Part shown: piece by piece, positions 1-64,000 of the stretch
Position numbering within the stretch: position 1 is the stretch's first letter
Layout of the letters: every line of letters starts with the position of its first letter
NCBI RefSeq assembly: GCF_000300335.1
Contig: NZ_AMRM01000005.1
Location: forward strand, 62,001 to 126,000
Origin: Nitratireductor pacificus pht-3B
GTDB taxonomy: Bacteria > Pseudomonadota > Alphaproteobacteria > Rhizobiales > Rhizobiaceae
Direction of reading: 5' to 3'
Length of the DNA stretch: 64,000 nt
Position numbers and translations under genes: made by a program
Notes under the pieces: model-generated
What the model was told of the DNA's origin: nothing
Seen by the model: only the letters and a program-made list of their open reading frames with translations
Databases searched by the model: none

Positions 1-219
1 GACCGCAGTGCGCAGCAACGTGTTCTCGACGTGCTGGTCGCCGACCCGCCGCAGATGCTGGAACTCAGGAACGGCCTTCCCGAAACGCTCGCCCAGTCGG
101 TGCTGGTGCAGGCGGATGTGACGGAAGGCATGGCCCTCGTCCGGGTCTTCGTTCCCGATGAGAGCTGGCGTGGCGCCGTTTCGGCATTCCTCGACAGCAT
201 GAGCTGCACGCCCGTTTGA
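1..219 (+). CDS. C-terminal fragment of an unrecognised protein
   Basis: The reading frame is open from the first base of the window and ends at a TGA at 217-219, so this is the last 72 residues of a gene that begins outside. The tail is acidic and hydrophobic (ends MSCTPV) and has no motif, membrane span or repeat that I recognise. The internal ATG at 55 and the CTG-rich start region could also serve as starts, but continuity to base 1 argues for a longer protein. No function is proposed. Confidence 0.55.
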   Translation, partial: DRSAQQRVLDVLVADPPQMLELRNGLPETLAQSVLVQADVTEGMALVRVFVPDESWRGAVSAFLDSMSCTPV

Positions 220-276
220 GGCGCTGGCCGCGTAGGCGGCCGCCACTGCAGGCAATGCCGCCGCGATACTGGGCTA

Positions 277-462
277 TCAGGACTTGCTCAGCCGGCGCGT
301 ATCGCGCGGGTGGTCGTCTCCACCGTCGTCCTTCAGCGGTTCGTCGCGCCGTTCATAGCGCACGCCGGGAAAGATGATCACCGATGCGCCGCTCCGCCGC
401 TGGCTCGATGAGCCTGTCGGCGCGCGTCGCGGCCGTGGCACAAAGTTCAAGATGACTGCCAT
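277..462 (-). CDS. small basic hypothetical protein (61 aa)
   Basis: Short ORF starting ATG at 462, preceded by an AAAGGG-type ribosome site about 12 bases upstream. The product is Arg/Ser rich with a hydrophobic start (MAVILNFVPRPRR) that resembles small uncharacterised proteins common in Rhizobiales, which often begin with an I-x-F-x-P-R-R-like motif. No transmembrane helix or domain is visible. It sits between two rightward genes, in opposite orientation. It could be a chance ORF in GC-rich DNA. The ribosome site and lineage-like N-terminus make it more likely real than not. Confidence 0.45.
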   Translation of the reverse strand: MAVILNFVPRPRRAPTGSSSQRRSGASVIIFPGVRYERRDEPLKDDGGDDHPRDTRRLSKS

Positions 463-533
463 GACATTGCGTTCCCTTTCTGGGCTGGAGTGGTACGCAA
501 CGCCTCCTTTGCGGAAGTAGAGCCCGCATATGG

Positions 534-614
534 TTAACGTTTCGTTACCGCCCGCTCCGGCGCGGACCGCAATGCTGAACGGAATTCTAAAGAAACCGGT
601 TAACAGCTTGCTAA
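534..614 (+). promoter_or_regulatory. two CtrA-like half-matched boxes (candidate)
   Basis: TTAA-N7-TTAC at 534-548 and TTAA-N7-CTAA at 600-614 resemble the TTAA-N7-TTAA core bound by the cell-cycle regulator CtrA in alphaproteobacteria. Both lie upstream of the likely GTG start (710) of the DUF2336 gene. Each has one mismatch, so this is a weak inference. Confidence 0.25.
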
Positions 615-709
615 GGGAATGGGCCTATCGTGTGCAATGCCCACCCGGATGCGTCGCAGTCCGCAAGTGCGGCGTTGTTCATCGTGTCTCTTGCGAGTGT
701 TGGGTCCGC

Positions 710-1654
710 GTGTCGTCCGCAATTTTCAGAGAGCTCGCGTCGGGCGGGGACGCGTATAAGCCGGAACGGGTCTTTCGCGCGGCCGTCTCGGCGTTCGCGG
801 CCCTCGCGCGTCCGACGGCCGGCGAGATCGTGCGTCTGGACGACCTCACCCTGCCCCTCCTTCCCCGCGTTCCGGTCGAGACAAGGCGTTACGCCGCGGC
901 AGCGCTGTGCGAATGCAACACGCCACCGCCCCGCTTGCTGCGCCGTCTTTGCGAGGAACCGATCGACATCTCCGCGCCGCTTCTGGTCCGCTCAATGGCC
1001 CTGACGGATGTCGACCTGATCGGCCTGATCGCGCAACACGGTCTGCCGCATGCGCGCCTCATCGGGCGCCGGGCAAACCTGAACCCGGCCATCGCCGCGC
1101 TGATCCGCGCCATTTCGGCGCTGCATGACGAAACGCCTGGCGGTACGGCTGCCGACGGGCCGCAGCCGTCATCGCGCCTCGACATGCCGGAGCAGGCGGT
1201 GCGGGAAAAACTCCGTGCGATGATGCGCGACGCGGCGAAACCCGATGTGCTGCCGTTGACGGACAACGCAGGCAGCGACGGCCGGCAGACGGCGATGGAG
1301 CTCAGCGCCGCAGCGCTTTCGGGAGACGATGCGGCATTTGCCTCGATCCTGGCCGATAAGCTTGGCGTGTCGATCGACCGGGCGCGGCTTATCATCGGCT
1401 TCGCCATGCCGAGCGAGCTGATGACGGCGCTCCGCCTGCTCGGACTTGATGCCGCCGAAGCACTGCTGATCACCGCGGCGCATTTCCCGGCGCAGCTTTC
1501 CGATCGCGCCACAATCCGTCTGTTCGTCGCACGCTACGGCGCGATCTCCGCCGAGCTGGCGAAGACGCGGCTGCAACGGTGGCGCCAGTTGCCGTCGTCG
1601 CCTTCAGCGGGCGGCGGGCAGCCGCACCATCACTCGGCGGCGACGTCGAAGTAG
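710..1654 (+). CDS. DUF2336 family protein
   Basis: The Leu/Ala-rich helical protein matches the DUF2336 family of alphaproteobacteria (HEAT-like helical repeats, unknown function), with the typical segment ALTDVDLIGLIAQHGLPHA and following arginine-rich helix. The frame is open from an ATG at 530, but the first 60 residues of that version are Cys-rich and unlike the family. Family members usually begin just before the x-FR-x-LA segment, so the GTG at 710 (314 aa) is preferred. The C-terminus overlaps the oppositely oriented DUF1491 gene by 25 bp. There are no membrane spans and it is probably cytoplasmic. Confidence 0.75.
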   Translation: MSSAIFRELASGGDAYKPERVFRAAVSAFAALARPTAGEIVRLDDLTLPLLPRVPVETRRYAAAALCECNTPPPRLLRRLCEEPIDISAPLLVRSMALTDVDLIGLIAQHGLPHARLIGRRANLNPAIAALIRAISALHDETPGGTAADGPQPSSRLDMPEQAVREKLRAMMRDAAKPDVLPLTDNAGSDGRQTAMELSAAALSGDDAAFASILADKLGVSIDRARLIIGFAMPSELMTALRLLGLDAAEALLITAAHFPAQLSDRATIRLFVARYGAISAELAKTRLQRWRQLPSSPSAGGGQPHHHSAATSK

Positions 1655-1977
1655 CCGCCTGCCTGGCCGATATCGTTCAGTTCGATCTCGACCACCCAGA
1701 AATCCGGATCGAAACGCCGTTCCTTGTCGAGGCGCTGCTCGATCTCTTGCCCTTCGTCCACCACGATCAGCGTGAACTGCCGGCCCGCGGGGCGCGTCTC
1801 GGCGTAGCTAGCCTGCATCGCCGGTCCATACAGGGCCTGCCGTCCCATCCGGTCGCGCACGACGATGAAGATGGAGCCCGCTTCGCGTGCGCCTCTTTGT
1901 CCCACCGCGGCGAAACCGCCCTCGGCGAAAATCCGCTTCGTCAGGGCTGAAACCCAGAACTCGCTGGTCAGGCGCAT
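1630..1977 (-). CDS. DUF1491 family protein
   Basis: 115-residue protein starting MRLTSEFWVSALTKR, with the family hallmarks of DUF1491: an early FWVSA segment, an AGSIFIVV strand, a LYGPA turn and a C-terminal DPDFWVVEIE segment. DUF1491 proteins are small cytoplasmic proteins of Rhizobiales with no known activity. It is the last gene of a leftward operon with the DivJ-like kinase and the peptidoglycan-binding protein. Its ATG lies one base after the preceding stop, so translation is probably coupled. Length is normal for the family. Confidence 0.85.
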   Translation of the reverse strand: MRLTSEFWVSALTKRIFAEGGFAAVGQRGAREAGSIFIVVRDRMGRQALYGPAMQASYAETRPAGRQFTLIVVDEGQEIEQRLDKERRFDPDFWVVEIELNDIGQAGGYFDVAAE

Positions 1978-1978
1978 G

Positions 1979-2881
1979 TCAATTGGTCAGGCCGACTTCA
2001 CGCATCTTGGCGAGAAATGCGGGATCGGGCTGGCCGGTCACGTTCAGGCCGAACAGGCTCTGGAACTCGCGGATCGCCGCCTCGGTATCCTGCCCCAGGA
2101 CGCCGTCCACCTCGATAGCGTCGTTACCGAACGCCTTCAGGCCGGCCTGGATGCGCATCACCGTGGCGTCAGCTTCGGCGGTCTGCAGAGCGGCGGTGCG
2201 TATGGGCTGCGCTGGTTCGCTGCCCGCCTGCGACACCTGCTGGACGACCTGCGGGCGCGGCGTCGGCGCCGGGATGGATTGCGCGGGCGGCATCTGGGGC
2301 GCGGCGGCGGGTGCTTCCCTCAGCCCGAGCTGGCGCAGCAGCGGATCGTCCACTGCTTCCGAGGCTTCCAAGCCCACAATGCGCCGGTAATTGCTGATGG
2401 CCGTACGGGTTTGCGGTCCCTGCAGGCCGTCCACCGTACCCTGGTAGAGACCGAGATCGCCCAGCACGCGCTGCACCTCGCGCAGGGTGGCGTCACCACC
2501 CTCCGCGACATCCGGTCGGTCCGACGGGATGGCGCCGGTCATGTCGTTGCTCGGCTTGATCGTGCCTGGCGCCACTGCGCCTGGCTCGCTCCGAACCGGC
2601 ACGGGATCGGCCGTGCGGCGGACGGCGCCCGGTACTGCCGCGTCTTCCGGCGTCCTGTCGACATAGACCGGCTCACGCGTCGAGATGAGCGCCCCGGCAT
2701 GGAAATGCGGCTGGTACCAGAGCGCGTTTGCCGAAACGAAGGCGAACGAGACGAGGAACGCGGTGGTGCCGCCGACCGCCAGCGGGTTCCGGGCGATGGC
2801 CATGCCCGTACCCGCCAGTCCCGCGCGCAGAATGCCGGCGAACGTGATCTGCGGCTCAGGCCGTCTTGCGGTATTCTTCAT
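1979..2881 (-). CDS. membrane-anchored protein with two peptidoglycan-binding domains
   Basis: 300 residues. One transmembrane helix (about residues 35-52, GGTTAFLVSFAFVSANALW) places the rest in the periplasm. A low-complexity Pro/Glu/Asp linker leads to two PG_binding_1-type repeats, around residues 130-185 (EVQRVLGDLGLYQGTVDG...TRTAISNYRR) and around 235-297 (IQAGLKAFGNDAIEVDGVLG...AAIREFQS). Such modules bind cell-wall peptidoglycan. No hydrolase domain is attached. It starts 25 bp inside the end of the upstream sensor kinase gene, so the two are co-translated, which may link the wall to a cell-cycle kinase. That link is inference. Confidence 0.85.
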   Translation of the reverse strand: MKNTARRPEPQITFAGILRAGLAGTGMAIARNPLAVGGTTAFLVSFAFVSANALWYQPHFHAGALISTREPVYVDRTPEDAAVPGAVRRTADPVPVRSEPGAVAPGTIKPSNDMTGAIPSDRPDVAEGGDATLREVQRVLGDLGLYQGTVDGLQGPQTRTAISNYRRIVGLEASEAVDDPLLRQLGLREAPAAAPQMPPAQSIPAPTPRPQVVQQVSQAGSEPAQPIRTAALQTAEADATVMRIQAGLKAFGNDAIEVDGVLGQDTEAAIREFQSLFGLNVTGQPDPAFLAKMREVGLTN

Positions 2882-4646
2882 CCGTCCACTCTTCGTCGAT
2901 CACCGGTGCCTTGGTCCGGTTCGCAATTTCCTTTGTCGTGCCCGCGCCTACCGGCAATGAAACGGTTACCCGCGTCCCCTCGCCGGGCGCACTGTCTATC
3001 ATCACGCCGCCGCCCTGCAAGCCGACGAGGCCGCGCACCAGGGCGAGGCCGAGGCCGGTTCCCTCGACATGGCGTGTCGCTTCGCTGCGCACCTGCATGA
3101 ACGGCTCGCCGATGCGCTGCAGGTCGTCGGCCGCGATGCCGACGCCGTTGTCAGCCACACTGAAGTCGATGCGGTCGCCTGTCCGCTCCGCCGATATGAC
3201 GATCTCGCCGTTCTCGGGCGTGAACTTGACCGCGTTCGACAGGAGGTTGATCAGCACCTGCTGTACCGCGCGGCGATCGCAATGGACGACGCCAACGTCA
3301 TCCGCGATGGAAAGCTTGACCGCGATCGGGCGCTCCGTCGTCTGCGGGATCGTCAGCGCCAAGCTCGCCTCGACGACGTCGGCGAAGGAAAAGGCTTCGG
3401 GATGCAGCACATAGGTGCCCGATTCAACCTTCGACACCTCGAGCGTCGCGTTCACGACCGAAAGGAGGTGCGCGCCCGCCTCGTGGATCAGGCGCACATA
3501 TTCGCGCTGTCGCTCGTCGGCGAACCGGCCGAAGATCTCCATCTGGAGCGTGTCGGAGAAGCCCAGAATGGCGTTCAGCGGCGTGCGCAGTTCATGGCTC
3601 ACCGCGGCCAGCACGCGCCGGCTTTCCGCCCTGGTCGCGCGCTCACGCTCGCGCATGTACGCGATCTCATCCTCCAACTGGGCCTTGTCGCCCTCGTCGC
3701 GGATGACGGCCAGCGCCTCGCCGGGTTCTGCGCCGGAGACGAACTCGACGCCGAAGCGCCTGTAGCCCGATACGCGCGCATCCCCCTGCTCGGCGGGCAT
3801 GCGCAGACGAATGCTCAACTGGCGAGACCGGGCGCCCGAACCGATGTCCGACAGGGCGCACAGATAGGCGACCCGGTCGGCGACATGAACGCGCTCGAAG
3901 AAGCCCGAACCAAGCAGGATGTCGCTACGCACCTGCAGTAGATCGCCGGCCTGCCGGGATGCGCTGCTGACCTCGCCCGCCCTGTTCATCCGCAGGATCA
4001 ATGCGTTCATCCGGTCGGCCAGTATGGCGTCGTCGTCGGCCGGCGTCTCCCGGCCGCTCTCCGGCCGGAGGCCAGGCAGGCGCGCAAGCAGCGTCGCGAG
4101 ATAGACGACCGGCACGAACCAGTGCGCGGCGGATGGCGGCACTGCTATTCCGCCCTGAGCCAGTGCGCCCGTCAGCGCGCCGCCGAGGGCTGCCGCAGCC
4201 AGCGATGCACCACCCCCCAGGAGCAGCGCACGGCGTGTGCCTGCCACCCAGAACGCCTCCGCCGCCAGGGCGAAAGCCACGATCGCCATGGGCGAGGAGA
4301 GACCGCCGGCGGCCGCGATCAGGCCCGCAAGGGAGAGCGTACCCAGCGCCAGAGCGGCGATTTCGGCGGCGCCGCGTCGCGCGGTCGCCAGGATCGCCGT
4401 TGCAAGCATCCAGCAAAGACCGAAGGCCGCGCAGCCGAGCGCCATGGCCTGCGCCATATCCAGAACGTCGGAAAGGAGTTGCACCGAGGCGGCGGCGAAG
4501 AGGAAAGGCGCGCCGAACAGCACGGCGACCATGCGCGATTGGCGCCGGCGCTCACCGGCCTCGTCCACCGATGGGTGGATGAGGCGGCCGCAGGCCGCCG
4601 CAACAGCAGAGGACCACTCCAGATATAGAGATGCTCGTGCACTCAA
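2856..4646 (-). CDS. membrane sensor histidine kinase, DivJ-like
   Basis: 596 residues from a TTG start. Hydrophobic residues from about 40 to 205 form several membrane helices. A PAS-like region (about 225-335, MNALILRMNRAGEV...) follows, then HisKA with the phospho-acceptor His351 in SHELRTPLNAILGFSD, and a HATPase_c domain (N-box VLINLLSNAVKF, G1 DNGVGI, G2 GTGLGLAL). This multi-TM plus PAS plus HisKA layout matches DivJ-type kinases that phosphorylate DivK and control CtrA and cell polarity in alphaproteobacteria. No cognate response regulator is adjacent, which also fits DivJ. It heads an operon with a peptidoglycan-binding protein. The DivJ name is inferred; PdhS or PleC relatives are alternatives. 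Confidence 0.8.
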   Translation of the reverse strand: MSARASLYLEWSSAVAAACGRLIHPSVDEAGERRRQSRMVAVLFGAPFLFAAASVQLLSDVLDMAQAMALGCAAFGLCWMLATAILATARRGAAEIAALALGTLSLAGLIAAAGGLSSPMAIVAFALAAEAFWVAGTRRALLLGGGASLAAAALGGALTGALAQGGIAVPPSAAHWFVPVVYLATLLARLPGLRPESGRETPADDDAILADRMNALILRMNRAGEVSSASRQAGDLLQVRSDILLGSGFFERVHVADRVAYLCALSDIGSGARSRQLSIRLRMPAEQGDARVSGYRRFGVEFVSGAEPGEALAVIRDEGDKAQLEDEIAYMRERERATRAESRRVLAAVSHELRTPLNAILGFSDTLQMEIFGRFADERQREYVRLIHEAGAHLLSVVNATLEVSKVESGTYVLHPEAFSFADVVEASLALTIPQTTERPIAVKLSIADDVGVVHCDRRAVQQVLINLLSNAVKFTPENGEIVISAERTGDRIDFSVADNGVGIAADDLQRIGEPFMQVRSEATRHVEGTGLGLALVRGLVGLQGGGVMIDSAPGEGTRVTVSLPVGAGTTKEIANRTKAPVIDEEWTDEEYRKTA

Positions 4647-5091
4647 CTCGACGCGCTCTCGCTTTGTCCGTTTGACGTGTTCTTGTTCTGAAAGAACCTC
4701 GCACCCAGCGTTTAAGGAAACGATAAACGACGGTGCCGGCGGCGCTTCAGCCCGGCCGAAATCAGCGGTTCCGATGCAGAAATCCTGTCATGGTTAACAG
4801 CCCGTCACCGGATTCGCACCCTGCCCCGGCCCCTCGTTTTCCATGTCCGCGGCACGTCCCGGCCTGCAGATCCCAATCCGATCAACGCCTTAGGTGGTAA
4901 AATATTGGTCAACGCGTCTGCATGCCTTTGATCGGCACTTGTTTCAAAGGCCGGCGTTTGCGGTTTCTTCAAAAAAGAACCTCAAATTTGAACAAAAATC
5001 TCAACAGCCCTTTCGTGCGCCGATGGCATTGTCTTCCCGGGACGCTCGAAAGGGCATGGCCTGCGGGCCTTGAAACGGGAACAGCGACATC
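4647..5091. other. intergenic region between divergent genes
   Basis: About 445 bp between the leftward kinase operon and the rightward DUF5330 gene, so promoters for both should lie here. It is relatively AT-rich near 4895-5010. A CtrA-like TTAA-N7-ATAA lies at 4712-4726. ORFs crossing it have no recognisable product and no good start, and I treat them as chance. Confidence 0.5.
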
Positions 5092-5403
5092 ATGGGTTTT
5101 CTCATTCGATCCGCCTTCTGGCTCTCACTGGTTCTGCTGTTCCTGCCGATCGGCGGCGGGGACGAGGCGGAAACCGGGCAGGTCGGGGCGCTCCAGGCGA
5201 TCAGCGCGGCGCGTGACGCTGTCAGCGACATGGCCGGCATCTGCGAGCGCAGGCCCGATGTCTGCGCCACCGGGAAGGCCGCTCTTCAGACGATCGGCGT
5301 GCGCGCCCGCGAGAGTGCCCGCATCGCCTACGAGATGATCGAGGAAGAAACGCCCGCCGGCGAGCAGCCGCTCACCACCGGCAGCATTCCTCCGGCGCAA
5401 TAG
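5092..5403 (+). CDS. DUF5330 family small exported or membrane protein
   Basis: 103 residues starting MGFLIRSAFWLSLVLLFLPIGG, an N-terminal hydrophobic signal or anchor. The body matches the Rhizobiales DUF5330 family, with the pattern GALQAISAARDAVSDMAGICERRPDVC in which two cysteines (Cys54 and Cys60 approximately) are typical and may form a disulfide. The tail is Pro/Thr-rich. The product is probably periplasmic or inner-membrane anchored, with unknown function. It is followed 79 bp later by the sufE-like gene in the same direction. Confidence 0.8.
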   Translation: MGFLIRSAFWLSLVLLFLPIGGGDEAETGQVGALQAISAARDAVSDMAGICERRPDVCATGKAALQTIGVRARESARIAYEMIEEETPAGEQPLTTGSIPPAQ

Positions 5404-5482
5404 CCCTTCAACCGGCCGGAAGATGTCCGGATGCGGCCCGTTTTTCCGTGACGGGTGGCGGGACAAGGACTATATCCGGGGC

Positions 5483-5911
5483 ATGAGCACGACACTCGAC
5501 TCCATCTTCGACGATTTCGCCTTCCTGGACGACTGGGAGGAGCGCTATCGCTACATCATTGAGCTGGGCAACGCCCTGCCGCCCTATCCGGAGACGGCGC
5601 GCGACGAGGCCCACCGCGTACGGGGCTGCGTCAGCCAGGTCTGGCTGCACACGCAGCATGGCGAAGGCAGCGACCCGGTCCTCCAGTTCAAGGGCGATTC
5701 CGACGCGCATATCGTGCGTGGGCTCGTTGCCATCATGTTGCTCGTCTTCTCGGGAAAGAAGGCCAGCGCAATCCTTGAGATCGATGCGGAAAGCGTGCTG
5801 CGCCGGCTCGGCCTCGACGAGCATCTGACGCCGCAGCGGGCCAACGGCCTGCGCGCCATGGTCAAGCGGATACAGGACGAGGCGAAGTCGGTCACCGCAA
5901 CGGCGGGCTGA
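5483..5911 (+). CDS. sufE: SufE family cysteine desulfuration protein
   Basis: 142 residues from the ATG at 5483; a longer upstream frame (5423) lacks family similarity. The protein has the SufE fold signature: WEERYRYIIELG near the start, then the catalytic cysteine in VRGCVSQVWL, where SufE accepts persulfide sulfur from the SufS desulfurase for Fe-S cluster assembly. The remainder (GDSDAHIVRGLVAIMLLVFSGK) is typical. No sufS or sufBCD is in view, and a stand-alone sufE is common in Rhizobiales. Length is normal. Confidence 0.92.
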   Translation: MSTTLDSIFDDFAFLDDWEERYRYIIELGNALPPYPETARDEAHRVRGCVSQVWLHTQHGEGSDPVLQFKGDSDAHIVRGLVAIMLLVFSGKKASAILEIDAESVLRRLGLDEHLTPQRANGLRAMVKRIQDEAKSVTATAG

Positions 5912-5950
5912 GCATGAGCCGTCCACCGCTTCGATGAACGCTGAACGGAC

Positions 5951-6781
5951 CTAGGAAATTCTGGGACGATAGTCCTCCGCTCCCCAATGCAGGATCGGCC
6001 GCTTTCCGGTCCCGCTGCTCCCGGCCCGCGGATCATAGTGGCGCGCCAGCGCGCCGAGCGCCGTCTTCAGGACGACCTTCGCCGAACGCACCGGCCATCC
6101 CCGTTCGATTTCGGTCTGCTCAAAACCCTTCAGGAAGCAGCAGATGTCGACGAGCACGCCCGCCAGCTCGGGCCCGACAGCGGTCAGAGCCTGGTCCACC
6201 CTCTGCCGGGCCGAGAGCGCCGCGTCCGTCAGTTCGGTGCCGCCGCCCGGCCCGCTGCCGCGCCTGCCCGCCGATATGGCCGCGATCCAGTTCGCGCTCA
6301 ACCGGGGCATCACCTGCCCCCGCGTATAGTCCGCCCGCAGCCGCTCGCCCGCATCGAACTCGGCCGCCGTCAGAAACGGCGCGCCGTTGCGCGTGCGCCT
6401 CCTGGCGAGCTGTCCGAGCGGCGATTCGGCAAGATTGGCCGCCACATGCTGCCGGCAACGCTCCGCCATGATGACGCGATGCTCGATCTGCCAGTGCTGC
6501 GCCCGGAACGGTTCGGCCGCCGCCTCATCACGCCTTCCGCGGGCCTCTCCGACGTCGCTCAGCGCTACCCGCCCGTCCTCATCGCGCACCAAGATCCCTT
6601 CGCGGGCGAGCCTATCCAGCACGCTCATGTGCAATGCGATGGTCGCGCCGTCGCCATTGCTCAGCAGCCTGTGGTCCTTCTTGGCAGCGATGCGGCTCTC
6701 GGCCGGACCGCCTCGCAGAAAACGGATGGCGCGGAGGAGCTGGCGCTGCATATCGGCATTGATCTTGTCCTGCCTGAGCAC
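5951..6781 (-). CDS. DUF6456 domain protein
   Basis: 276 residues, read from a GTG at 6781 that has a GGAGG site ten bases upstream and begins three bases after the stop of the preceding HTH gene. The C-terminal half (SPLGQLARRR...AAEFDAGERLRADYTRGQVMPRLSANW...ALSARQRVDQALTAVGPELAGVLVDICCFLKGFEQTEIERGWPVRSAKVVLK...) is the DUF6456 domain of Rhizobiales. The N-terminal third looks like a helical DNA-binding-like region (LDRLAREGILVRD). The coupled HTH gene suggests a joint regulatory role, but no function is known. The same frame runs open upstream through the HTH gene; that extension is a shadow. Confidence 0.8.
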   Translation of the reverse strand: MLRQDKINADMQRQLLRAIRFLRGGPAESRIAAKKDHRLLSNGDGATIALHMSVLDRLAREGILVRDEDGRVALSDVGEARGRRDEAAAEPFRAQHWQIEHRVIMAERCRQHVAANLAESPLGQLARRRTRNGAPFLTAAEFDAGERLRADYTRGQVMPRLSANWIAAISAGRRGSGPGGGTELTDAALSARQRVDQALTAVGPELAGVLVDICCFLKGFEQTEIERGWPVRSAKVVLKTALGALARHYDPRAGSSGTGKRPILHWGAEDYRPRIS

Positions 6782-6783
6782 GG

Positions 6784-7218
6784 TCAGCGCACCTCCGTGT
6801 GCCGGAACGCCACGGTGACGACCCGCTCCGTCATGCTGACGACGCTGTCGAACTCCTCGTCGTCGCGCATGTCCTCGATGAGATGGCAGGCATACTGAAC
6901 CGTCGTCCTGTCGCGCCCGAAACCGCGGCCGACTTCCGCCATGTTCAGTCCGAGGGTCACATGGGCGGCATACATGCCGATCTGGCGCACCCTCGTCACG
7001 CTCGTCGACGACCGCCCTGTTCCGCGCAACTCCCTTCCGCTGACATTGAACAACGCAGCAATGATATCCAGAACGCATTCGCAGACCTCGGTGACCCGCT
7101 CGTCTGCTATGGGGCTGAGGCGGCGCTCCAGCGATAGCGCCGGCCCGTCCGCCATGCGGACCGCCCCCGTCAGCTTGATGTCTGCTTGCTTCGTCGCATT
7201 TGACGGCACTGAATTCAT
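6784..7218 (-). CDS. helix-turn-helix protein with DnaA domain IV-like DNA-binding fold
   Basis: 144 residues. The central to C-terminal part (IIAALFNVSGRELRG...VRQIGMYAAHVTLGLNMAEVGRGFGRDRTTVQYACHLIED) matches domain IV of the replication initiator DnaA, including the signature G-RD-x-TTV-xx-A that contacts DnaA boxes. It has no AAA+ ATPase part, so it cannot be DnaA itself. Stand-alone DnaA_C proteins occur in Rhizobiales as putative regulators. It is translationally coupled to the downstream DUF6456 gene. The start at ATG 7218 has GGAAGGG almost abutting it, so the ATG at 7155 is an alternative start. Confidence 0.82.
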   Translation of the reverse strand: MNSVPSNATKQADIKLTGAVRMADGPALSLERRLSPIADERVTEVCECVLDIIAALFNVSGRELRGTGRSSTSVTRVRQIGMYAAHVTLGLNMAEVGRGFGRDRTTVQYACHLIEDMRDDEEFDSVVSMTERVVTVAFRHTEVR

Positions 7219-7424
7219 CCCTTCCCGAAAAGAGGAATAAATTCTTATATCCTACGCGGCCGCCTGCGGGAACAAATTGTGAACACATAATTGTTGATCG
7301 CGACATCAACACATTGAACGAAAAGAATAAAAACCGGCCGAGATAATTTTCTTCAGCACTGTTTATCCCCGCCCCTTCGAAGCCCCTCATAGTCGGACGA
7401 GATCAGAAACCGAGGTCCGGCATA

Positions 7425-7766
7425 ATGGTGGTAAAAAGCGAGATCGACGCGTTCCGTAGGGCAAAGGAGGCGCGTGGCGTCGACGCGCGGCAGACGGCGG
7501 CACTGGCGCTCGTTTGCGGAATAGATCTGCCTTCGGCCCTGCGATCCTCGGGAACCGACCGGATCGCATTGCAGCAGCGACTGAAACGCATGATCGAGCG
7601 CGAGCGGCTCAAGGGCGCGCGAGGCCACTGGAGCTACGATCTCAATCGTCACATCGCGCTCGGCCAGGCACTGCAGCGATTGTCTCCGCCGTCGGACATC
7701 GTTGTCGGCGATCGCGCACCGGTCCGGCGACGCTCCAGACACCGTCCTCCCCGGCACGGGTCGTGA
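7425..7766 (+). CDS. hypothetical protein (113 aa)
   Basis: Basic, Arg-rich protein from ATG 7425 with a GAGG site about ten bases before it. It has helical character in the first 85 residues (IDAFRRAKEARGVDARQTAALALVCGIDLPSAL, then LQQRLKRMIERERLKGARGHWSYDLNRHIALGQALQRL), which could be a small nucleic-acid-binding protein. I do not recognise the family. It is divergent from the HTH/DUF6456 pair and convergent with mucR, with only a terminator between. Confidence 0.6.
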   Translation: MVVKSEIDAFRRAKEARGVDARQTAALALVCGIDLPSALRSSGTDRIALQQRLKRMIERERLKGARGHWSYDLNRHIALGQALQRLSPPSDIVVGDRAPVRRRSRHRPPRHGS

Positions 7767-7777
7767 CCGGCACCCGC

Positions 7778-7806
7778 AAAAAAAGACGGCGCCCGGAGGC
7801 GCCGTC
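7778..7806 (-). terminator. rho-independent terminator of mucR
   Basis: Perfect 9-bp stem (GACGGCGCC 7785-7793 with GGCGCCGTC 7798-7806) and a 4-base CGGA loop. On the minus strand it is followed by seven T residues (7784-7778). It lies 40 bases downstream of the mucR stop. Confidence 0.88.
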
Positions 7807-7845
7807 AATCAGTCAAAGCTACGCAAGATACACTCGGGAGAACGC

Positions 7846-8265
7846 CTATTTTCCCTTTGGCTTGCGGCCGAGACCCATCTGCTTGGCGAGCTGCGAACGC
7901 GCGATCGCGTAGCTCGGCGCAACCATGGGATAATTCGGATCGAGACCCCACTTCTCGCGATACTGCTCGGGCGTCATGCCGTAGTGGGTCATCAGATGAC
8001 GCTTCAGCGACTTGAACTTCTTACCGTCTTCCAGACAAATGATGTAATCGTCGTGCACAGACCGCTTGGGATTGACGGCCGGCTTCTGCTTCTCGGCTGG
8101 CGCAGGCTCCGACGAGCCACTCACACGACCGAGCGCCGCATGCACATCCGCGATCAGATTGGAAAGTTCAGAAGCAGGAACTGGATTATTGCTAACATAG
8201 GCAGCCACGACCTCTGCCGTCAGCTCAATAAGCATATTGTCGTTCTTGATCAGTTCTTCGTTCAT
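7846..8265 (-). CDS. mucR: MucR/Ros family zinc-finger transcriptional regulator
   Basis: 139 residues, normal for the family. The N-terminal half ([34 protein letters not shown]) is the oligomerisation region. The C-terminal DNA-binding domain runs from about 70 to 130 and contains C77-L-E-D80, H90 and H94 ([32 protein letters not shown]). The second zinc ligand is Asp, not Cys as in Ros, the arrangement known for Brucella MucR and some Mesorhizobium homologues. The family binds AT-rich DNA, controls exopolysaccharide, motility and virulence genes, and usually represses itself. It has its own terminator and a long AT-rich upstream region consistent with autoregulation. Confidence 0.95.
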
Positions 8266-8815
8266 TTCGGTTACCTTGCCCCAACGTCAGTTTTGCTTTC
8301 GGGCCCCATCTTGATTTTTTAGGAGGCCTTACTCAGAAATGTTGTTTTCATTATCTTTTTATGATTCCCGAGAGTGGGTGATCATATCGGGCTTTTGCCA
8401 GGCGGGGTCAACTCACTTTTTGCAGCTTAAGACAAGGTGATTCAAAAATTGATTTGTTTATCGCGCATCAAAAATGGGGATTCTATTCCAGAAATAATCC
8501 GCTCCCAAGTCTCCAAACTGCTTTGATTGACCTGATAGGTCAGAATTTCAGAAGAATCCGCGCTTCCGCCGAAGCGCCCAGCGCCTCATCGGCGGGTGAA
8601 CAGAGGCTGTTGTATATTTATCACCTGGAGATCATTGCTGAGCCTGGATCGATCGGCGGGAAATGAGACCGACCCAAGCGGGCAAACCGCATGGGTGTTT
8701 CTCATCAATACTTGCTCTGGACAGTTCCCTGCTCCATCGCGGCAGAATCCCCGCATCGATGGTTGGCCGATACCAGGCGCGGTACGCGATACGCTGCCGT
8801 CCCGGCGCGCTCCGT
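8266..8815. other. long intergenic region upstream of mucR
   Basis: About 550 bp with no convincing gene. Bases 8310-8560 are clearly more AT-rich than the surroundings, with T tracts (around 8345-8365 and 8440-8460), the type of DNA MucR/Ros proteins bind. It probably holds the mucR promoter and leader. A 70-codon ORF at 8454 has no family features. An imperfect inverted repeat lies at 8663-8705. Confidence 0.5.
8663..8705. repeat. 43-bp imperfect inverted repeat, possible RNA hairpin
   Basis: Nested matched blocks ATGAGA/TCTCAT, ACCCA/TGGGT and GCGG/CCGC surround a GCAAA loop and are separated by symmetrical internal mismatches. Fifteen of the 19 arm positions pair. It lies 111 bp past the mnhG stop and may be a processing or termination structure for the antiporter mRNA, or part of a small RNA. 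No strong T-run follows on either strand. Confidence 0.55.
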
Positions 8816-9187
8816 TCAGAGATCGTCGGACGGTTCCTGAGACGCATCCTTCCGTTCGGCATGCGCCATGTCGTCATGGACCGAACGGTCCCAGAGCTTG
8901 TAGCCCGCCGCGTAGGCCGCCTTCGCCAGAAGATGCGCCGAAATCGGCGCGGTCAGCAGGAAGAACACTACCGCCGCCAGCGCTCGCGTCACCACCGCCT
9001 GGTCATGCGCGAAGACCGCCAGCGCGATCAGCATCACCCCCGAACCGAGCGTGCCGGCCTTGGAGGCGGCATGCATGCGCGTATAGAGATCGGGAAGACG
9101 CAGCAGGCCAATGGCGGCGATCAGCGTGAACGCTGCGCCGATGACGATCAGCCCTCCGGTGATCAGGTCCTGCGCCGCGCCCATCAT
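8816..9187 (-). CDS. mnhG: Na+(K+)/H+ antiporter subunit G
   Basis: 123 residues, starting at ATG 9187 that overlaps the stop of mnhF (ATGA). Three membrane helices and the signature [21 protein letters not shown] identify the PhaG/MnhG/MrpG family, a small obligatory subunit of the Mrp-type cation/proton antiporter. The C-terminus is hydrophilic and acidic ([13 protein letters not shown]). It is the last gene of the seven-gene leftward operon. Confidence 0.93.
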
Positions 9188-9519
9188 TGTTCCTTCTCTC
9201 CAAAGATGCCGCGCGTGTCCTGGTTGACGAATTCCTGCTCGTAGCGGCGGCTGAGCACGAAGCGTGCGAAAGCCACGGTCGCGAGGAAACCCACCAGTCC
9301 GAGGGCGATCGCGATGTCGAGATAGAGCGTAAAGCCCGTCCGGATGCCGATCACGGCGATGAAACCGATGGCTATGGTCACCAGCATGTCGAGCGCCAGA
9401 ACCCGGTCCGGCAGGCTTGGCCCCACGATCACGCGGACCACCGTCAGGAGAAACGACAGGCTGAGCAGCGCCAGCGCCACCAGTTCGGCAAAGTTCAGGA
9501 ATTCCTGGCTGGCACTCAT
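9184..9519 (-). CDS. mnhF: Na+(K+)/H+ antiporter subunit F
   Basis: 111 residues from ATG 9519, which overlaps the mnhE stop (ATGA). It contains three membrane helices with the family signature [16 protein letters not shown], followed by [21 protein letters not shown]-type helix content. It belongs to the MrpF/PhaF family of the antiporter's small subunits. A longer upstream frame is a shadow of mnhE. Confidence 0.93.
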
Positions 9520-9989
9520 CGGAACGCCTCCATGATCTTGCGTTCGAAACCTTCCGCGATGTCGCGGCGCAACGCCTCGGGCGACGAACAGTCGATCGCA
9601 TGAACGTAGAGGAAACGCCGGTCCTCCGACACATCGACCGAAAGAGTGCCGGGCGTCAGGGTGATCAGGTTCGCGAGGAGCGTGATCTCGAAATCGCGGT
9701 CGACCTTCAGCGGATAGGCGAAAATGCCGGGCTTCAGATCCATCTTCGGGGACAGGACCAGCACCGCCACACGCCATGCGGAAAGGACAAGTTCATACAG
9801 GAAAAGCAGCATCAGCGAGATCAGCCGGAAGCTGCGGGCGAAGTAGCCGAGCGACCCGACCTGCTCGCGAATGAGATAGAGCGTGCCCGCCCCCAGGATC
9901 AGACCGAAGATGAAGTTCGCCAGGGTGAAGGAGCCGCTCACCGCGGTCCAGGTCAGCGCGAGGAGGATGTTGATCAGCGGCAATCTCAT
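9516..9989 (-). CDS. mnhE: Na+(K+)/H+ antiporter subunit E
   Basis: 157 residues. Two to three N-terminal membrane helices are followed by a cytoplasmic domain with the MrpE signature [19 protein letters not shown]. Subunit E is needed for assembly of the Mrp complex. ATG 9989 overlaps the mnhD stop (9986-9988), continuing the chain of overlapping genes. Confidence 0.93.
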
Positions 9990-11545
9990 GGCTGCGCCTC
10001 CATCGGAAAGACCGCGCCCAGATAGGACGATGCCTCGAGGAGCCCAGTTGCCGAAACCGTCGCGATGCGAATGAGCGGCTCGGGATACAGTCCCAGCAGA
10101 AGGATCGGCAGGGACAGCATGGCAAGCGCCGCGTAACCGACCGCCGGGCGTCCTGCCACCACGGTGTCATTCTCCGCAGGCTTGGCCGTCTGGCGCCAGA
10201 TGGTCAGGATGAAGACGCGCCCCATGGCCACGGTGGTGAGAAGTCCGGTCAGAAGGATCGCGAAGGAAAGCCAGGGCAAACCGGCGTCGAGCGAGGCGCG
10301 AACGAGAATCACTTTCGGCCACAGACCGGAAGCCGGCGGCAATCCCGCCGCGGAGAGCACGAGCAGCAGCGCGAAAGCCGCCAGCAACGGATAATTCCGG
10401 TACAGACCCGACAACTCATGCAGGGAATAGCTGCCGCCCAGCCCGTTCATCACGCCGGCGAGCAGATACAGCGCCGTCATCGCGATGATCGAGTGAAACG
10501 CGTAAAGCACCGTGCCGGTCAGCCCCGCTTCGGTGCCGAGGGCAACGCCGGCCATCATCACGCCGACACCGGAGATGACCACGAAGCCGAGCACGCGGCG
10601 GATGTCCGACTGGGCCAGCGCGCCCATGATGCCGAGCACCATCGTGCCCGCCGCCACCCAGGCAATCAGGTCGGCCAGCACGGCGCGCTCGACGGGGAAG
10701 AGCATGACCAGGATGCGCATCATCGCGTAGACGCCGACCTTGGTCAGAACGCCCCCGAACAGCGCCGCCGTCACGATGCTCGGCGTATGATAGGACGCAG
10801 GCAGCCAGAAGTTCAGCGGAAAGGCGGCCGCCTTCATGCCGAAGGCGAGCAGGTAGAGAACCGTCAGCGTCATCAGCGGGCCGGTATCGCGCATCGCGTC
10901 GACCTTGCCGGCGATGTCGGCCATGTTGAGCGTGCCGAAGGTGCCGTAGAGGAACGCCGTCGCCGTCAGGAACAGGGTCGTTCCGACCAGGTTGAGGATC
11001 GCGTACTTCGTCGCGCCGTCGAGCTGCCGATGGGTCGATCCGAGCACCAGCATGCCGAAGGACGAGATCAGGAACACCTCGAACCAGACATAGAGGTTGA
11101 AGACGTCGCCGGTCAGGAACGAACCGCCGACGCCCGCCATCATCAACAGCATGAACGGGTAGAAGCCGTAGCGCCGGCCCGTCGCGTCGATCTCCTTCGT
11201 CGCATAGATGGCGCAGACGATCGCCACCAGCGTCGCCACCAGCGCCAGCGAGGCGCCGAGCGCGTCGGCCGCGAAGGAAATGCCGAAGGGCGGCAGCCAG
11301 CGCCCCATCGTCATCGCCTGCGGACCTTCACTGAGCACCCGTTCGAGCAGGCCGACATTCGCTGCGAAGGTCGCCATCAGGCCGGCGATGGCAAGGCCTG
11401 CATGGAAACGGGTCTCGTGCCGGACCATCAGGAGAACCGCGCCGAAGACGAGCGGGATCGCTACAGGCGCTACGACCAGCCAGTCGCCCAGCGTCGCCGG
11501 CGCGGTCACCATGGCATTGGAAATGTCTACTGTCTCTGCGGCCAT
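9986..11545 (-). CDS. mnhD: Na+(K+)/H+ antiporter subunit D
   Basis: 519 residues, about 14 hydrophobic helices, of the NuoL/M/N-like proton-translocating family. Visible hallmarks are the helix with LTGDVFNLYVWFEVFLISSFGML (conserved Glu in TM5), the PLNFWLPASYHTPSIVTAALFGGVLTKVGVYAMMR segment and QSDIRRVLGFVVIS. It is one of the two large ion-path subunits of the Mrp/Pha antiporter in the inner membrane. Eight bases separate it from mnhC. Confidence 0.95.
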   Translation of the reverse strand: MAAETVDISNAMVTAPATLGDWLVVAPVAIPLVFGAVLLMVRHETRFHAGLAIAGLMATFAANVGLLERVLSEGPQAMTMGRWLPPFGISFAADALGASLALVATLVAIVCAIYATKEIDATGRRYGFYPFMLLMMAGVGGSFLTGDVFNLYVWFEVFLISSFGMLVLGSTHRQLDGATKYAILNLVGTTLFLTATAFLYGTFGTLNMADIAGKVDAMRDTGPLMTLTVLYLLAFGMKAAAFPLNFWLPASYHTPSIVTAALFGGVLTKVGVYAMMRILVMLFPVERAVLADLIAWVAAGTMVLGIMGALAQSDIRRVLGFVVISGVGVMMAGVALGTEAGLTGTVLYAFHSIIAMTALYLLAGVMNGLGGSYSLHELSGLYRNYPLLAAFALLLVLSAAGLPPASGLWPKVILVRASLDAGLPWLSFAILLTGLLTTVAMGRVFILTIWRQTAKPAENDTVVAGRPAVGYAALAMLSLPILLLGLYPEPLIRIATVSATGLLEASSYLGAVFPMEAQP

Positions 11546-11552
11546 CGGCGTC

Positions 11553-11930
11553 TCAATATCCCAGTGGCGGCAGCGGCTCGCCCTCGGGCTCAGCCACGCG
11601 CATACCGTCCGTGTCGTCGGTGCCCAGTTCCTGATAGGTGCGGAAAGCCAGAACCAGAAGGAAGGCGAAGAAGGAGAAGGAAATCACGATCGCCGTCAGG
11701 ATCAGGGCCTGCGGCAGCGGATTGGCGGTTATCGTGTCGGGCGTCTGCAGTGCTTCCGGGATGATCGGCGGGACCTCCCGCACCACGCGTCCGACGGTGA
11801 AGATGGTCAGGTTGACAGCATTGCCGAAGATCGAGACGCCGAGCAGGATCCGGATGATGTGCTTCGACAGCATCAGATAGATGGCGACGGCGAAGAAGAT
11901 GCCGACGAAAACGGAAAGAGCCACTTCCAT
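11553..11930 (-). CDS. mnhC: Na+(K+)/H+ antiporter subunit C
   Basis: 125 residues, three helices, resembling NuoK: IRILLGVSIFGNAVNLTIF and PLPQALILTAIVISFSFFAFLLVLAFR are the MrpC/PhaC landmarks. Its ATG shares one base with the mnhB stop (TGATG). The C-terminal 25 residues are acidic and cytoplasmic. Confidence 0.94.
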   Translation of the reverse strand: MEVALSVFVGIFFAVAIYLMLSKHIIRILLGVSIFGNAVNLTIFTVGRVVREVPPIIPEALQTPDTITANPLPQALILTAIVISFSFFAFLLVLAFRTYQELGTDDTDGMRVAEPEGEPLPPLGY

Positions 11931-12349
11931 CAGCCATGCTCCCTTTCTTCCAGCGCCAGCGCGATGGAGGTGATCGCACCGACCACGACCAGATAGACGC
12001 CGATGTCGAAGAACAGCACGGTCGACAGGTCCACGGGCAGTCCCAGAATGCTGACGGTCGTCCAGAGCCCCGTCAGGAACGGCACTTCAAAGAACAGCGA
12101 CATCCACCCGGCCAGTGCCGCCAACAGCAGGCCGAAGCCGGAAATCGCCATCGGATGGAAGTAGAGGGCGCGACGCACTGGCGAGACTCCGCAGGCGATG
12201 CCGTAGATGGCGAACGCCGAGGCCGCGATCAGCCCGCCGATGAAGCCGCCGCCCGGATCGTTGTGGCCGCGCAGGAGCACGAAGATCGAGAACAGCACCA
12301 TCAGGCTGGTCAGATAGGGCGCGATGGTCCGGAAGATCAGCGTTCGCAT
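11930..12349 (-). CDS. mnhB: Na+(K+)/H+ antiporter subunit B
   Basis: 139 residues with four hydrophobic helices. The segment [45 protein letters not shown] carries the [12 protein letters not shown] signature of MrpB. It starts one base past the mnhA stop. It is present here as a separate gene, not fused to subunit A. Confidence 0.95.
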
Positions 12350-12350
12350 G

Positions 12351-14693
12351 TCAGCTCTCCTGCCCCGCTTTCGCAGGCTTGGCGCTGCGGATGCGCACCA
12401 GCGCCAGGATCGCCAGGCCGGTGATCATCACCACGGCGATCTCGCCCAGCGTGTCCATTCCGCGGAAGTCGACGATGATCACGTTGACGATGTTGCGCCC
12501 GTGGGCGATCACCCGCGAATTTGCGGCGAAGAATTCGCTCAGCTCCGCATTGAATGGAACCTGGGTCACGCGCAGCAGCATCAGGCCGAGCGCCGCGCCG
12601 CAGGTGCCGGCGACCAGCACGTCGCCGATCTTCTCCGAGGTGGGCCTGTGGTCCGTCGGCGAAAGGCGCAGCCGCGTCATCACAAGGGCCAGGATGACGA
12701 CCGACAGCGTCTCGACCATGAACTGCGTGAAGGAGAGATCCGGCGCGCCAAGCAGCATGAACAGCAGGGCCACGGCGAAGCCCTGGATCCCAAGCGACAC
12801 GATCGCCGTCAGCCGGTCGCGGGCATAGATCACCGCGCCCACACCGATCACGCCGATCAGAAGGACGATCCATTCGTAGAACGGCATGGCAGGGAACGCC
12901 GGCGCGGCGGGGAACTCGCCGAATGCGATCATCGGGATGAGCAATGCGGCGGCGAGCGCGATGAAGGTTGCCGTCATGTAGTAGTCGAGCCGGCCGCTCT
13001 GGATGATGCGGGTGACGCCGAACGACAGCTTCGTCGTCGCCGCCAGCGCCTGGTCGAAGCCCTTGTCCGGCCCCCAGCCGATGGCATTCAGAACACTGGC
13101 CATCACGCCGCGCAGGCGGCCGAGCATCCGGAAGGCGGCAACGCCGAAACCGACGGTGACCAGCGAAAGCGCGAGCGGCATTCCTATATGCGGCACGGTC
13201 GAGATCGTCACCGTCACCGGCTCCCCGGCGATCGCGCTCGACATCGGGCTGGAAATCAGCCGGTGGCTGACCGTCGAGATCAGCGCCGCGATCAGGCCCA
13301 GGCCGCCCAGGACGAGTGGCCCCAGCCACAGGAGAACCGGTCCCTCATGGGCGTGCTTGGGTGTTTCCACCGGCGCGCCAAGGAAAGGTTTCAGCGCCAC
13401 GGCGAAACCGATGGCGAACATCAGTCCGTTGCCGACGATGGCGACGAGGGTCAGTGCCGCGCTCCAGCCACTCGCAAAGCCCAGGGCCGCGTAGATCTCC
13501 TCCTTGGCCAGGAAGCCGAAGAACAGCGGCAGCCCGCCCATCGAGCAGGCCGCGAGAACGGCGGCGGCAAAGGTGACCGGCATCGCGGAGCGCAATCCGC
13601 CGAGCCGCGTGACATCGCGGGTGCCGGTTTCATGATCGACCAGCCCGGCGACCATGAACAGCGCGCCCTTGAACAGCGAGTGGGCCACCAGATACAGCGC
13701 CGCCGCCTCGACCGCCTTGTGCGAGCCGAAACCGGTCAGCATCACGAGGAGACCGAGCGACGCGACCGTCGTATAGGCCAGCATCAGCTTGAGATCGGTC
13801 TGCCGTACCGCGAGGAACGTGCCGACGATCAGCGTCGTGCCACCGAAAACGGGCAGGATCGTCTCCCAGGCCACGGTCTCGCCGAGAACCGGGTTGAGCC
13901 GCATGACCAGATAGACGCCGGCCTTCACCATGGTCGCCGAATGGAGATAGGCGGAAACGGGCGTCGGCGCCTCCATCGCGTTGGGCAGCCAGAAATGGAA
14001 CGGGAACTGCGCCGACTTGGTGAACGCGCCGCCGAGGATCAGGAGAAGCGCGGCCAGATAGAGCGGCGCCTCGCGCAGGGCATCGCCGGTCGCCAGCAGC
14101 GCCGAAAGCGAGCTTGCGCCCGTCGCCCCCCAGATCACGAGAAGGCCCGCGAGCAGCGAAAGGCCGCCCATGCCGGTCACGATCAGCGCCTGCAGCGCGG
14201 CCCGCCGCGAGCCGCTGCGCGAATGATCGAAGCCGATCAGCAGGAACGACGTGATCGACGTCAGTTCCCAGAACACGAACAGGGTCAGGAAGGAATCGGC
14301 GACGACGAGCCCGAGCATCGACCCCATGAACATGAGAATGAAGGAGAAGAAGCGCCCCTGATGCTCATGGCCGTTCAGATACCCGCCCGAATAAAGGACG
14401 ATCAGCGTGCCGATGCCGGTGATCAGCAGCGCGAAGGTGACCGACAGACCATCGAGGTACCACGAGAAGTCGACATCGAGACTCGGGATCCAGGCATAAC
14501 CGCCCGCCAGCGCCCGTCCTTCGGAAACGGGATCGAGAAACCCGCTGAAATGCAGAAACATCAAGGCCGGCGCGATCGCCAGCACCCAGGCGGCGTTGTG
14601 ACGCAGAAGCTTGGTCAGGAAAGGCGCCAAGGCGGCGGCTGCGAATGGCAGCATCAGTGCGAGAAATGTCAGCCACTGGCTGTCAGCCGTCAT
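12351..14693 (-). CDS. mnhA: Na+(K+)/H+ antiporter subunit A
   Basis: 780 residues and about 20 helices, the largest subunit of the Mrp-type antiporter. The N-terminal two thirds are NuoL-like ([66 protein letters not shown]). The C-terminal part (about 610-770: [45 protein letters not shown]) is the MbhD/DUF4040-like extension typical of subunit A. It is first in the leftward operon, so the promoter lies in 14694-14918. In rhizobia the pha1 homologue supports pH and K+ adaptation; the exact ion cannot be told from sequence. Confidence 0.95.
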
Positions 14694-14918
14694 GGACTCT
14701 CCTCAAGAGGTTGAGATGCTTCAGGACATCCTTCGTTTCATACGCGTGACATAGACGTTCACTTTGGGCGGAACAAGGTGCACACGCAACTGTTGCGCGC
14801 GGTGAATTGACGCCTTTTCACGAGAGAGTGACGGATGACAGCCGCTGACAAGCCCCGTCGCCGAGCCTACATTAGGCGGCGAAGACCATGGCCAACATAC
14901 TGATATCCGGAGTCCCGC

Positions 14919-15326
14919 ATGAGCCAGACAGCAGATCCGAAAGTGCACAAGACCGACGAGGAGTGGCGGGCCGCGCTGACCCCCGAGCAGTACCGCATCA
15001 CCAGGGAGCACGGGACCGAACGCGCCTTCACCGGTCCGAACTGGGACAACAAGGAAGACGGCACCTATCGCTGTGTCTGCTGTGACAGGCCGTTGTTCTC
15101 ATCGCAGACGAAGTTCGATTCCGGCACGGGCTGGCCGAGTTTCTATGCGCCGCTCGAAGAGGAAGCGGTCAGCGCCCACAAGGACCGCTCCTGGTTCATG
15201 AGCCGCACGGAAATCCGCTGCGCAGACTGCGATGCGCATCTGGGGCACGTGTTCCCCGACGGGCCGGCGCCGACGGGGCAGCGCTACTGCATGAACGGCC
15301 ACGCCCTGCGCTTCGAGAAGGAGTGA
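14919..15326 (+). CDS. msrB: peptide-methionine (R)-S-oxide reductase
   Basis: 135 residues, full length for MsrB, which repairs methionine-R-sulfoxide in proteins. The zinc site is C52-x2-C55 (RCVCC) and C101-x2-C104 (CADC), and the catalytic cysteine is C124 in [11 protein letters not shown]. The GTGWPSF and [10 protein letters not shown] motifs are intact. There is no signal peptide, so it is cytoplasmic. An ATG at 14888 in another frame is unrelated. The SH3 gene that follows runs in the opposite direction, six bases away. Confidence 0.96.
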
Positions 15327-15332
15327 CCCGTC

Positions 15333-15695
15333 TCAGTCCGCCGGCGCGATGTACTTGCCGTAGACCCAGCCGGTGACGAAACCGCCGTCGCGCCTCGGGT
15401 CGTGCCACACCTCGCACCAGGAATAGCGGACGGCCTGCTTCTGCCGCCATTCCGGCTGCCGCGCGATGTCGAACAGATTGATGCCGCGCGTGCAGCGGCC
15501 GGTCATCTGCAGCACGGTGCCGTTGGGATAGGCGGTCTGCTTCTGTGAATGGCTGGCCGGGTATTTTCTCACGTTAAGCGTATCGCCCCACGACACGCCT
15601 TCCACCTGCCAGGCGGCAAACACCGTCGCCCGGGCTTCCCCGGCGACGAGCGGCAGCAGGAGCGCGGCAGCGAACAACGGGCTTGTTTTCATCAT
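15333..15695 (-). CDS. secreted SH3-like domain protein
   Basis: 120 residues from the ATG at 15695, chosen for its GGAGGA site nine bases upstream; an in-frame TTG-type extension lacks one. The first 24 residues are a signal peptide (KTSPLFAAALLLPLVAGEARA). The mature part has an SH3b-like pattern (WGDTLNVRKYPASHSQKQTAYPNGTVLQMTGRC...WCEVWHD...GFVTGWVYGKYI), as seen in periplasmic proteins that bind wall or other ligands. Two cysteines (GRC and WCEV) may be bridged. Function is unknown. Confidence 0.82.
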   Translation of the reverse strand: MMKTSPLFAAALLLPLVAGEARATVFAAWQVEGVSWGDTLNVRKYPASHSQKQTAYPNGTVLQMTGRCTRGINLFDIARQPEWRQKQAVRYSWCEVWHDPRRDGGFVTGWVYGKYIAPAD

Positions 15696-15838
15696 AATCC
15701 TGTCCTCCAACAGCGATATCCGAATGCAATTACCGTTTAACCATTGCCTCCGCCCGCTTGAACGGGACATGAAGGGCCTGTTCATCCAGCGCCTATCCTA
15801 AAACCGCTCTGCATGCAGATCATCAGGAAAGAACATCC

Positions 15839-17947
15839 ATGCCGTCGAAAGCCTTCCCCTCAAACATCGCCGCGCCGCTGCCCGAGGCCCGTCCGGTCAC
15901 CGACACGCGGCACGGCGTCGAGCGCTCGGACGAGTATGCATGGATGCGCGCGGACAACTGGCAGGAAGTGCTGCGGGATCCTTCGGTCCTGGACGGTGCG
16001 ATCCGCACCCATCTCGAGGCCGAGAATGCCTATCAGGCCGAACTGATGCGCGACACGGAGGCTTTGCAGAAAGACCTGGCCGCCGAGATGCGCAGCCGCA
16101 TCAAGGAGGACGAGACCTCCGTGCCCTCGCGCGACGGTCCCTATGCCTATGCGGGCGGCTTCCGCACCGGCGGCGAGTATCCCCGCTTTTTCCGTGTTCC
16201 CCGTGACGGCGGGGAAGAGGAGTTGCTGCTCGACGGCGACAGGGAGGCCGAGGGCAAGAGCTATTTCCGCCTTGGCGGAGCGGACCACTCGCCCGATCAC
16301 AGTCAGTTGCTCTGGGGCCATGACGACATGGGCTCGGAGCTTTACACGCTGAGCATCCGTGATCTCGCCACCGGCAGGGATCTCGACGACACCGTCACGG
16401 AAACCGGCGGTTCAGGCGAATGGGATGCGAAGGGTCACGGCTTCTTCTACGCCAGGCTCGACGCCAATCACCGCCCCTCGAGCGTGTTCTACCATCCCGT
16501 CGGTGCCAATCCGGCGGAAGACCGCCTGATCTATGACGAGACTGATCCCGGCTTCTTCGTCAACGTTTCCGGCAGCCGGCTGCACGACTGGATATACGTG
16601 TCGGCGCACGACCACGAAACCTCCGAATGCCATGTCATCCCCGCCGGTGATCCTTCAGCCGCGCCCCGTCTCGTCGCCGCGCGCGAAGCGGGCCTGCAAT
16701 ATGAACTGGAGGAAGGCGGCGACGTCTTCTTCATTCTCACCAACGCCGATGATGCCAAGGATTTCAAGATCGTCAGCGCCCCGGTCGCCGATCCGGCCCG
16801 GGCCAACTGGAAGGATGTGGTGCCGCACGAGCCAGGCCGGCTGATCCTCTCGGTCATGGCCTTCGCCCGCTTCCTGGTGCGGCTCGAGCGCAAGGACGGG
16901 CTGCCGCGCATCATCGTGCGCGAACGCGCCTCCGGCGACGAGCACATGATCGCCTTCGACGAGGAGGCGTATTCGCTCGGCCTGCACGGATCTTATGAAT
17001 ACGAGACCGACACGCTGCGGTTCTCCTATTCGTCGATGACGACGCCGGAGCAGGTCTTCGACTACGACATGGGCACGCGCGAACGCACGCTGCTCAAGAC
17101 CCAGGAGGTGCCGTCGGGCCACAATCCGGAAGATTACGTCACCCGCCGCCTGATGGCTCCCGCTCCCGATGGCGCGCTGGTGCCGATCTCGCTGGTGCAC
17201 CGCCGTGGCCTGGCGCTCGACGGCTCGGCGCCCTGCCTGCTCTATGGCTACGGCGCCTATGGCATGGCCATGCCCGCCTCTTTCAACACCAATTGCCTGT
17301 CTCTGGTCGACCGCGGCTTCGTCTACGCCATCGCGCATATCCGCGGCGGCAAGGAAAAGGGCTATGCTTGGTACGAGGATGGAAAGCGGGAGAAGAAGGT
17401 CAACAGCTTCACCGATTTCATCGCCTGCGCCCGCCATCTGGTCGCCGAGGGCTATACTAGCCATGACCGCATCGTCGCCGAGGGTGGTTCGGCCGGCGGC
17501 ATGCTGATGGGCGCGGTGGCCAATCTGGCGCCGGAGGCGTTCGGCGGCATCGTCGCGGCGGTGCCCTTCGTCGATGTGCTCAACACCATGCTCGACGACA
17601 CGCTGCCGCTGACCCCGCCCGAATGGCCGGAATGGGGCAATCCCATCACCTCGAAGGAGGATTACGACACCATCGCCGCCTATTCGCCCTACGACAACGT
17701 CGCCGCGCATCCCTATCCGCCGATCCTGGCGCTCGCCGGACTGACCGACCCGCGCGTGACCTATTGGGAACCGGCGAAATGGGTGGCGCGGCTGCGCGCG
17801 CTCGGCGGAAGCGACAATCCCGTCCTGTTCAAGACCAATCTCGATGCGGGCCATGCCGGCGCGTCGGGCCGCTTCTCGCGGCTCGACGAAAAGGCGCTGA
17901 CCTATGCCTTCGTGCTGAAAGTCACCGGGAAGCGGGATAGCCGTTAG
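15839..17947 (+). CDS. ptrB: oligopeptidase B (S9A prolyl oligopeptidase family)
   Basis: 702 residues, normal for the family. An N-terminal beta-propeller (about 75-425) gates a C-terminal alpha/beta hydrolase domain. The catalytic triad is visible: Ser551 in GGSAGG, Asp637 in LTDPRV, His672 in DAGHAGASGR. The acidic residues around EDYVTRR and the hydrolase motif GAYGMAMPASFNTNCLSLVDRGFVYAIAHIRGG match oligopeptidase B, a cytoplasmic enzyme that cuts small peptides after Arg or Lys. The 3' end overlaps the convergent cytochrome gene by 26 bp. Confidence 0.93.
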   Translation: MPSKAFPSNIAAPLPEARPVTDTRHGVERSDEYAWMRADNWQEVLRDPSVLDGAIRTHLEAENAYQAELMRDTEALQKDLAAEMRSRIKEDETSVPSRDGPYAYAGGFRTGGEYPRFFRVPRDGGEEELLLDGDREAEGKSYFRLGGADHSPDHSQLLWGHDDMGSELYTLSIRDLATGRDLDDTVTETGGSGEWDAKGHGFFYARLDANHRPSSVFYHPVGANPAEDRLIYDETDPGFFVNVSGSRLHDWIYVSAHDHETSECHVIPAGDPSAAPRLVAAREAGLQYELEEGGDVFFILTNADDAKDFKIVSAPVADPARANWKDVVPHEPGRLILSVMAFARFLVRLERKDGLPRIIVRERASGDEHMIAFDEEAYSLGLHGSYEYETDTLRFSYSSMTTPEQVFDYDMGTRERTLLKTQEVPSGHNPEDYVTRRLMAPAPDGALVPISLVHRRGLALDGSAPCLLYGYGAYGMAMPASFNTNCLSLVDRGFVYAIAHIRGGKEKGYAWYEDGKREKKVNSFTDFIACARHLVAEGYTSHDRIVAEGGSAGGMLMGAVANLAPEAFGGIVAAVPFVDVLNTMLDDTLPLTPPEWPEWGNPITSKEDYDTIAAYSPYDNVAAHPYPPILALAGLTDPRVTYWEPAKWVARLRALGGSDNPVLFKTNLDAGHAGASGRFSRLDEKALTYAFVLKVTGKRDSR

Positions 17948-18848
17948 GTCTGGCCGGCACGGATTTCAGATAGGCGGCGATCGCGTCGCGGTCGTCCTTG
18001 GAAAGCTCGGCCATGTTCTTCTGAACGGAGACCATGGCCCCGCCGACGGAATCGAAATCCGGCGTGAAGCCGCTTTCCAGATAATAGGCGATGTCGCTGG
18101 CTGACCAGGAGTCGAGACCGCCCTCGCCCGGAGTGATGTTGGGCACGACACCATCCCCTTCCGCGGCCACCGCGCCGGCCAGCCACTGGCCGTAGTCCTG
18201 ACCGCCGGTGAAACTGCGCGGCGTGTGACACTCGCCGCAGTGCCCCGGCCCCTCCACCAGATACTGCCCGCGCTTTACAGGGTCGCTTGCATCGGTAGCG
18301 AGCGTGACGACAGGCTCCTCCTGCATGTAGAGCTGCTTCCAAAGGCCGATCCCGCGGCGCAACGTGAACGGAAACGACAGCTGGTGACCAAGTGCTGTGC
18401 CTTCGATGGCCGGCAGCGTCTTCATGAAGGCGAACAGGTCGCCGACATCCTGCGTCGTCATGCGCGCATAGGACGGATAGGGAAAGGCCGGATAGTAATG
18501 CTCGCCGCGCGGCGATACGCCATGCAGCATGGCGTTGGCGAAGTCCGCATCGCTCCATGCGCCTATGCCGTCCTCCGGATCGGACGAGATGTTGGGGGCG
18601 ACGAATGTGCCGAATTCAGTCTTCAGTTCGAGACCACCGCCGAGAGCGAGGCGCTCCGCGCCATCGGAGCCCGGCTTCGCATGGCAGGAGGCGCAGCCAC
18701 CCGCCCAGAAGATCTGCTCGCCACGCGCTGCGTCGGTCGTGTCCGGCAAAGCACCGGCTTCGATCGAGGCCGGCGCACTCAGGGTCCAGAAAACCACGCC
18801 GCCGCCCAGGAAGACGGCGAGCGTGGCGACGAGCAGTTTCTTCCGCAT
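17922..18848 (-). CDS. dihaem c-type cytochrome
   Basis: 308 residues. An N-terminal hydrophobic anchor or signal (LLVATLAVFLGGGVVFWTL) exports it to the periplasm. Two cytochrome c domains carry CASCH (about 53-57) and CGECH (about 205-209) haem sites, with Met ligand candidates in the following segments (PNISSDPEDGIGAWSDADFANAMLHGVSPRG and PNITPGEGGLDSWSASDIAYYLESG). This matches the dihaem cytochrome subunits found with dehydrogenases or alone. It lies eight bases after the cytochrome c' gene, so the two are probably co-transcribed. No catalytic dehydrogenase subunit is adjacent. Confidence 0.9.
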   Translation of the reverse strand: MRKKLLVATLAVFLGGGVVFWTLSAPASIEAGALPDTTDAARGEQIFWAGGCASCHAKPGSDGAERLALGGGLELKTEFGTFVAPNISSDPEDGIGAWSDADFANAMLHGVSPRGEHYYPAFPYPSYARMTTQDVGDLFAFMKTLPAIEGTALGHQLSFPFTLRRGIGLWKQLYMQEEPVVTLATDASDPVKRGQYLVEGPGHCGECHTPRSFTGGQDYGQWLAGAVAAEGDGVVPNITPGEGGLDSWSASDIAYYLESGFTPDFDSVGGAMVSVQKNMAELSKDDRDAIAAYLKSVPARPNGYPASR

Positions 18849-18856
18849 GGCGTCGT

Positions 18857-19306
18857 CTAGTTCTGCTGTACCCGGAAATTCTCGTGGCAGCTGCGGCAGT
18901 TGCCGAGCACCGGACCCACAGCGGCCTTGAAGGCGTCCAGATCGGCCGGCCCGTCCCGTCCGGCGGCGGCCACGGCCGCGGACGTATCGGCCATGTACTT
19001 GTCGAGCGCCGCCTGGAAGCCGGCCGCATCCTCCCAGATCTTCGGAGACGCGGTGGTGTCGCCTTCCTGCGACCCCTCGGGGAAGAAGCTGCCGAACGTC
19101 TTCGCACTCGCGTTCAGCGTCAGAAGCGCCGCCTTCGCGATCGCCGGATTGTAGGCGAGATCGCCCTTCATCATCGCGCCGGCAAGGCCCGCCGATGCGG
19201 CATTCGCATCCATCAACGCCTTGCGCGCGGCAACGGGTTCATCGGAGGCCGCAACGGCGGAGACCGACAAGCAGATCGCGGAAACAACGAGTGCAAGCTT
19301 CTTCAT
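18857..19306 (-). CDS. cytochrome c' / c556-type cytochrome
   Basis: 149 residues with a Sec signal peptide (first 20, ending AVAA). It is a four-helix-bundle protein with the haem site at the very C-terminus, CRSCHENFR, as in cytochromes c' and c556. The periplasmic haem can bind NO or CO in some family members, or act in electron transfer. It is paired with the dihaem cytochrome downstream. An axial Met near the N-terminus (LMDANAASAGLAGAMM) would argue for a low-spin c556, but this cannot be decided by eye. Confidence 0.9.
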   Translation of the reverse strand: MKKLALVVSAICLSVSAVAASDEPVAARKALMDANAASAGLAGAMMKGDLAYNPAIAKAALLTLNASAKTFGSFFPEGSQEGDTTASPKIWEDAAGFQAALDKYMADTSAAVAAAGRDGPADLDAFKAAVGPVLGNCRSCHENFRVQQN

Positions 19307-19411
19307 AGGAATCCTCTCCAGTGATTTCTCCCGACAATACCTGCATCAACAGCACGCGCTGATGAATATTCCTGCGCCCGCGTTCACGGTTTCGTGAGCC
19401 GGTACAGGCAC

Positions 19412-19438
19412 AAAAAGGCCCGGGACGAACCCGGGCCT
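19412..19438 (-). terminator. rho-independent terminator of sodB
   Basis: Stem AGGCCCGGG/CCCGGGCCT (19416-19424 and 19430-19438) with a five-base loop. On the minus strand it is followed by TTTTT. It lies about 50 bases past the sodB stop. Confidence 0.88.
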
Positions 19439-19487
19439 CCGATACAGAACCAGTCTGTCTTTATAGTGAAATCAGGCGATTGCCGCT

Positions 19488-20087
19488 TCAGGCAGCCTTT
19501 TCGTACATCTCCAGGACGTAGTCCCAGTTGATGAGGCTGTCGACGAAGGCTTCCAGGTATTTCGGACGCGCATTGCGGTAGTCGATGTAGTAGGAGTGCT
19601 CCCACACGTCCACGCCAAGGATCGGTGCGGCGCCGTGCACGAGCGGGTTCTCGCCGTTCGGCGTCTTCATGATCTCGAGCTTGCCGCCCTTGACCGCGAG
19701 CCATGCCCAGCCCGAGCCGAACTGCGTCGTGCCTGCATTGATGAAGTCGGCGCGGAACTTGTCGTAGCCGCCCAGATCGCTGTCGATGGCCTTGGCGAGA
19801 GCGCCCGGCAGGCTCTTGCCGCCGCCGCCCTTCTTCATCCACTTCCAGAAGTGCACGTGGTTGTAGTGCTGGGCCGCGTTGTTGAACAGGCCTGCATGCT
19901 TGCCGAAGGACTGCTTCACCACTTCCTCGAGCGACAAGCCGTCCATGCCTGCCTCGGCTGCCAGCTTGTTACCGTTGTCGACATAAGCCTTGTGGTGCTT
20001 GTCGTGATGGTATTCCAGCGTCTCCTTCGACATGTAGGGCTGCAGCGCCTCATAATCGTAAGGCAGATCAGGCAGTTCAAAAGCCAT
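19488..20087 (-). CDS. sodB: superoxide dismutase, iron type
   Basis: 199 residues, full length. Metal ligands are visible: His27 (LEYHHDKHHKAYV), the second His in AAQHYNHVHFW, and Asp and His in DVWEHSYYIDYRN. The Gln in NNAAQHYNH, the position diagnostic for iron-type rather than manganese-type enzymes, supports FeSOD, although cambialistic use cannot be excluded. There is no signal peptide, so it is cytoplasmic. It is a single-gene unit with its own terminator. Confidence 0.95.
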   Translation of the reverse strand: MAFELPDLPYDYEALQPYMSKETLEYHHDKHHKAYVDNGNKLAAEAGMDGLSLEEVVKQSFGKHAGLFNNAAQHYNHVHFWKWMKKGGGGKSLPGALAKAIDSDLGGYDKFRADFINAGTTQFGSGWAWLAVKGGKLEIMKTPNGENPLVHGAAPILGVDVWEHSYYIDYRNARPKYLEAFVDSLINWDYVLEMYEKAA

Positions 20088-20203
20088 GGGGTAACTCCCT
20101 CGTACAGGTGGTTGAAAATCTACAGAAGGCAGATGGGGTCATGCCCGTGTGGTGACAATAGCCGCGCCGCCCCTTTGTTCCCGGAAAGACCTCACAATCG
20201 AGG

Positions 20204-21070
20204 TTATGAATGGGCCCATTCCCAATAAAGGTCGCGCGCCTTCTTGGCCACAGGTCCACTCTGGAAATCATTCTCCTCGACCCGGTTGACCGGCACGACC
20301 TTCGAATGATTTCCGGTGGAGAACACCTCGTCGGCGCCGAGGAAATCGGCAACGGAGAGCGTCTTCTCGACCACCTCCACGCCGGCTTCGCGCAGCAGCC
20401 CGATGATGCGGCTGCGTGTGATGCCGGACAGGAACGTTCCGTTCGGCGCCGGTGTGAAAACGACGCCGTCCTTGACCATGAAGATGTTGGAGCTGCCCGT
20501 CTCGGCGACATTGCCCAGCATGTCGAGGACCAGCGCGTTGTCGTAGCCGCGATTGCGCGCCTCGAGAATCGCGCGGCCATTGTTGGGATAGAGGCAGCCA
20601 GCCTTGGCGTTGGTCGGCGCGGTCTCCAGGCTCGGCCGGCGGAACGGCGAAACGGTGACCGAGAAACCGGACGGCGCGATCATCGGGGCCTCGTAGAGGC
20701 ACAGGCAGAAGCGGGTCGATTCCGGGTCGGCCGGCACGCCCATGTAGCCGCCGTGCTCGCCCCAGTACATCGGGCGGATGTAGACGGCAGCATTGCCGTC
20801 GAACTTCTTCAGTCCGTCCTGCGTCAGGCCGACGATTTCATCCGCCGTCATGGTCGGATTCAGCCCGAGATTGGTCGCCGAGGCATTGATGCGGGCGGCG
20901 TGACGGTCGAGGTCCGGCGTCACGCCCTCGAACCAGCGCGCGCCGTCGAAAACGGTCGAGCCGAGCCACATGGCATGACTGCGCGACCCGACGAGCGGAA
21001 CATTTCCCTCGTGCCAGTCGCCATCAACATAGTTCCACGTCGTCGACTGGACGCTGCTCAACACGGTCAT
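20204..21070 (-). CDS. ilvE: branched-chain amino acid aminotransferase-like (class IV PLP)
   Basis: 288 residues of the fold-type IV aminotransferases. Lys156 in TNAKAGCLYPNNGRAILEA is the PLP lysine. The ETGSSNIFMV and STGNHSKVVPVNRVE segments are the phosphate-binding and substrate loops. The N-terminus HAMWLGSTVFDGARWFEG is typical of Rhizobiales proteins annotated as branched-chain aminotransferase, which transfers the amino group between Val/Leu/Ile keto acids and glutamate. D-amino-acid or omega-transaminase activity is possible in this subgroup. Standalone gene. Confidence 0.82.
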   Translation of the reverse strand: MTVLSSVQSTTWNYVDGDWHEGNVPLVGSRSHAMWLGSTVFDGARWFEGVTPDLDRHAARINASATNLGLNPTMTADEIVGLTQDGLKKFDGNAAVYIRPMYWGEHGGYMGVPADPESTRFCLCLYEAPMIAPSGFSVTVSPFRRPSLETAPTNAKAGCLYPNNGRAILEARNRGYDNALVLDMLGNVAETGSSNIFMVKDGVVFTPAPNGTFLSGITRSRIIGLLREAGVEVVEKTLSVADFLGADEVFSTGNHSKVVPVNRVEENDFQSGPVAKKARDLYWEWAHS

Positions 21071-21104
21071 GCTCTGCCTCTTCTTCCCTTCGATGTCCGC
21101 ATCT

Positions 21105-21144
21105 GGCCGCGCAGTGGCCGCGCAGTGGCCGCGCAGTGGCCGCG
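21105..21144. repeat. tandem 11-bp direct repeat
   Basis: Unit GGCCGCGCAGT occurs three times in perfect tandem (21105, 21116, 21127), followed by a 7-base partial copy. It lies 35-75 bp upstream of the aminotransferase start, in its likely promoter or leader. Confidence 0.9.
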
Positions 21145-21289
21145 AAACGTTAACGCATTGCTGCCATGCATCGAAATGACTTTGCGCGGTGGCGTCAATC
21201 GCTACCGTTCATCTATCGATGAGGCCAGGAGCCGTTCTTGACCGTCGCGCGGGTCTGCGGTCAAGTGCATTGTGGTATGGGGAGTGTTC

Positions 21290-21946
21290 ATGCGACACGC
21301 AGCCTATGTATTCGATGCCTATGGCACGCTGTTCGACGTGCATGCGGCGGTGCGCCGGCATGCGGGCGAGATCGGGCCGCAGGGCCAGCTCTTCTCGGAA
21401 CTCTGGCGCGCCAAACAGCTTGAATATTCCTGGGTCTCGACCCTCATGGGCCATTATGCCGACTTCTGGACGCTGACCGAACGCGGCCTGGATTTCGCCT
21501 TCGCGAAGATGCCGGGCGTCGACCGGCGCTTGCGGCAGCCCCTGCTCGACGCGTACTGGCAGCTGGATTGCTACGAGGAAGTGCCGGGTGTCCTGAAAGC
21601 GCTGAAAGCCAGCGGCGCCCGCCTCGCCATCCTGTCGAACGGGTCGCCGGCAATGCTCGAATCCGCGATCCGGTCCTCCGCGCTCGACACGGTTCTGGAC
21701 GATGTCCTCTCCGTCGAAACCGTGCGCCGCTTCAAGACCGACCAATCCGTCTACGAAATGGTCACCAACGCCTGGCGCATCTATCCCGATGCCGTGTCGT
21801 TCCAGTCGTCGAATCGCTGGGACATCGCCGGCGCGCGGCGCTTCGGTTTCCACACGGTCTGGCTCAATCGCACCGGCCAGCCGGACGAGTACGAGGACTT
21901 TCCGCCCGACCTCATTCTGCCCTCGCTGAGCGGATTGGGTTCCTGA
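21290..21946 (+). CDS. haloacid dehalogenase, type II (HAD superfamily)
   Basis: 218 residues from the ATG at 21290, preceded by GGGGAG at good spacing. It has the haloacid dehalogenase type II motifs: nucleophile Asp9 in VFDAYGTLFDVH, motif II SNGS, a Lys in RRFKTDQSVYEM, and motif III in SSNRWDIAGARRFG. The family converts (S)-2-haloacids to (R)-2-hydroxyacids, but many homologues act on other substrates. The conserved SSN(R/A)-WD motif supports true type II membership. Monocistronic by appearance. Confidence 0.88.
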   Translation: MRHAAYVFDAYGTLFDVHAAVRRHAGEIGPQGQLFSELWRAKQLEYSWVSTLMGHYADFWTLTERGLDFAFAKMPGVDRRLRQPLLDAYWQLDCYEEVPGVLKALKASGARLAILSNGSPAMLESAIRSSALDTVLDDVLSVETVRRFKTDQSVYEMVTNAWRIYPDAVSFQSSNRWDIAGARRFGFHTVWLNRTGQPDEYEDFPPDLILPSLSGLGS

Positions 21947-22175
21947 TCGTCGCCATAGCGGGAAATGATGCAGTTATAACACAGTTGACCAATAACTTAT
22001 ATGTGGCATCCATTTTCCACCTTTCAGACACGGTTGGCCGGTCTATCAAACGCATGCCGATTAATTCGGTGCCAGGGAGGATCGTTGGGAGTTTTCCCTT
22101 CCCGGGAGAGGCCGGGCGCCATCGATCAGCGCACGGATTCACCCACCTGACAACGCTAGAGTAACGAAGAGACCG

Positions 22176-22922
22176 ATGTCCAATTCCCCCAGTGCCGCAA
22201 AAGCGATGTCCCGTCGCACGTTTCTTTCCGCAAGCGCGGCGGGTGCCGCGTCGCTGACCCTGTCGGCCTGCGTCAGCTCGGCCGACAACAGGCCGTCCGT
22301 GGTCGAAAGCCGCGTGCCAGAGCCGCAGATCACCACCACCTCCAACATGTATGCGGCCGTTACGGATGCCGGCTTCGACATTCCCGAGGTGCCGATCCAG
22401 AAGATCAATCCCCGCTACTACCGCCAGGAAGTGGCGGACCCGACGGGCGAGCGCGCAGGAACGATCGTCGTCGATACGGCAAACCATTTCCTCTATCTCG
22501 TTCGCGGCAAGGGCCGTGCGCTGCGCTACGGCGTCGGCCTGGGCCGCGCCGGCTTCGAATGGGCCGGCCGCGCCGAGATCAAGTTCAAGCAGCAGTGGCC
22601 CCGCTGGTTCCCGCCGTCCGAGATGATCGACCGCCGGCCGGAACTCGAAAAATATCGCGCCGAGTACGACAAGGCCAACGACCAGTGGCTGGGCGGGATG
22701 CAGCCGGGCGTGGCAAATCCGCTCGGTGCACGCGCGCTCTACATCTTCCAGGACGGCAAGGACACGCTGTATCGCGTCCACGGATCGCCCGAATGGTGGA
22801 CCATCGGCAAGTCCGTGTCGTCGGGCTGCGTGCGCATGATCAACCAGGACGTGATCGATCTCTACAACCGCGTGCCGGACGGCTCGCCGATCCTCGTGAC
22901 CTCCGGCCTGCCCAGCGTCTAA
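22176..22922 (+). CDS. L,D-transpeptidase (YkuD) lipoprotein
   Basis: 248 residues. The N-terminus combines a twin-arginine motif (SRRTFLSAS) with a lipobox LSAC (Cys32), so the mature protein is probably a Tat-exported lipoprotein. The YkuD domain (about 95-245) has catalytic His202 and Cys218 in HGSPEWWTIGKSVSSGCVRM. It forms 3-3 cross-links in peptidoglycan or links proteins to it, a prominent activity in Rhizobiales. It is followed by a strong hairpin terminator. Confidence 0.93.
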   Translation: MSNSPSAAKAMSRRTFLSASAAGAASLTLSACVSSADNRPSVVESRVPEPQITTTSNMYAAVTDAGFDIPEVPIQKINPRYYRQEVADPTGERAGTIVVDTANHFLYLVRGKGRALRYGVGLGRAGFEWAGRAEIKFKQQWPRWFPPSEMIDRRPELEKYRAEYDKANDQWLGGMQPGVANPLGARALYIFQDGKDTLYRVHGSPEWWTIGKSVSSGCVRMINQDVIDLYNRVPDGSPILVTSGLPSV

Positions 22923-22978
22923 GTCATTGACTGAACATCGGAGCGAAAGCCGGTTTCGGCCGCTCCACCAACAGTCTG

Positions 22979-23012
22979 GATCGCCGTGTGTCGGAAACGA
23001 CGCACGGCGATC
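22979..23012 (+). terminator. hairpin after the L,D-transpeptidase gene
   Basis: A 15-bp stem (22979-22993 with 22998-23012, one G-U wobble) closes on a GAAA tetraloop and is followed by a short TTT. It lies 57 bases past the transpeptidase stop and 65 before the end of the convergent DUF853 gene, so it may serve both. Confidence 0.65.
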
Positions 23013-23076
23013 TTTCACTTGGGGGGTCGGACGGATCGTCTGTCCCTGACAACCGCGGCAGAAAAAATGCGGTCGC

Positions 23077-24648
23077 TCAGAACCCCTTCTTCAAGCTTCC
23101 CAGAATGCCGCGCACCAGGGCACGACCGAGCGAGGAGCCGACCGAGCGCACCACGGATTTCATCGCCGCCTCGGTCACCGTCTGCCGGTTCGATGTGCGG
23201 GTTCTGGGCCGTGTCGTTCTGCTTCGGCTCGTCCGGCGCGAAGTGCCATTGTCGCCGAAATCGGGCATCGACCAGCGTGAGCCGCGTTCGCCCTCCTCCT
23301 CCTGTTCTTCCCGTTCTTGCGCGGCGGCTTCCGCCTTGGCTTTCTCCTCCGCGCGCTTCTGCAGGATCTCGAAGGCCGACTCGCGGTCGATCTCCTTGTC
23401 ATACTGGCCGGCGACCGGGCTCTCCTTCAACAGCGCGCCGCGCTCGGCTTCCGTGATCGGGCCGAGCCGCGATGCGGGAGGCCTGATCAGGGTGCGTTGG
23501 ACCATGGATGGCACGCCCTTCGCCTCGAGGGTCGAGACGAGCGCCTCACCGACACCGAGCTGGGTGATCGCCTCGAAGCAATCGAAATCGGGATTGGGAC
23601 GGAACGTGTCGGCGGCGGTCTTCACCGCCTTCTGCTCGCGCGGCGTGTAGGCGCGCAGCGCGTGCTGGATGCGGTTGCCGAGCTGGCTCAGCACGGTTTC
23701 GGGCACGTCGACGGGATTCTGCGTGACGAAATAGACGCCGACGCCCTTCGAGCGGATCAGGCGCACCACCTGCTCGACCCGGTCCACCAGGATCTTCGGC
23801 GCCTCGTCGAACAGCAGATGCGCCTCGTCGAAGAAGAAGACCAGCTTGGGCCGGTCTGGATCGCCGACCTCCGGCAGTTCCTCGAACAGTTCCGACAGAA
23901 GCCAGAGCAGGAACGTTGCGTAGAGGCGCGGATTCATCATCAGCTTGTCGGCGGCCAGCACGTTGATCGCGCCGCGGCCGTCGCGCGTCGTGCGCATGAT
24001 GTCGGCGATGTTGAGCGCCGGCTCTCCGAAGAAGTGCTCGGCCCCCTGCTGTTCCAGCACCAGCAGCGTGCGCTGGATCGCGCCGACGGACTGCTTTGAC
24101 ACATTGCCGTATCGCGCGCCGATCTCGTCGGACCGCTCGGCGACGTGTGTCAGCAGCGCCTGCAGGTCCTTCATGTCAAGCAGCAGCAGCCCTTCCTCGT
24201 CGGCGATGCGGAAGGCGATGTTGAGCACGCCTTCCTGCGCCTCGGACAGGTTCATCAGCCGCGACAGCAGAAGCGGCCCCATTTCCGAGATGGTCGTGCG
24301 GATCGGGTGCCCTTTCTCACCGAACAGGTCCCAGAAGATGACCGGGAACTCCTGGAACTCGTAGGGATCGAGCTGAATGGTCTCCGCCCGCTTCGCGAGA
24401 AAGTCCTTCGCCTCGCCCATCATGGCGATACCGGAAAGGTCGCCCTTCACGTCGGCGCAGAAGACAGGCACGCCGGCGTTCGAGAAGCCCTCGGCGAGCA
24501 CTTGCAGCGTCACCGTCTTGCCCGTGCCGGTTGCGCCTGTAACGAGGCCATGGCGATTTGCATATTTGAGCAGAAGTTCTTCGGCCTGCTGGTAGCTGTC
24601 GTCCGGGCGCCGGCTGGCGCCGAGGAATAGTCTGTCGTCCGCGGTCAT
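23077..24648 (-). CDS. DUF853 HerA/HelA-like P-loop ATPase
   Basis: 523 residues from the ATG at 24648 (GAGGCG site upstream). Walker A GATGTGKT lies at about residues 38-45 and Walker B in [16 protein letters not shown]. The rest ([35 protein letters not shown]) is typical of the DUF853 (YjgR) branch of the HerA-FtsK helicases. The C-terminal 90 residues are charged and Arg-rich ([10 protein letters not shown], then [13 protein letters not shown]). No HerA partner nuclease NurA is nearby, so a DNA-end-processing role is not implied. Function in bacteria is unestablished. Confidence 0.9.
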
Positions 24649-24908
24649 CGAAAATCGCCTCGTTCTGTCCATGCCGCGCTGCGGCGCAATGACATCCGGT
24701 ATAATCAGCCATTGGCAAAGTCTCAACGACGTTCTGCCGCCAGGGGCCGGCGCGTCATTCTTGCAACGCACAACGGCTATTCGGCCAACGGTGCATTGCG
24801 ACCCGGCATCCAGCGTCATAAACTCGGTTTACTGTTGGATGTTGCTCAGGGCTGCGCATACACGCAATGGGTGTGCATGCGCCTCGAACTCGGCAAGCGG
24901 GAGGCATG

Positions 24909-26344
24909 ATGGATCGCTCGATCCTTAAGAAGGTGGAGTTCCCACAGATCGACGAGGAGCGGTGGCGTGCCGTGGTGACCGACAGCCTCAAGGGCGAGGG
25001 CGACGCCGATTCCCTTGCCTGGCAGACCGACGACGGCATCTCCATGCAGCCCCTCTATCAGCGCACGCAGGGTGCCAGGCCGCTTTCGCGCGGCCGCGCC
25101 GCGCCCGGCTGGACGGCGGTCCAGCGCATCGACGATCCCGATCCCGCCCGCGCCAACCGGCAGGCGCGCGAGGACATCGCCCAGGGCGCCAAGGGCCTGT
25201 CGCTTGTGCTGGCCGGCGCGCCGAACGCGTTCGGCTTCGGCCTTCCTGCCACGCCCGAGGCGCTCGCCACGGCCCTGGAAGGCATCTCGCTGCACAACAT
25301 GCATCTGCGCATGGATTCCAACCCCAGCAGCCGAGCCGCCGTCGACTGGCTGACGCAGCTCTTCACCGAGCGGCGCATCAACCCGGCGCGCATGACCTTA
25401 TCCTTCGGCATCTCGCCCGCGGCCACCTTCGCCGGAACGGGCGCGTTGCGCATGTCGATCGAAGCGCTCGAAGCGTCGATGCCGCAGTCCTTCGCCGGGT
25501 TCTTCGCCATGGATCTGCCCGGCATCCTGCTGGAGGGCGACGGGCGCGTGTTCCACAATGCCGGCGCTTCCGAAGCGCAGGAACTCGGCATTATGCTCGC
25601 CTCCGCCGTGTCGCATCTGCGCATGTTCGAGCAGGCCCGCCAACCGCTCGTCTATGCCGCGCCGCATATCGGCTTCTCGCTGTCCGTCGATCAGGACCAG
25701 TTCCTGTCGGTCGCCAAGGTCCGTGCCTTGCGACGGCTCTGGGCGCGGGTCCAGGAAACCTGCTCCATCGAGCCGACGCCGGCGACGATCCACGCCGAAA
25801 CCTCCTACCGGATGATGACGGCCAAGGATCCGGAGACGAACATCCTGAGGACGACCATCGCCGCCTTCGCGGCCGTGGTGGGCGGCGCGGACACGCTGTC
25901 CCTCCTGCCGCACACCGTGGTGCATGGCCTGCCCGATGCGACCGCGCGGCGGCTTGCCCGCAACACGCAGCTGATCCTTGCCGGCGAGAGCCATCTTGGC
26001 CTGGTGATGGACCCCGCCGCCGGCTCGGGCGGCATCGAGAAACTGACGGGCGCTCTGTGCGAGAAGGCCTGGGAGGAATTTCGCCGCATCGAGAGCGAAG
26101 GCGGCGTGCTGCGCAGCCTGATGGGCGGGCATATCCAGGAGCGCGTGCTGGCCATGCGCGAACGGCGGCAGGAGCATGTCAACGAGGGCGAGAAGACGAT
26201 CATCGGCACGACGCTCTACCCGGCAGATCAGGAACGGCCGGTGACGACGCTCGCCGCGCAATCGCCATCGCTGGCGTTTGAAGCCGCCGTCAAGTGCCGG
26301 CCGCTTTTGGCGCAGCGGATTGATGAAGCCGCCGGAGGCAGTGC

Positions 26345-26348
<4 letters not shown>
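24909..26348 (+). CDS. mutA: methylmalonyl-CoA mutase small subunit
   Basis: 479 residues from the second ATG (24909) of ATGATG; GGGAGG is too close to the first. It is the TIM-barrel-containing small chain of heterodimeric methylmalonyl-CoA mutase, shorter than the large chain and lacking the cobalamin-binding DxHxxG motif. Recognisable segments are [45 protein letters not shown] and [15 protein letters not shown]. With the large subunit it interconverts methylmalonyl-CoA and succinyl-CoA in propionate and branched-chain catabolism. It overlaps the large-subunit gene by four bases (ATGA). Confidence 0.92.
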
Positions 26349-28471
<2,123 letters not shown>

Positions 28472-28542
28472 GACGGGATCATCAAGGGAGTTCCAGCACC
28501 GCGGGATCATCCCGAGACCGGTTATCTTGCTCTTCGGCGCCG

Positions 28543-28568
28543 CATGTTATATCTTTTGTTATAACATG
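28543..28568. promoter_or_regulatory. palindromic operator upstream of toxin-antitoxin genes
   Basis: Perfect 9-bp inverted repeat CATGTTATA / TATAACATG with an 8-base AT-rich spacer, ending 12 bases before the antitoxin ATG. The placement is typical of the autoregulatory operator bound by the antitoxin or toxin-antitoxin complex. It could also overlap the -10 region. Confidence 0.7.
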
Positions 28569-28580
28569 TGGAGCAAAGCC

Positions 28581-28811
28581 ATGAACGTCACCATCCGCAA
28601 GATCGGCAATTCCGAGGGCGTCATCCTGCCGAAGGAGGTCCTGGAGCGGCATAATCTGCGTGCCGGCGATACGCTCAACCTGCTGGAAGACGGGCAGGAG
28701 CTGCGTCTTCGCCCGCCCGCGGACGATCCGGAAGAGTTCGAACGCAAGATGAAGATCGCCCGCGAGCGCATGAAGAAGTATGAAGCTGCGTATCGCGTAC
28801 TCGCCAAGTGA
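28581..28811 (+). CDS. AbrB/MazE-type antitoxin
   Basis: 76 residues from the ATG at 28581, with GGAG about nine bases upstream. The first 45 residues form an AbrB/MazE swapped-hairpin DNA-binding domain (TIRKIGNSEGVILPKEVLERHNLRAGDTLNLLED). The C-terminal charged helix (EEFERKMKIARERMKKYEAAYRVL) would wrap the toxin. The gene overlaps the Doc toxin gene by four bases. The palindrome immediately upstream is the likely target for autorepression. An upstream ATG at 28527 adds a hydrophobic, unfamiliar segment and is rejected. Confidence 0.9.
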   Translation: MNVTIRKIGNSEGVILPKEVLERHNLRAGDTLNLLEDGQELRLRPPADDPEEFERKMKIARERMKKYEAAYRVLAK

Positions 28812-29188
28812 CCGAGTTCCATTCGCGCAGCTTTGTCGAAGCGCTTCACCTTGAGCAATTGCGCTTGCACGGCGGTGCCAGCGGCATCCGGGACGAGGGG
28901 GCGCTGGAATCCGCGCTGCACCGCCCGTTGCAGAAGCAAGCCTATGAAGAGCCCGATCTCTGCACGCTTGCGGCCGCGTATCTTTTCGGCATCGTGAAGA
29001 ACCACCCTTTCGTGGACGGCAACAAGCGGACCGGGCTTGCCGCCGCCGACCTTTTCCTGATCTTCAATGGCCTGAGCATGGAAGCGGAGCAGGAAGAAGT
29101 GATCCAGCTTGTTCTGATGGTCGCCGCCGGTGAAATCGACGAGACGGGCGCGGCCGCCTTCTTCCGCGACCATACCGTTGCGCTGTAG
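28808..29188 (+). CDS. doc: Doc-type toxin (Fic/Doc fold)
   Basis: 126 residues from a GTG that overlaps the antitoxin stop. The Fic-fold motif H66-PFVDGNK-R74 matches the Doc pattern HxFx(D/N)(A/G)NKR at the same positions as phage P1 Doc. Doc toxins phosphorylate elongation factor EF-Tu and stop translation. The length and the absence of the longer Fic core argue for Doc, not an AMPylating Fic protein. The antitoxin partner is AbrB-like, not Phd. Confidence 0.9.
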   Translation: MTEFHSRSFVEALHLEQLRLHGGASGIRDEGALESALHRPLQKQAYEEPDLCTLAAAYLFGIVKNHPFVDGNKRTGLAAADLFLIFNGLSMEAEQEEVIQLVLMVAAGEIDETGAAAFFRDHTVAL

Positions 29189-29239
29189 GGCGGCATAAAA
29201 CCTGCTTGATCACCGGAGAACAACGGGAGCTGTGCCAGA

Positions 29240-30610
29240 ATGAACCGCCGCCACCTCCTCAAGGCCAGCGCGGGCTTTGCCGTCCTCGGCCTCGCCATGC
29301 CCCGCGCCTTTGCCGCCGGCAGAGCGGGCCTCGGCCTCGCCGCTGCGAGTGCCGTCAACGCGGGGGAGTTCGGCGTCGCGCCGAATGCGGGCAGCGACCA
29401 GACAGCGGCGTTGAAGGCGCTTCTGGACCGCGCCAGCGGCGAGGATCTGCCCGTCTTCCTGCCGCCCGGCCACTATGTGGTCGCCGGGCTCGACCTGCCC
29501 CGGCGCACCCGGCTTCTCGGCGTCCCGGGCGCCACACGGCTGATCCATGGCGGCAACGCCGCCTTCCTTTCCGGCCGTGACCTCGAGCTTCTCTCCCTTG
29601 AGGGCCTCGCCCTCGACGGCGTCCGTGTTCCGCTCGCAGGCGGCGCAAGGGCGCTGCTCGATGTCAGGGGCATCGCCGCGCTCGCCATCGACCGCTGCAC
29701 CGTCACCGGCAGCGGCGGCAGCGGCATCGCCCTGGAACGCGCCGCCGGCCGCATCGAGCGCACCGGGATCGCGAACGTCGCCGAATACGGCCTCTACACG
29801 CTCGACGGGCGCGGCCTCGACATTTCCGGCAACCGGGTCGCCGACTGCGGCAATGGCGGCATCCTCGTGCATCGCAGCGCGCCCGGCGAGGACGGCACAT
29901 CGGTTTCGGGCAACCGCATTGCCCGCATCCGCGCAGACCGCGGCGGCACTGGGCAGTATGGCAATGGCATCAATGCCTATCGCGCCGACAATGTCCGGGT
30001 GAGCGGCAACGAGATCAGCGATTGCGCCTTCTCCGCCATCCGCGGCAACAGCGCCGGCAACATCCGGGTCAGCGCCAACACCTGCCTGCGCTCGGGCGAA
30101 ACGGCCATCTATGCCGAATTCGCCTTCCAGGGCGCCGTCATTGCCGACAACATCGTCGATGGCGGCGCGCATGGCATCTCCATGGCGAATTTCGACAAGG
30201 GCGGGCGCCTGTGCGTGTGCAGCGGCAACCTCATCCGCAACCTGTCGGCGCGCGGCCCCTATCCTTCACCGCTCGCAGGCTTCGGCGTCGGCATCAATGT
30301 CGAGGCGGACAGCGCCGTCACCGGCAATGTCATCGAAAATGTGCCCCTGTGCGGCATCCGCATGGGCTGGGGGCCGTTCCTGCGCAATGTCGCGGCGACC
30401 GGCAATGTCGTGCGCAAGGCGCCGGTCGGCGTCGTCGTTTCCGTCGTGGAAGGCTCGGGTTCGGCCGTCGTCAGCAACAATATCTTCGAGGATACGCCCG
30501 CCGGCGCTATCGTCGGCTATCGCTGGGCCGAAGCGGTCACCGGGGATCTGGCCGTTGCCGGCGGCGAGGCCATTCACCACCTGACCGTCGCAGGGAATCG
30601 CACGTCCTGA
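29240..30610 (+). CDS. TIGR03808-type Tat-exported right-handed beta-helix protein
   Basis: 456 residues. It begins with a twin-arginine signal (NRRHLLKASAGFAVLGLAMP, cleavage after AFA). The body is a parallel beta-helix with repeated G-N-x-(I/V)-x-x-C units (SGNRVADCGNGGILVH, SGNEISDCAFSAIRGN, SANTCLRSGETAIYAE), as in the twin-arginine-translocated repeat family TIGR03808 of Rhizobiales. The fold is shared with polysaccharide lyases and epimerases, and a pectate-lyase-like start (FGVAPNAGSDQTAALKALLDRA) is visible. Catalytic residues cannot be assigned. Periplasmic carbohydrate handling is a guess. Confidence 0.88.
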   Translation: MNRRHLLKASAGFAVLGLAMPRAFAAGRAGLGLAAASAVNAGEFGVAPNAGSDQTAALKALLDRASGEDLPVFLPPGHYVVAGLDLPRRTRLLGVPGATRLIHGGNAAFLSGRDLELLSLEGLALDGVRVPLAGGARALLDVRGIAALAIDRCTVTGSGGSGIALERAAGRIERTGIANVAEYGLYTLDGRGLDISGNRVADCGNGGILVHRSAPGEDGTSVSGNRIARIRADRGGTGQYGNGINAYRADNVRVSGNEISDCAFSAIRGNSAGNIRVSANTCLRSGETAIYAEFAFQGAVIADNIVDGGAHGISMANFDKGGRLCVCSGNLIRNLSARGPYPSPLAGFGVGINVEADSAVTGNVIENVPLCGIRMGWGPFLRNVAATGNVVRKAPVGVVVSVVEGSGSAVVSNNIFEDTPAGAIVGYRWAEAVTGDLAVAGGEAIHHLTVAGNRTS

Positions 30611-30641
30611 CGGGCGCGCGTGGCGCCTACCCTGCCCTTCT

Positions 30642-31658
30642 TCAGCGCGGCAATGCCGACAACGCCTCGCTGGGGCGCAGGCCGCCAGCGTCGAAACCCA
30701 GCCGCGTGGTGATCGTCGGGCGCGCCATGGCGCGCAATTCCTGCGCCAGGGGATCGCCCTCCCCCAGCACGAGCGCCAAGACGGTGGCCACCATCACCTC
30801 CGACGCCCGGTCGGCGCCATCGTCGCATTTCAGCGCGATGCCCAGCCCAAGTTCGGGAATGGCCGCGCAGAAAACACCCTCCGCCCCCGTCTTGGTGAAG
30901 ACCCGCCCCTTCCCCGCCGCCATCATCCGCGTGTCGGCCCGGCCGGTGCCGGCGACGTAGAAGGGTTCGGTCATGCAGGCGGAGAAGATGCGCCGTGCGG
31001 CGCGGCCACGCTCCGGCCCCAGTCCCGCACCCGTCGCGAGCCGGGCGAAGCCCAGCGCCAGGCTGCGCAGCGGCACGGCGTAGGTAGGGATCGAACAACC
31101 ATCCGTGCCGCAGGAATCCACCGAATGGACCGCGCCCGTCACCACCTCCATCGCCTCGCGCACCGCGTCCTGCGCCGGATGCCCGAGCGCCACATAGCCG
31201 CGGTGATCGCGGTCCAGGTGCCTGCAGGTGCAGAGAAATCCAGCATGCTTGCCGGAGCAGTTGTTGTGCGCGGCGGTCGGTTGGTCGATGGCGCGCGCCT
31301 GCGCGACCGCGACATCCTGGCGGAACGACCAGTGCGCGCCACATTCCAGGTCGTCGACGGCAAGCCCCGCCTTGTCCAGCATCGCCGCCGCCAGTTGCAC
31401 ATGCTCCGGCTCTCCCGAATGCGACGCGCAGGCGAGCGCGATCTCCCGGTCGCCGAAACCATAGGCATCCGCCGCCCCGCTTTCGACCAGCGGCAGCGCC
31501 TGGATGGCCTTCACCGCCGAGCGGGGAAAGACCGGCTGGTCGATGTCGCCCCATCGGGCCATCACCGTGCCGTCCGCGTCCAGCACCGCCGCCGCGCCGC
31601 GATGGCGGCTCTCAACCACGGCGCCGCGCAACACTTCCACCAGAACAGGGTTGTTCAT
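30642..31658 (-). CDS. L-asparaginase, Rhizobium etli (ReAV) type
   Basis: 338 residues. The two nucleophile-type pairs of the R. etli class are present: Ser47-x2-Lys50 in FPRSAVKAIQ, and the zinc-site residues Cys134 and Lys137 (NNCSGKHAG) with Cys188 (SCGTDGCSIP), one position off the published ReAV numbering (S48/K51, C135/K138, C189). The ASHSGEPEHV loop is also conserved. It hydrolyses L-asparagine to aspartate and ammonia and is structurally unrelated to the E. coli enzymes. No signal peptide. Convergent with the TIGR03808 gene. Confidence 0.92.
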   Translation of the reverse strand: MNNPVLVEVLRGAVVESRHRGAAAVLDADGTVMARWGDIDQPVFPRSAVKAIQALPLVESGAADAYGFGDREIALACASHSGEPEHVQLAAAMLDKAGLAVDDLECGAHWSFRQDVAVAQARAIDQPTAAHNNCSGKHAGFLCTCRHLDRDHRGYVALGHPAQDAVREAMEVVTGAVHSVDSCGTDGCSIPTYAVPLRSLALGFARLATGAGLGPERGRAARRIFSACMTEPFYVAGTGRADTRMMAAGKGRVFTKTGAEGVFCAAIPELGLGIALKCDDGADRASEVMVATVLALVLGEGDPLAQELRAMARPTITTRLGFDAGGLRPSEALSALPR

Positions 31659-31723
31659 GTTTTCACCGTAATTGACTGGATTGTCTTTGAGGATGGGTTC
31701 CGGAACCAGATAAACTGATCCTC

Positions 31724-32494
31724 ATGCGAAATTTCAAGCGGGCAATCGTTTTCCTGATCGTGGTTTTCATCCTGCCGTCGGCGGCTTCCGCCGGCTGGTG
31801 GGCGCTTCAGGATCGTCCCGGGTCGTGGTGGGATGCTGACTGGTCGGCCAGCGGGGTTCTCCCGGCGGCCATATCGGACGATGAAGCCGCCGTCTATGTC
31901 CTTGCCGCGCGCACCGGCGGCATGAAGGGCGCCCTCTCGGTGCATAGCTGGATCGTGACGAAGAAGGCCGGAGCATCCGGCTACGACCGTTACGACAAGG
32001 TGGGCTGGGGCCTTCCCGTCCGCCGCAACGCCTACGCCGCGGATGCGCGCTGGTATTCCAACACGCCGTTCATCGTCGCCATGGTCAGGGGCCCGGAGGC
32101 GGAACGCCTCATTCCCCGGGTCGAGGCGGCGATCGCCTCCTATCCGTTCTCCAGGCGCGGCGATTACGGTCTCTGGCCCGGGCCGAACTCCAATTCCTTC
32201 GCCGCCCATGTGCTGCGCGCCGTGCCGGAGCTGCATGCGGAGCTGCCGCCGACCGCCATCGGGCGTGACTACCGCCCCGGCATCATCGCCTTTGAACATT
32301 CGCCGAACTGGTCGGACATCCACCTGTCGCTCGGCGGGCTTGCCGGCTTTGCCGCGGGCCTCAATACCGGCATCGAACTGCACTTCCTCGGGCTGGTCGC
32401 GGGCATCGACCTGCTGCGGCCCGCGCTGAAGATACCGGGCTTCGGACGGCTTGAGCTCTGGAGCCCGGCGGACGCGTCGGCCGGATCGGTCTGA
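31724..32494 (+). CDS. DUF3750 family exported protein
   Basis: 256 residues with an N-terminal signal peptide (AIVFLIVVFILPSAASA). The mature protein carries the DUF3750 pattern: VHSWIVTKKAG, YDKVGWGLPVRRN, YGLWPGPNSNSFAAHVLRAVPEL and an aromatic-rich C-terminus. The WPGPNSN(S/T)F motif resembles a cysteine-less papain-like turn and is characteristic of the family, whose function is unknown. Divergent from the asparaginase gene, with about 65 bases between starts. Confidence 0.85.
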   Translation: MRNFKRAIVFLIVVFILPSAASAGWWALQDRPGSWWDADWSASGVLPAAISDDEAAVYVLAARTGGMKGALSVHSWIVTKKAGASGYDRYDKVGWGLPVRRNAYAADARWYSNTPFIVAMVRGPEAERLIPRVEAAIASYPFSRRGDYGLWPGPNSNSFAAHVLRAVPELHAELPPTAIGRDYRPGIIAFEHSPNWSDIHLSLGGLAGFAAGLNTGIELHFLGLVAGIDLLRPALKIPGFGRLELWSPADASAGSV

Positions 32495-32506
32495 CGCTGT
32501 CCGCGC

Positions 32507-33673
32507 CTACTTGATCCGCTCGAGGATCGACACGTAATTGGCGACGGCCGCGCCGCCCATGTTGAAGATGCCGCCGAGCCTTGCGCCGGGCACCTGGATG
32601 CCGCCGGCCTCGCCGGTCAGTTGCATCGCGGTCAGCGCATGCATGGAAACGCCGGTGGCGCCGATGGGATGCCCCTTCGCCTTCAGCCCGCCCGACGGGT
32701 TGACCGGCAGGCGGCCGTCCTTCTCGGTCTGCCCCTCGAGCGCGATGCTGGCTCCCTGCCCGCGCTTGGCCAGTCCCATCGCCTCGTATTCGATCAGCTC
32801 GGCGATGGTGAAGCAGTCATGCGTCTCCACGAAGGAGAGGTCGCCCAGCGTCACCCCGGCGCTCTTCAGCGCCCGCTCCCAGGCCTGCTCGCAGCCTTCA
32901 AAAAGAAGGATGTCGCGCTTCGACATGGGCAGGAAGTCCTGCACATGCTCATTGGCGCGGAAGGCGACGGCGCGGCGCATGGAGAGCGCGGTCTGCGTGT
33001 CGGCAAGGACGATCGCCGCCGCTCCGTCGGAAACCAGCGAACAGTCGGTGCGCTTCAGCGGACCGGCGACATAGGGATTGCGCTCGCTCTCCTGCCGGCA
33101 GAAATCATAGCCCAGATCCTTGCGCATCTGCGCATAGGGATTGTCGACGCCGTTCTTGTGGTTCTTGGCGGCGATGCGGGCCAGAGCGTCGGACTGGTCG
33201 CCATGTTTCTGGAAATAGGCGGCGGCGATCTTGCCGAAGACGCCGGCGAAGCCGGCGGGAATGTCGCCATCCTCGGGCAGGTAGGACGCCTTCAGGAGGT
33301 TTTTGCCGATCTCCGGTCCCGGCGTCGTCGTCATCTGCTCGGCGCCGACGACCAGCACCACGCGCGCCGATCTTGCGGCGATCGCGCGTGTGCCCTGCCG
33401 CACCGCCGCCGATCCCGTGGCGCAGGCGTTCTCAACGCGCGTTGCCGGTTTGAAGCGCAGGCGGGCGTCCGCCTGCAGCACCAGGCTGGCGGTGAAATCC
33501 TGCGCCGAGAAGCCCGCATTGAAATGACCGAGAACGATCTCGTCGACATCGTCGGGACCGATGCCCGCATGATCGAGCGCTTCGCGCGCCACCTTGACGA
33601 TCAGCCCTTCCAGCGTCTCTTCAGCGAGCTTGCCGAAACTGGAATGAGCCCATCCGACGATGCATGCGGTCAT
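32507..33673 (-). CDS. SCP2/thiolase-fold acetyl-CoA acetyltransferase
   Basis: 388 residues. It has the nucleophilic Cys in ENACATGSAAVRQG and the His of NPSGGLKAKGHPIGATG. The canonical C-terminal CxGGG cysteine is replaced by FNMGGAAVANYV, as in SCP-2-type thiolases. It presumably cleaves or condenses acyl-CoA esters; the exact substrate cannot be told. Start ATG 33673. It is divergent from betI with a BetI-box-like palindrome between the two genes, so it might share regulation. No partner genes (acyl-CoA dehydrogenase, OB-fold DUF35) are next to it. Confidence 0.82.
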   Translation of the reverse strand: MTACIVGWAHSSFGKLAEETLEGLIVKVAREALDHAGIGPDDVDEIVLGHFNAGFSAQDFTASLVLQADARLRFKPATRVENACATGSAAVRQGTRAIAARSARVVLVVGAEQMTTTPGPEIGKNLLKASYLPEDGDIPAGFAGVFGKIAAAYFQKHGDQSDALARIAAKNHKNGVDNPYAQMRKDLGYDFCRQESERNPYVAGPLKRTDCSLVSDGAAAIVLADTQTALSMRRAVAFRANEHVQDFLPMSKRDILLFEGCEQAWERALKSAGVTLGDLSFVETHDCFTIAELIEYEAMGLAKRGQGASIALEGQTEKDGRLPVNPSGGLKAKGHPIGATGVSMHALTAMQLTGEAGGIQVPGARLGGIFNMGGAAVANYVSILERIK

Positions 33674-33811
33674 TGTCTGTCTCCCGGCGCCTGCGGCCCT
33701 GCCGACCGCCCTGGGTTGATAGCATGGAAGGGACCATAGAGACGATCACGATATTGTTCAAGCATGAACGAAATGCACAGCGGCAGTGCGGATTCTCGTT
33801 CGCCATTTTTC

Positions 33812-33831
33812 TTGATTGACTCATCAATCAA
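33812..33831. promoter_or_regulatory. BetI-box palindrome
   Basis: Perfect inverted repeat TTGATTGA-CTCA-TCAATCAA ending 17 bases before the betI ATG. It resembles the BetI operators described for E. coli and rhizobia (TTGATTG-type half-sites), from which choline releases the repressor. An AT-rich stretch with ATAATAAAAA follows immediately and may hold the -10 region. Confidence 0.8.
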
Positions 33832-33847
33832 TAATAAAAACATCCCC

Positions 33848-34435
33848 ATGCCCAGGATCGGAATGGAACCCATACGCCGCCGCGCGCTGATCGACGCGGC
33901 CATCAGCGCTGTCGGCGAGCGCGGCGCGCTCGACGTCACCATGTCCGACATTGCCGGGCGGGCCGGCGTCTCGACGGCGCTCGCCCATCACTATTTCGGC
34001 GGCAAGGACGACCTGCTCTTCGCCACCATGCGCCACGTGCTGGCTGCGCTGGGAGCCGAGGTCCGCCCCGCCATCGCGCCTCTTTCGGGAACCGAGCGCG
34101 TGCGGGCGCTGATCCGGGTCAATCTCTCGCCCGAGCAGTTCCGCCCCGAGATCATCGCGGCATGGCTCGCCTTCTATGTCGAGGCGCGGCGCAATGCGGC
34201 GCTCGGCCGGCTGTTCCGCATCTATGTGCGGCGGCTGAACAGCGACCTGATGAGCGGCCTCGGCTCTCTCGAAAGGATGGACGCCATCCGCACTGCGCAG
34301 GGGATCGCCGCGCTGATCGACGGGCTCTATCTGCGCCGCGCCCTGGGCGAGGGCGTTGCGGACGCGTCCGGCGCCGTCTCTCTGGTCGAGGATTATCTGG
34401 ACATGGCGCTCGCGCGCGGTGGACGCGATGGCTGA
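33848..34435 (+). CDS. betI: TetR-family choline-responsive repressor BetI
   Basis: 195 residues from the ATG at 33848 ([14 protein letters not shown], the standard BetI start); an upstream ATG at 33764 is rejected because it lies before the operator. The TetR HTH spans about residues 26-46 ([28 protein letters not shown]). The ligand domain is typical ([29 protein letters not shown]). BetI represses the bet genes and is released by choline. It overlaps betA by eight bases, so the two are co-translated. Confidence 0.95.
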
Positions 34436-36080
34436 GGCGGATTTCGTCGTCGTCGGGTCCGGCTCTGCCGGCTCGGCCCTCGCCTACCGTCTGTCGGAGG
34501 ACGGAAAGCACTCCGTCATCGTCATCGAATATGGCGGCAGCGATTTCGGTCCCTTTATCCAGATGCCCGCCGCCCTCTCCTTCCCGATGAACATGGCGCG
34601 CTACGACTGGGGTTTTCAGAGCGAGCCGGAACCGCATCTGGGCGGACGGGTCCTTGCAACGCCGCGCGGCAAGGTGGTCGGCGGCTCCTCCTCCATCAAC
34701 GGCATGGTCTATGTGCGCGGCCATGCCCGCGACTTCGACCACTGGGCCGAACAGGGTGCCGCCGGATGGGGCTATGCGGACGTTCTGCCCTATTTCAAGC
34801 GCATGGAAAACGCACCCGAGGGCGAGGCCGGCTGGCGCGGCACTGACGGGCCCCTGCATGTGCGGCGCGGGCCGCGCGACAATCCGCTCTACGCCGCCTT
34901 CATCGAGGCGGGCCGCCAGGCCGGTTTCGAACTGACGGCGGACTACAACGGCGAGAAGCAGGAAGGGTTCGGCGCGCTCGAACAGACCATTTATCGCGGC
35001 CGGCGCTGGTCTGCGGCCAACGCCTATCTGAAGCCGGCGCTGAAACGGCGGAACGTGAGTCTCGTCAATGGCTTCGCGCGGCGCGTTGTCATGGAGAATC
35101 AACGCGCCGTCGGTGTCGAGATCGAAACACGCGGAAAGGTCAGGACCATAAGGGCGCGGCGCGAGGTCGTCATCGCCGCCTCGGCCGTCAATTCGCCAAA
35201 ACTCCTGATGCTGTCGGGCATTGGCCCGGCCGCGCATCTGCGCCACCATGGCATCGACGTGGTGGCCGACCGGCCCGGCGTCGGCGGCAATCTTCAGGAC
35301 CATCTGGAACTCTACATCCAGCAGGAATCGATCGAGCCGATCACGCTCTACTCAAAACTCAATCTCTTCTCGAAGGCGCTGATCGGCGCCCAATGGCTGT
35401 TCCTCGGCAGCGGGCTCGGCACCTCCAACCATTTCGAGGCGGGCGCGTTCCTGCGTTCCGCCGCCGGGGTCGACTATCCCGACATCCAGTATCACTTCCT
35501 TCCGGTCGCCATCCGCTATGACGGCAAGGCCGCTGCCAGGGGCCACGGCTTTCAGGCGCATGTCGGGCCGATGCGCTCCAGATCACGCGGCACGGTGCGC
35601 CTTGCCGGCCCCGATCCCCGGACCAGTCCAGAAATCCGTTTCAACTACATGTCGCACCCGGACGACTGGCGCGACTTCCGCCACTGCATCCGCCTCACCC
35701 GCGAGATTTTCGCGCAAGCGGCCTTCGATCCCTATCGCGGCCGCGAGATCGCGCCGGGGACCAGCGTACAGTCGGACGAAGCACTCGACGATTTCATCCG
35801 GGCGCATGCCGAAAGCGCCTATCACCCCTGCGGCACCTGCCGCATGGGCGCGGCGAACGACCCGGCGAGCGTGGTGGACGAGAAGTGCCGGGTGATCGGC
35901 CTCGAGGGCCTCAGGGTCGCCGATTCGTCGATCTTCCCGCGCATCACCAACGGCAACCTCAACGCCCCCTCGATCATGGTCGGCGAGAAGGCCGCCGACC
36001 ACATTCTGGACAAGACGCCCCTCAGCCCGTCAAATCAGCAGCCCTGGATCAACCCGCGCTGGCGGGAAGCGGACCGGTGA
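34428..36080 (+). CDS. betA: choline dehydrogenase
   Basis: 550 residues of the GMC oxidoreductase family. The FAD Rossmann motif G10-x-G12-x2-G15 starts the protein ([17 protein letters not shown]), and the signatures [21 protein letters not shown] and [15 protein letters not shown]-like ([15 protein letters not shown]) follow. The active-site His lies in [13 protein letters not shown] and a second site in [20 protein letters not shown]. It oxidises choline to betaine aldehyde and often on to glycine betaine, an osmoprotectant. It starts inside the end of betI. Confidence 0.95.
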
Positions 36081-36099
36081 TGCGAGACGGGATTGGCTA

Positions 36100-36226
36100 T
36101 GGCGCTCGCCCCTCACCCTTACCCTCTCCCCGCAGGCGGGGAGAGGGAGACTTGAACCTAGCGGCCATCTTCCTTCTCCCCGCTTGCGGGGAGAAGGTGC
36201 CGGCAGGCGGATGAGGGGCAGGCGCC
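36100..36226. repeat. RIME-like intergenic palindromic element
   Basis: Two hairpins in tandem. CTCTCCCCGC / GCGGGGAGAG (about 36125-36150) is flanked by CCCTCACCC. The second is CTTCTCCCCGC / GCGGGGAGAAG (about 36173-36198), followed by GCCGGCAGGCGGATGAGGGGC (to about 36221). The composition matches the Rhizobium intergenic mosaic elements (RIME) scattered in Rhizobiales genomes. It separates betA from betB and may act as an mRNA processing or stability element. Confidence 0.8.
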
Positions 36227-36270
36227 AACGCCCGTCATCGTCCAACAATGAACACTGAAGCGGAGCAACC

Positions 36271-37734
36271 ATGCGCGCGCAACCCAAGGCATCCCATTAC
36301 ATCAACGGCCGCTACGTCGAGGACGAACGGGGCGCGGCGATCGACGTGCTCTACCCCGCCACCGGCGAACTGATCGCCCGCGTCCATTCGGCGACCGAGA
36401 ACATCGTGGCGCTGGCCGTCGAGGCGGCGCGCGCCGCGCAGCCAGCCTGGGCGCGCCTTAAACCCGTCGAGCGCGGCCGCATCCTGCGCCGGGCCGCGGA
36501 CCTGATCCGCGACCGCAACGAGGACCTTGCCCGGCTCGAGACCCTCAACACCGGCAAGGCGCTGCAGGAAACGCTGGTGGCCGACGCCCCATCCGCCGCC
36601 GACGCGCTGGAATTTCTCGGCGGTGCGGTGGCCGGCTTCGGCGGCGATCAGGTCGATCTCGGCCAGTCCTTCGGCTATACGCGGCGCGAGGCGCTCGGCG
36701 TGTGCGTCGGCATCGGCGCCTGGAACTACCCGATCCAGATCGCCGGCTGGAAGTCGGCCCCGGCGCTCGCCATGGGAAACGCCATGGTCTTCAAGCCCTC
36801 GGAACTGACGCCGCTTTCTGCGCTGAAGCTCGCCGAGATTTTTACGGAGGCCGGCCTGCCGGACGGGCTGTTCAACGTCGTCCAGGGGCTCGGCGCGGTC
36901 GGCGCGGCGCTGGTCGCGCATCCCTCGGTCGCCAAGGTCTCGCTCACCGGCTCGGTCGACACGGGCAGGAAGGTCCAGGCGCTCGCCGGAGGGCACATGA
37001 AGCAGGCGACGATGGAACTCGGCGGCAAGTCGCCGCTGATCGTCTTCAACGACGCGGATGTGGAAAACGCCGTCGGCGGCGCCATGCTCGGCAATTTCTA
37101 CTCGACGGGGCAGGTCTGTTCGAACGGCACCCGCGTCTTCGTCCAGAAGGGCATTCACGACCGCTTCCTCGACCGCCTGACCGAGCGCACCAAGGCGATT
37201 CGCCTTGGCAACCCGCTCGATCCCGAAACCCATCTCGGCCCGCTGATCAGCCGCGCCCAGCACGACCGGGTGATGCACTACATCGAGATCGGCAGGAATG
37301 AGGGCGCGACGCTGCATCTGGGCGGCGACGCGCCACGGCTGCAGGGTTTTGAGGACGGGTTCTACGTCTCGCCGACCATCTTCACCGGCGTCCGCGACGA
37401 CATGCGCATCGCCCGCGAGGAGATTTTCGGACCGGTGATGAGCATTCTGGCTTTCGAGGAAGAGGATGAAGTCGTTACGCGGGCCAACGACACGCCCTTC
37501 GGCCTCGCCGCCGGCGTCTTCACGCGCGATCTCGCGCGCGGCCATCGGGTGATCGCGGCGCTGTCGGCAGGCACCTGCTGGATCAACGCCTACAACCTCA
37601 CGCCGGTCGAGCTTCCCTTCGGCGGCGTCAAGCAATCGGGCATAGGCCGGGAGAACGCGCTTGCCGCGCTTTCCCACTACTCGCAGCTCAAATCCGTCTA
37701 TGTGGAAATGGGCGACGTCGAAAGCCCCTATTGA
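36271..37734 (+). CDS. betB: betaine-aldehyde dehydrogenase
   Basis: 487 residues, normal for BetB. NAD-binding [35 protein letters not shown], the general-base Glu in [12 protein letters not shown] and the catalytic Cys in [14 protein letters not shown] are intact. The C-terminus ([26 protein letters not shown]) is the typical betaine-aldehyde version. It converts betaine aldehyde to glycine betaine in the cytoplasm. Only 190 bp, including the repeat, separate it from betA, so it is probably part of the same operon. Confidence 0.96.
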
Positions 37735-37791
37735 TGACGGTTTCATCTTGCAGAGAACCGGCGTGGCCGCTATAAGCCCGCGGTCTGGTCA

Positions 37792-37868
37792 CGGAGTGTA
37801 GCGCAGCCTGGTAGCGCACCTCGTTCGGGACGAGGGGGTCGCAGGTTCGAATCCTGCCACTCCGACCA
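37792..37868 (+). tRNA. tRNA-Pro (anticodon CGG)
   Basis: 77 nt with genome-encoded CCA. The acceptor stem CGGAGTG/CACTCCG, D-arm, anticodon stem CCTCG/CGAGG around the loop TTCGGGA (anticodon CGG at 37826-37828), and T-arm GCAGG-TTCGAAT-CCTGC all pair. It reads the CCG codon, frequent in this GC-rich genome. It lies 57 bp after betB. Confidence 0.97.
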
Positions 37869-37900
37869 GTTTCCTCCCGGCAATTTCCTTCTGCGTTTTG

Positions 37901-37922
37901 CGTTTTCCCTTTTGGGAAGACG
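37901..37922 (+). terminator. weak hairpin after tRNA-Pro
   Basis: CGTTTTCCC/GGGAAGACG (one G-U pair) with a TTTT loop, 32 bases past the tRNA. The following sequence GTTTCA is only a poor U tract. Confidence 0.35.
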
Positions 37923-37991
37923 GTTTCATCGATCGCCCAGATCGTCCTTCCCACATCCGAATTGACGCACGGCGATTCGAGGCCGGTCAGC

Positions 37992-38741
37992 CTATGCCAC
38001 GACCTCGTGCGGCAGGGTGTGGACCACCCGGTCCCGGCCGGCCTTCTTGGCCTTGTAGAGAAGCGAATCGGCCTCCTTCAGCAGATCGTCCAGCGACTGG
38101 GACACACGATGCAAAGACAGGCCGATGCTGACGGTCGTGGTGATTCCTCCCCGGTCGGTGCCACGCGCCACCAGACGGCAGTTCAGCCAGATGCGTTCCG
38201 AAACGCGCCGCGCCGTCGGCAGGTCGGCGCCCGGCATGAAAATGGCGAATTCCTCGCCGCCAACGCGCGCTGCGATGTCCGTCTCCCGCACGCTGGCGCG
38301 GATCGCCTCGGCGACAAGCACCAGGACGCGGTCTCCCTCGGCATGGCCGAACTGGTCGTTTATCTGCTTGAAGTGATCGATGTCTACGAACAGAACCGCC
38401 CCGGCGGATCCGTCCGTACGGTCGATCTCATCCTGTGCCGCCTGCATGAAATCACGGCGGTTGCGCAGGCCGGTCAGGAAGTCGGTGGTCGCCGCCTTGT
38501 CCAGTTCCGCCGCCAGGCGCGCAACCGTCGCCGTCTTGCTCAGGAAGACATAGCTCGTCGGATAGGCAACCAGAACGGTAATGATCGCCGTCAGGACAAT
38601 GTCGAGCGCGAGGCGGTCGGAGAAGAAGATCGCGTAGAAGAACAGCGTCAGAAGATCGGCGGAGGCGACCGCGAAAGCGGTCACGATGAGCGCCTGCGCC
38701 CAGAGGCGAAGCTTGTAGAACCGATCAAATAACGCCCGCAT
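37992..38741 (-). CDS. membrane diguanylate cyclase (GGDEF)
   Basis: 249 residues. Two transmembrane helices (about 14-40 and 45-68) precede a GGDEF domain (about 83-245). The active-site motif is G161-G-E-E-F165, the metal/substrate residues are in FVDIDHFKQINDQFGH, and the product-inhibition I-site R152-E-T-D155 is five residues before the motif. It should make cyclic di-GMP from two GTP and be feedback-inhibited. No sensor domain is present beyond the short TM region. It is divergent from a second GGDEF gene 352 bp away. Confidence 0.92.
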   Translation of the reverse strand: MRALFDRFYKLRLWAQALIVTAFAVASADLLTLFFYAIFFSDRLALDIVLTAIITVLVAYPTSYVFLSKTATVARLAAELDKAATTDFLTGLRNRRDFMQAAQDEIDRTDGSAGAVLFVDIDHFKQINDQFGHAEGDRVLVLVAEAIRASVRETDIAARVGGEEFAIFMPGADLPTARRVSERIWLNCRLVARGTDRGGITTTVSIGLSLHRVSQSLDDLLKEADSLLYKAKKAGRDRVVHTLPHEVVA

Positions 38742-39093
38742 CTTGCCCCATCGCCATCGCCTTACCGAGACCCATTCATACTTCCGCTACGTAAAGATGC
38801 CGTTACCCGTGCCGATCGGGCCTTGTGGCGGCTGTGGAAGGCTGCCGCGGCTGTCTTTTCGGCCGATGCCCAATCGACCGTTCAGATCACCATCCGTGCA
38901 TCAGAATGGACGCGCACTATCCAGGGTCAGGACCTAGGCGTTGAAAGCCGGACGCCGATATGTGATTGGGGTTGCTTGTTTTCGACCTCGGCTATCGGCC
39001 ATACTGCATTATGGGAACCATTACGGGGTTGGTGCTTTGTATCGTTGAGGCCGCTATTGGGCCTGCATCGGTACGGTCCGAGGAGTTGTCCTG
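38742..39093. other. divergent intergenic region between two GGDEF genes
   Basis: About 350 bp. It should hold both promoters. No gene, tRNA or strong hairpin is visible. A GAGGAG ribosome site ends the region eight bases before the ATG at 39094. ORFs crossing it are shadows. Confidence 0.5.
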
Positions 39094-40170
39094 ATGAGCA
39101 TGATTGCCGTGGCGTCCCATTTCCTGACAGGTCTGGGTGTTGCCGCGATTGCGTCCTTGTTTTACGGGCTGTTCCTTCAGCTTCCGACCTCGGCGGCATA
39201 CAGGAAGGTGCTGCTCGCCGCGCTTTTCGCCGCGGCCAGCGTTATCCCCATGTTCCTGTCCGCCACGCCGGCGGTCGCACTCTCCTTCGGCGTCGGAAAC
39301 GTGTTCGTCGTGCTGGCCATGGCATTTGGCGGATGGTGGGCGGCGATCTGCGCCATTCTCGCCGCGGCCGCCGGCCGGTTCTGGCTCGGCGATGCGAGCG
39401 GGCTCCTCGGCGTCGTTCTGTGCGCGATCATCGGCTTCGTTTTTGCCCGGGTGGCGAAAGGCCGGCCGATATCGCTCGGCATGCTGGCCGCCGCCGGCCT
39501 GCTCTCCGCGGTCGGATTGATGGCGATCCTTGTCCTGCCCGTCGATTCCGTTCTGGCGGCAGCCCCATCCGTCACGCTTCCCGCCACTCTTGCCGTCGCC
39601 GCAAGCGTCGTGATCGTCGGACAGATGCTCGGGCTGCAGCGGAGTCGTTTCCAGTCCCGCGACGGCCGTTCCGCGGAGGCGGCCACCGATCCGTTGACCG
39701 GCCTTCTGAACCGGCGTGTCTTCGACAAGCTGGGGCCGGAACTGGCTGAAGCCATGAACTGGGCCGGCCAGCCCTACTCGATGGCGGTCATCGATATCGA
39801 TGCTTTCGACAATCTTCTCGACAATCACGGGCGTACGGTCGGAGAACTCGCGCTGCGCCATGTCGCGGCGGTCATCCAGGCCAATGTCAGGCAGACGGAC
39901 ATGGTGGCGAGTTTCGGCGGCCAGGCCATTGCGCTGGTGCTTCCCGCCTATGATGCCGAGCGGGCGCTCGGCCTCGCAGAGCGCGTGCAACGGGCGGTCG
40001 CCGAGGCGCCCTTCCTGATCGACGGCGTCACCCTTCCGCTCACCATCAGCGTTGGTCTCCACACGCCGCTGCCGCAGAAGGAAGGGTTCTGGACGGCTCT
40101 CGGGCAGGCCGATACCGCTTTGAACGACGCGCAGGCAGCGGGCCGCAACCGCCTGAAGGTCGCCGTCTGA
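39094..40170 (+). CDS. membrane protein with degenerate GGDEF domain (likely c-di-GMP receptor)
   Basis: 358 residues. Five to six hydrophobic helices (about 5-180) include a segment like the LytS-type 5TMR module (GGWWAAICAILAAAAGRFWLGDASGLLGVVLCAIIGF). The GGDEF-like domain (about 195-355) starts ATDPLTGLLNRRVFD, but the catalytic motif reads G275-G-Q-A-I279, with both acidic residues gone and the NDxxGH region also altered (DNHGRTVG). The I-site R266-Q-T-D269 is preserved. I infer loss of cyclase activity and retention of c-di-GMP binding. RBS GAGGAG at good spacing supports the start. Confidence 0.88.
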   Translation: MSMIAVASHFLTGLGVAAIASLFYGLFLQLPTSAAYRKVLLAALFAAASVIPMFLSATPAVALSFGVGNVFVVLAMAFGGWWAAICAILAAAAGRFWLGDASGLLGVVLCAIIGFVFARVAKGRPISLGMLAAAGLLSAVGLMAILVLPVDSVLAAAPSVTLPATLAVAASVVIVGQMLGLQRSRFQSRDGRSAEAATDPLTGLLNRRVFDKLGPELAEAMNWAGQPYSMAVIDIDAFDNLLDNHGRTVGELALRHVAAVIQANVRQTDMVASFGGQAIALVLPAYDAERALGLAERVQRAVAEAPFLIDGVTLPLTISVGLHTPLPQKEGFWTALGQADTALNDAQAAGRNRLKVAV

Positions 40171-40232
40171 AGCCCTGCCCCGGTGGATTTCTTCCGCAGC
40201 ACGGTTCTTCCCGGTCTCCAGTTTCTCGAACG

Positions 40233-40253
40233 TGCCGGGATCCCGGCATTTTT
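40233..40253 (+). terminator. terminator after the degenerate GGDEF gene
   Basis: TGCCGG-GATC-CCGGCA hairpin followed by TTTTT, 63 bases past the stop. Confidence 0.65.
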
Positions 40254-40337
40254 GTCTCCGCGAACCGCAAACTGAAATCTGCGGCGGTCTTCGGTTTCCG
40301 TCAGCGAAGCCGATCGGGTGCGCAAGACGATTGATTT

Positions 40338-40352
40338 GTTCTCTTTTTGTTC
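40338..40352 (+). promoter_or_regulatory. alphaproteobacterial LexA (SOS) box
   Basis: GTTC-TCTTTTT-GTTC, a perfect match to the direct repeat GTTC-N7-GTTC recognised by LexA in alphaproteobacteria. It ends 12 bases before the ATG of the HhH-GPD gene that precedes imuA-imuB-dnaE2. No second box of this type is seen before imuA itself. Confidence 0.85.
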
Positions 40353-40364
40353 TTATCATGAGGG

Positions 40365-41351
40365 ATGCAATACACCCTGCCCCTTGCCTCGTTCAATCGG
40401 CTTGAGCGCCTTCACCAGCGCCTGCTGGCGGCGTTCGGTCCGCCGCCGGCCTGTCACCGCCTCGATCCCGTGAGCCAGATGATCCTCGCGATCCTCAGCG
40501 CCAGAACGCACAGCGAGATCGCCCTGCGCGTCTTTGGCCTGCTGGTTCAGCGTTTCGATGTGGTGCAGCACAAGGGGCGATGGATCGCGCTGGCCACGGC
40601 ATCGTTCCATGAGATCGACCCGCTGCTCGACGGTATCAACCACGCGGAAAGGAAGGCCGTTGCCCTGCCCAGGGCCTTGCAGGAGATTACCGCTCTGCGC
40701 GGCGAGCTGACGCTCGATTTCCTGAAATCCTGGGCGGTCGGACCGGCCCTCGTCTGGCTGGAACGGATTTACGGCGTCGGCCCCAAGACCAGCACCGCCA
40801 CGCTCAATCTCAGCACGCTCAGGAAACGTGTCCTCGTCGTCGACACGGCGCATTGGCGCGCCGCCCGCTGCCTCGGCCTGTTTTCCGGCCAAACCGGGCT
40901 GGAGCGCGCGGTGCGGTCGCTCAACCGTCAGGCGCCGGACCGCTGGGAGGCTGCCGACATGGAGGATCATCATGTCCTGATGCAGCAGCTCGGAAGAGAG
41001 TTCTGCGCCAAAGGTCTTTCCGCCGCCTGCCCGTTTCGGGCCGTCTGTGCGGAGGCCGGAGCCGCCGCTTCGCCGGAGCGGCGGGAGCGCCGCCTCGAAG
41101 CATGGCTGGCCGCCCCACAGGATATGAGCGTCCTGTCCAGGCACGGGAAGACGGGAGCCGAAACCGCAGAACCGGAAAAATTCTCCGGCATCCACGAACA
41201 TGACGCGGCAGCCGCGCGCCCGGCATCAGATCGCCATGCGTCCTTTCGGACGCACAAAGGACGATCTGAAACATTGATAGAGCATCGGAACAGCCGAAAA
41301 CCGGATTCCATTTTTCGGTCCGATGCTCCAGCGCCTGCCCTTCCGACATGA
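40365..41351 (+). CDS. HhH-GPD endonuclease III-like protein with incomplete Fe-S ligand set
   Basis: 328 residues. Residues about 30-215 form an HhH-GPD domain: the helix-hairpin-helix with Lys141 in YGVGPKTSTATLNL and Asp160 in VVDTAHWRAAR correspond to the catalytic Lys and Asp of endonuclease III, a DNA glycosylase/AP lyase for oxidised pyrimidines. The C-terminal cluster loop has only three cysteines (C214, C222, C228; C-x7-C-x5-C), not C-x6-C-x2-C-x5-C, so a [4Fe-4S] cluster is doubtful. The last 85 residues have no similarity and run through an intergenic-type repeat. It follows a SOS box and leads into imuA after 21 bp. Substrate unknown. Confidence 0.8.
   Translation: MQYTLPLASFNRLERLHQRLLAAFGPPPACHRLDPVSQMILAILSARTHSEIALRVFGLLVQRFDVVQHKGRWIALATASFHEIDPLLDGINHAERKAVALPRALQEITALRGELTLDFLKSWAVGPALVWLERIYGVGPKTSTATLNLSTLRKRVLVVDTAHWRAARCLGLFSGQTGLERAVRSLNRQAPDRWEAADMEDHHVLMQQLGREFCAKGLSAACPFRAVCAEAGAAASPERRERRLEAWLAAPQDMSVLSRHGKTGAETAEPEKFSGIHEHDAAAARPASDRHASFRTHKGRSETLIEHRNSRKPDSIFRSDAPAPALPT
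41280..41328. repeat. palindromic repeat inside the 3' end of the HhH-GPD ORF
   Basis: Arms GAGCATCGGA/TCCGATGCTC pair perfectly (10 bp), and inner CCGAAAA/TTTTCGG pairs also match. The layout resembles short palindromic elements common between genes in Rhizobiales. Here it is read as codons about 306-322. Confidence 0.8.
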
Positions 41352-41372
41352 TGTGCGTTCTGGATCTGCATC

Positions 41373-42221
41373 ATGAAACACGCCTTTGACATCGAAGCCC
41401 TGCGACGACGCATCGCCACCCAGGAGCGCCTGACGCCGGTCAGGCGGCCGGCCGTTCCCCTCGGCCCGGCGGCGCTCGACGCCGCTCTCCCCGCGCATGG
41501 CCTTGCAACGGGTGCCCTGCATGAGCTGGTGCCGGCCGCGCATGGCGATTTCGCCGCCGGCATCGGCTTCGGCTTTTGCCTGCTGGCGCGCATTGCCCGC
41601 AGCCGGGCCGGCCAGGTCCTCTGGGCGGTGCCGGCACATCTGGAACATCGTGAAGGCGGGCTTTATCCGCCGGGGCTGGCCGCACTCGGCTTCGATCCCG
41701 GCCGGCTGATCCAGGTCACGGCGCGCAAGCCGATCGACATCCTATGGGCGCTCGAGGAAGCGCTCGGGCATGCGCCCCTGGCCGCGGTGGTCGGCGTCCT
41801 TCCGGAGAAGGCCCGGGACTATGATTTTCCCGCCAGCCGGCGGCTTGCCCTGCGCGCGGCGGCACAGGGCGTCACCGCCCTCATCCTCCGCGAACGGGAG
41901 GTTCCGGGCATGTCCACGGCCGCCGAAACGCGCTGGTCAATCGCCTCCCTGCCCAGCCGGCTTGAGGGAATGACGTCCCGGGCTGGAGCGGGGTTCGGGC
42001 CAGGAGCGCCGCGCTGGCAGATCAAGCTCACCAAATGCAGGAAAGGAACATCCGGCGGCAGGTCCGATGGCTGGTCTGCTGGCTGGCACGGTGGCCGGCC
42101 CGATAACTGGGATGTCGAATGGGATCATGAAACGCTTTCTTTCCGTCTTCCTCCCCCGCTGGCCGATCGAGCGCCGGCATGGGCGTCCGGCATCGACAGT
42201 TCCTGGGCAGAAGCCTCGTGA
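41373..42221 (+). CDS. imuA: ImuA, accessory protein of the translesion mutasome
   Basis: 282 residues. The N-terminus IEALRRRIATQERL and the ALPAHGLATGALHELVPAAHGDFAAGIGFGFCLLARIAR segment are typical of alphaproteobacterial ImuA, a RecA/SulA-related protein whose P-loop is degenerate. It acts with ImuB and DnaE2 in SOS-induced mutagenesis; interaction with RecA is reported for the family. It overlaps imuB by 95 bp, with imuB starting inside its Gly/Trp-rich tail. No promoter of its own is evident. Confidence 0.88.
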   Translation: MKHAFDIEALRRRIATQERLTPVRRPAVPLGPAALDAALPAHGLATGALHELVPAAHGDFAAGIGFGFCLLARIARSRAGQVLWAVPAHLEHREGGLYPPGLAALGFDPGRLIQVTARKPIDILWALEEALGHAPLAAVVGVLPEKARDYDFPASRRLALRAAAQGVTALILREREVPGMSTAAETRWSIASLPSRLEGMTSRAGAGFGPGAPRWQIKLTKCRKGTSGGRSDGWSAGWHGGRPDNWDVEWDHETLSFRLPPPLADRAPAWASGIDSSWAEAS

Positions 42222-43698
42222 CGGGGAAGCCCTGGTGCTCGTCACCACCTCGGACAGCGGTCAACGCATCACCGCCCTCAACCGGGCTGCCGAGCAGCTC
42301 GGCTTCCTGCCCGGCATGACGCTGGCCGATGCGCGCGCTATCCACCCGGCCCTGCGCGTGGACCGCGCGGACCTCGCAGGCGATCATCGGGCGCTCATGC
42401 GGCTGGCCTTTTGGTGCCAGTGTTTCTCTCCCTTCACCCGGGCCGACGCGCCCGATGGCGTGAGCCTCGACATCACCGGCTGCGCCCATCTGTTCGGCGG
42501 TGAGGCGGGCCTTCTCGACATGCTGTCCCGAAAACTCGGCGGTTTCGGCCTGACGGCGAAGCTGGCCATTGCGCCGACCGTCGGCGCGGCCTGGGGACTG
42601 GCGCGGCATGCCGCCAGCCCCCGCCTCGTCGTCCCGCGCCAAGACCTGCGTTCCGCCCTCGCGCCGCTGCCCGTCGCCGCCCTTTGCCTGGATGCGGCAA
42701 GCCTGCCCGCCCTCGAAAAGCTCGGCCTGAAGCGCATCGACGACCTTCTCGACAAGCCGCGCGCGCCCCTTGTCGCCCGCTTCGGCCCGCTGGTCCTGCG
42801 CCGGCTGGACGAGGCGCTTGGCCATGAGGAGGCGAGTTTCGGTCCGCTCAGCCCGCCGGTTCTTCATGCTGTCACATGCCGTTTTGCCGAGCCCATCATC
42901 ACCCGCGAGGCGATCGAGATCGCCATCGGTCGGCTGACCGCCGACCTGGCGGCCGATCTCGAACGCGCCGCCAGGGGCGTGCGGCGCGTGGAGCTGCGCC
43001 TTTTCCGCGTCGATGGCTGGTTCGAAGCGCTGCCGCTTGCCACCAGCACGGCCACACGCGACGCCCCCCACCTCGCCCGTCTGCTTGGCGAGCGGCTCGA
43101 CCGGATCGAGGACCGTGCCGGCTTCGGCTTCGAGGCGGCGAGCCTGAGCGCCCTTCAGGTGGAAAACCTGACCGGCCGGCAGGAGGATCTGGGCGACGAG
43201 GCACTGGTCGGCGCGCGCGGCGACATTGCGCCTCTCCTCGACCGCCTGGTCAACCGCTTCGGCGCACGCCATGTGATGCGGGCAGAGCCTCATGCGAGCT
43301 ACGTTCCCGAGCGGGCCGCCCGCGCCGTCTCGGTCCTGAAACCCGCGAAATCCCATGACTGGTGCGCCCATGCGCGCATCGTCCAGGACGGCGCGCCCTT
43401 TGCCCGGCCGCTGTTCCTGTTGGCCGTTCCCGAGCCGGTCACCACGCTGGCGGGCGTGCCGGACGGTCCGCCGACGCGCTTCGAATGGCGGCGCGTGGCG
43501 CATCGCGTGGCCTCTGCAGAGGGGCCGGAGCGCATCGCGCCCGAATGGTGGCTGGCGCCCGTCGGGGCAAGCCGCAGGACACGCGACTATTACCGCGTCG
43601 AGGATGAGGCCGGCCGCCGCTTCTGGCTGTTCCGTGAAGGGCTTTACGAGCGCGGCGAAGACACGCCGCGCTGGTTCATCCACGGGGTGTTCGCATGA
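42127..43698 (+). CDS. imuB: ImuB, catalytically inactive Y-family polymerase
   Basis: 523 residues from the ATG at 42127 (MKRFLSVFLPRWPIER, the usual ImuB start); an upstream ATG at 42067 adds a meaningless tail of imuA code. The fold is that of DinB-like polymerases, but the catalytic acids are missing: the first motif reads SVFLPRWPI instead of D-x-D, and the second SLDITGCAHLFGGE instead of SIDEAYLD. ImuB bridges the beta clamp, ImuA and DnaE2. The stop overlaps the dnaE2 start (ATGA). Confidence 0.93.
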   Translation: MKRFLSVFLPRWPIERRHGRPASTVPGQKPRDGEALVLVTTSDSGQRITALNRAAEQLGFLPGMTLADARAIHPALRVDRADLAGDHRALMRLAFWCQCFSPFTRADAPDGVSLDITGCAHLFGGEAGLLDMLSRKLGGFGLTAKLAIAPTVGAAWGLARHAASPRLVVPRQDLRSALAPLPVAALCLDAASLPALEKLGLKRIDDLLDKPRAPLVARFGPLVLRRLDEALGHEEASFGPLSPPVLHAVTCRFAEPIITREAIEIAIGRLTADLAADLERAARGVRRVELRLFRVDGWFEALPLATSTATRDAPHLARLLGERLDRIEDRAGFGFEAASLSALQVENLTGRQEDLGDEALVGARGDIAPLLDRLVNRFGARHVMRAEPHASYVPERAARAVSVLKPAKSHDWCAHARIVQDGAPFARPLFLLAVPEPVTTLAGVPDGPPTRFEWRRVAHRVASAEGPERIAPEWWLAPVGASRRTRDYYRVEDEAGRRFWLFREGLYERGEDTPRWFIHGVFA

Positions 43699-46600
43699 GA
43701 AGCGCCCCGCCCTTCGCCGAACTCGGCGTCACCAGCAATTTCAGCTTCCTGCGCGGCGGATCGCATCCACGCGAACTGGTCGCCGAAGCGGCGCGGCTCG
43801 GCCATGCCGCGATCGGGATTGCCGACCGCAACACGCTGGCCGGCGTGGTGCGGGCGCATGTGGAAGCCAGGGAACGGGGCATGCGCCTCGTCGTCGGCAC
43901 CCGGCTGGTGTTGATGGACCGGTTCGAGGCGCTCTGTTTCCCGACCGACCGCGAAGCCTATGGCCGCCTCGCCCGCTTGCTCACCATCGGCAACCGCCGC
44001 GCCGCGAAGGGCGAATGCCATCTGCACTTCGAAGACCTCTCCCTGCTTGGCGACCGCCAGCGCCTTATCGCCATGCCACCCTATGATTTCGGCGCCGGTT
44101 TCGAGGAGGGCCTGCGCCGGCTGGCCACGGCATTCCCCGGCGCCGTCTTCCTCGCGCTCACCCCTTACCGACGCGCCAATGATGTTCGGCGCCAGCAGCG
44201 GCTTCATGCGCTGTCGCTCGCCTGCGCCACGCCGCTCGTCGCCACCAACGACGTGCTCTATCACACGCCGGCGCGGCGCCCCTTGCAGGATCTCGTCACC
44301 TGCATCCGCGAGCATTGCACCATCGATGAGGCCGGTTTCCGCCTGCAGCGCAACGCCGAGCGGCATCTGAAGGCGCCGGAGGAGATGGCCCGGCTGCTCG
44401 CCGGCCACGAGGACGCGATCGCCCGGTCGGCGGCCCTGGCCGCCGAATGCCGTTTCTCGCTCGACGAACTGTCCTACGAATATCCCGAGGAATCGGCCGG
44501 TGAGAGCGCCACCCCGCAGGAAGAGCTCGTCCGCCTCACCTGGCTCGGCGCGCAGGAGCGCTTCCCCGAGGGTCTGAGCGACAGGACGCGCGCGATGATC
44601 CTCCATGAGCTTCAGCTCATCGGCCATCTGAACTACGCCGCCTATTTCCTGACCGTGCATGACATCGTCCGCTTCGCCCGCGCGCAGGAGCCGCCGATCC
44701 TGTGCCAGGGACGCGGATCGGCGGCCAATTCCGTCGTCTGTTTCTGCCTCGGCGTCACCTCGGTCAATCCGACCGAGGTCGACCTCCTGTTCGAGCGCTT
44801 CATCTCCGCCGAGCGCGGCGAGCCGCCGGACATCGACGTGGATTTCGAGCATGAGCGGCGCGAGGAGGTGATGCAGTATATCTACGGCAAATATGGCCGC
44901 CACCGCGCCGGCCTCGCCGCCACCGTCATCTCCTACCGCACCCGCAGCGCCGTGCGCGAGGCGGGCAAGGCGATGGGCCTGTCGCCCGATGTCGTCGCCG
45001 CCATGACCGGCCTCGTCTGGGGCCATTCGGAGAAGACGCCGGCTGGCGACCGCATCCGCGAGGCGGGTCTCGACCCCGGCGACCCGCGCCTGCGCCAGAC
45101 CCTCGTGCTCGTCAGCCAGCTGATCGGTTTCCCCCGCCACCTGTCGCAGCATGTGGGCGGCTTCGTCATGACGCGCGGTCCCCTCGACGAGATGGTCCCC
45201 ATCGCCAACGCGGCCATGGAGGATCGCACCATCGTGGAATGGGACAAGGACGATCTCGACGCGCTGAAAATCCTCAAAGTCGATGTGCTCGCGCTCGGCA
45301 TGCTCACCTGCCTGCGCAAGAGTTTTGATCTCCTGCGCGACCATTACGGCGAAGAGCGCACGCTCGCCACCGTGCCGCGTAACGACGAGCCGACCTATGC
45401 GATGATCCAGAGGGCCGATACGATCGGCGTCTTCCAGATCGAGAGCCGGGCGCAGATGTCGATGCTGCCGCGCCTCAGGCCGAAGAATTTCTACGACCTC
45501 GTCATCGAGATCGCCATCGTCCGTCCGGGTCCCATCCAGGGCGACATGGTGCATCCCTATCTGCGCCGGCGCAACAAGGAGGAGGATGTCGATTACCCGT
45601 CGGAGGAACTCAGGGCCGTCCTGCAAAAGACCCTCGGCGTCCCGCTGTTCCAGGAGCAGGCCATGAAGATCGCCATCGTCGGCGCCGGCTTCTCGCCCGA
45701 CAAGGCCGACCGGCTGCGCCGCGCCATGGCCACCTTCCGCCGCAATGGCGACATCGACCAGTTCCGCGACGATTTCATCGGCGGAATGCTCGCCAAGGGT
45801 TACGCGCCCGACTTCGCCGAGCGCTGCTTCAACCAGATGAAGGGTTTTAGCGATTACGGCTTTCCCGAAAGCCATTCGGCCAGCTTCGCGCTGCTTGCCT
45901 ATGCCTCCTCCTGGCTCAAATGCCACTATCCGGATGTTTTCGCCTGCGCGCTCCTGAACTCGCAGCCGATGGGCTTCTATTCCGCCTCCTCCATCGTCCG
46001 CGACTTCCGCGACCATGGCGGCGAGACGCGGCCGGTCGACGTCAATCACAGCGGCTGGGACCACGCGCTCGAGCCGGCCTCGAAGCCCGGCGCCATCCGC
46101 CATGCGCTGCGGCTCGGCCTGCGCCAGGTGGACGGCATCCGCGAGGCGGCGGCACTGAAGATCGTGGATGCGCGCGGCGCGGGCTTCGCCAATGTGCGCG
46201 ACCTCTATTTCCGCTCGGGCATCGACATGTTCTCCCTGCGCCGGCTGGCGGAGAGCGACGCCTTCCGCTCCATCGGCCTCGACCGACGCGCCGCCCTCTG
46301 GGAGGTGCGCGGCCTGAGCGGCCATCAGGGCGTACGCGCGGCCGCCGAGGAACTGCCTCTCTTCGCCAGCGCCCGCAGCGCAGCCGCCACGCCCCTCCAG
46401 GCCGAGGAGAGCGTCGCCCTTCCCGCGCTCCTGCCCGGCGAGCATGTGGTCGAGGACTACGGCACGCTCGGCCTGTCGCTGAAGGCGCATCCCGTTTCCT
46501 TTCTGCGCCCGCAACTCAGGAAACGCCGCGTCCTGGAAACCCGCATGCTCGCCGACACGCCGGCGGGCCGCTTCGTGCGCGTCTCAGGCCTCGTCCTGGT

Positions 46601-46937
46601 GCGCCAGCGGCCCGGCACGGCAAGCGGCGTCATTTTCATGACGCTGGAAGATGAGACCGGTATCGCCAACGCCATTATCTGGCCGCGTGTCTTCGAGCGC
46701 TTTCGCCGTGTCGTCTTCGGCGCGCGCATGGTGATGGTCGAGGGCATCCTGCAGAAGGAGAAGGAGGTCATCCACGTGGTTGCGCGCAAGCTGACCGACA
46801 CGACGCCGGAACTGATGGCCGCCATGGCCGATCCGGCCGCGCAGGCCGGAGCGGAGGAAAAACACCCGACCGCGCAGAATCTCTGGCGTCACCCGCGCGA
46901 CGTGCGTGTGCTCCCGAAGGGACGCAACTTCCATTGA
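43695..46937 (+). CDS. dnaE2: error-prone DNA polymerase DnaE2 (ImuC)
   Basis: 1080 residues, typical for DnaE2, shorter than the replicative DnaE. The N-terminal PHP domain begins FAELGVTSNFSFLRGGSHPREL. The palm has RGSAANSVVCFCLGVTSVNP and the acidic triad region PPDIDVDFEHERREEVMQYI. The fingers and helix-hairpin-helix segment read KGFSDYGFPESHSASFALLAYASSWLK, and a C-terminal OB fold follows (VRVSGLVLVRQRPGTASGVIFMTLEDETG). It performs translesion synthesis after DNA damage with ImuA and ImuB. A long antisense ORF is a codon-bias shadow. Confidence 0.97.
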   Translation: MRSAPPFAELGVTSNFSFLRGGSHPRELVAEAARLGHAAIGIADRNTLAGVVRAHVEARERGMRLVVGTRLVLMDRFEALCFPTDREAYGRLARLLTIGNRRAAKGECHLHFEDLSLLGDRQRLIAMPPYDFGAGFEEGLRRLATAFPGAVFLALTPYRRANDVRRQQRLHALSLACATPLVATNDVLYHTPARRPLQDLVTCIREHCTIDEAGFRLQRNAERHLKAPEEMARLLAGHEDAIARSAALAAECRFSLDELSYEYPEESAGESATPQEELVRLTWLGAQERFPEGLSDRTRAMILHELQLIGHLNYAAYFLTVHDIVRFARAQEPPILCQGRGSAANSVVCFCLGVTSVNPTEVDLLFERFISAERGEPPDIDVDFEHERREEVMQYIYGKYGRHRAGLAATVISYRTRSAVREAGKAMGLSPDVVAAMTGLVWGHSEKTPAGDRIREAGLDPGDPRLRQTLVLVSQLIGFPRHLSQHVGGFVMTRGPLDEMVPIANAAMEDRTIVEWDKDDLDALKILKVDVLALGMLTCLRKSFDLLRDHYGEERTLATVPRNDEPTYAMIQRADTIGVFQIESRAQMSMLPRLRPKNFYDLVIEIAIVRPGPIQGDMVHPYLRRRNKEEDVDYPSEELRAVLQKTLGVPLFQEQAMKIAIVGAGFSPDKADRLRRAMATFRRNGDIDQFRDDFIGGMLAKGYAPDFAERCFNQMKGFSDYGFPESHSASFALLAYASSWLKCHYPDVFACALLNSQPMGFYSASSIVRDFRDHGGETRPVDVNHSGWDHALEPASKPGAIRHALRLGLRQVDGIREAAALKIVDARGAGFANVRDLYFRSGIDMFSLRRLAESDAFRSIGLDRRAALWEVRGLSGHQGVRAAAEELPLFASARSAAATPLQAEESVALPALLPGEHVVEDYGTLGLSLKAHPVSFLRPQLRKRRVLETRMLADTPAGRFVRVSGLVLVRQRPGTASGVIFMTLEDETGIANAIIWPRVFERFRRVVFGARMVMVEGILQKEKEVIHVVARKLTDTTPELMAAMADPAAQAGAEEKHPTAQNLWRHPRDVRVLPKGRNFH

Positions 46938-47009
46938 GCCACCTCTTCGCCGTTGCCAACCACGCCGCGTCCCGCTACTGCCTAAGCCCAGGAAAACGGG
47001 AGGCGTTTC

Positions 47010-47942
47010 ATGATCCTTTGCTGCGGCGAAGCCCTGATCGACATGCTGCCGCGACAATCGGCTTCCGGAGAGCCGCTGTTCGCCCCGCATGCGGGCGGCT
47101 CCGTGTTCAACAGCGCCATCGCCATCGGCCGGCTCGGCGTGGATTGCGGCTTCTTCTCAGGCCTGTCGGACGATCTCTTCGGCACGATGCTGCGCGGCAG
47201 GCTGGAGGAAAGCCGGGTAGACCTCTCGCTGGCGCGCTTCTCCAGCCGCCCCACGACGCTAGCCTTCGTCACGCTTACTGATGGCCATGCCGAATACAGT
47301 TTCTACGATGAGAACACCGCCGGCCGCATGATCGCGCCGGCCGATCTGCCGGCCCTCGGGCCGGATGTGCGGGCGCTCCTCTTCGGCGGCATCAGCCTGG
47401 TCTCGGAGCCGTGCGGGTCCGCCTATGAGGCACTGATGGCGCGTGAAAGTGCTGCGCGCGTGACCATGCTCGACCCGAACATTCGCCCGGCCTTCATCAC
47501 CGATGCAGCGGCGCACCGGGCGCGCATGCAGCGCGTGATCGAAATGGCCGACATCGTAAAAATATCCGCCGACGATCTCGCCTGGTTCGGCGAGGAAGGC
47601 GATGTGGACGCCATCGCCCGACGCTGGCTTGCGGGCGGCCCCAGCCTCGTCATCCTGACCGATGGCGGCAAGGGCGCGACCGCCTACGCGAACGGTAAAA
47701 AAATGTTCGTCGCTGCCAGCCCGGTCACGGTTGTCGACACGGTGGGCGCGGGCGACACGTTCAACGGCGCGCTTCTGGCGGCGCTCGACATGGCCGGGCT
47801 CCTGGCGAAGGACAAGATCGCGGCGCTCGACGAGGATCAGATTTCAGCGGCTCTCGCCCTTGCCGCAGGCGCCGCGGCGGTCACCGTCTCGCGGGCCGGC
47901 GCCAATCCGCCTTGGCGCGCGGAGCTGGGAGCCTGGTGCTAG
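47010..47942 (+). CDS. frk: PfkB-family fructokinase
   Basis: 310 residues of the ribokinase/PfkB family. The N-terminal glycine motif (GGSVFNSAIAIGRLG) and the C-terminal signature DTVGAGDTFNGALLAAL, with the catalytic Asp and anion hole, are intact. The start ILCCGEALIDMLP is common in fructokinases of Rhizobiales. It phosphorylates a sugar, probably fructose, with ATP. A nearby sugar transporter is absent, so the substrate rests on family resemblance only. The stop overlaps the convergent cysQ stop by four bases. Confidence 0.88.
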   Translation: MILCCGEALIDMLPRQSASGEPLFAPHAGGSVFNSAIAIGRLGVDCGFFSGLSDDLFGTMLRGRLEESRVDLSLARFSSRPTTLAFVTLTDGHAEYSFYDENTAGRMIAPADLPALGPDVRALLFGGISLVSEPCGSAYEALMARESAARVTMLDPNIRPAFITDAAAHRARMQRVIEMADIVKISADDLAWFGEEGDVDAIARRWLAGGPSLVILTDGGKGATAYANGKKMFVAASPVTVVDTVGAGDTFNGALLAALDMAGLLAKDKIAALDEDQISAALALAAGAAAVTVSRAGANPPWRAELGAWC

Positions 47943-48754
47943 AGGCCGTCTGAAGCCGACGCACCCTCGGCCACGAAGGACGGGCTGACGAAGGCTTCCA
48001 GCCCCTCGCCTTCCTTCGGACCATAGGTCAGCGGCGCGCCATCCAGGGTCCGCGCCATGCCGCCGGCGGCGCGCAGCACCGCATCGCCCGCAGCCGTGTC
48101 CCACTGCATGGTGCGCCCGAAGCGCGGATAAAGGTCCGCATCGCCCCGCGCGATCATGCAGAACTTCAAGGACGAGCCGATCGCCACCGTCTCGGCTCCG
48201 GGATGGCGCGCGATGAAGGCGCGCGTCTCGTCGGTGCAGTGCGAGCGGCTCGCAAGGATCGCCGGCGGCGTGCGCATGGCGCGCGCGCGGATGTCCCGCC
48301 GCGCGACCACCCTCCCCCTGTCCACCGCCGCCTCGCAAGCGAAGCCCGGCCGCGCGGCGTAAAGAAGGTCGCGTGCGGGGGCGTAGACCACGCCCAGCGC
48401 GGGTTCGCCGGCGCGGATGAGGCCGATATTGACGGTAAAATCGGGCCGCCGCTCGATGAACTCGCGCGTCCCGTCAAGGGGATCGACGAGGAGAAAATGC
48501 CCGTCGCCACAGGCCGGGATCACCCCGCCGGATGCCTCTTCCTCGGAAACGCAGGGCGTGCCGAGGCCGGCCGCCGCCAGCCCGTCGAGAATGACCCGCT
48601 CGGCGGCGCGGTCCGCGACGGTGACGGGCGAGGCGTCGGGTTTGGTCTCGACTGCGAAGCCCGCCGCGTAATGGCCCATGATGGCGCTGCCGGCGGCAAG
48701 CGCCAGTTCCTCGAACAGCGCCAGAAGCGCCGCATCATCCCTCACCATGCCCAT
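47939..48754 (-). CDS. cysQ: 3'(2'),5'-bisphosphate nucleotidase CysQ
   Basis: 271 residues from the ATG at 48754 (GGGAGAG about 11 bases upstream); a TTG at 48790 is the alternative. Inositol-phosphatase superfamily, with metal motifs SEEEASGG, VDPLDGTREFIER and WDTAAGDAVLRAAGG all intact. CysQ hydrolyses PAP, the product left after PAPS-dependent sulfation or reduction, to AMP. It is the third gene of the leftward cysD-cysNC-cysQ operon and starts just after the cysNC stop. Confidence 0.93.
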   Translation of the reverse strand: MGMVRDDAALLALFEELALAAGSAIMGHYAAGFAVETKPDASPVTVADRAAERVILDGLAAAGLGTPCVSEEEASGGVIPACGDGHFLLVDPLDGTREFIERRPDFTVNIGLIRAGEPALGVVYAPARDLLYAARPGFACEAAVDRGRVVARRDIRARAMRTPPAILASRSHCTDETRAFIARHPGAETVAIGSSLKFCMIARGDADLYPRFGRTMQWDTAAGDAVLRAAGGMARTLDGAPLTYGPKEGEGLEAFVSPSFVAEGASASDGL

Positions 48755-48783
48755 GGGCCGCAATCTCTCCCGCAGCGCGGGTT

Positions 48784-50697
48784 TCAGCAATAGCCGCGTT
48801 CCTTGAGCCAGGCTTCCACATCGTCCACCAGCTCCTCCGGCGCGCGGCCGACGGTCGGGATGTGGATATCAGCCCTTTCCGGCGGCTCATAGGGGGAATC
48901 GACACCGGTGAAGTTTTGGATCTCACCCTTCAGTGCCTTGGCGTACAGACCCTTCGGGTCGCGCCGGGCGCATTCGTCGAACGGCGTATCGACGAAGATT
49001 TCGACGAACGCGCCGTCATTGATCAGCTCGCGCGCCATGCGCCGCTCGGCGCGGAACGGCGAGATGAAGGAGACGAGCACGATCAGCCCGGCATCGGCCA
49101 TCAGCTTCGCCGTCTCCGCGACCCGGCGGATGTTCTCCACCCGGTCCTCATCCGAGAAGCCCAGATCCCGGTTGAGACCGTGGCGCACATTGTCGCCGTC
49201 GAGCACATAGGTGTGACGACCCGCGGCGTGCAGCTTCTTCTCCAGCAGGCTGGCGATGGTCGACTTGCCCGAGCCGGACAGGCCCGTGAACCACAGCACG
49301 GCCGGCTTCTGGTGCTTGATCGCGGCGCGCGACTGGGGCGTGACGTCCAGCGCTTGCCAATGAATGTTGGCCGCCCGGCGCAGCGGGCGCAGGATCATGC
49401 CCGCGCCGACCGTCGCGTTGGTCAGCCGGTCGATCAGGATGAAGGCGCCCGTCGCCCGGTTGTCGGCGAAGGCATCGAAGGCGATCGGCGCCTGCAGCGA
49501 GAAATGACAGTGACCGACCTCGTTCAGCTCGAGGCTCGTCGCCGCTTCCTGCGCGAAATTGTTGATGTTGCGCCGGTGCTTCAGCTGGCTGACCGTGGCG
49601 CTCACCTCGTCGGTCTCGGTGCGCAGGATATAGGCCCGGCCGGGAAGCAGCGGCTTGTCGTCGAACCAGACCAGATTGGCGGAAAACTGGTCGGCCACAT
49701 GCGGGCGCGCCTCGGGACCGACGAGCATGTTGCCGCGCGACAGTTCCACCTCGTCCTCGAGGACGACGGTGACGGCCTGCCCCTCGACGGCTTCGGCGAG
49801 GTCGCCGCCATGCGCCACCAGACGCTTGACGCGCGAGCGCCGCCCGGACTTGGCGATGGTCACTTCATCGCCAAGTGCCACGCGCCCGGAGGCGACGGTG
49901 CCGGAAAAGCCGCGGAAATCGAGGTCGGGGCGCGAGACATACTGAACCGGAAAGCGGAACGGCCGGTCCTCGACCCGCGCATCCACATCGACGGTTTCCA
50001 GATGGGCGATCAGCGACGGGCCGTCATACCAGGGCGTGTTCGGCGACGGGTCGATGATGTTGTCGCCATGGCGTGCCGAGATCGGAACCGGCTGGATCGT
50101 GTCAAAGCCGAGATCGGCGGCGAAATCGCGATACTCCCCGGCGATGCGCTCGAACACGCTCCGGTCAAACTCCACCAGGTCGATCTTGTTGACCGCCAGC
50201 ACGATGTGCCGGATCCCGAGCAGGGATGCGATCATCGAATGACGGCGCGTCTGCGGCAGAATGCCCTGGCGCGCATCGACGAGCACGATGGCGAGATCGG
50301 CCGTCGAGGCGCCGGTCGCCATGTTGCGCGTATACTGTTCGTGGCCCGGCGTGTCGGCGACGATGAACTTGCGCTTCGGCGTGGCAAAGAAGCGGTAGGC
50401 GACGTCGATGGTGATGCCCTGCTCGCGCTCGGCTTCCAGCCCGTCGACCAGCAGAGCGAAGTCGATCCCGTCGCCGGCCGTCCCGTGCTTCCTCGAATCG
50501 CGTTCGAGCGTTGCCAGCTGGTCCTCGAAGATCAGCTTCGTGTCGTAGAGAAGCCGCCCGATCAGCGTCGACTTGCCATCGTCGACCGATCCGCAGGTGA
50601 GAAAACGCAGGAGACCCTTGTTCTCCTGCCCCGCCACATAGTCACGGATGTCGACCACATTGTCTTCGCGCCGCAGCGCGTTGTTGGCTGTGAGCAT
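48784..50697 (-). CDS. cysNC: bifunctional sulfate adenylyltransferase subunit 1 / APS kinase
   Basis: 637 residues, a fusion. The N-terminal GTPase (about 28-250) has G1 GSVDDGKST (36-44), [17 protein letters not shown] and NKIDL; beta-barrel domains follow to about 450. The C-terminal APS kinase (about 455-637) has Walker [10 protein letters not shown] and [16 protein letters not shown]. With CysD it makes APS, and the kinase phosphorylates it to PAPS. NodQ of rhizobia has the same architecture. Only two bases separate it from cysD. Confidence 0.95.
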
Positions 50698-50699
50698 GA

Positions 50700-51605
50700 T
50701 CAGAAATATCCCTCACGCTTTTTCTTTTCCATCGAGCCCGCCTCGTCGCGGTCGATCAGGCGGCCCTGGCGCTCGGAGGTGCGCGCCGTCAGCATCTCGC
50801 CGACGATCTCCTCCAGCGTGGTGGCCGCCGAGGGAATGGCGCCGGTCAGCGGATAGCAGCCGAGCGTGCGGAAGCGCACCATCCGCTCCTCGACCTTCTC
50901 GCCGGGCTGCAGGCGCATGCGCTCGTCATCGACCATGATCGTCATGCCGCCGCGATCGACCACGGGCCGCTTCTTGGCGAAGTAGAGCGGGACGATGGGG
51001 ATCTCTTCCTGCAGGATGTACTGCCAGATGTCCTGCTCGGTCCAGTTGGACAGGGGAAAGACGCGGATCGATTCGCCCGGTGCGACGCGGGTGTTGTAGA
51101 TCTTCCACATCTCCGGGCGCTGGTTCTTCGGATCCCAGCCATGGCCGGCGGAGCGGAAGGAGAAGATGCGCTCCTTGGCGCGCGCCTTTTCCTCATCGCG
51201 CCGCGCGCCGCCGAAAGCGGCGTCAAAACCGTATTTGTCGAGCGCCTGGCGCAGCGCCAGCGTCTTCATCACATGGGTATGGGTATTGGACCCGTGATCG
51301 AACGGATTGATGCCGTCGCGCACGCCCTCCTCGTTGATGTGAACCAGAAGATCGAAGCCCAGATGCTCCGCCATCCGGTCGCGAAACGCGATCATCTCGC
51401 GAAACTTCCAGGTGGTGTCCACATGCAGGAAGGGGAAAGGCGGCTTGGCGGGATAGAACGCCTTCATCGCCAGATGCATCAGGACGGAGGAATCCTTGCC
51501 GATGGAATAGAGCATCACCGGATTGGAGAAGGTCGCGGCAACCTCGCGAAAGATGTGGATCGCCTCGGCTTCCAGCCTGTCGAGATGGGTAAGGGCAAGC
51601 GGCAT
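50700..51605 (-). CDS. cysD: sulfate adenylyltransferase subunit 2
   Basis: 301 residues, full length. PP-loop [13 protein letters not shown] (about 34-46) binds [37 protein letters not shown] and [15 protein letters not shown] are family signatures. It is the adenylylating subunit that acts with the GTPase CysN. First gene of the leftward operon, so the promoter lies in 51606-51777. Confidence 0.96.
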
Positions 51606-51777
51606 GTCTTCGCCTTCGCAAATGGCTTGGGTTCGGCCGGCATGGGCACTGCCGGATCCTGACAGTGAGGTACCATGCGCCTTTCAGGGCTCTCAAGGCG
51701 CAGGCGCCCAAGCCGGCCCGGGTTTGCGAGGCGGTTTTTGCGTTGTTTCCGGCAATGGGGAAAAGGCATTTCAGAAC

Positions 51778-51811
51778 AGCAAAAAGGCCCGTTTTCACGG
51801 GCCTTTTTGCT
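51778..51811 (-). terminator. strong bidirectional-type terminator
   Basis: Perfect 14-bp inverted repeat AGCAAAAAGGCCCG / CGGGCCTTTTTGCT with a six-base loop TTTTCA. T-runs occur on both strands. It lies 25 bases past the stop of the DegT aminotransferase gene and upstream of the cysD promoter region, so it ends leftward transcription of the former. Confidence 0.9.
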
Positions 51812-51835
51812 GTTTCATTCCAAGTTGCGCGACGC

Positions 51836-52954
51836 TCAGGCAGCGACTGCTGCCCGGATCGTCTCGATGATGCGATCCTGGTCCGCAGTGCTCAGATAGG
51901 GGTGCATCGGCAGGCACAGGATACGCTGCGACAGCTCCTCGGAAACGGCCAGGCCGCCCGGCGCGCGGCCATACATCTCATAGGCCTTCTGCAGGTGCAG
52001 TGCCTTCTCGTAGTAGACGACCGAGGGAATGCCCTCCGCGGAAAGGCGCTGGCGCACCGCATCGCGCTTGTCCGTCTCGATGGCGTACTGGGCCCAGGCC
52101 GAGCGGTAGCCATCGGGAATGCGCGCCACCTTGACCACGTCGCCCAGGCCCTCGGCATAGCGCGCGGCCACCTTCTGGCGCGCGTCCATCTCGTCGGGGA
52201 GGATGGCGAGCTTCTCGATCAGGATCGCAGCCTGGATCGTGTCGAGCCGCGAGTTGAGGCCGACGCGCACATTGTCGTACTGGCTGGCGCCCTTTCCGTG
52301 GAAGGCGATCGAACGCAGAACCTCGGCCAGTTCGTCGTCATCGGTGAACACCGCACCGCCATCGCCGTAGCAGCCGAGCGGCTTGGCGGGATAAAAGCTC
52401 GTCGAGCCGACATGGCCGAACGCGCCGCAGCGCTTGTTGCCGAGCGTGCCGCCGATGGACTGGGCGGCATCCTCGATCACCCGCAGCCCCTCGCGCGCCG
52501 CGATGGCGTCGATGGCCGGATAATCGGCAGCCAGGCCGAACAGATCGACGGGGATGATCGCCTTCGGCGTCAGGCGTCCCTCGGCCTTCACCTGCTCTAT
52601 CGCCGCTTCGAGGCTCTTCACATCGACATTGTAGGTGTCGGGATCGATCTCGACGAAGACCGGCTCCGCGCCGGCCAGCACAACCACCTCGGCGGTGGCG
52701 GCAAAGGTGAAGCTCGGGCAGAACACCGCGTCGCCGGGGCCGATGCCATAGGCCATCAGCGGCATCAGCAGCGCGTCGGTGCCGTTGGCGCAGGCGATCG
52801 CATGCTTGGTGCCGACATATGCGGCGATCTGCTGTTCGAAAGCCGCGACCTCCGGTCCCAGAATGTAGCGCCCTTCGGCGATCACCTTGTCGATTGCAGT
52901 GGCGAGCTTGTCCTTGATACGCTCACGCTGAGCGCCGAGATCGATGAATTGCAT
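51836..52954 (-). CDS. DegT/DnrJ/EryC1/StrS aminotransferase (sugar type)
   Basis: 372 residues from the ATG at 52954 (MQFIDLGAQRERI, the standard start). PLP lysine in STSFYPAKPLGCYGDGGAVFT; ACANGTDAL and DAAQSIGG are typical. It resembles WbpE/WlbC-like enzymes that aminate 3-keto-sugars of UDP-GlcNAc derivatives, or perosamine-type synthases, for O-antigen or capsule. The substrate is not certain. It stands alone between a terminator and a divergent phosphomannomutase gene, suggesting an envelope-polysaccharide role. Confidence 0.88.
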   Translation of the reverse strand: MQFIDLGAQRERIKDKLATAIDKVIAEGRYILGPEVAAFEQQIAAYVGTKHAIACANGTDALLMPLMAYGIGPGDAVFCPSFTFAATAEVVVLAGAEPVFVEIDPDTYNVDVKSLEAAIEQVKAEGRLTPKAIIPVDLFGLAADYPAIDAIAAREGLRVIEDAAQSIGGTLGNKRCGAFGHVGSTSFYPAKPLGCYGDGGAVFTDDDELAEVLRSIAFHGKGASQYDNVRVGLNSRLDTIQAAILIEKLAILPDEMDARQKVAARYAEGLGDVVKVARIPDGYRSAWAQYAIETDKRDAVRQRLSAEGIPSVVYYEKALHLQKAYEMYGRAPGGLAVSEELSQRILCLPMHPYLSTADQDRIIETIRAAVAA

Positions 52955-53264
52955 TGTTTGCCCAATCAGATGCGGGGGATGATTCCGCGAAAACCCCGCC
53001 CGTTGAATAGGGATGCACGCGGCGTTGCGCAACACGCCGCGCCGTTCAAACTGTCACTTTTGCTGTTACACGAGGTGAATGGGAATGATGCAACGAATCT
53101 GTATCGGTGCCGTTGCGGCGGTGGTCATGCAAGACTGCCTCATCCCGTCACGAACGCCGAGCGAACCATCCGGCATCTAACAAAAAGTCAACCAATCGCT
53201 GTAATGGTCAGGCAACAGCAGCCTTGTTCGGCCTCGGCGGCACAATCCAACACGGAACCACATC
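52955..53264. other. divergent intergenic region
   Basis: 310 bp between the DegT aminotransferase and phosphomannomutase starts. A 33-codon ORF at 53079-53180 with a GAGGTG site can be seen but is weakly supported. No repeats or strong hairpins. Confidence 0.45.
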
Positions 53265-54626
53265 ATGGGCGCCCCCTTCAAAGCGTATGACGTTCGCGGC
53301 CGCATCCCGGCTGAAATCAATGTTCCCTTCGCCTACCGCTTCTCGCAGGCTCTGCGGCAAAGTCTTTCGCCGAAGGCCGTGGTTGTCGGCCACGACATGC
53401 GCAGCGACAGCCCGGCCCTCGCCCAGGCCCTGACGCAGGGATTGCTCGACAGCGGCGTCGACGTCCTGCCGGTTGGGCGCTGCGGCACGGAGGAAGTCTA
53501 TTTCCACACCGCCGCCAGCGGCGCGGATGCCGGCCTGATGGTGACGGCTAGCCACAACCCGATGGACTATAACGGCATCAAGATGGTGCTTAAGGGCGCG
53601 GCGGCGGCAACGCCCGAGAACGCCTTCAATCCGATCGAGACGATCATGCGTTCCGACGCCGTCTTGGCCACGGCCGCGACCTATGACGAGCGCGGAAGCC
53701 TGCAGCCCGTCTGCGACCGCGGCGCCTATATCGAGCGGCTGCTGAACGAGGTGGCGGGCCAGGCGCTGAAGCCGATGAAGATCGTCTGCCATGCCGGCAA
53801 TGGCTGTGCCGGCCCGATCATCGACCTCTTGGAAGAGCACCTGCCCTTCACCTTCATCAAGATCGACCACGAGCCGGACCCGGCGCTGCCGAACGGCATT
53901 CCCAATCCGCTGCTCCCGGAAAAGCGCGCCAGAGCAAGCCAGGCCGTCATCGAGCACGGCGCGGACCTCGCCATCGCGTGGGACGGCGATTTCGACCGCT
54001 GTTTCCTCTACGACCACAAGGGCCGCTTCGTCGAAGGCTATTATCTGGTCGGCATGATCGCCCAGAGCCTGCTCGGCAAGGATCCGGGCGGCACCATCCT
54101 CTACGATCCGCGCCTGACCTGGAACACGATCGAGGTGGTCGAACAGGCCGGCGGCGTGGCCAAGCCGTGCCGGACGGGGCATGCCTATTTCAAGAAGATG
54201 ATGCGCGAGGAGAACGCCGTCTATGGGGGCGAGATGAGCGCGCACCATTATTTCCGCGATTTCTCCTATTGCGATTCGGGCATGCTGGCCTGGCTGGACG
54301 TCGTCGCGGAACTGTCGAAGAGCGGAACGACGCTCGCCGAGCGGCTGGAGGAGCGCATCGCCGCCTATCCCTGTTCCGGCGAGATCAATTTCACCGTCGA
54401 TGATGCGAAGGCAGCGCAGGCCCGGGTTTCGGACCATTTCATGCCGAAGAACCCCGAGCTTGAGACCATTGACGGTCTCGGCATGGTCTTCGACGACTGG
54501 CGCTTCAACCTGCGCGCCTCCAACACCGAGCCGCTGCTGCGCCTCAACGTGGAAACGCGCGGCGATGAGGCGCTGCTTGCGGCGAAGGTCGCGGAACTGC
54601 GCGGGCTGATCGAGAAAGAGGCTTAA
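53265..54626 (+). CDS. manB: phosphomannomutase / phosphoglucomutase
   Basis: 453 residues. Phosphoserine Ser96 in TASHNPMDYNGIK, metal motif D240-G-D-F-D-R245, sugar-binding GEMSAHHYF and phosphate-binding RASNTEPLLRLN are intact, in the order of the alpha-phosphohexomutase family. It interconverts mannose-6-P (or glucose-6-P) and the 1-phosphate, feeding GDP-mannose together with the manC gene 1.7 kb downstream. It could equally be named manB, cpsG or exoC-like. It is not directly in an operon with manC because a tRNA and a phage-type gene intervene. Confidence 0.93.
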   Translation: MGAPFKAYDVRGRIPAEINVPFAYRFSQALRQSLSPKAVVVGHDMRSDSPALAQALTQGLLDSGVDVLPVGRCGTEEVYFHTAASGADAGLMVTASHNPMDYNGIKMVLKGAAAATPENAFNPIETIMRSDAVLATAATYDERGSLQPVCDRGAYIERLLNEVAGQALKPMKIVCHAGNGCAGPIIDLLEEHLPFTFIKIDHEPDPALPNGIPNPLLPEKRARASQAVIEHGADLAIAWDGDFDRCFLYDHKGRFVEGYYLVGMIAQSLLGKDPGGTILYDPRLTWNTIEVVEQAGGVAKPCRTGHAYFKKMMREENAVYGGEMSAHHYFRDFSYCDSGMLAWLDVVAELSKSGTTLAERLEERIAAYPCSGEINFTVDDAKAAQARVSDHFMPKNPELETIDGLGMVFDDWRFNLRASNTEPLLRLNVETRGDEALLAAKVAELRGLIEKEA

Positions 54627-54660
54627 GGACGGCACGGACAGACCTGCCGGAAGGCAGGGC

Positions 54661-54735
54661 TGGCTGGGGCGGCAGGATTCGAACCTGCGAATGACGGTAC
54701 CAAAAACCGTTGCCTTACCGCTTGGCGACGCCCCA
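54661..54735 (-). tRNA. tRNA-Gln (anticodon TTG)
   Basis: 75 nt including the encoded CCA (54661-54663 on the complement). The acceptor TGGGGCG/CGCCCCA, anticodon stem around TTTTGGT with anticodon TTG, and T-arm GCAGG-TTCGAAT-CCTGC all pair. It lies 34 bp after the phosphomannomutase stop, on the opposite strand. Confidence 0.96.
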
Positions 54736-54816
54736 AAAGCCGGGCGTGCGGTGGATAGCAGAAGCCCGCGCCTGCGACAAGCGCGGGTTTCGACGTGTTT
54801 GTGGAGGACGGCAGCC

Positions 54817-55917
54817 TCAGGCGACCCACCATCCCCAGAAGCGCGTCACCGTCTGCGGCACATAGCCGTCGAAGGAGCCGAAGAGCTGCCGCAGTTCGAC
54901 CGTATCGCCGGTTGCGAGCAGTGCCATCGCCTGGAGATGAAGCACAGTCTCCGACCCATCCGTGGCGATCACCGAAAGCGACGGCATCACCAGCGGCGCC
55001 GTCAGGTCGAGCGACCCGTTGCGCACCAGCTTCGCCTTGGCAGCGGAGGGCACGTTGGCGCCGTTCTGCTTCCAGCCGATGGCAGCGCCGAAGCCGTAGA
55101 GACCCGCGGCGGGCGCGGTGAACCGGTTCGTCCCTGCATCGAAGACGCCCTGGTCGTTGTAATCCGCGCTGTTCACGGCCACCTTGGTCCAGCTGTCCGC
55201 CGCGACATACTGGTCGTAGTTCAGATGGGCGACGAATTTCGGGTTCGACGGCAACGCGATCCGCCCGCTGCCGGCCTCGGCGCGGATGGCGTCGTGAAAG
55301 ACCGATCCGTCGGACGAAACCGAGAGGCGCCAGTTGTCGGAGCCGAACAGCCCCATCAGCGCCTTCGTGACGAAGCCGCTCTGCATCAGAATCCCGACAT
55401 CGCCGGCCGCATTCTCCTTGTTCATCGTGTGGAACAGATCCCCGTTGCCGCCCTCGGCGGTGTAGAGCGCCGTCCACAGCGCCTTGTTGACCCTGGCGGA
55501 GAACGGGTTTGCCGCATCGGCGGCGGTCCCGATGCCCAGAAGCGCTGCGTTCTGGATCTGCGCCCCGCTTGCGGGAATCCCTCCCACGACCTGCCAGGAC
55601 GAGCCGTCGAAAGCGATCAGTTTCCCTTCGTCCTCTACCCAGGCGCGCCATCCGGGTTGCGGCGTGAGCTTCTGCCAGACGCCGTCGGCATGGTGGGCGA
55701 CGGCACCGTCCCATCCCATCCATGCGCCGCTGCCGCCGGGCGACACCAGATACCGGTCGCCCTCCGCCGGCGCGGTGGGCGGATCCGGCAGGTCCCGGTC
55801 GATCACGGACAACTGCACCAGCCCGTCGAGAAGCCTGAGCGCCTCGTTGTGGGTGACGTGCTTCTGCGCCTGCGACGGCATGATGTAGGGTAGGTCGAGC
55901 TTTGCGGTCTGGTCCAT
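54817..55917 (-). CDS. DUF2793 phage-type tail-fibre-like protein
   Basis: 366 residues from the ATG at 55917. The first 120 residues are DUF2793 (LPYIMPSQAQKHVTHNEALRLLDGLVQLSV, then PAEGDRYLVSPGGSGAWMGWDGAVAHHADGVWQKLTPQPGWRAWVEDE), a module seen in prophage and gene-transfer-agent tail proteins. The C-terminal 130 residues (FDAGTNRFTAPAAGLYGFGAAIGWKQNG... DGSETVLHLQAMALLATGDTVELRQLFGS) look like a C1q/TNF-like jelly roll. No other phage gene is nearby, so it is an orphan. It lies 82 bp upstream of tRNA-Gln in the same orientation. Confidence 0.85.
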   Translation of the reverse strand: MDQTAKLDLPYIMPSQAQKHVTHNEALRLLDGLVQLSVIDRDLPDPPTAPAEGDRYLVSPGGSGAWMGWDGAVAHHADGVWQKLTPQPGWRAWVEDEGKLIAFDGSSWQVVGGIPASGAQIQNAALLGIGTAADAANPFSARVNKALWTALYTAEGGNGDLFHTMNKENAAGDVGILMQSGFVTKALMGLFGSDNWRLSVSSDGSVFHDAIRAEAGSGRIALPSNPKFVAHLNYDQYVAADSWTKVAVNSADYNDQGVFDAGTNRFTAPAAGLYGFGAAIGWKQNGANVPSAAKAKLVRNGSLDLTAPLVMPSLSVIATDGSETVLHLQAMALLATGDTVELRQLFGSFDGYVPQTVTRFWGWWVA

Positions 55918-56230
55918 GTCGCGCTGTTCCCTGCTTTCCTCGAGGTCAGCATAGGTCCGGTTCGGCAGGTGGGGACCGGGCGGCCGGCGGCGTACAAGCC
56001 TTTCCACGGCCGGAACCCCGAGGAATCCCAAAAAGGGCGGAGCGGCCAAGCCTTTGCGGCGGACCTGGCGCGTTCGGCGGGGAGAAAAAACCGTCCGGTG
56101 GTATCGCCCTATCCCCATTTGCAGTGGTAAGCCGCACCATGGAGCGCTTGCCTACACCCCATATCAACACTTCAAATCCATGATTGGGGTCATGCAACCG
56201 GCACCGAGGAGGCCCGGGCGGGATTTCGGC

Positions 56231-56260
56231 TTGTGGCAACGCCATGTGAACCAGCATAAT
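56231..56260 (+). promoter_or_regulatory. manC: candidate sigma70-type promoter of manC
   Basis: TTGTGG and CATAAT with an 18-base spacer, 51 bases before the manC ATG. This is the only convincing -35/-10 pair in the 55918-56310 gap (about 390 bp), which otherwise shows no gene. Confidence 0.35.
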
Positions 56261-56310
56261 TCGGACACCCGAGGGTGCTTTGAACGATCGCGTTTTGAGA
56301 AGGATATTTC

Positions 56311-57717
56311 ATGTTGTTGCCGGTAATCATGGCGGGCGGATCGGGAACACGGCTATGGCCGGTTTCGCGCGAACATTATCCCAAGCAGTTCTGCAGCCTT
56401 CTGGGCGACGATACGATGCTCCAGCAGACGGTGCGCCGGCTTTCCGGGCTCCAGTCCTCCGCGCCACTGCTCGTGTGCAACGAGGAGCACCGCTTCCTGG
56501 CGGCGGAGCAGTTGCGCCTCGACGGGATCGAGAATTCGCCGATCCTTCTCGAGCCCGCCGGCCGCAACACGGCGCCCGCAATCGCCCTCGCCGCGCTGCA
56601 CGCCACCCGCAACGGGGGTGACCCTCTGCTGCTGGTCATGCCCGCCGACCATCTGCTGCAGGACATTCCCGCGTTTCACGCTGCCCTGAAAAAGGCCGAG
56701 ACGCTGGCCGCGGACGGCCGCCTCGTCACGTTCGGCATTGTCCCGGACGCGCCCGAGACCGGCTTCGGCTACATCCGCCGCGGCGCGGCTATCGGCGAGG
56801 AAGGGTTTGCCGTGGCGGGCTTCCAGGAGAAGCCCGATCTCGAGACCGCCGGATCCTACCTGAAGGATGGAGGCTACTACTGGAACAGCGGGATGTTCCT
56901 TTTCCGTGCGGGCATCTATCTGGCGGCGCTACGGCAGTACGCCCCGGCGATCCTCGATGCCTGCGAGACCGCCATGGCGGGGGCGCAGTCCGACGCCCAG
57001 TTCGTTCGCCCGGAGCGCGCGGCATTCGAGGCCTGCCCGGAGGATTCGATCGACTACGCGGTCATGGAGAAGACCGACCGGGCGGCGGTCGTTCCACTGG
57101 ATGCCGGCTGGAACGACATCGGCTCCTGGTCCGCGATCTGGGATGCCATGGGCAAGGACGCCGACGGCAATGCGCTGAGCGGCGACGTGTTGCAGGTCGC
57201 TTCACGGAACTCCATCGTCTCGGCCGACAAGCGGCTGGTCGCTGTGGTCGGCATCGAGGACCTGGTGGTGATCGACACCGCCGACGCGCTGCTGGTCGCC
57301 CGCAAGGACGCGGTCCAGCACGTCAAGAAGATCGTCGAGAAGCTGAAGGCCGGAAAGCGCAGCGAGACCGTCAACCATCGCAAGGTTTACCGCCCCTGGG
57401 GCAACTATGATTCCATCGATGTCGGCGATCGTCATCAGGTGAAGCGGATCACCGTCAAGCCCGGCGCCAAACTGTCGGTGCAGAAACACCATCACCGGGC
57501 GGAACACTGGGTCGTGGTGCGCGGGACTGCGAAGGTCCTGAAAGGCACCGAGACGATCATGCTGAGCGAGAACGAATCCACCTACATTCCGCTCGGCGAG
57601 ATCCACGCCCTCGAGAACCCCGGCAAGATCCCGCTGGAGCTCATCGAGGTGCAGTCGGGTTCCTATCTGGGCGAGGACGATATCGTCCGACTGGAAGACC
57701 GCTACGGCCGCGTCTGA
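56311..57717 (+). CDS. manC: mannose-1-phosphate guanylyltransferase / mannose-6-phosphate isomerase
   Basis: 468 residues, a fusion of the ManC/AlgA/CpsB type. The nucleotidyltransferase domain (to about 345) starts [21 protein letters not shown] and contains [12 protein letters not shown], which carries the sugar-binding Lys. The C-terminal cupin (about 345-468) has the isomerase signature [27 protein letters not shown]. It makes GDP-mannose from mannose-1-P. GAAGGA sits seven bases before the ATG. It overlaps the convergent O-antigen ligase gene by 16 bp. Confidence 0.95.
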
Positions 57718-58970
57718 GCGGCGGCATCGCCGGCGGCGGGAGACCGGTCGCCGGCTTCGGCTGGCAGCATGGACGTTCCTGCGGCAAGGTAAAGACCCGT
57801 GATGGCGAAGATCATGAACACGCTGTCCATGATGTCGTGCCCGAAGATCAGGTTCACCAGGCCGCTTCCCGCATGGACCAGCGAGACGACCAGAAGCAGC
57901 AACGCACCGAAGCGTGCCGTTTCATCAGCATCGCCACGCAGTATCCGGGTTGCGACCACCAGCATGGCGGCAAGAATCACCAGAACGGCGCCGCCGCTGA
58001 AGATGCCTCCCTCGACAAAGGCGGTCAGGAAACCGTTGTGGAAATGCGTAAAGCCGGAATCCAGGGAGTAATCCAGGATCAGGTGCTCCCGGATCAGGCT
58101 TTCGGTGCTCTGCATGCCGTATCCGAGGATCGGCCGGTCGAGGAACAGTTTCGTCGCGATCTCCCAGAGCGCCACACGCTGGCCAAGAGACGTGCGATAA
58201 TTTGACGTCTCGGCCAGCGCTTCCCAGTTCGCACTCAGCAGTTCCACGCGATGCAGGATCAGTCCGGACGTCAGCACGCCAATCACGGCCACGCCGATGA
58301 CGATGGCCAGCAGCCGCCCCTTGAAGATATCCCAGGCCCTTTGACGGCAGACCAGGAGCAGCAGGACGGTGACCCCGATCATCACGCCCCAGACGGAACG
58401 CGATCCCGAATAGAGCACCGCCAGGAAACTGGCGGCATAGATGACCAGCAGCCACCGCGACCGCGCGCTTTCCAGCGTCAGAGCGGCGGCAAGGCAGACA
58501 AGCCCGGCGAGACAGGCGACATGCGCGAAGACAAGCGCGTTGCCGGCTCCCCCCTCGGCCCGCATGCCGATGAGATAATGCTGGATCACGGCGAGGACCA
58601 GCGCGCCGGAACCCGCCACCGCCGAGCCGAGGATGGCCGCGCGGGCGATCGTATCCTTTTGGGAGATCGACCAGATCGAATAGGAGAACGAGAACAGCAG
58701 GAACGTCGCCAGGGGCAACAACTGCAAGGCCCTTCCCCAAGAGGGGTCGTTGGCGAGGAATGACATGATGTTCGCGGCAGCATAGACCGCCATCGCAAGC
58801 GCGATGAAGCGCATGGCCCTGTCCGGGCTCAGCCGCCGGCGACCGGTCAGCACCTCGAAGGCACACCACAATGCCCCCCCATGCCAGACGAAACTGACGA
58901 CGGAACCGAGGATCGGAGGAGCCGCGAAACAGGCGAAGGTGAAAAGCCTGTTGACATCCCGATACATCAT
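57702..58970 (-). CDS. O-antigen ligase (Wzy_C) family membrane protein
   Basis: 422 residues from ATG 58970 that overlaps the galE stop. Ten or more hydrophobic helices; a periplasmic loop (about 245-310) has the family motif [26 protein letters not shown]...[16 protein letters not shown], in which the Arg and His are typical of O-antigen ligases and Wzy-like polymerases. It transfers or polymerises surface sugars. It is translationally coupled to galE, which supports an envelope-polysaccharide function. It may be a ligase, a polymerase or an exopolysaccharide protein of the ExoQ type. Confidence 0.88.
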
Positions 58971-59956
58971 TGTCGGTTGCGCCGCTTCAGTTGTTCTTCC
59001 CAGCCAAGCGCATGGGCGACGATCTGGTCCAGGTCGTCGTAGCGCGGTTGCCACGAAAGCTCGCGGCGGCAGCGCTCGGCGCCGGCGACGATGGCAACCG
59101 CGTCGCCGGGACGCCGGCCGCCCGTGCGAACCTCGAATTCGGTCCCGGCCACCCTCTTCACCGCGTCGATCACTTCGAGCACCGAATAGCCACGGCCATA
59201 GCCGCAGTTTGCCACAAGGCTGCCGCCACCGGCACGCATCCTGCGCAGCGCCAGGTAATGCGCGTTGACGAGATCGGAAACATGCACGTAGTCGCGCACG
59301 CAGGTGCCGTCCGGCGTGTCGTAGTCGGTACCGAACACCTCCATGTGAGGCCGCTTTCCGGTCGCCGCTTCGCAGGCCACCTTGATCAGATGTGTGGCGC
59401 CCCGGGTCGACTGGCCGGTCCGCATCTGCGGGTCCGCTCCACAGACGTTGAAATAGCGCAATGCCGTATAGGCGAAGTCGTGCGCCGCCGCGCAGTCGCG
59501 CAGCATCATCTCGGTCATCATCTTGGAGGTGCCGTAGGGCGATTCGGGCTGCAAACGCGCGCCCTCGTCGACCGGGAAACTGTCCGGGCTACCGTAGACG
59601 GCGGCGGTCGAGGAGAAAATGAAGTGCTTCACCCCGCACCGGATCGCGCTCTCGATGAGATCGCGCGACTTCACCGTGTTGTTGAGGTAATAGCCAAGCG
59701 GGTCGGAGACCGATTCCGGCACGATGATGGAACCAGCGAAGTGGATGATCGCATCGACCTCGTGCTGCCGGATGGTCTCCTCCACCAGCGCCTGGTCTGA
59801 AATGTCGCCCACCACAAGGGTGGCTGCCTCGGCAACGGCCCAATCGAAGCCCGTGCTGAGACGGTCGACGACGACGACTTGCTCGCCCCTGTCGACCAGC
59901 TCCCACACCATATGGCTGCCGATATAGCCAGCGCCCCCGGTTACCAGAACGGCCAT
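58967..59956 (-). CDS. galE: UDP-glucose 4-epimerase
   Basis: 329 residues. The NAD-binding motif G7-G-A-G-Y-I-G13 is at the N-terminus, the catalytic Ser and Tyr/Lys occur in FSSTAAVYG and PYGTSKMMTEMML, and the C-terminal segment (VRDYVHVSDLVNAHYLAL, GYGRGYSVLEVIDAVKR) is typical GalE. It interconverts UDP-glucose and UDP-galactose for surface polysaccharide. First gene of the leftward galE-ligase pair. Confidence 0.94.
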   Translation of the reverse strand: MAVLVTGGAGYIGSHMVWELVDRGEQVVVVDRLSTGFDWAVAEAATLVVGDISDQALVEETIRQHEVDAIIHFAGSIIVPESVSDPLGYYLNNTVKSRDLIESAIRCGVKHFIFSSTAAVYGSPDSFPVDEGARLQPESPYGTSKMMTEMMLRDCAAAHDFAYTALRYFNVCGADPQMRTGQSTRGATHLIKVACEAATGKRPHMEVFGTDYDTPDGTCVRDYVHVSDLVNAHYLALRRMRAGGGSLVANCGYGRGYSVLEVIDAVKRVAGTEFEVRTGGRRPGDAVAIVAGAERCRRELSWQPRYDDLDQIVAHALGWEEQLKRRNRQ

Positions 59957-60046
59957 TCATTCCCCCATCAAATGCAATCGGGCCAGACCCCCATCTGACC
60001 CGATCACAATTTCTAGAACCGAAAGCGGCAATTAAAGGGCAGGCTC

Positions 60047-60652
60047 CTACCCTCGCGGAAAGCCGAGGCCGCGCAACAGCGCCCAGGCCGCCGGCATCAG
60101 GCAGGCGGCGAGCGCCACCTTGATCAGGTCCGGCACGATGAACGGCACGACGCCGAACTGCCAAGCCTTGTCGGCGCCGATGAGCACCGCCAGCCAGGCG
60201 AAACCGAGCGTCATCAGCGCCGCTTCGGCAACCAGCATCGCTCCGGCGAGCTTCAGCGGATTGCGATCCCAGCCGCGGTCGGCGGCCCAGCCGGCGATGG
60301 CAGCCATCGCCACGAAACCAGCGAGATAACCGCCCGTCGGACCCGCCATATAGGCAAGGCCGATGCCCTTCTCGGGCGTGCCCTGGAAGACGGGAAGCCC
60401 CATCGCGCCTTCGGCGAGATAGAGAAGCAGGGTCGCGATGCCGAGGCGCATGCCGAACGTGGCGGCGATCAGCAGGATCGCCAGCGTCTGCAGCGACATG
60501 TCCACCGGACCGAGCACGACCTTGGTCTTGGCCGAGAGCGTGAGGAGCAGCGTAGCGCCGAGCGCCAGGAAAAACTGCGCGGCAAGGCGGCGATAGCCCC
60601 GCTCGGGCAGGGTGATCGAAACAAGGGGTCTTGCAGCAATTGCCAGGGACAT
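60047..60652 (-). CDS. bioY: biotin transporter BioY (ECF S component)
   Basis: 201 residues from the ATG at 60652, with GGAGG four bases before it. About six helices; the family marks are VVLGPVDMSLQTLAILLIAATFG and AMGLPVFQGTP...YMAGPTGGYLAGFVAMA, which form the biotin pocket. In rhizobia BioY works with BioM and BioN, but these genes are not in the window, so the S component may act with units elsewhere or alone. Confidence 0.93.
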   Translation of the reverse strand: MSLAIAARPLVSITLPERGYRRLAAQFFLALGATLLLTLSAKTKVVLGPVDMSLQTLAILLIAATFGMRLGIATLLLYLAEGAMGLPVFQGTPEKGIGLAYMAGPTGGYLAGFVAMAAIAGWAADRGWDRNPLKLAGAMLVAEAALMTLGFAWLAVLIGADKAWQFGVVPFIVPDLIKVALAACLMPAAWALLRGLGFPRG

Positions 60653-60773
60653 CGTTCCTCCGTCCATGCTCATTGGGTGAAGCGTTCGGGTTCTCCTATA
60701 AGCGCTTCCATGATATGCGGCAACCGCATTGGTGAGTAGCCTACCCCATTCCCAGCATTCCGGAATCCCAGTC

Positions 60774-61682
60774 ATGGCCCTCGAATTTGAAACCCGCTTC
60801 GACCCGGCCTATGGCAAGGGCATCGAAGTCGCGCCCAACGTGTTGCGCCTGACCGTCAACAATCCGAGCGCTTTCACCTTCCACGGCACAAACAGCTACA
60901 TCGTCGGACGCTCTTCGCTGGCCGTCATCGATCCGGGCCCGGAGGACGAGGCGCATTACCAGGCGCTGCTGAAGGCCATCGACGGGCGGCCTGTCAGCCA
61001 TATTCTGGTCAGCCATACCCACCGGGATCATTCGCCGCTGGCCGCGCGGCTCGCGAACGCCACGGGCGCTCTGGTCTGCGCCGAGGGACCGCACCGGCCC
61101 GCCCGCGCCCTCAGAATCGGCGAGATCAACCCGCTCGACGCGAGCGCGGACACGGATTTCAATCCGGCGCTCGCCCTTCCCGACAATGCCGTCGTGGACG
61201 GCGACGGCTGGGCGCTGCGCGCGATCCATACGCCGGGACACGCGGCGAACCATGTCGTGTTCGCCCTGGAGGGCACCGGCATCCTGTTTTCCGCCGACCA
61301 CGTCATGGCCTGGGCGACGACGATCGTCGCGCCACCGGACGGGGCAATGTCCGACTATATGGCCTCGCTCGACCGCCTGCTTGAACGCGACGACAGCCTG
61401 CTGCTGCCGGGCCATGGCGGTCCGGTGACGCGCCCTCCCCGCTTCCTGCGCGGCCTCAAGGCGCATCGGAAGATGCGCGAGCGCGCCATCCTGGAACGCA
61501 TCGTGCGCGGGGGAGACCGCACCGTCGGCGCCATGGTGGCGAGCATCTATCGTGATACGGATCCGCGCCTGCATGGCGCGGCGGCGCTTTCGGTTCTAGC
61601 CCACCTCGAAGACCTGGTCGCGCGCGGCCTCGTGAAAACGGACGGCGACCCGTCGATCGACGCGGTCTATCTGCCGGGCTGA
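60774..61682 (+). CDS. metallo-beta-lactamase-fold hydrolase
   Basis: 302 residues from the ATG at 60774 (MALEFETRF). The zinc motif is SHTHRDHSPLAARL (HxHxDH), with further ligands in TPGHAANH and SADHVMAWATT, and the C-terminal segment LPGHGGPVTRPPRFLRGLKAHRKMRERAILE is characteristic of the LACTB2-like branch of Rhizobiales. It is a cytoplasmic hydrolase; glyoxalase-like or RNA-directed activity cannot be decided. Divergent from bioY. Confidence 0.9.
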   Translation: MALEFETRFDPAYGKGIEVAPNVLRLTVNNPSAFTFHGTNSYIVGRSSLAVIDPGPEDEAHYQALLKAIDGRPVSHILVSHTHRDHSPLAARLANATGALVCAEGPHRPARALRIGEINPLDASADTDFNPALALPDNAVVDGDGWALRAIHTPGHAANHVVFALEGTGILFSADHVMAWATTIVAPPDGAMSDYMASLDRLLERDDSLLLPGHGGPVTRPPRFLRGLKAHRKMRERAILERIVRGGDRTVGAMVASIYRDTDPRLHGAAALSVLAHLEDLVARGLVKTDGDPSIDAVYLPG

Positions 61683-61722
61683 CTGGACATCACGCCCGGA
61701 GTGCGTTGCAACACCCGCGAGA

Positions 61723-62502
61723 TTACACGCCGCTCTCGCCCGACAGCCGCTGGTCGAGCGCGTCGAGAAACCGGTTGATCCTGAGCGCGTTGTCGCCAAG
61801 GTCATGCAGCGCATAGCGCGAGGCGGAGCGCATATCGACATAGGTCGCGGCTCCGTCATCCGCGATACGGACAGCCACGTCCGCCGGAAAGCCGAGGAAG
61901 AAGGACCGCGCTTCTCCCTCGATCGTCGTCTCTCCGCCCGCCAGTGCCGGCGAGACCGACTGCCGCGGCTGCCAGTTCCGCTCCGTCATCATGGCGCGCA
62001 CGGTTTCCAGAACGCTCTCGACGGTGTGTTCGTAGCGCCGGCCCGTGACCTCCGGATAGTGTTCCTTCTGCAGAGCCGCCGCTTCCGGCGCGATCGCCGC
62101 GATGCGGTTCATCGCGCCGCTTCGCTTCGCCGCCGCGGCATCCAGCGCCGGCGGGTCGGAGACATCGGTCGAGATGTCGATCAGCCGCGGATGCTCGATG
62201 AGGCGGGCCAGCGAGACGCCATAGGGAGCCAGCACGCACAGCGCCACGAAGATCCCTGCGGTTGCCCGTCCGGCACCGGTCACCCCGTGTTCCCAGACCT
62301 GCACCAGCGCCAGAAACCCGCCGGCCAGTCCCAGTCCGCCGATGACACCGGCAAGGCCGAGAAGCCAGCAGAACGGTACCGTTTCGAGAAGACCGAAACG
62401 GTGCCCGGCGCCGGAGGCCAGCAGCAGGATTGCCGCGAAGGACGCGAGCCGAAAACTCCACTCTCCCGTGGAGGATTGTCGCTGCTGCAATCTCGCCGTC
62501 AT
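61723..62502 (-). CDS. DUF1499 family membrane protein
   Basis: 259 residues from the ATG at 62502; a TTG at 62526 is an alternative. Three N-terminal hydrophobic helices (about 18-38, 45-70 and 80-100) precede a DUF1499 domain (about 125-255: LIDISTDVSDPPAL, YEHTVESVLETVRAMM, VDMRSASRYALHDLGDNALRINRFLDAL). This two-part layout is the one found in Rhizobiales. Function is unknown. Confidence 0.86.
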   Translation of the reverse strand: MTARLQQRQSSTGEWSFRLASFAAILLLASGAGHRFGLLETVPFCWLLGLAGVIGGLGLAGGFLALVQVWEHGVTGAGRATAGIFVALCVLAPYGVSLARLIEHPRLIDISTDVSDPPALDAAAAKRSGAMNRIAAIAPEAAALQKEHYPEVTGRRYEHTVESVLETVRAMMTERNWQPRQSVSPALAGGETTIEGEARSFFLGFPADVAVRIADDGAATYVDMRSASRYALHDLGDNALRINRFLDALDQRLSGESGV

Positions 62503-62771
62503 GAAGCCTGCCTGCCAACCGCGCAATGAACGGAACCGTCCTCATAGGGCATCGGCGCGAAAACGGGAATCAAAATTGAAGCACATGCCTGATTCTTCAG
62601 TGGCTTGCGCCCCATACTTGGCAAACTGATTCAGGCTGGTGCCCTGAACGGACCCGAAATCCGCATATCGCTCCGGAACGACACGGCTTCCTCGCCATAT
62701 TGCGGCCACGCTCGGCGTCACAGTTATACCGGCATAAGGGCGGGAGTGGGAGAAGATGTGAGGTTCCTGAA

Positions 62772-63134
62772 ATGGAAACATCGCTCCTGGAAACGACAGA
62801 GACACTTTCCACGCCGCTGGAACTTGTCGAACTGGAACTGGCCTTGAAACATCAGGACTGCGTCGCCCTGGGCTTCGAGGGAACGGTGCGACACGCGCTC
62901 GAGCAGGTCGAGGGCCGGCTTCTGTTTCAGATGCGGCTCGACGGGGCCGACGACTGCGACTGGATCGCGGCCGTCGCGCTGCAGACCTCGGAAAGCCCGG
63001 TCTTCGCGCTGGTCGTCCAGAAGGCTGACAGTGGTTCTCTGGAGGTCGAGGGCATCGAGACGAGCCAGCTGCCGGTGGCGCGGATCGTTAGCACCTATGC
63101 GGACCTGATGGCGACGCTCGACCGGACTCACTGA
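62772..63134 (+). CDS. hypothetical acidic protein (120 aa)
   Basis: 120 residues from the ATG at 62772, with GTGAGG about eight bases before. Acidic, no signal or membrane segment. It has a regular strand pattern (LELVELELALKHQDCVALGFEGTVRHALEQVEGRLLFQMRLDG..ALVVQKADSG), suggesting a small folded domain. I do not recognise the family. It stands between a 270-bp gap and the convergent ppdK gene. Confidence 0.6.
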   Translation: METSLLETTETLSTPLELVELELALKHQDCVALGFEGTVRHALEQVEGRLLFQMRLDGADDCDWIAAVALQTSESPVFALVVQKADSGSLEVEGIETSQLPVARIVSTYADLMATLDRTH

Positions 63135-63232
63135 CGGGCCTCCACAGCGGAGAGAACGCTCCGCCCGGAGCGCTCCCGTGAGCGCGATATCCTCCCCGTG
63201 CGCCAGCGGCGCAGGGAGCTTATCCCAGGCGA

Positions 63233-64000
<768 letters not shown>

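Follow-up and report, generated by a model that had tools for sequence, protein, structure and literature searches.

Directly in front of the imuA, imuB and dnaE2 genes of Nitratireductor pacificus pht-3B lies a gene for a DNA glycosylase of the HhH-GPD type (here HhH). The architecture is very probably that of a LexA-repressed four-gene operon, which would place the glycosylase and the ImuA-ImuB-DnaE2 mutasome under shared control. We also consider it probable, with clearly less certainty, that both act on the same lesions within the same response. Most likely, the glycosylase is SOS-induced and works on the damaged templates, probably single-stranded, that DnaE2 also serves; a specific hand-off from base excision to lesion bypass, which we infer from this arrangement, is a tentative proposal.

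One LexA box and one predicted promoter precede four genes

The following features were located in the analysed stretch of 64,000 nucleotides (the window):

40232..40249, forward strand: terminator-like hairpin with T run, 3' of the upstream gene (weak basis)
40331..40359, forward strand: sigma-70-type promoter (-35 TTGATT 40331-40336, 17-bp spacer, -10 TATCAT 40354-40359)
40338..40352, forward strand: LexA/SOS box GTTC-N7-GTTC within the promoter spacer, letters GTTCTCTTTTTGTTC
40365..41351, forward strand: EndoIII-1-like HhH-GPD DNA glycosylase gene (core residues 1-235; K141 and D160 catalytic by alignment)
41229..41328, forward strand: interspersed palindromic repeat, an in-frame insert in the HhH tail, absent from N. 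soli
41373..42221, forward strand: imuA (NCBIfam ImuA score, position, conservation in the genus)
42127..43698, forward strand: imuB, Y-family-like (Pfam IMS and IMS_C above cut-off; start codon and end)
43695..46937, forward strand: dnaE2 (imuC; NCBIfam error-prone DNA polymerase)

A first-pass annotation had placed a perfect GTTC-N7-GTTC just before an endonuclease-III-like gene, followed after 21 bp by imuA and then by imuB and dnaE2. The box was found at 40338-40352, and the gene coordinates bear out this order, with spacings of +21, -95 and -4 bp along HhH/imuA/imuB/dnaE2. The dnaE2 product scored 1387.9 bits against NF004225 (cut-off 939), as expected of a DnaE2-type polymerase, and the imuB product exceeded the cut-offs of both ImuB domains (PF00817, 31.8 vs 23.2 bits; PF11799, 20.9 vs 20.7 bits). 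The imuA product reached 54.0 bits against NF033429, below the 150-bit cut-off, and gene position and conservation in the genus support its identity as ImuA.

By itself, the GTTC-N7-GTTC motif is weak evidence: the window holds five perfect matches vs 1.68 expected (3 of 100 shuffles reached five), and the genome holds 125 vs 43 for a reversed control pattern. It is its position and its conservation footprint, not the motif count, that place this box beyond chance and rule out a chance occurrence. Only one promoter-like site was detected in 40200-42300, where shuffles had a mean of 0.1; it holds the box, and none was found before imuA. The promoter was kept in 10/10 genus genomes examined and its core was invariant in all ten sequences, which, anchored on the box, share ATTGATTTGTTC....TTTGTTC.TAT..TG. 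Mean column identity was 98% directly 5' of the box, 94% in it and 58% further upstream. By the sequence criterion for the LexA regulon of Alphaproteobacteria, a GTTC-N7-GTTC overlapping the promoter, the operon is a predicted regulon member, and the same genome encodes a lexA that has a box of its own.

The absence of a second box before imuA, as first annotated, held throughout 40353-47000 for perfect matches, and one-mismatch matches downstream occurred only inside imuA (41901) and imuB (43426). With a single perfect box in a single promoter and no further one of either before imuA, the DNA sequence gives good support to the earlier suggestion that LexA jointly controls HhH and the mutasome. 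The hairpin at 40232-40249 could insulate the operon from the upstream gene; terminator-like sites in the region numbered 3 vs 1.3 expected, a weak excess. No known RNA element was found in 39900-47100 at E 0.1.

The first gene encodes a diverged relative of EndoIII-1

The window protein scored 16.3 bits against Pfam HhH-GPD, under the gathering cut-off of 26.2, which two of three other Nitratireductor proteins reached (26.2 and 27.1, the third 12). Its relatives and its predicted fold place it in the HhH-GPD superfamily: the structure model (pLDDT 91.7) matched EndoIII-1 of Deinococcus radiodurans in Foldseek at E 4.2e-10, this enzyme was also the PDB entry best matching the protein, and the modelled fold comes with the catalytic Lys and Asp. 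Against TIGR01083 (canonical Nth) the window protein gave no match at E 0.001 and one relative 21.2 bits (cut-off 211.7). Against NF053634 (EndoIII-1/DR2438) it reached 53.6 bits, under the curated 400-bit cut-off, and three relatives without nearby imu genes reached 94-106 bits. Elsewhere in the genome, a scan confined to domain pieces revealed three HhH-GPD genes, one of nth type, one of mutY type and one with a weak resemblance to AlkA; the nth-type gene rules out that HhH is the ordinary Nth of the organism. The window glycosylase is no canonical Nth but a divergent relative of Deinococcus EndoIII-1.

K141 and D160 were invariant in 7/7 aligned Nitratireductor sequences, and the same seven carry LYGVG instead of LPGVG and VDTA instead of VDTH, that is, they lost the Pro of the hairpin and the His that follows the catalytic Asp. 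Measured against the spacing C-X6-C-X2-C-X5-C taken from DrEndoIII2, the second Fe-S cysteine is missing (C-X7-C-X5-C) in the window protein and in the six named Nitratireductor loci whose core is complete, whereas all four are present in 55/57 other named loci. The Nitratireductor stem branch in the tree is long (1.11). The lost residues (Cys2, Pro, His) bear on activity; among four Cys-to-Ser versions of DrEndoIII2, only one could be produced (PMC9268735). The core has been dispensable in one member of the genus (G004).

Beyond residue 235 the protein is poorly conserved. Codons 289-322 are an inserted interspersed repeat, of which BLASTN found copies at 7/7 loci compared in the own genome, and the tail had 31 further protein-level matches there. 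The segment 41225-41380 has a strong predicted RNA fold (z -5.2). With a dN/dS of 0.45-0.97 in six pairs, the tail changes far more rapidly than the core, which ruled out a conserved C-terminal docking motif.

Conservation and selection within Nitratireductor

HhH was present in 9/10 genus genomes and imuA in 10/10. In the nine, HhH precedes imuA, contiguously in eight; in the ninth it is interrupted by contig ends, its 3' portion lying on the contig that holds imuA. Six genomes have a spacing of 19-21 bp, and in the other three the two genes overlap by the 4 bp ATGA. The dN/dS of the HhH core, 0.12-0.22 in six genus pairs, compares with 0.23-0.28 for imuA and 0.18-0.22 for imuB (three pairs each); judged from these ratios, the core with the catalytic Lys and Asp is under purifying selection. 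G004 has lost most of HhH including the catalytic core and retained the box, the start codon and the ATGA overlap with imuA, thus offering a natural experiment in which the catalytic core is gone and the promoter remains.

Distribution of the glycosylase outside the genus

The glycosylase family is frequently preceded by its own box: a perfect one in the same orientation was found at 46 of the 62 family loci for which 150 bp or more of upstream sequence was available, and 39/55 named loci outside Nitratireductor with enough upstream DNA had a LexA box. Counted from the conserved Met-Gln start, the box lay at a distance of 27-28 bp at most loci, whether or not imu genes adjoin. At locus L162 a box is located 28 bp ahead of the match, and L176 has none nearby. 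The named loci outside Nitratireductor showed no imu genes in the flank, except L100, where they are a tail-to-tail neighbour; ung lies behind the glycosylase gene in 16/64 named loci and a canonical nth in 3/64.

With flanks of up to 1.5 kb, imu genes adjoined 0/21 carriers outside Nitratireductor in the family sample and 0/10 carriers besides the window in the class sample, and the link is therefore not general. That it is confined to Nitratireductor was overturned by an order sample of 397 genomes (carriers called at E up to 1e-35), in which 12 of the 20 carriers besides the window adjoin imu genes. Eight of them, from four families, have the order HhH-imuA-imuB, and four, from a fifth family, have dnaE2-HhH. 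A survey of gene neighbours in Rhizobiales, as the first-pass annotation had proposed, thus yielded other lineages in which HhH lies ahead of imuA or follows dnaE2, and this raises the probability of a functional link. None of the dnaE2-HhH loci had a box near HhH, so that HhH would depend on the imu promoter there, and imuA was not detected in three of the four. Seven carriers of one family (f18) had neither box nor imu genes nearby. A 55-row tree required at least three changes and rejected a single clade (p-AU 0.0114, for a group named after the neighbourhoods were seen and in a tree with long branches), which speaks against a single recruitment. Searches for phage carriage gave no match, and plasmid carriage was set aside, as the 12 plasmid records were all under 60% identity.

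Alternative explanations

Since many genomes have this glycosylase under SOS control without imu genes, shared control is no proof of a hand-off, and the shared promoter could be one of convenience. HhH would then be a repair enzyme with a role of its own in the SOS response, whose gene came to lie in front of imuABC and whose LexA promoter drives these genes by coincidence, with no biochemical link to DnaE2. The boxes at loci without an imu flank, the alternative partners ung and nth, and the mostly uniform distance from box to start irrespective of imu genes all agree with such an arrangement, which we nevertheless regard as rather unlikely: the glycosylase occurs on either side of the imu cluster and in different parts of the tree, its dnaE2-HhH form has no box nearby, and nine of ten genus members kept HhH.

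It is less probable still that the Nitratireductor protein is an accessory with little glycosylase activity, which binds abasic or single-stranded DNA and thereby helps the mutasome. The LYGVG and VDTA changes in all seven sequences, the loss of Cys2 and the long stem branch would fit, as would D. radiodurans EndoIII-3, described as inactive and devoid of the Thr-His pair (PMC9268735). However, K141 and D160 are invariant, the core is about as constrained as imuB, and four genomes of family f213 have VDTA as in Nitratireductor yet keep all four cysteines. The same source reports that EndoIII-3 stayed inactive with Thr-His restored, so the pair by itself is not decisive, and that a Cys199-to-Ser DrEndoIII2 was active, although Cys199 is the first cysteine and not the second (PMC9268735). 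A decaying, removable passenger, with a box that now matters for imuABC only, could account for the core loss in G004, the fast-evolving tail with its acquired repeat and an apparent frame break in the glycosylase copy of genome G1086, but it is very improbable given the low core dN/dS in 6/6 genus pairs.

Proposed mechanism

Under the preferred reading, in which glycosylase and mutasome serve the same templates, LexA cleavage after damage would start one transcript from the box promoter. As the end of the -10 box is only 5 bp away from the ATG, this transcript is probably leaderless. The glycosylase would remove damaged bases from the template at gaps or where forks have stalled, and DnaE2 together with ImuB would copy past the abasic site or fill the patch. 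By analogy to Deinococcus EndoIII-1, which is reported to act mostly as a monofunctional enzyme and to accept ssDNA (PMC9268735, PMC10523315), a mainly monofunctional, single-strand-tolerant enzyme would suit these steps, since the base would be removed and the template left uncut.

Comparison with known systems

The cluster resembles the imuABC SOS cassette of Caulobacter crescentus, with imuA-imuB-dnaE2 in a single LexA-controlled cluster and a GTTC-N7-GTTC, which a review describes as co-transcribed and required for damage-induced mutagenesis (PMC9578287). It differs in the added glycosylase gene in front, which carries the only box of the cluster; elsewhere, the glycosylase gene sits behind the imu cluster instead. 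Outside the genus, 21 genomes had an imuA match, and 20/20 loci fetched had a perfect upstream box, the nearest lying 35-601 bp ahead of the imuA match and reading GAAC-N7-GAAC in 18/20. EndoIII-1 (DR2438; PDB 4UNF, 8A5F) is the best sequence and fold match, with Lys and Asp kept and the first DNA-intercalating loop again holding an Arg (R47 in the window protein, equated with R61 by alignment), but the window protein is 27% identical, lacks one Fe-S cysteine and stands in an operon behind an SOS box; by TM-score to the window model, EndoIII-3 ranks above EndoIII-1 (0.81 vs 0.71). With canonical Nth it has the HhH-GPD fold and the catalytic Lys and Asp in common, in contrast to the missing TIGR01083 match and the separate nth-type gene. 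CC2272, considered as a candidate counterpart in Caulobacter, is named as a second nth (PMC1839093).

Repair functions are recurrently coupled to error-prone or C-family polymerases, as in SRAP and ImuB-C neighbours, described as repair genes joined to mutagenic polymerases (PMC3765255), and in the fusion of a uracil glycosylase domain to a DnaE variant (PMC3919608). The partners named in these two sources are SRAP, ImuB-C, Ku/ligase, SplB and uracil glycosylases, with no EndoIII-type HhH-GPD protein among them, and word searches of the main texts of mutasome surveys returned no mention of a glycosylase-mutasome link.

Implications

Glycosylases are usually regarded as part of error-free repair, in competition with translesion synthesis. 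The placement in an SOS operon suggests a joint deployment of base removal and mutagenic bypass of lesions. That separate lineages have the glycosylase on one side or the other of a mutagenic polymerase operon further suggests that both may belong to one programme, and it opens to testing the question of which lesion the mutasome of Alphaproteobacteria really encounters. It is possible, though somewhat doubtful, that some Hyphomicrobiales (Rhizobiales) possess an excise-then-bypass mutasome, in which an SOS-induced EndoIII-1-type glycosylase would strip damaged bases from the ssDNA template without cutting it and ImuB-DnaE2 would cross the abasic sites. Base excision would thereby turn into part of mutagenic tolerance, and the glycosylase family would have been recruited to imuABC more than once.

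A glycosylase gene heads a probable LexA-controlled mutasome operon

The genome that contains the window (4.47 Mb, 51 contigs) carries four genes on one strand behind a LexA box:

40338-40352, + strand, LexA box GTTCTCTTTTTGTTC, within the 17-bp spacer from TTGATT to TATCAT
40365-41351, + strand, HhH-GPD glycosylase-like gene
41373-42221, + strand, imuA, assigned by a remote profile score below cut-off plus position
42127-43698, + strand, imuB, curated cut-off passed
43695-46937, + strand, dnaE2, curated cut-off passed

From the HhH gene to dnaE2, the intergenic spacings are +21, -95 and -4 bp. The first-pass annotation had reported a perfect GTTC-N7-GTTC ahead of an endonuclease-III-like gene, a 21-bp gap between this gene and imuA, and no second SOS box before imuA. 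The box is present and conserved in 10 of 10 Nitratireductor genomes, the coordinates (41351/41373) bear out the gap, and a scan of 40353-47000 found no second perfect box. TTGATT/TATCAT was the only promoter-like site in 40200-42300 on both strands, with none ahead of imuA. The bare box motif is frequent (5 matches in the window vs 1.68 expected; 125 in the whole genome vs 43 for the reversed pattern). It is conservation, not motif count, that marks this box as more than chance: ATTGATTTGTTC....TTTGTTC.TAT..TG is invariant in all 10 genomes, and columns farther upstream average 58%. From the sequence we infer one LexA-controlled transcript for the HhH gene and imuABC, which is probably leaderless because 5 bp separate the end of the -10 box from the ATG.

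The association of box and glycosylase gene extends to the wider family. Among 64 named loci from GTDB contigs, 62 had at least 150 bp upstream, and 46 of these had a perfect box in the window's orientation near the start (7/7 Nitratireductor, 39/55 others); the remaining 16 had none in reverse orientation. Control windows in the same named loci gave 7 box matches in 2955. In 35 of the 46 box-bearing loci, 27-28 bp separate the box from the Met-Gln start.

Other boxes were seen as well. The lexA gene, located elsewhere in the genome, has its own box in the opposite sense, beginning 65 bp before the presumed ATG. A perfect box with an AT-rich spacer (GTTCACAATTTGTTC; 7270-7284, minus strand) lies within an open frame of 479 aa at 5951-7390 on that strand. 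A T-rich SOS box in the same genome (G000:C5:201245-201259) precedes a gene resembling, by eye, a radical-SAM SplB-type protein, which is likely a further LexA target.

Conservation within the genus

Among the 10 Nitratireductor genomes, imuA occurs in 10 and the HhH gene in 9. The two are contiguous in eight; in G009 the HhH gene is cut by contig ends and its 3′ part sits on the imuA contig. Across nine genomes, the junction is a 19-21 bp gap in six and an ATGA overlap in three. G004 represents a natural deletion: the catalytic core is gone, whereas promoter, box, ATG, about 20 codons, tail and ATGA overlap survive before imuA (locus L028, 1129-1387), leaving a 76-codon frame, a remnant to be expected if imuABC needs promoter and coupling. 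Another imuA in this genome (L159) is preceded, at 92 bp, by a box in reverse orientation.

In a 40-genome sample of relatives outside the genus, 21 had an imuA match. All 20 fetched loci had a perfect box ahead of imuA, the closest one 35-601 bp away from the imuA match and reading GAAC-N7-GAAC in 18. In Nitratireductor, the box thus belongs with the glycosylase gene. A palindromic interspersed repeat (41229-41328) forms an in-frame insertion at the HhH 3′ end that is absent from N. soli; at the protein level it matches elsewhere in the genome 31 times, it has a strong RNA fold, and it might affect imuA expression.

A diverged relative of EndoIII-1

The closest named relatives of the window are Nitratireductor species, with the glycosylase core 84% shared with N. 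soli. Profile and fold both place the HhH protein nearest to Deinococcus radiodurans EndoIII-1 (best sequence-profile match 4UNF, E 3e-28; Foldseek match 8A5F, E 4.2e-10, model pLDDT 91.7), whereas the TM-score to the model is higher for EndoIII-3 (0.81) than for EndoIII-1 (0.71). Since it falls below the curated cut-offs of Nth, the DR2438 equivalog and Pfam HhH-GPD, we class it as a diverged relative rather than a member. Identity with the housekeeping Nth was rejected, as an nth-type gene is present elsewhere in the genome, along with a mutY-type gene and a third, weakly AlkA-like HhH-GPD gene.

The 62 sequences aligned comprised 7 from Nitratireductor and 55 others. K141 and D160, by alignment the putative catalytic pair, are kept in 7/7 Nitratireductor sequences. 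The LPGVG proline (55/55 others) is Tyr in Nitratireductor, where Ala also replaces the His that follows the catalytic Asp in 52/55 others. Fe-S cysteine 2 was lost in Nitratireductor together with a two-residue deletion; the four-cysteine pattern occurs in 55 of 57 non-Nitratireductor named loci, both exceptions being short frames. PMC9268735 and PMC10523315 describe EndoIII-1 as mostly monofunctional, able to process ssDNA and dependent on Arg61 for full activity. In this work, only one of four DrEndoIII2 Cys-to-Ser proteins could be made, and it was unstable yet active, which argues against easy tolerance of cysteine loss.

Linkage to imu genes outside the genus

Among 385 genomes across the class, 11 carried the family (>145 bits; next best 88.6), including the window; of the other 10, four had a box and none had imu genes within 1.5 kb. 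A sample of 394 genomes from the taxonomic family gave 28 matches (E up to 1e-35), 7 of them Nitratireductor; the other 21 had no imu genes in the fetched flank, and 12 had a box at the start; a thirteenth (L182) fits when counting back from its partial match. Among 397 genomes of the order, 21 matched, including the window. The neighbour survey in the order that the first-pass annotation had proposed placed the HhH gene before imuA in 8 and after dnaE2 in 4 of the 20 other carriers. The former (families f213, four; f196, two; f5 and f2, one each) read box-HhH-imuA-imuB, with the box 26-28 bp ahead of HhH and dnaE2 confirmed in 6/6 fetched. In the latter, all from family f221, the order on a single strand is imuB-dnaE2-HhH, with the HhH match starting 15-49 bp past the stop codon of dnaE2. 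Only one of these four loci showed an imuA, and none had a box near HhH. One carrier (G1048) had a box, with imu genes absent nearby, and seven of family f18 had neither nearby. At L204 (genome G1086), HhH heads imuABC behind a perfect box, with an apparent frame break. In Rhodobacter sp. SGA-6-6 (L100, 4001-8129), an SOS-box HhH gene and dnaE2 are convergent, with overlapping ends.

The family also neighbours other glycosylases. Sphingomonas-type genomes have ung 28-52 bp after the SOS-box HhH gene in 16/64 named loci (L086, L087, L088, L090, L092, L094, L095, L097, L098, L099, L101, L106, L109, L111, L114, L117), an apparent SOS-controlled two-glycosylase operon. A canonical nth lies directly downstream in 3/64 (L083, L084, L089); no SOS box was found at L083 and L089, and L084 has too little upstream DNA.

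On a tree of 55 rows, the 16 imu-linked ones are scattered, requiring at least three changes. A single imu-linked clade was rejected (p-AU 0.0114, for a group defined after the neighbourhoods were seen and a tree with long branches), and the existence of both HhH-first and HhH-last architectures in itself points to two events. Nitratireductor groups with f213 as its sister (support 99/99), the two have VDTA in common, and dnaE2 of f213 is 69-70% identical to the window's (two loci fetched); all four Fe-S cysteines are kept in f213 (4/4). Therefore, both may share one cassette, the cysteine having been lost later in Nitratireductor.

Possible function

After damage and RecA-driven LexA cleavage, a single transcript would yield glycosylase and mutasome, as far as control can be read from sequence. 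The glycosylase would then share its blocked or gapped templates with DnaE2. An enzyme that is mainly monofunctional and tolerates ssDNA could put an abasic site in place of the blocking base, leaving the single-stranded template uncut, and DnaE2 could cross it. This excise-then-cross step, drawn by analogy with DrEndoIII1, is the least certain.

Glycosylase and mutasome might instead be merely co-regulated, or the HhH protein might be a non-catalytic binder, a reading favoured by the loss of His and Cys. That it is a passenger is disfavoured by selection: dN/dS is 0.12-0.22 for the HhH core, 0.18-0.22 for imuB and 0.23-0.28 for imuA, i.e., purifying selection on the core resembles that on imuB and somewhat exceeds that on imuA, with a relaxed tail, so the protein does something.

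imuABC and its control by LexA are already known, as are EndoIII-1 enzymes, and PMC3919608 records a DnaE variant with a fused uracil glycosylase domain. Our literature search, with most subscription papers and all supplements outside its reach, found no report of this EndoIII-type family joined to imuABC; 'glycosylase' and 'endonuclease III' are absent from the main texts of the mutasome-operon surveys PMC6511836 and PMC12926913. Within this literature, the pairing of the family with imuABC, which recurs in several lineages and on either side of the cluster, appears to be new.
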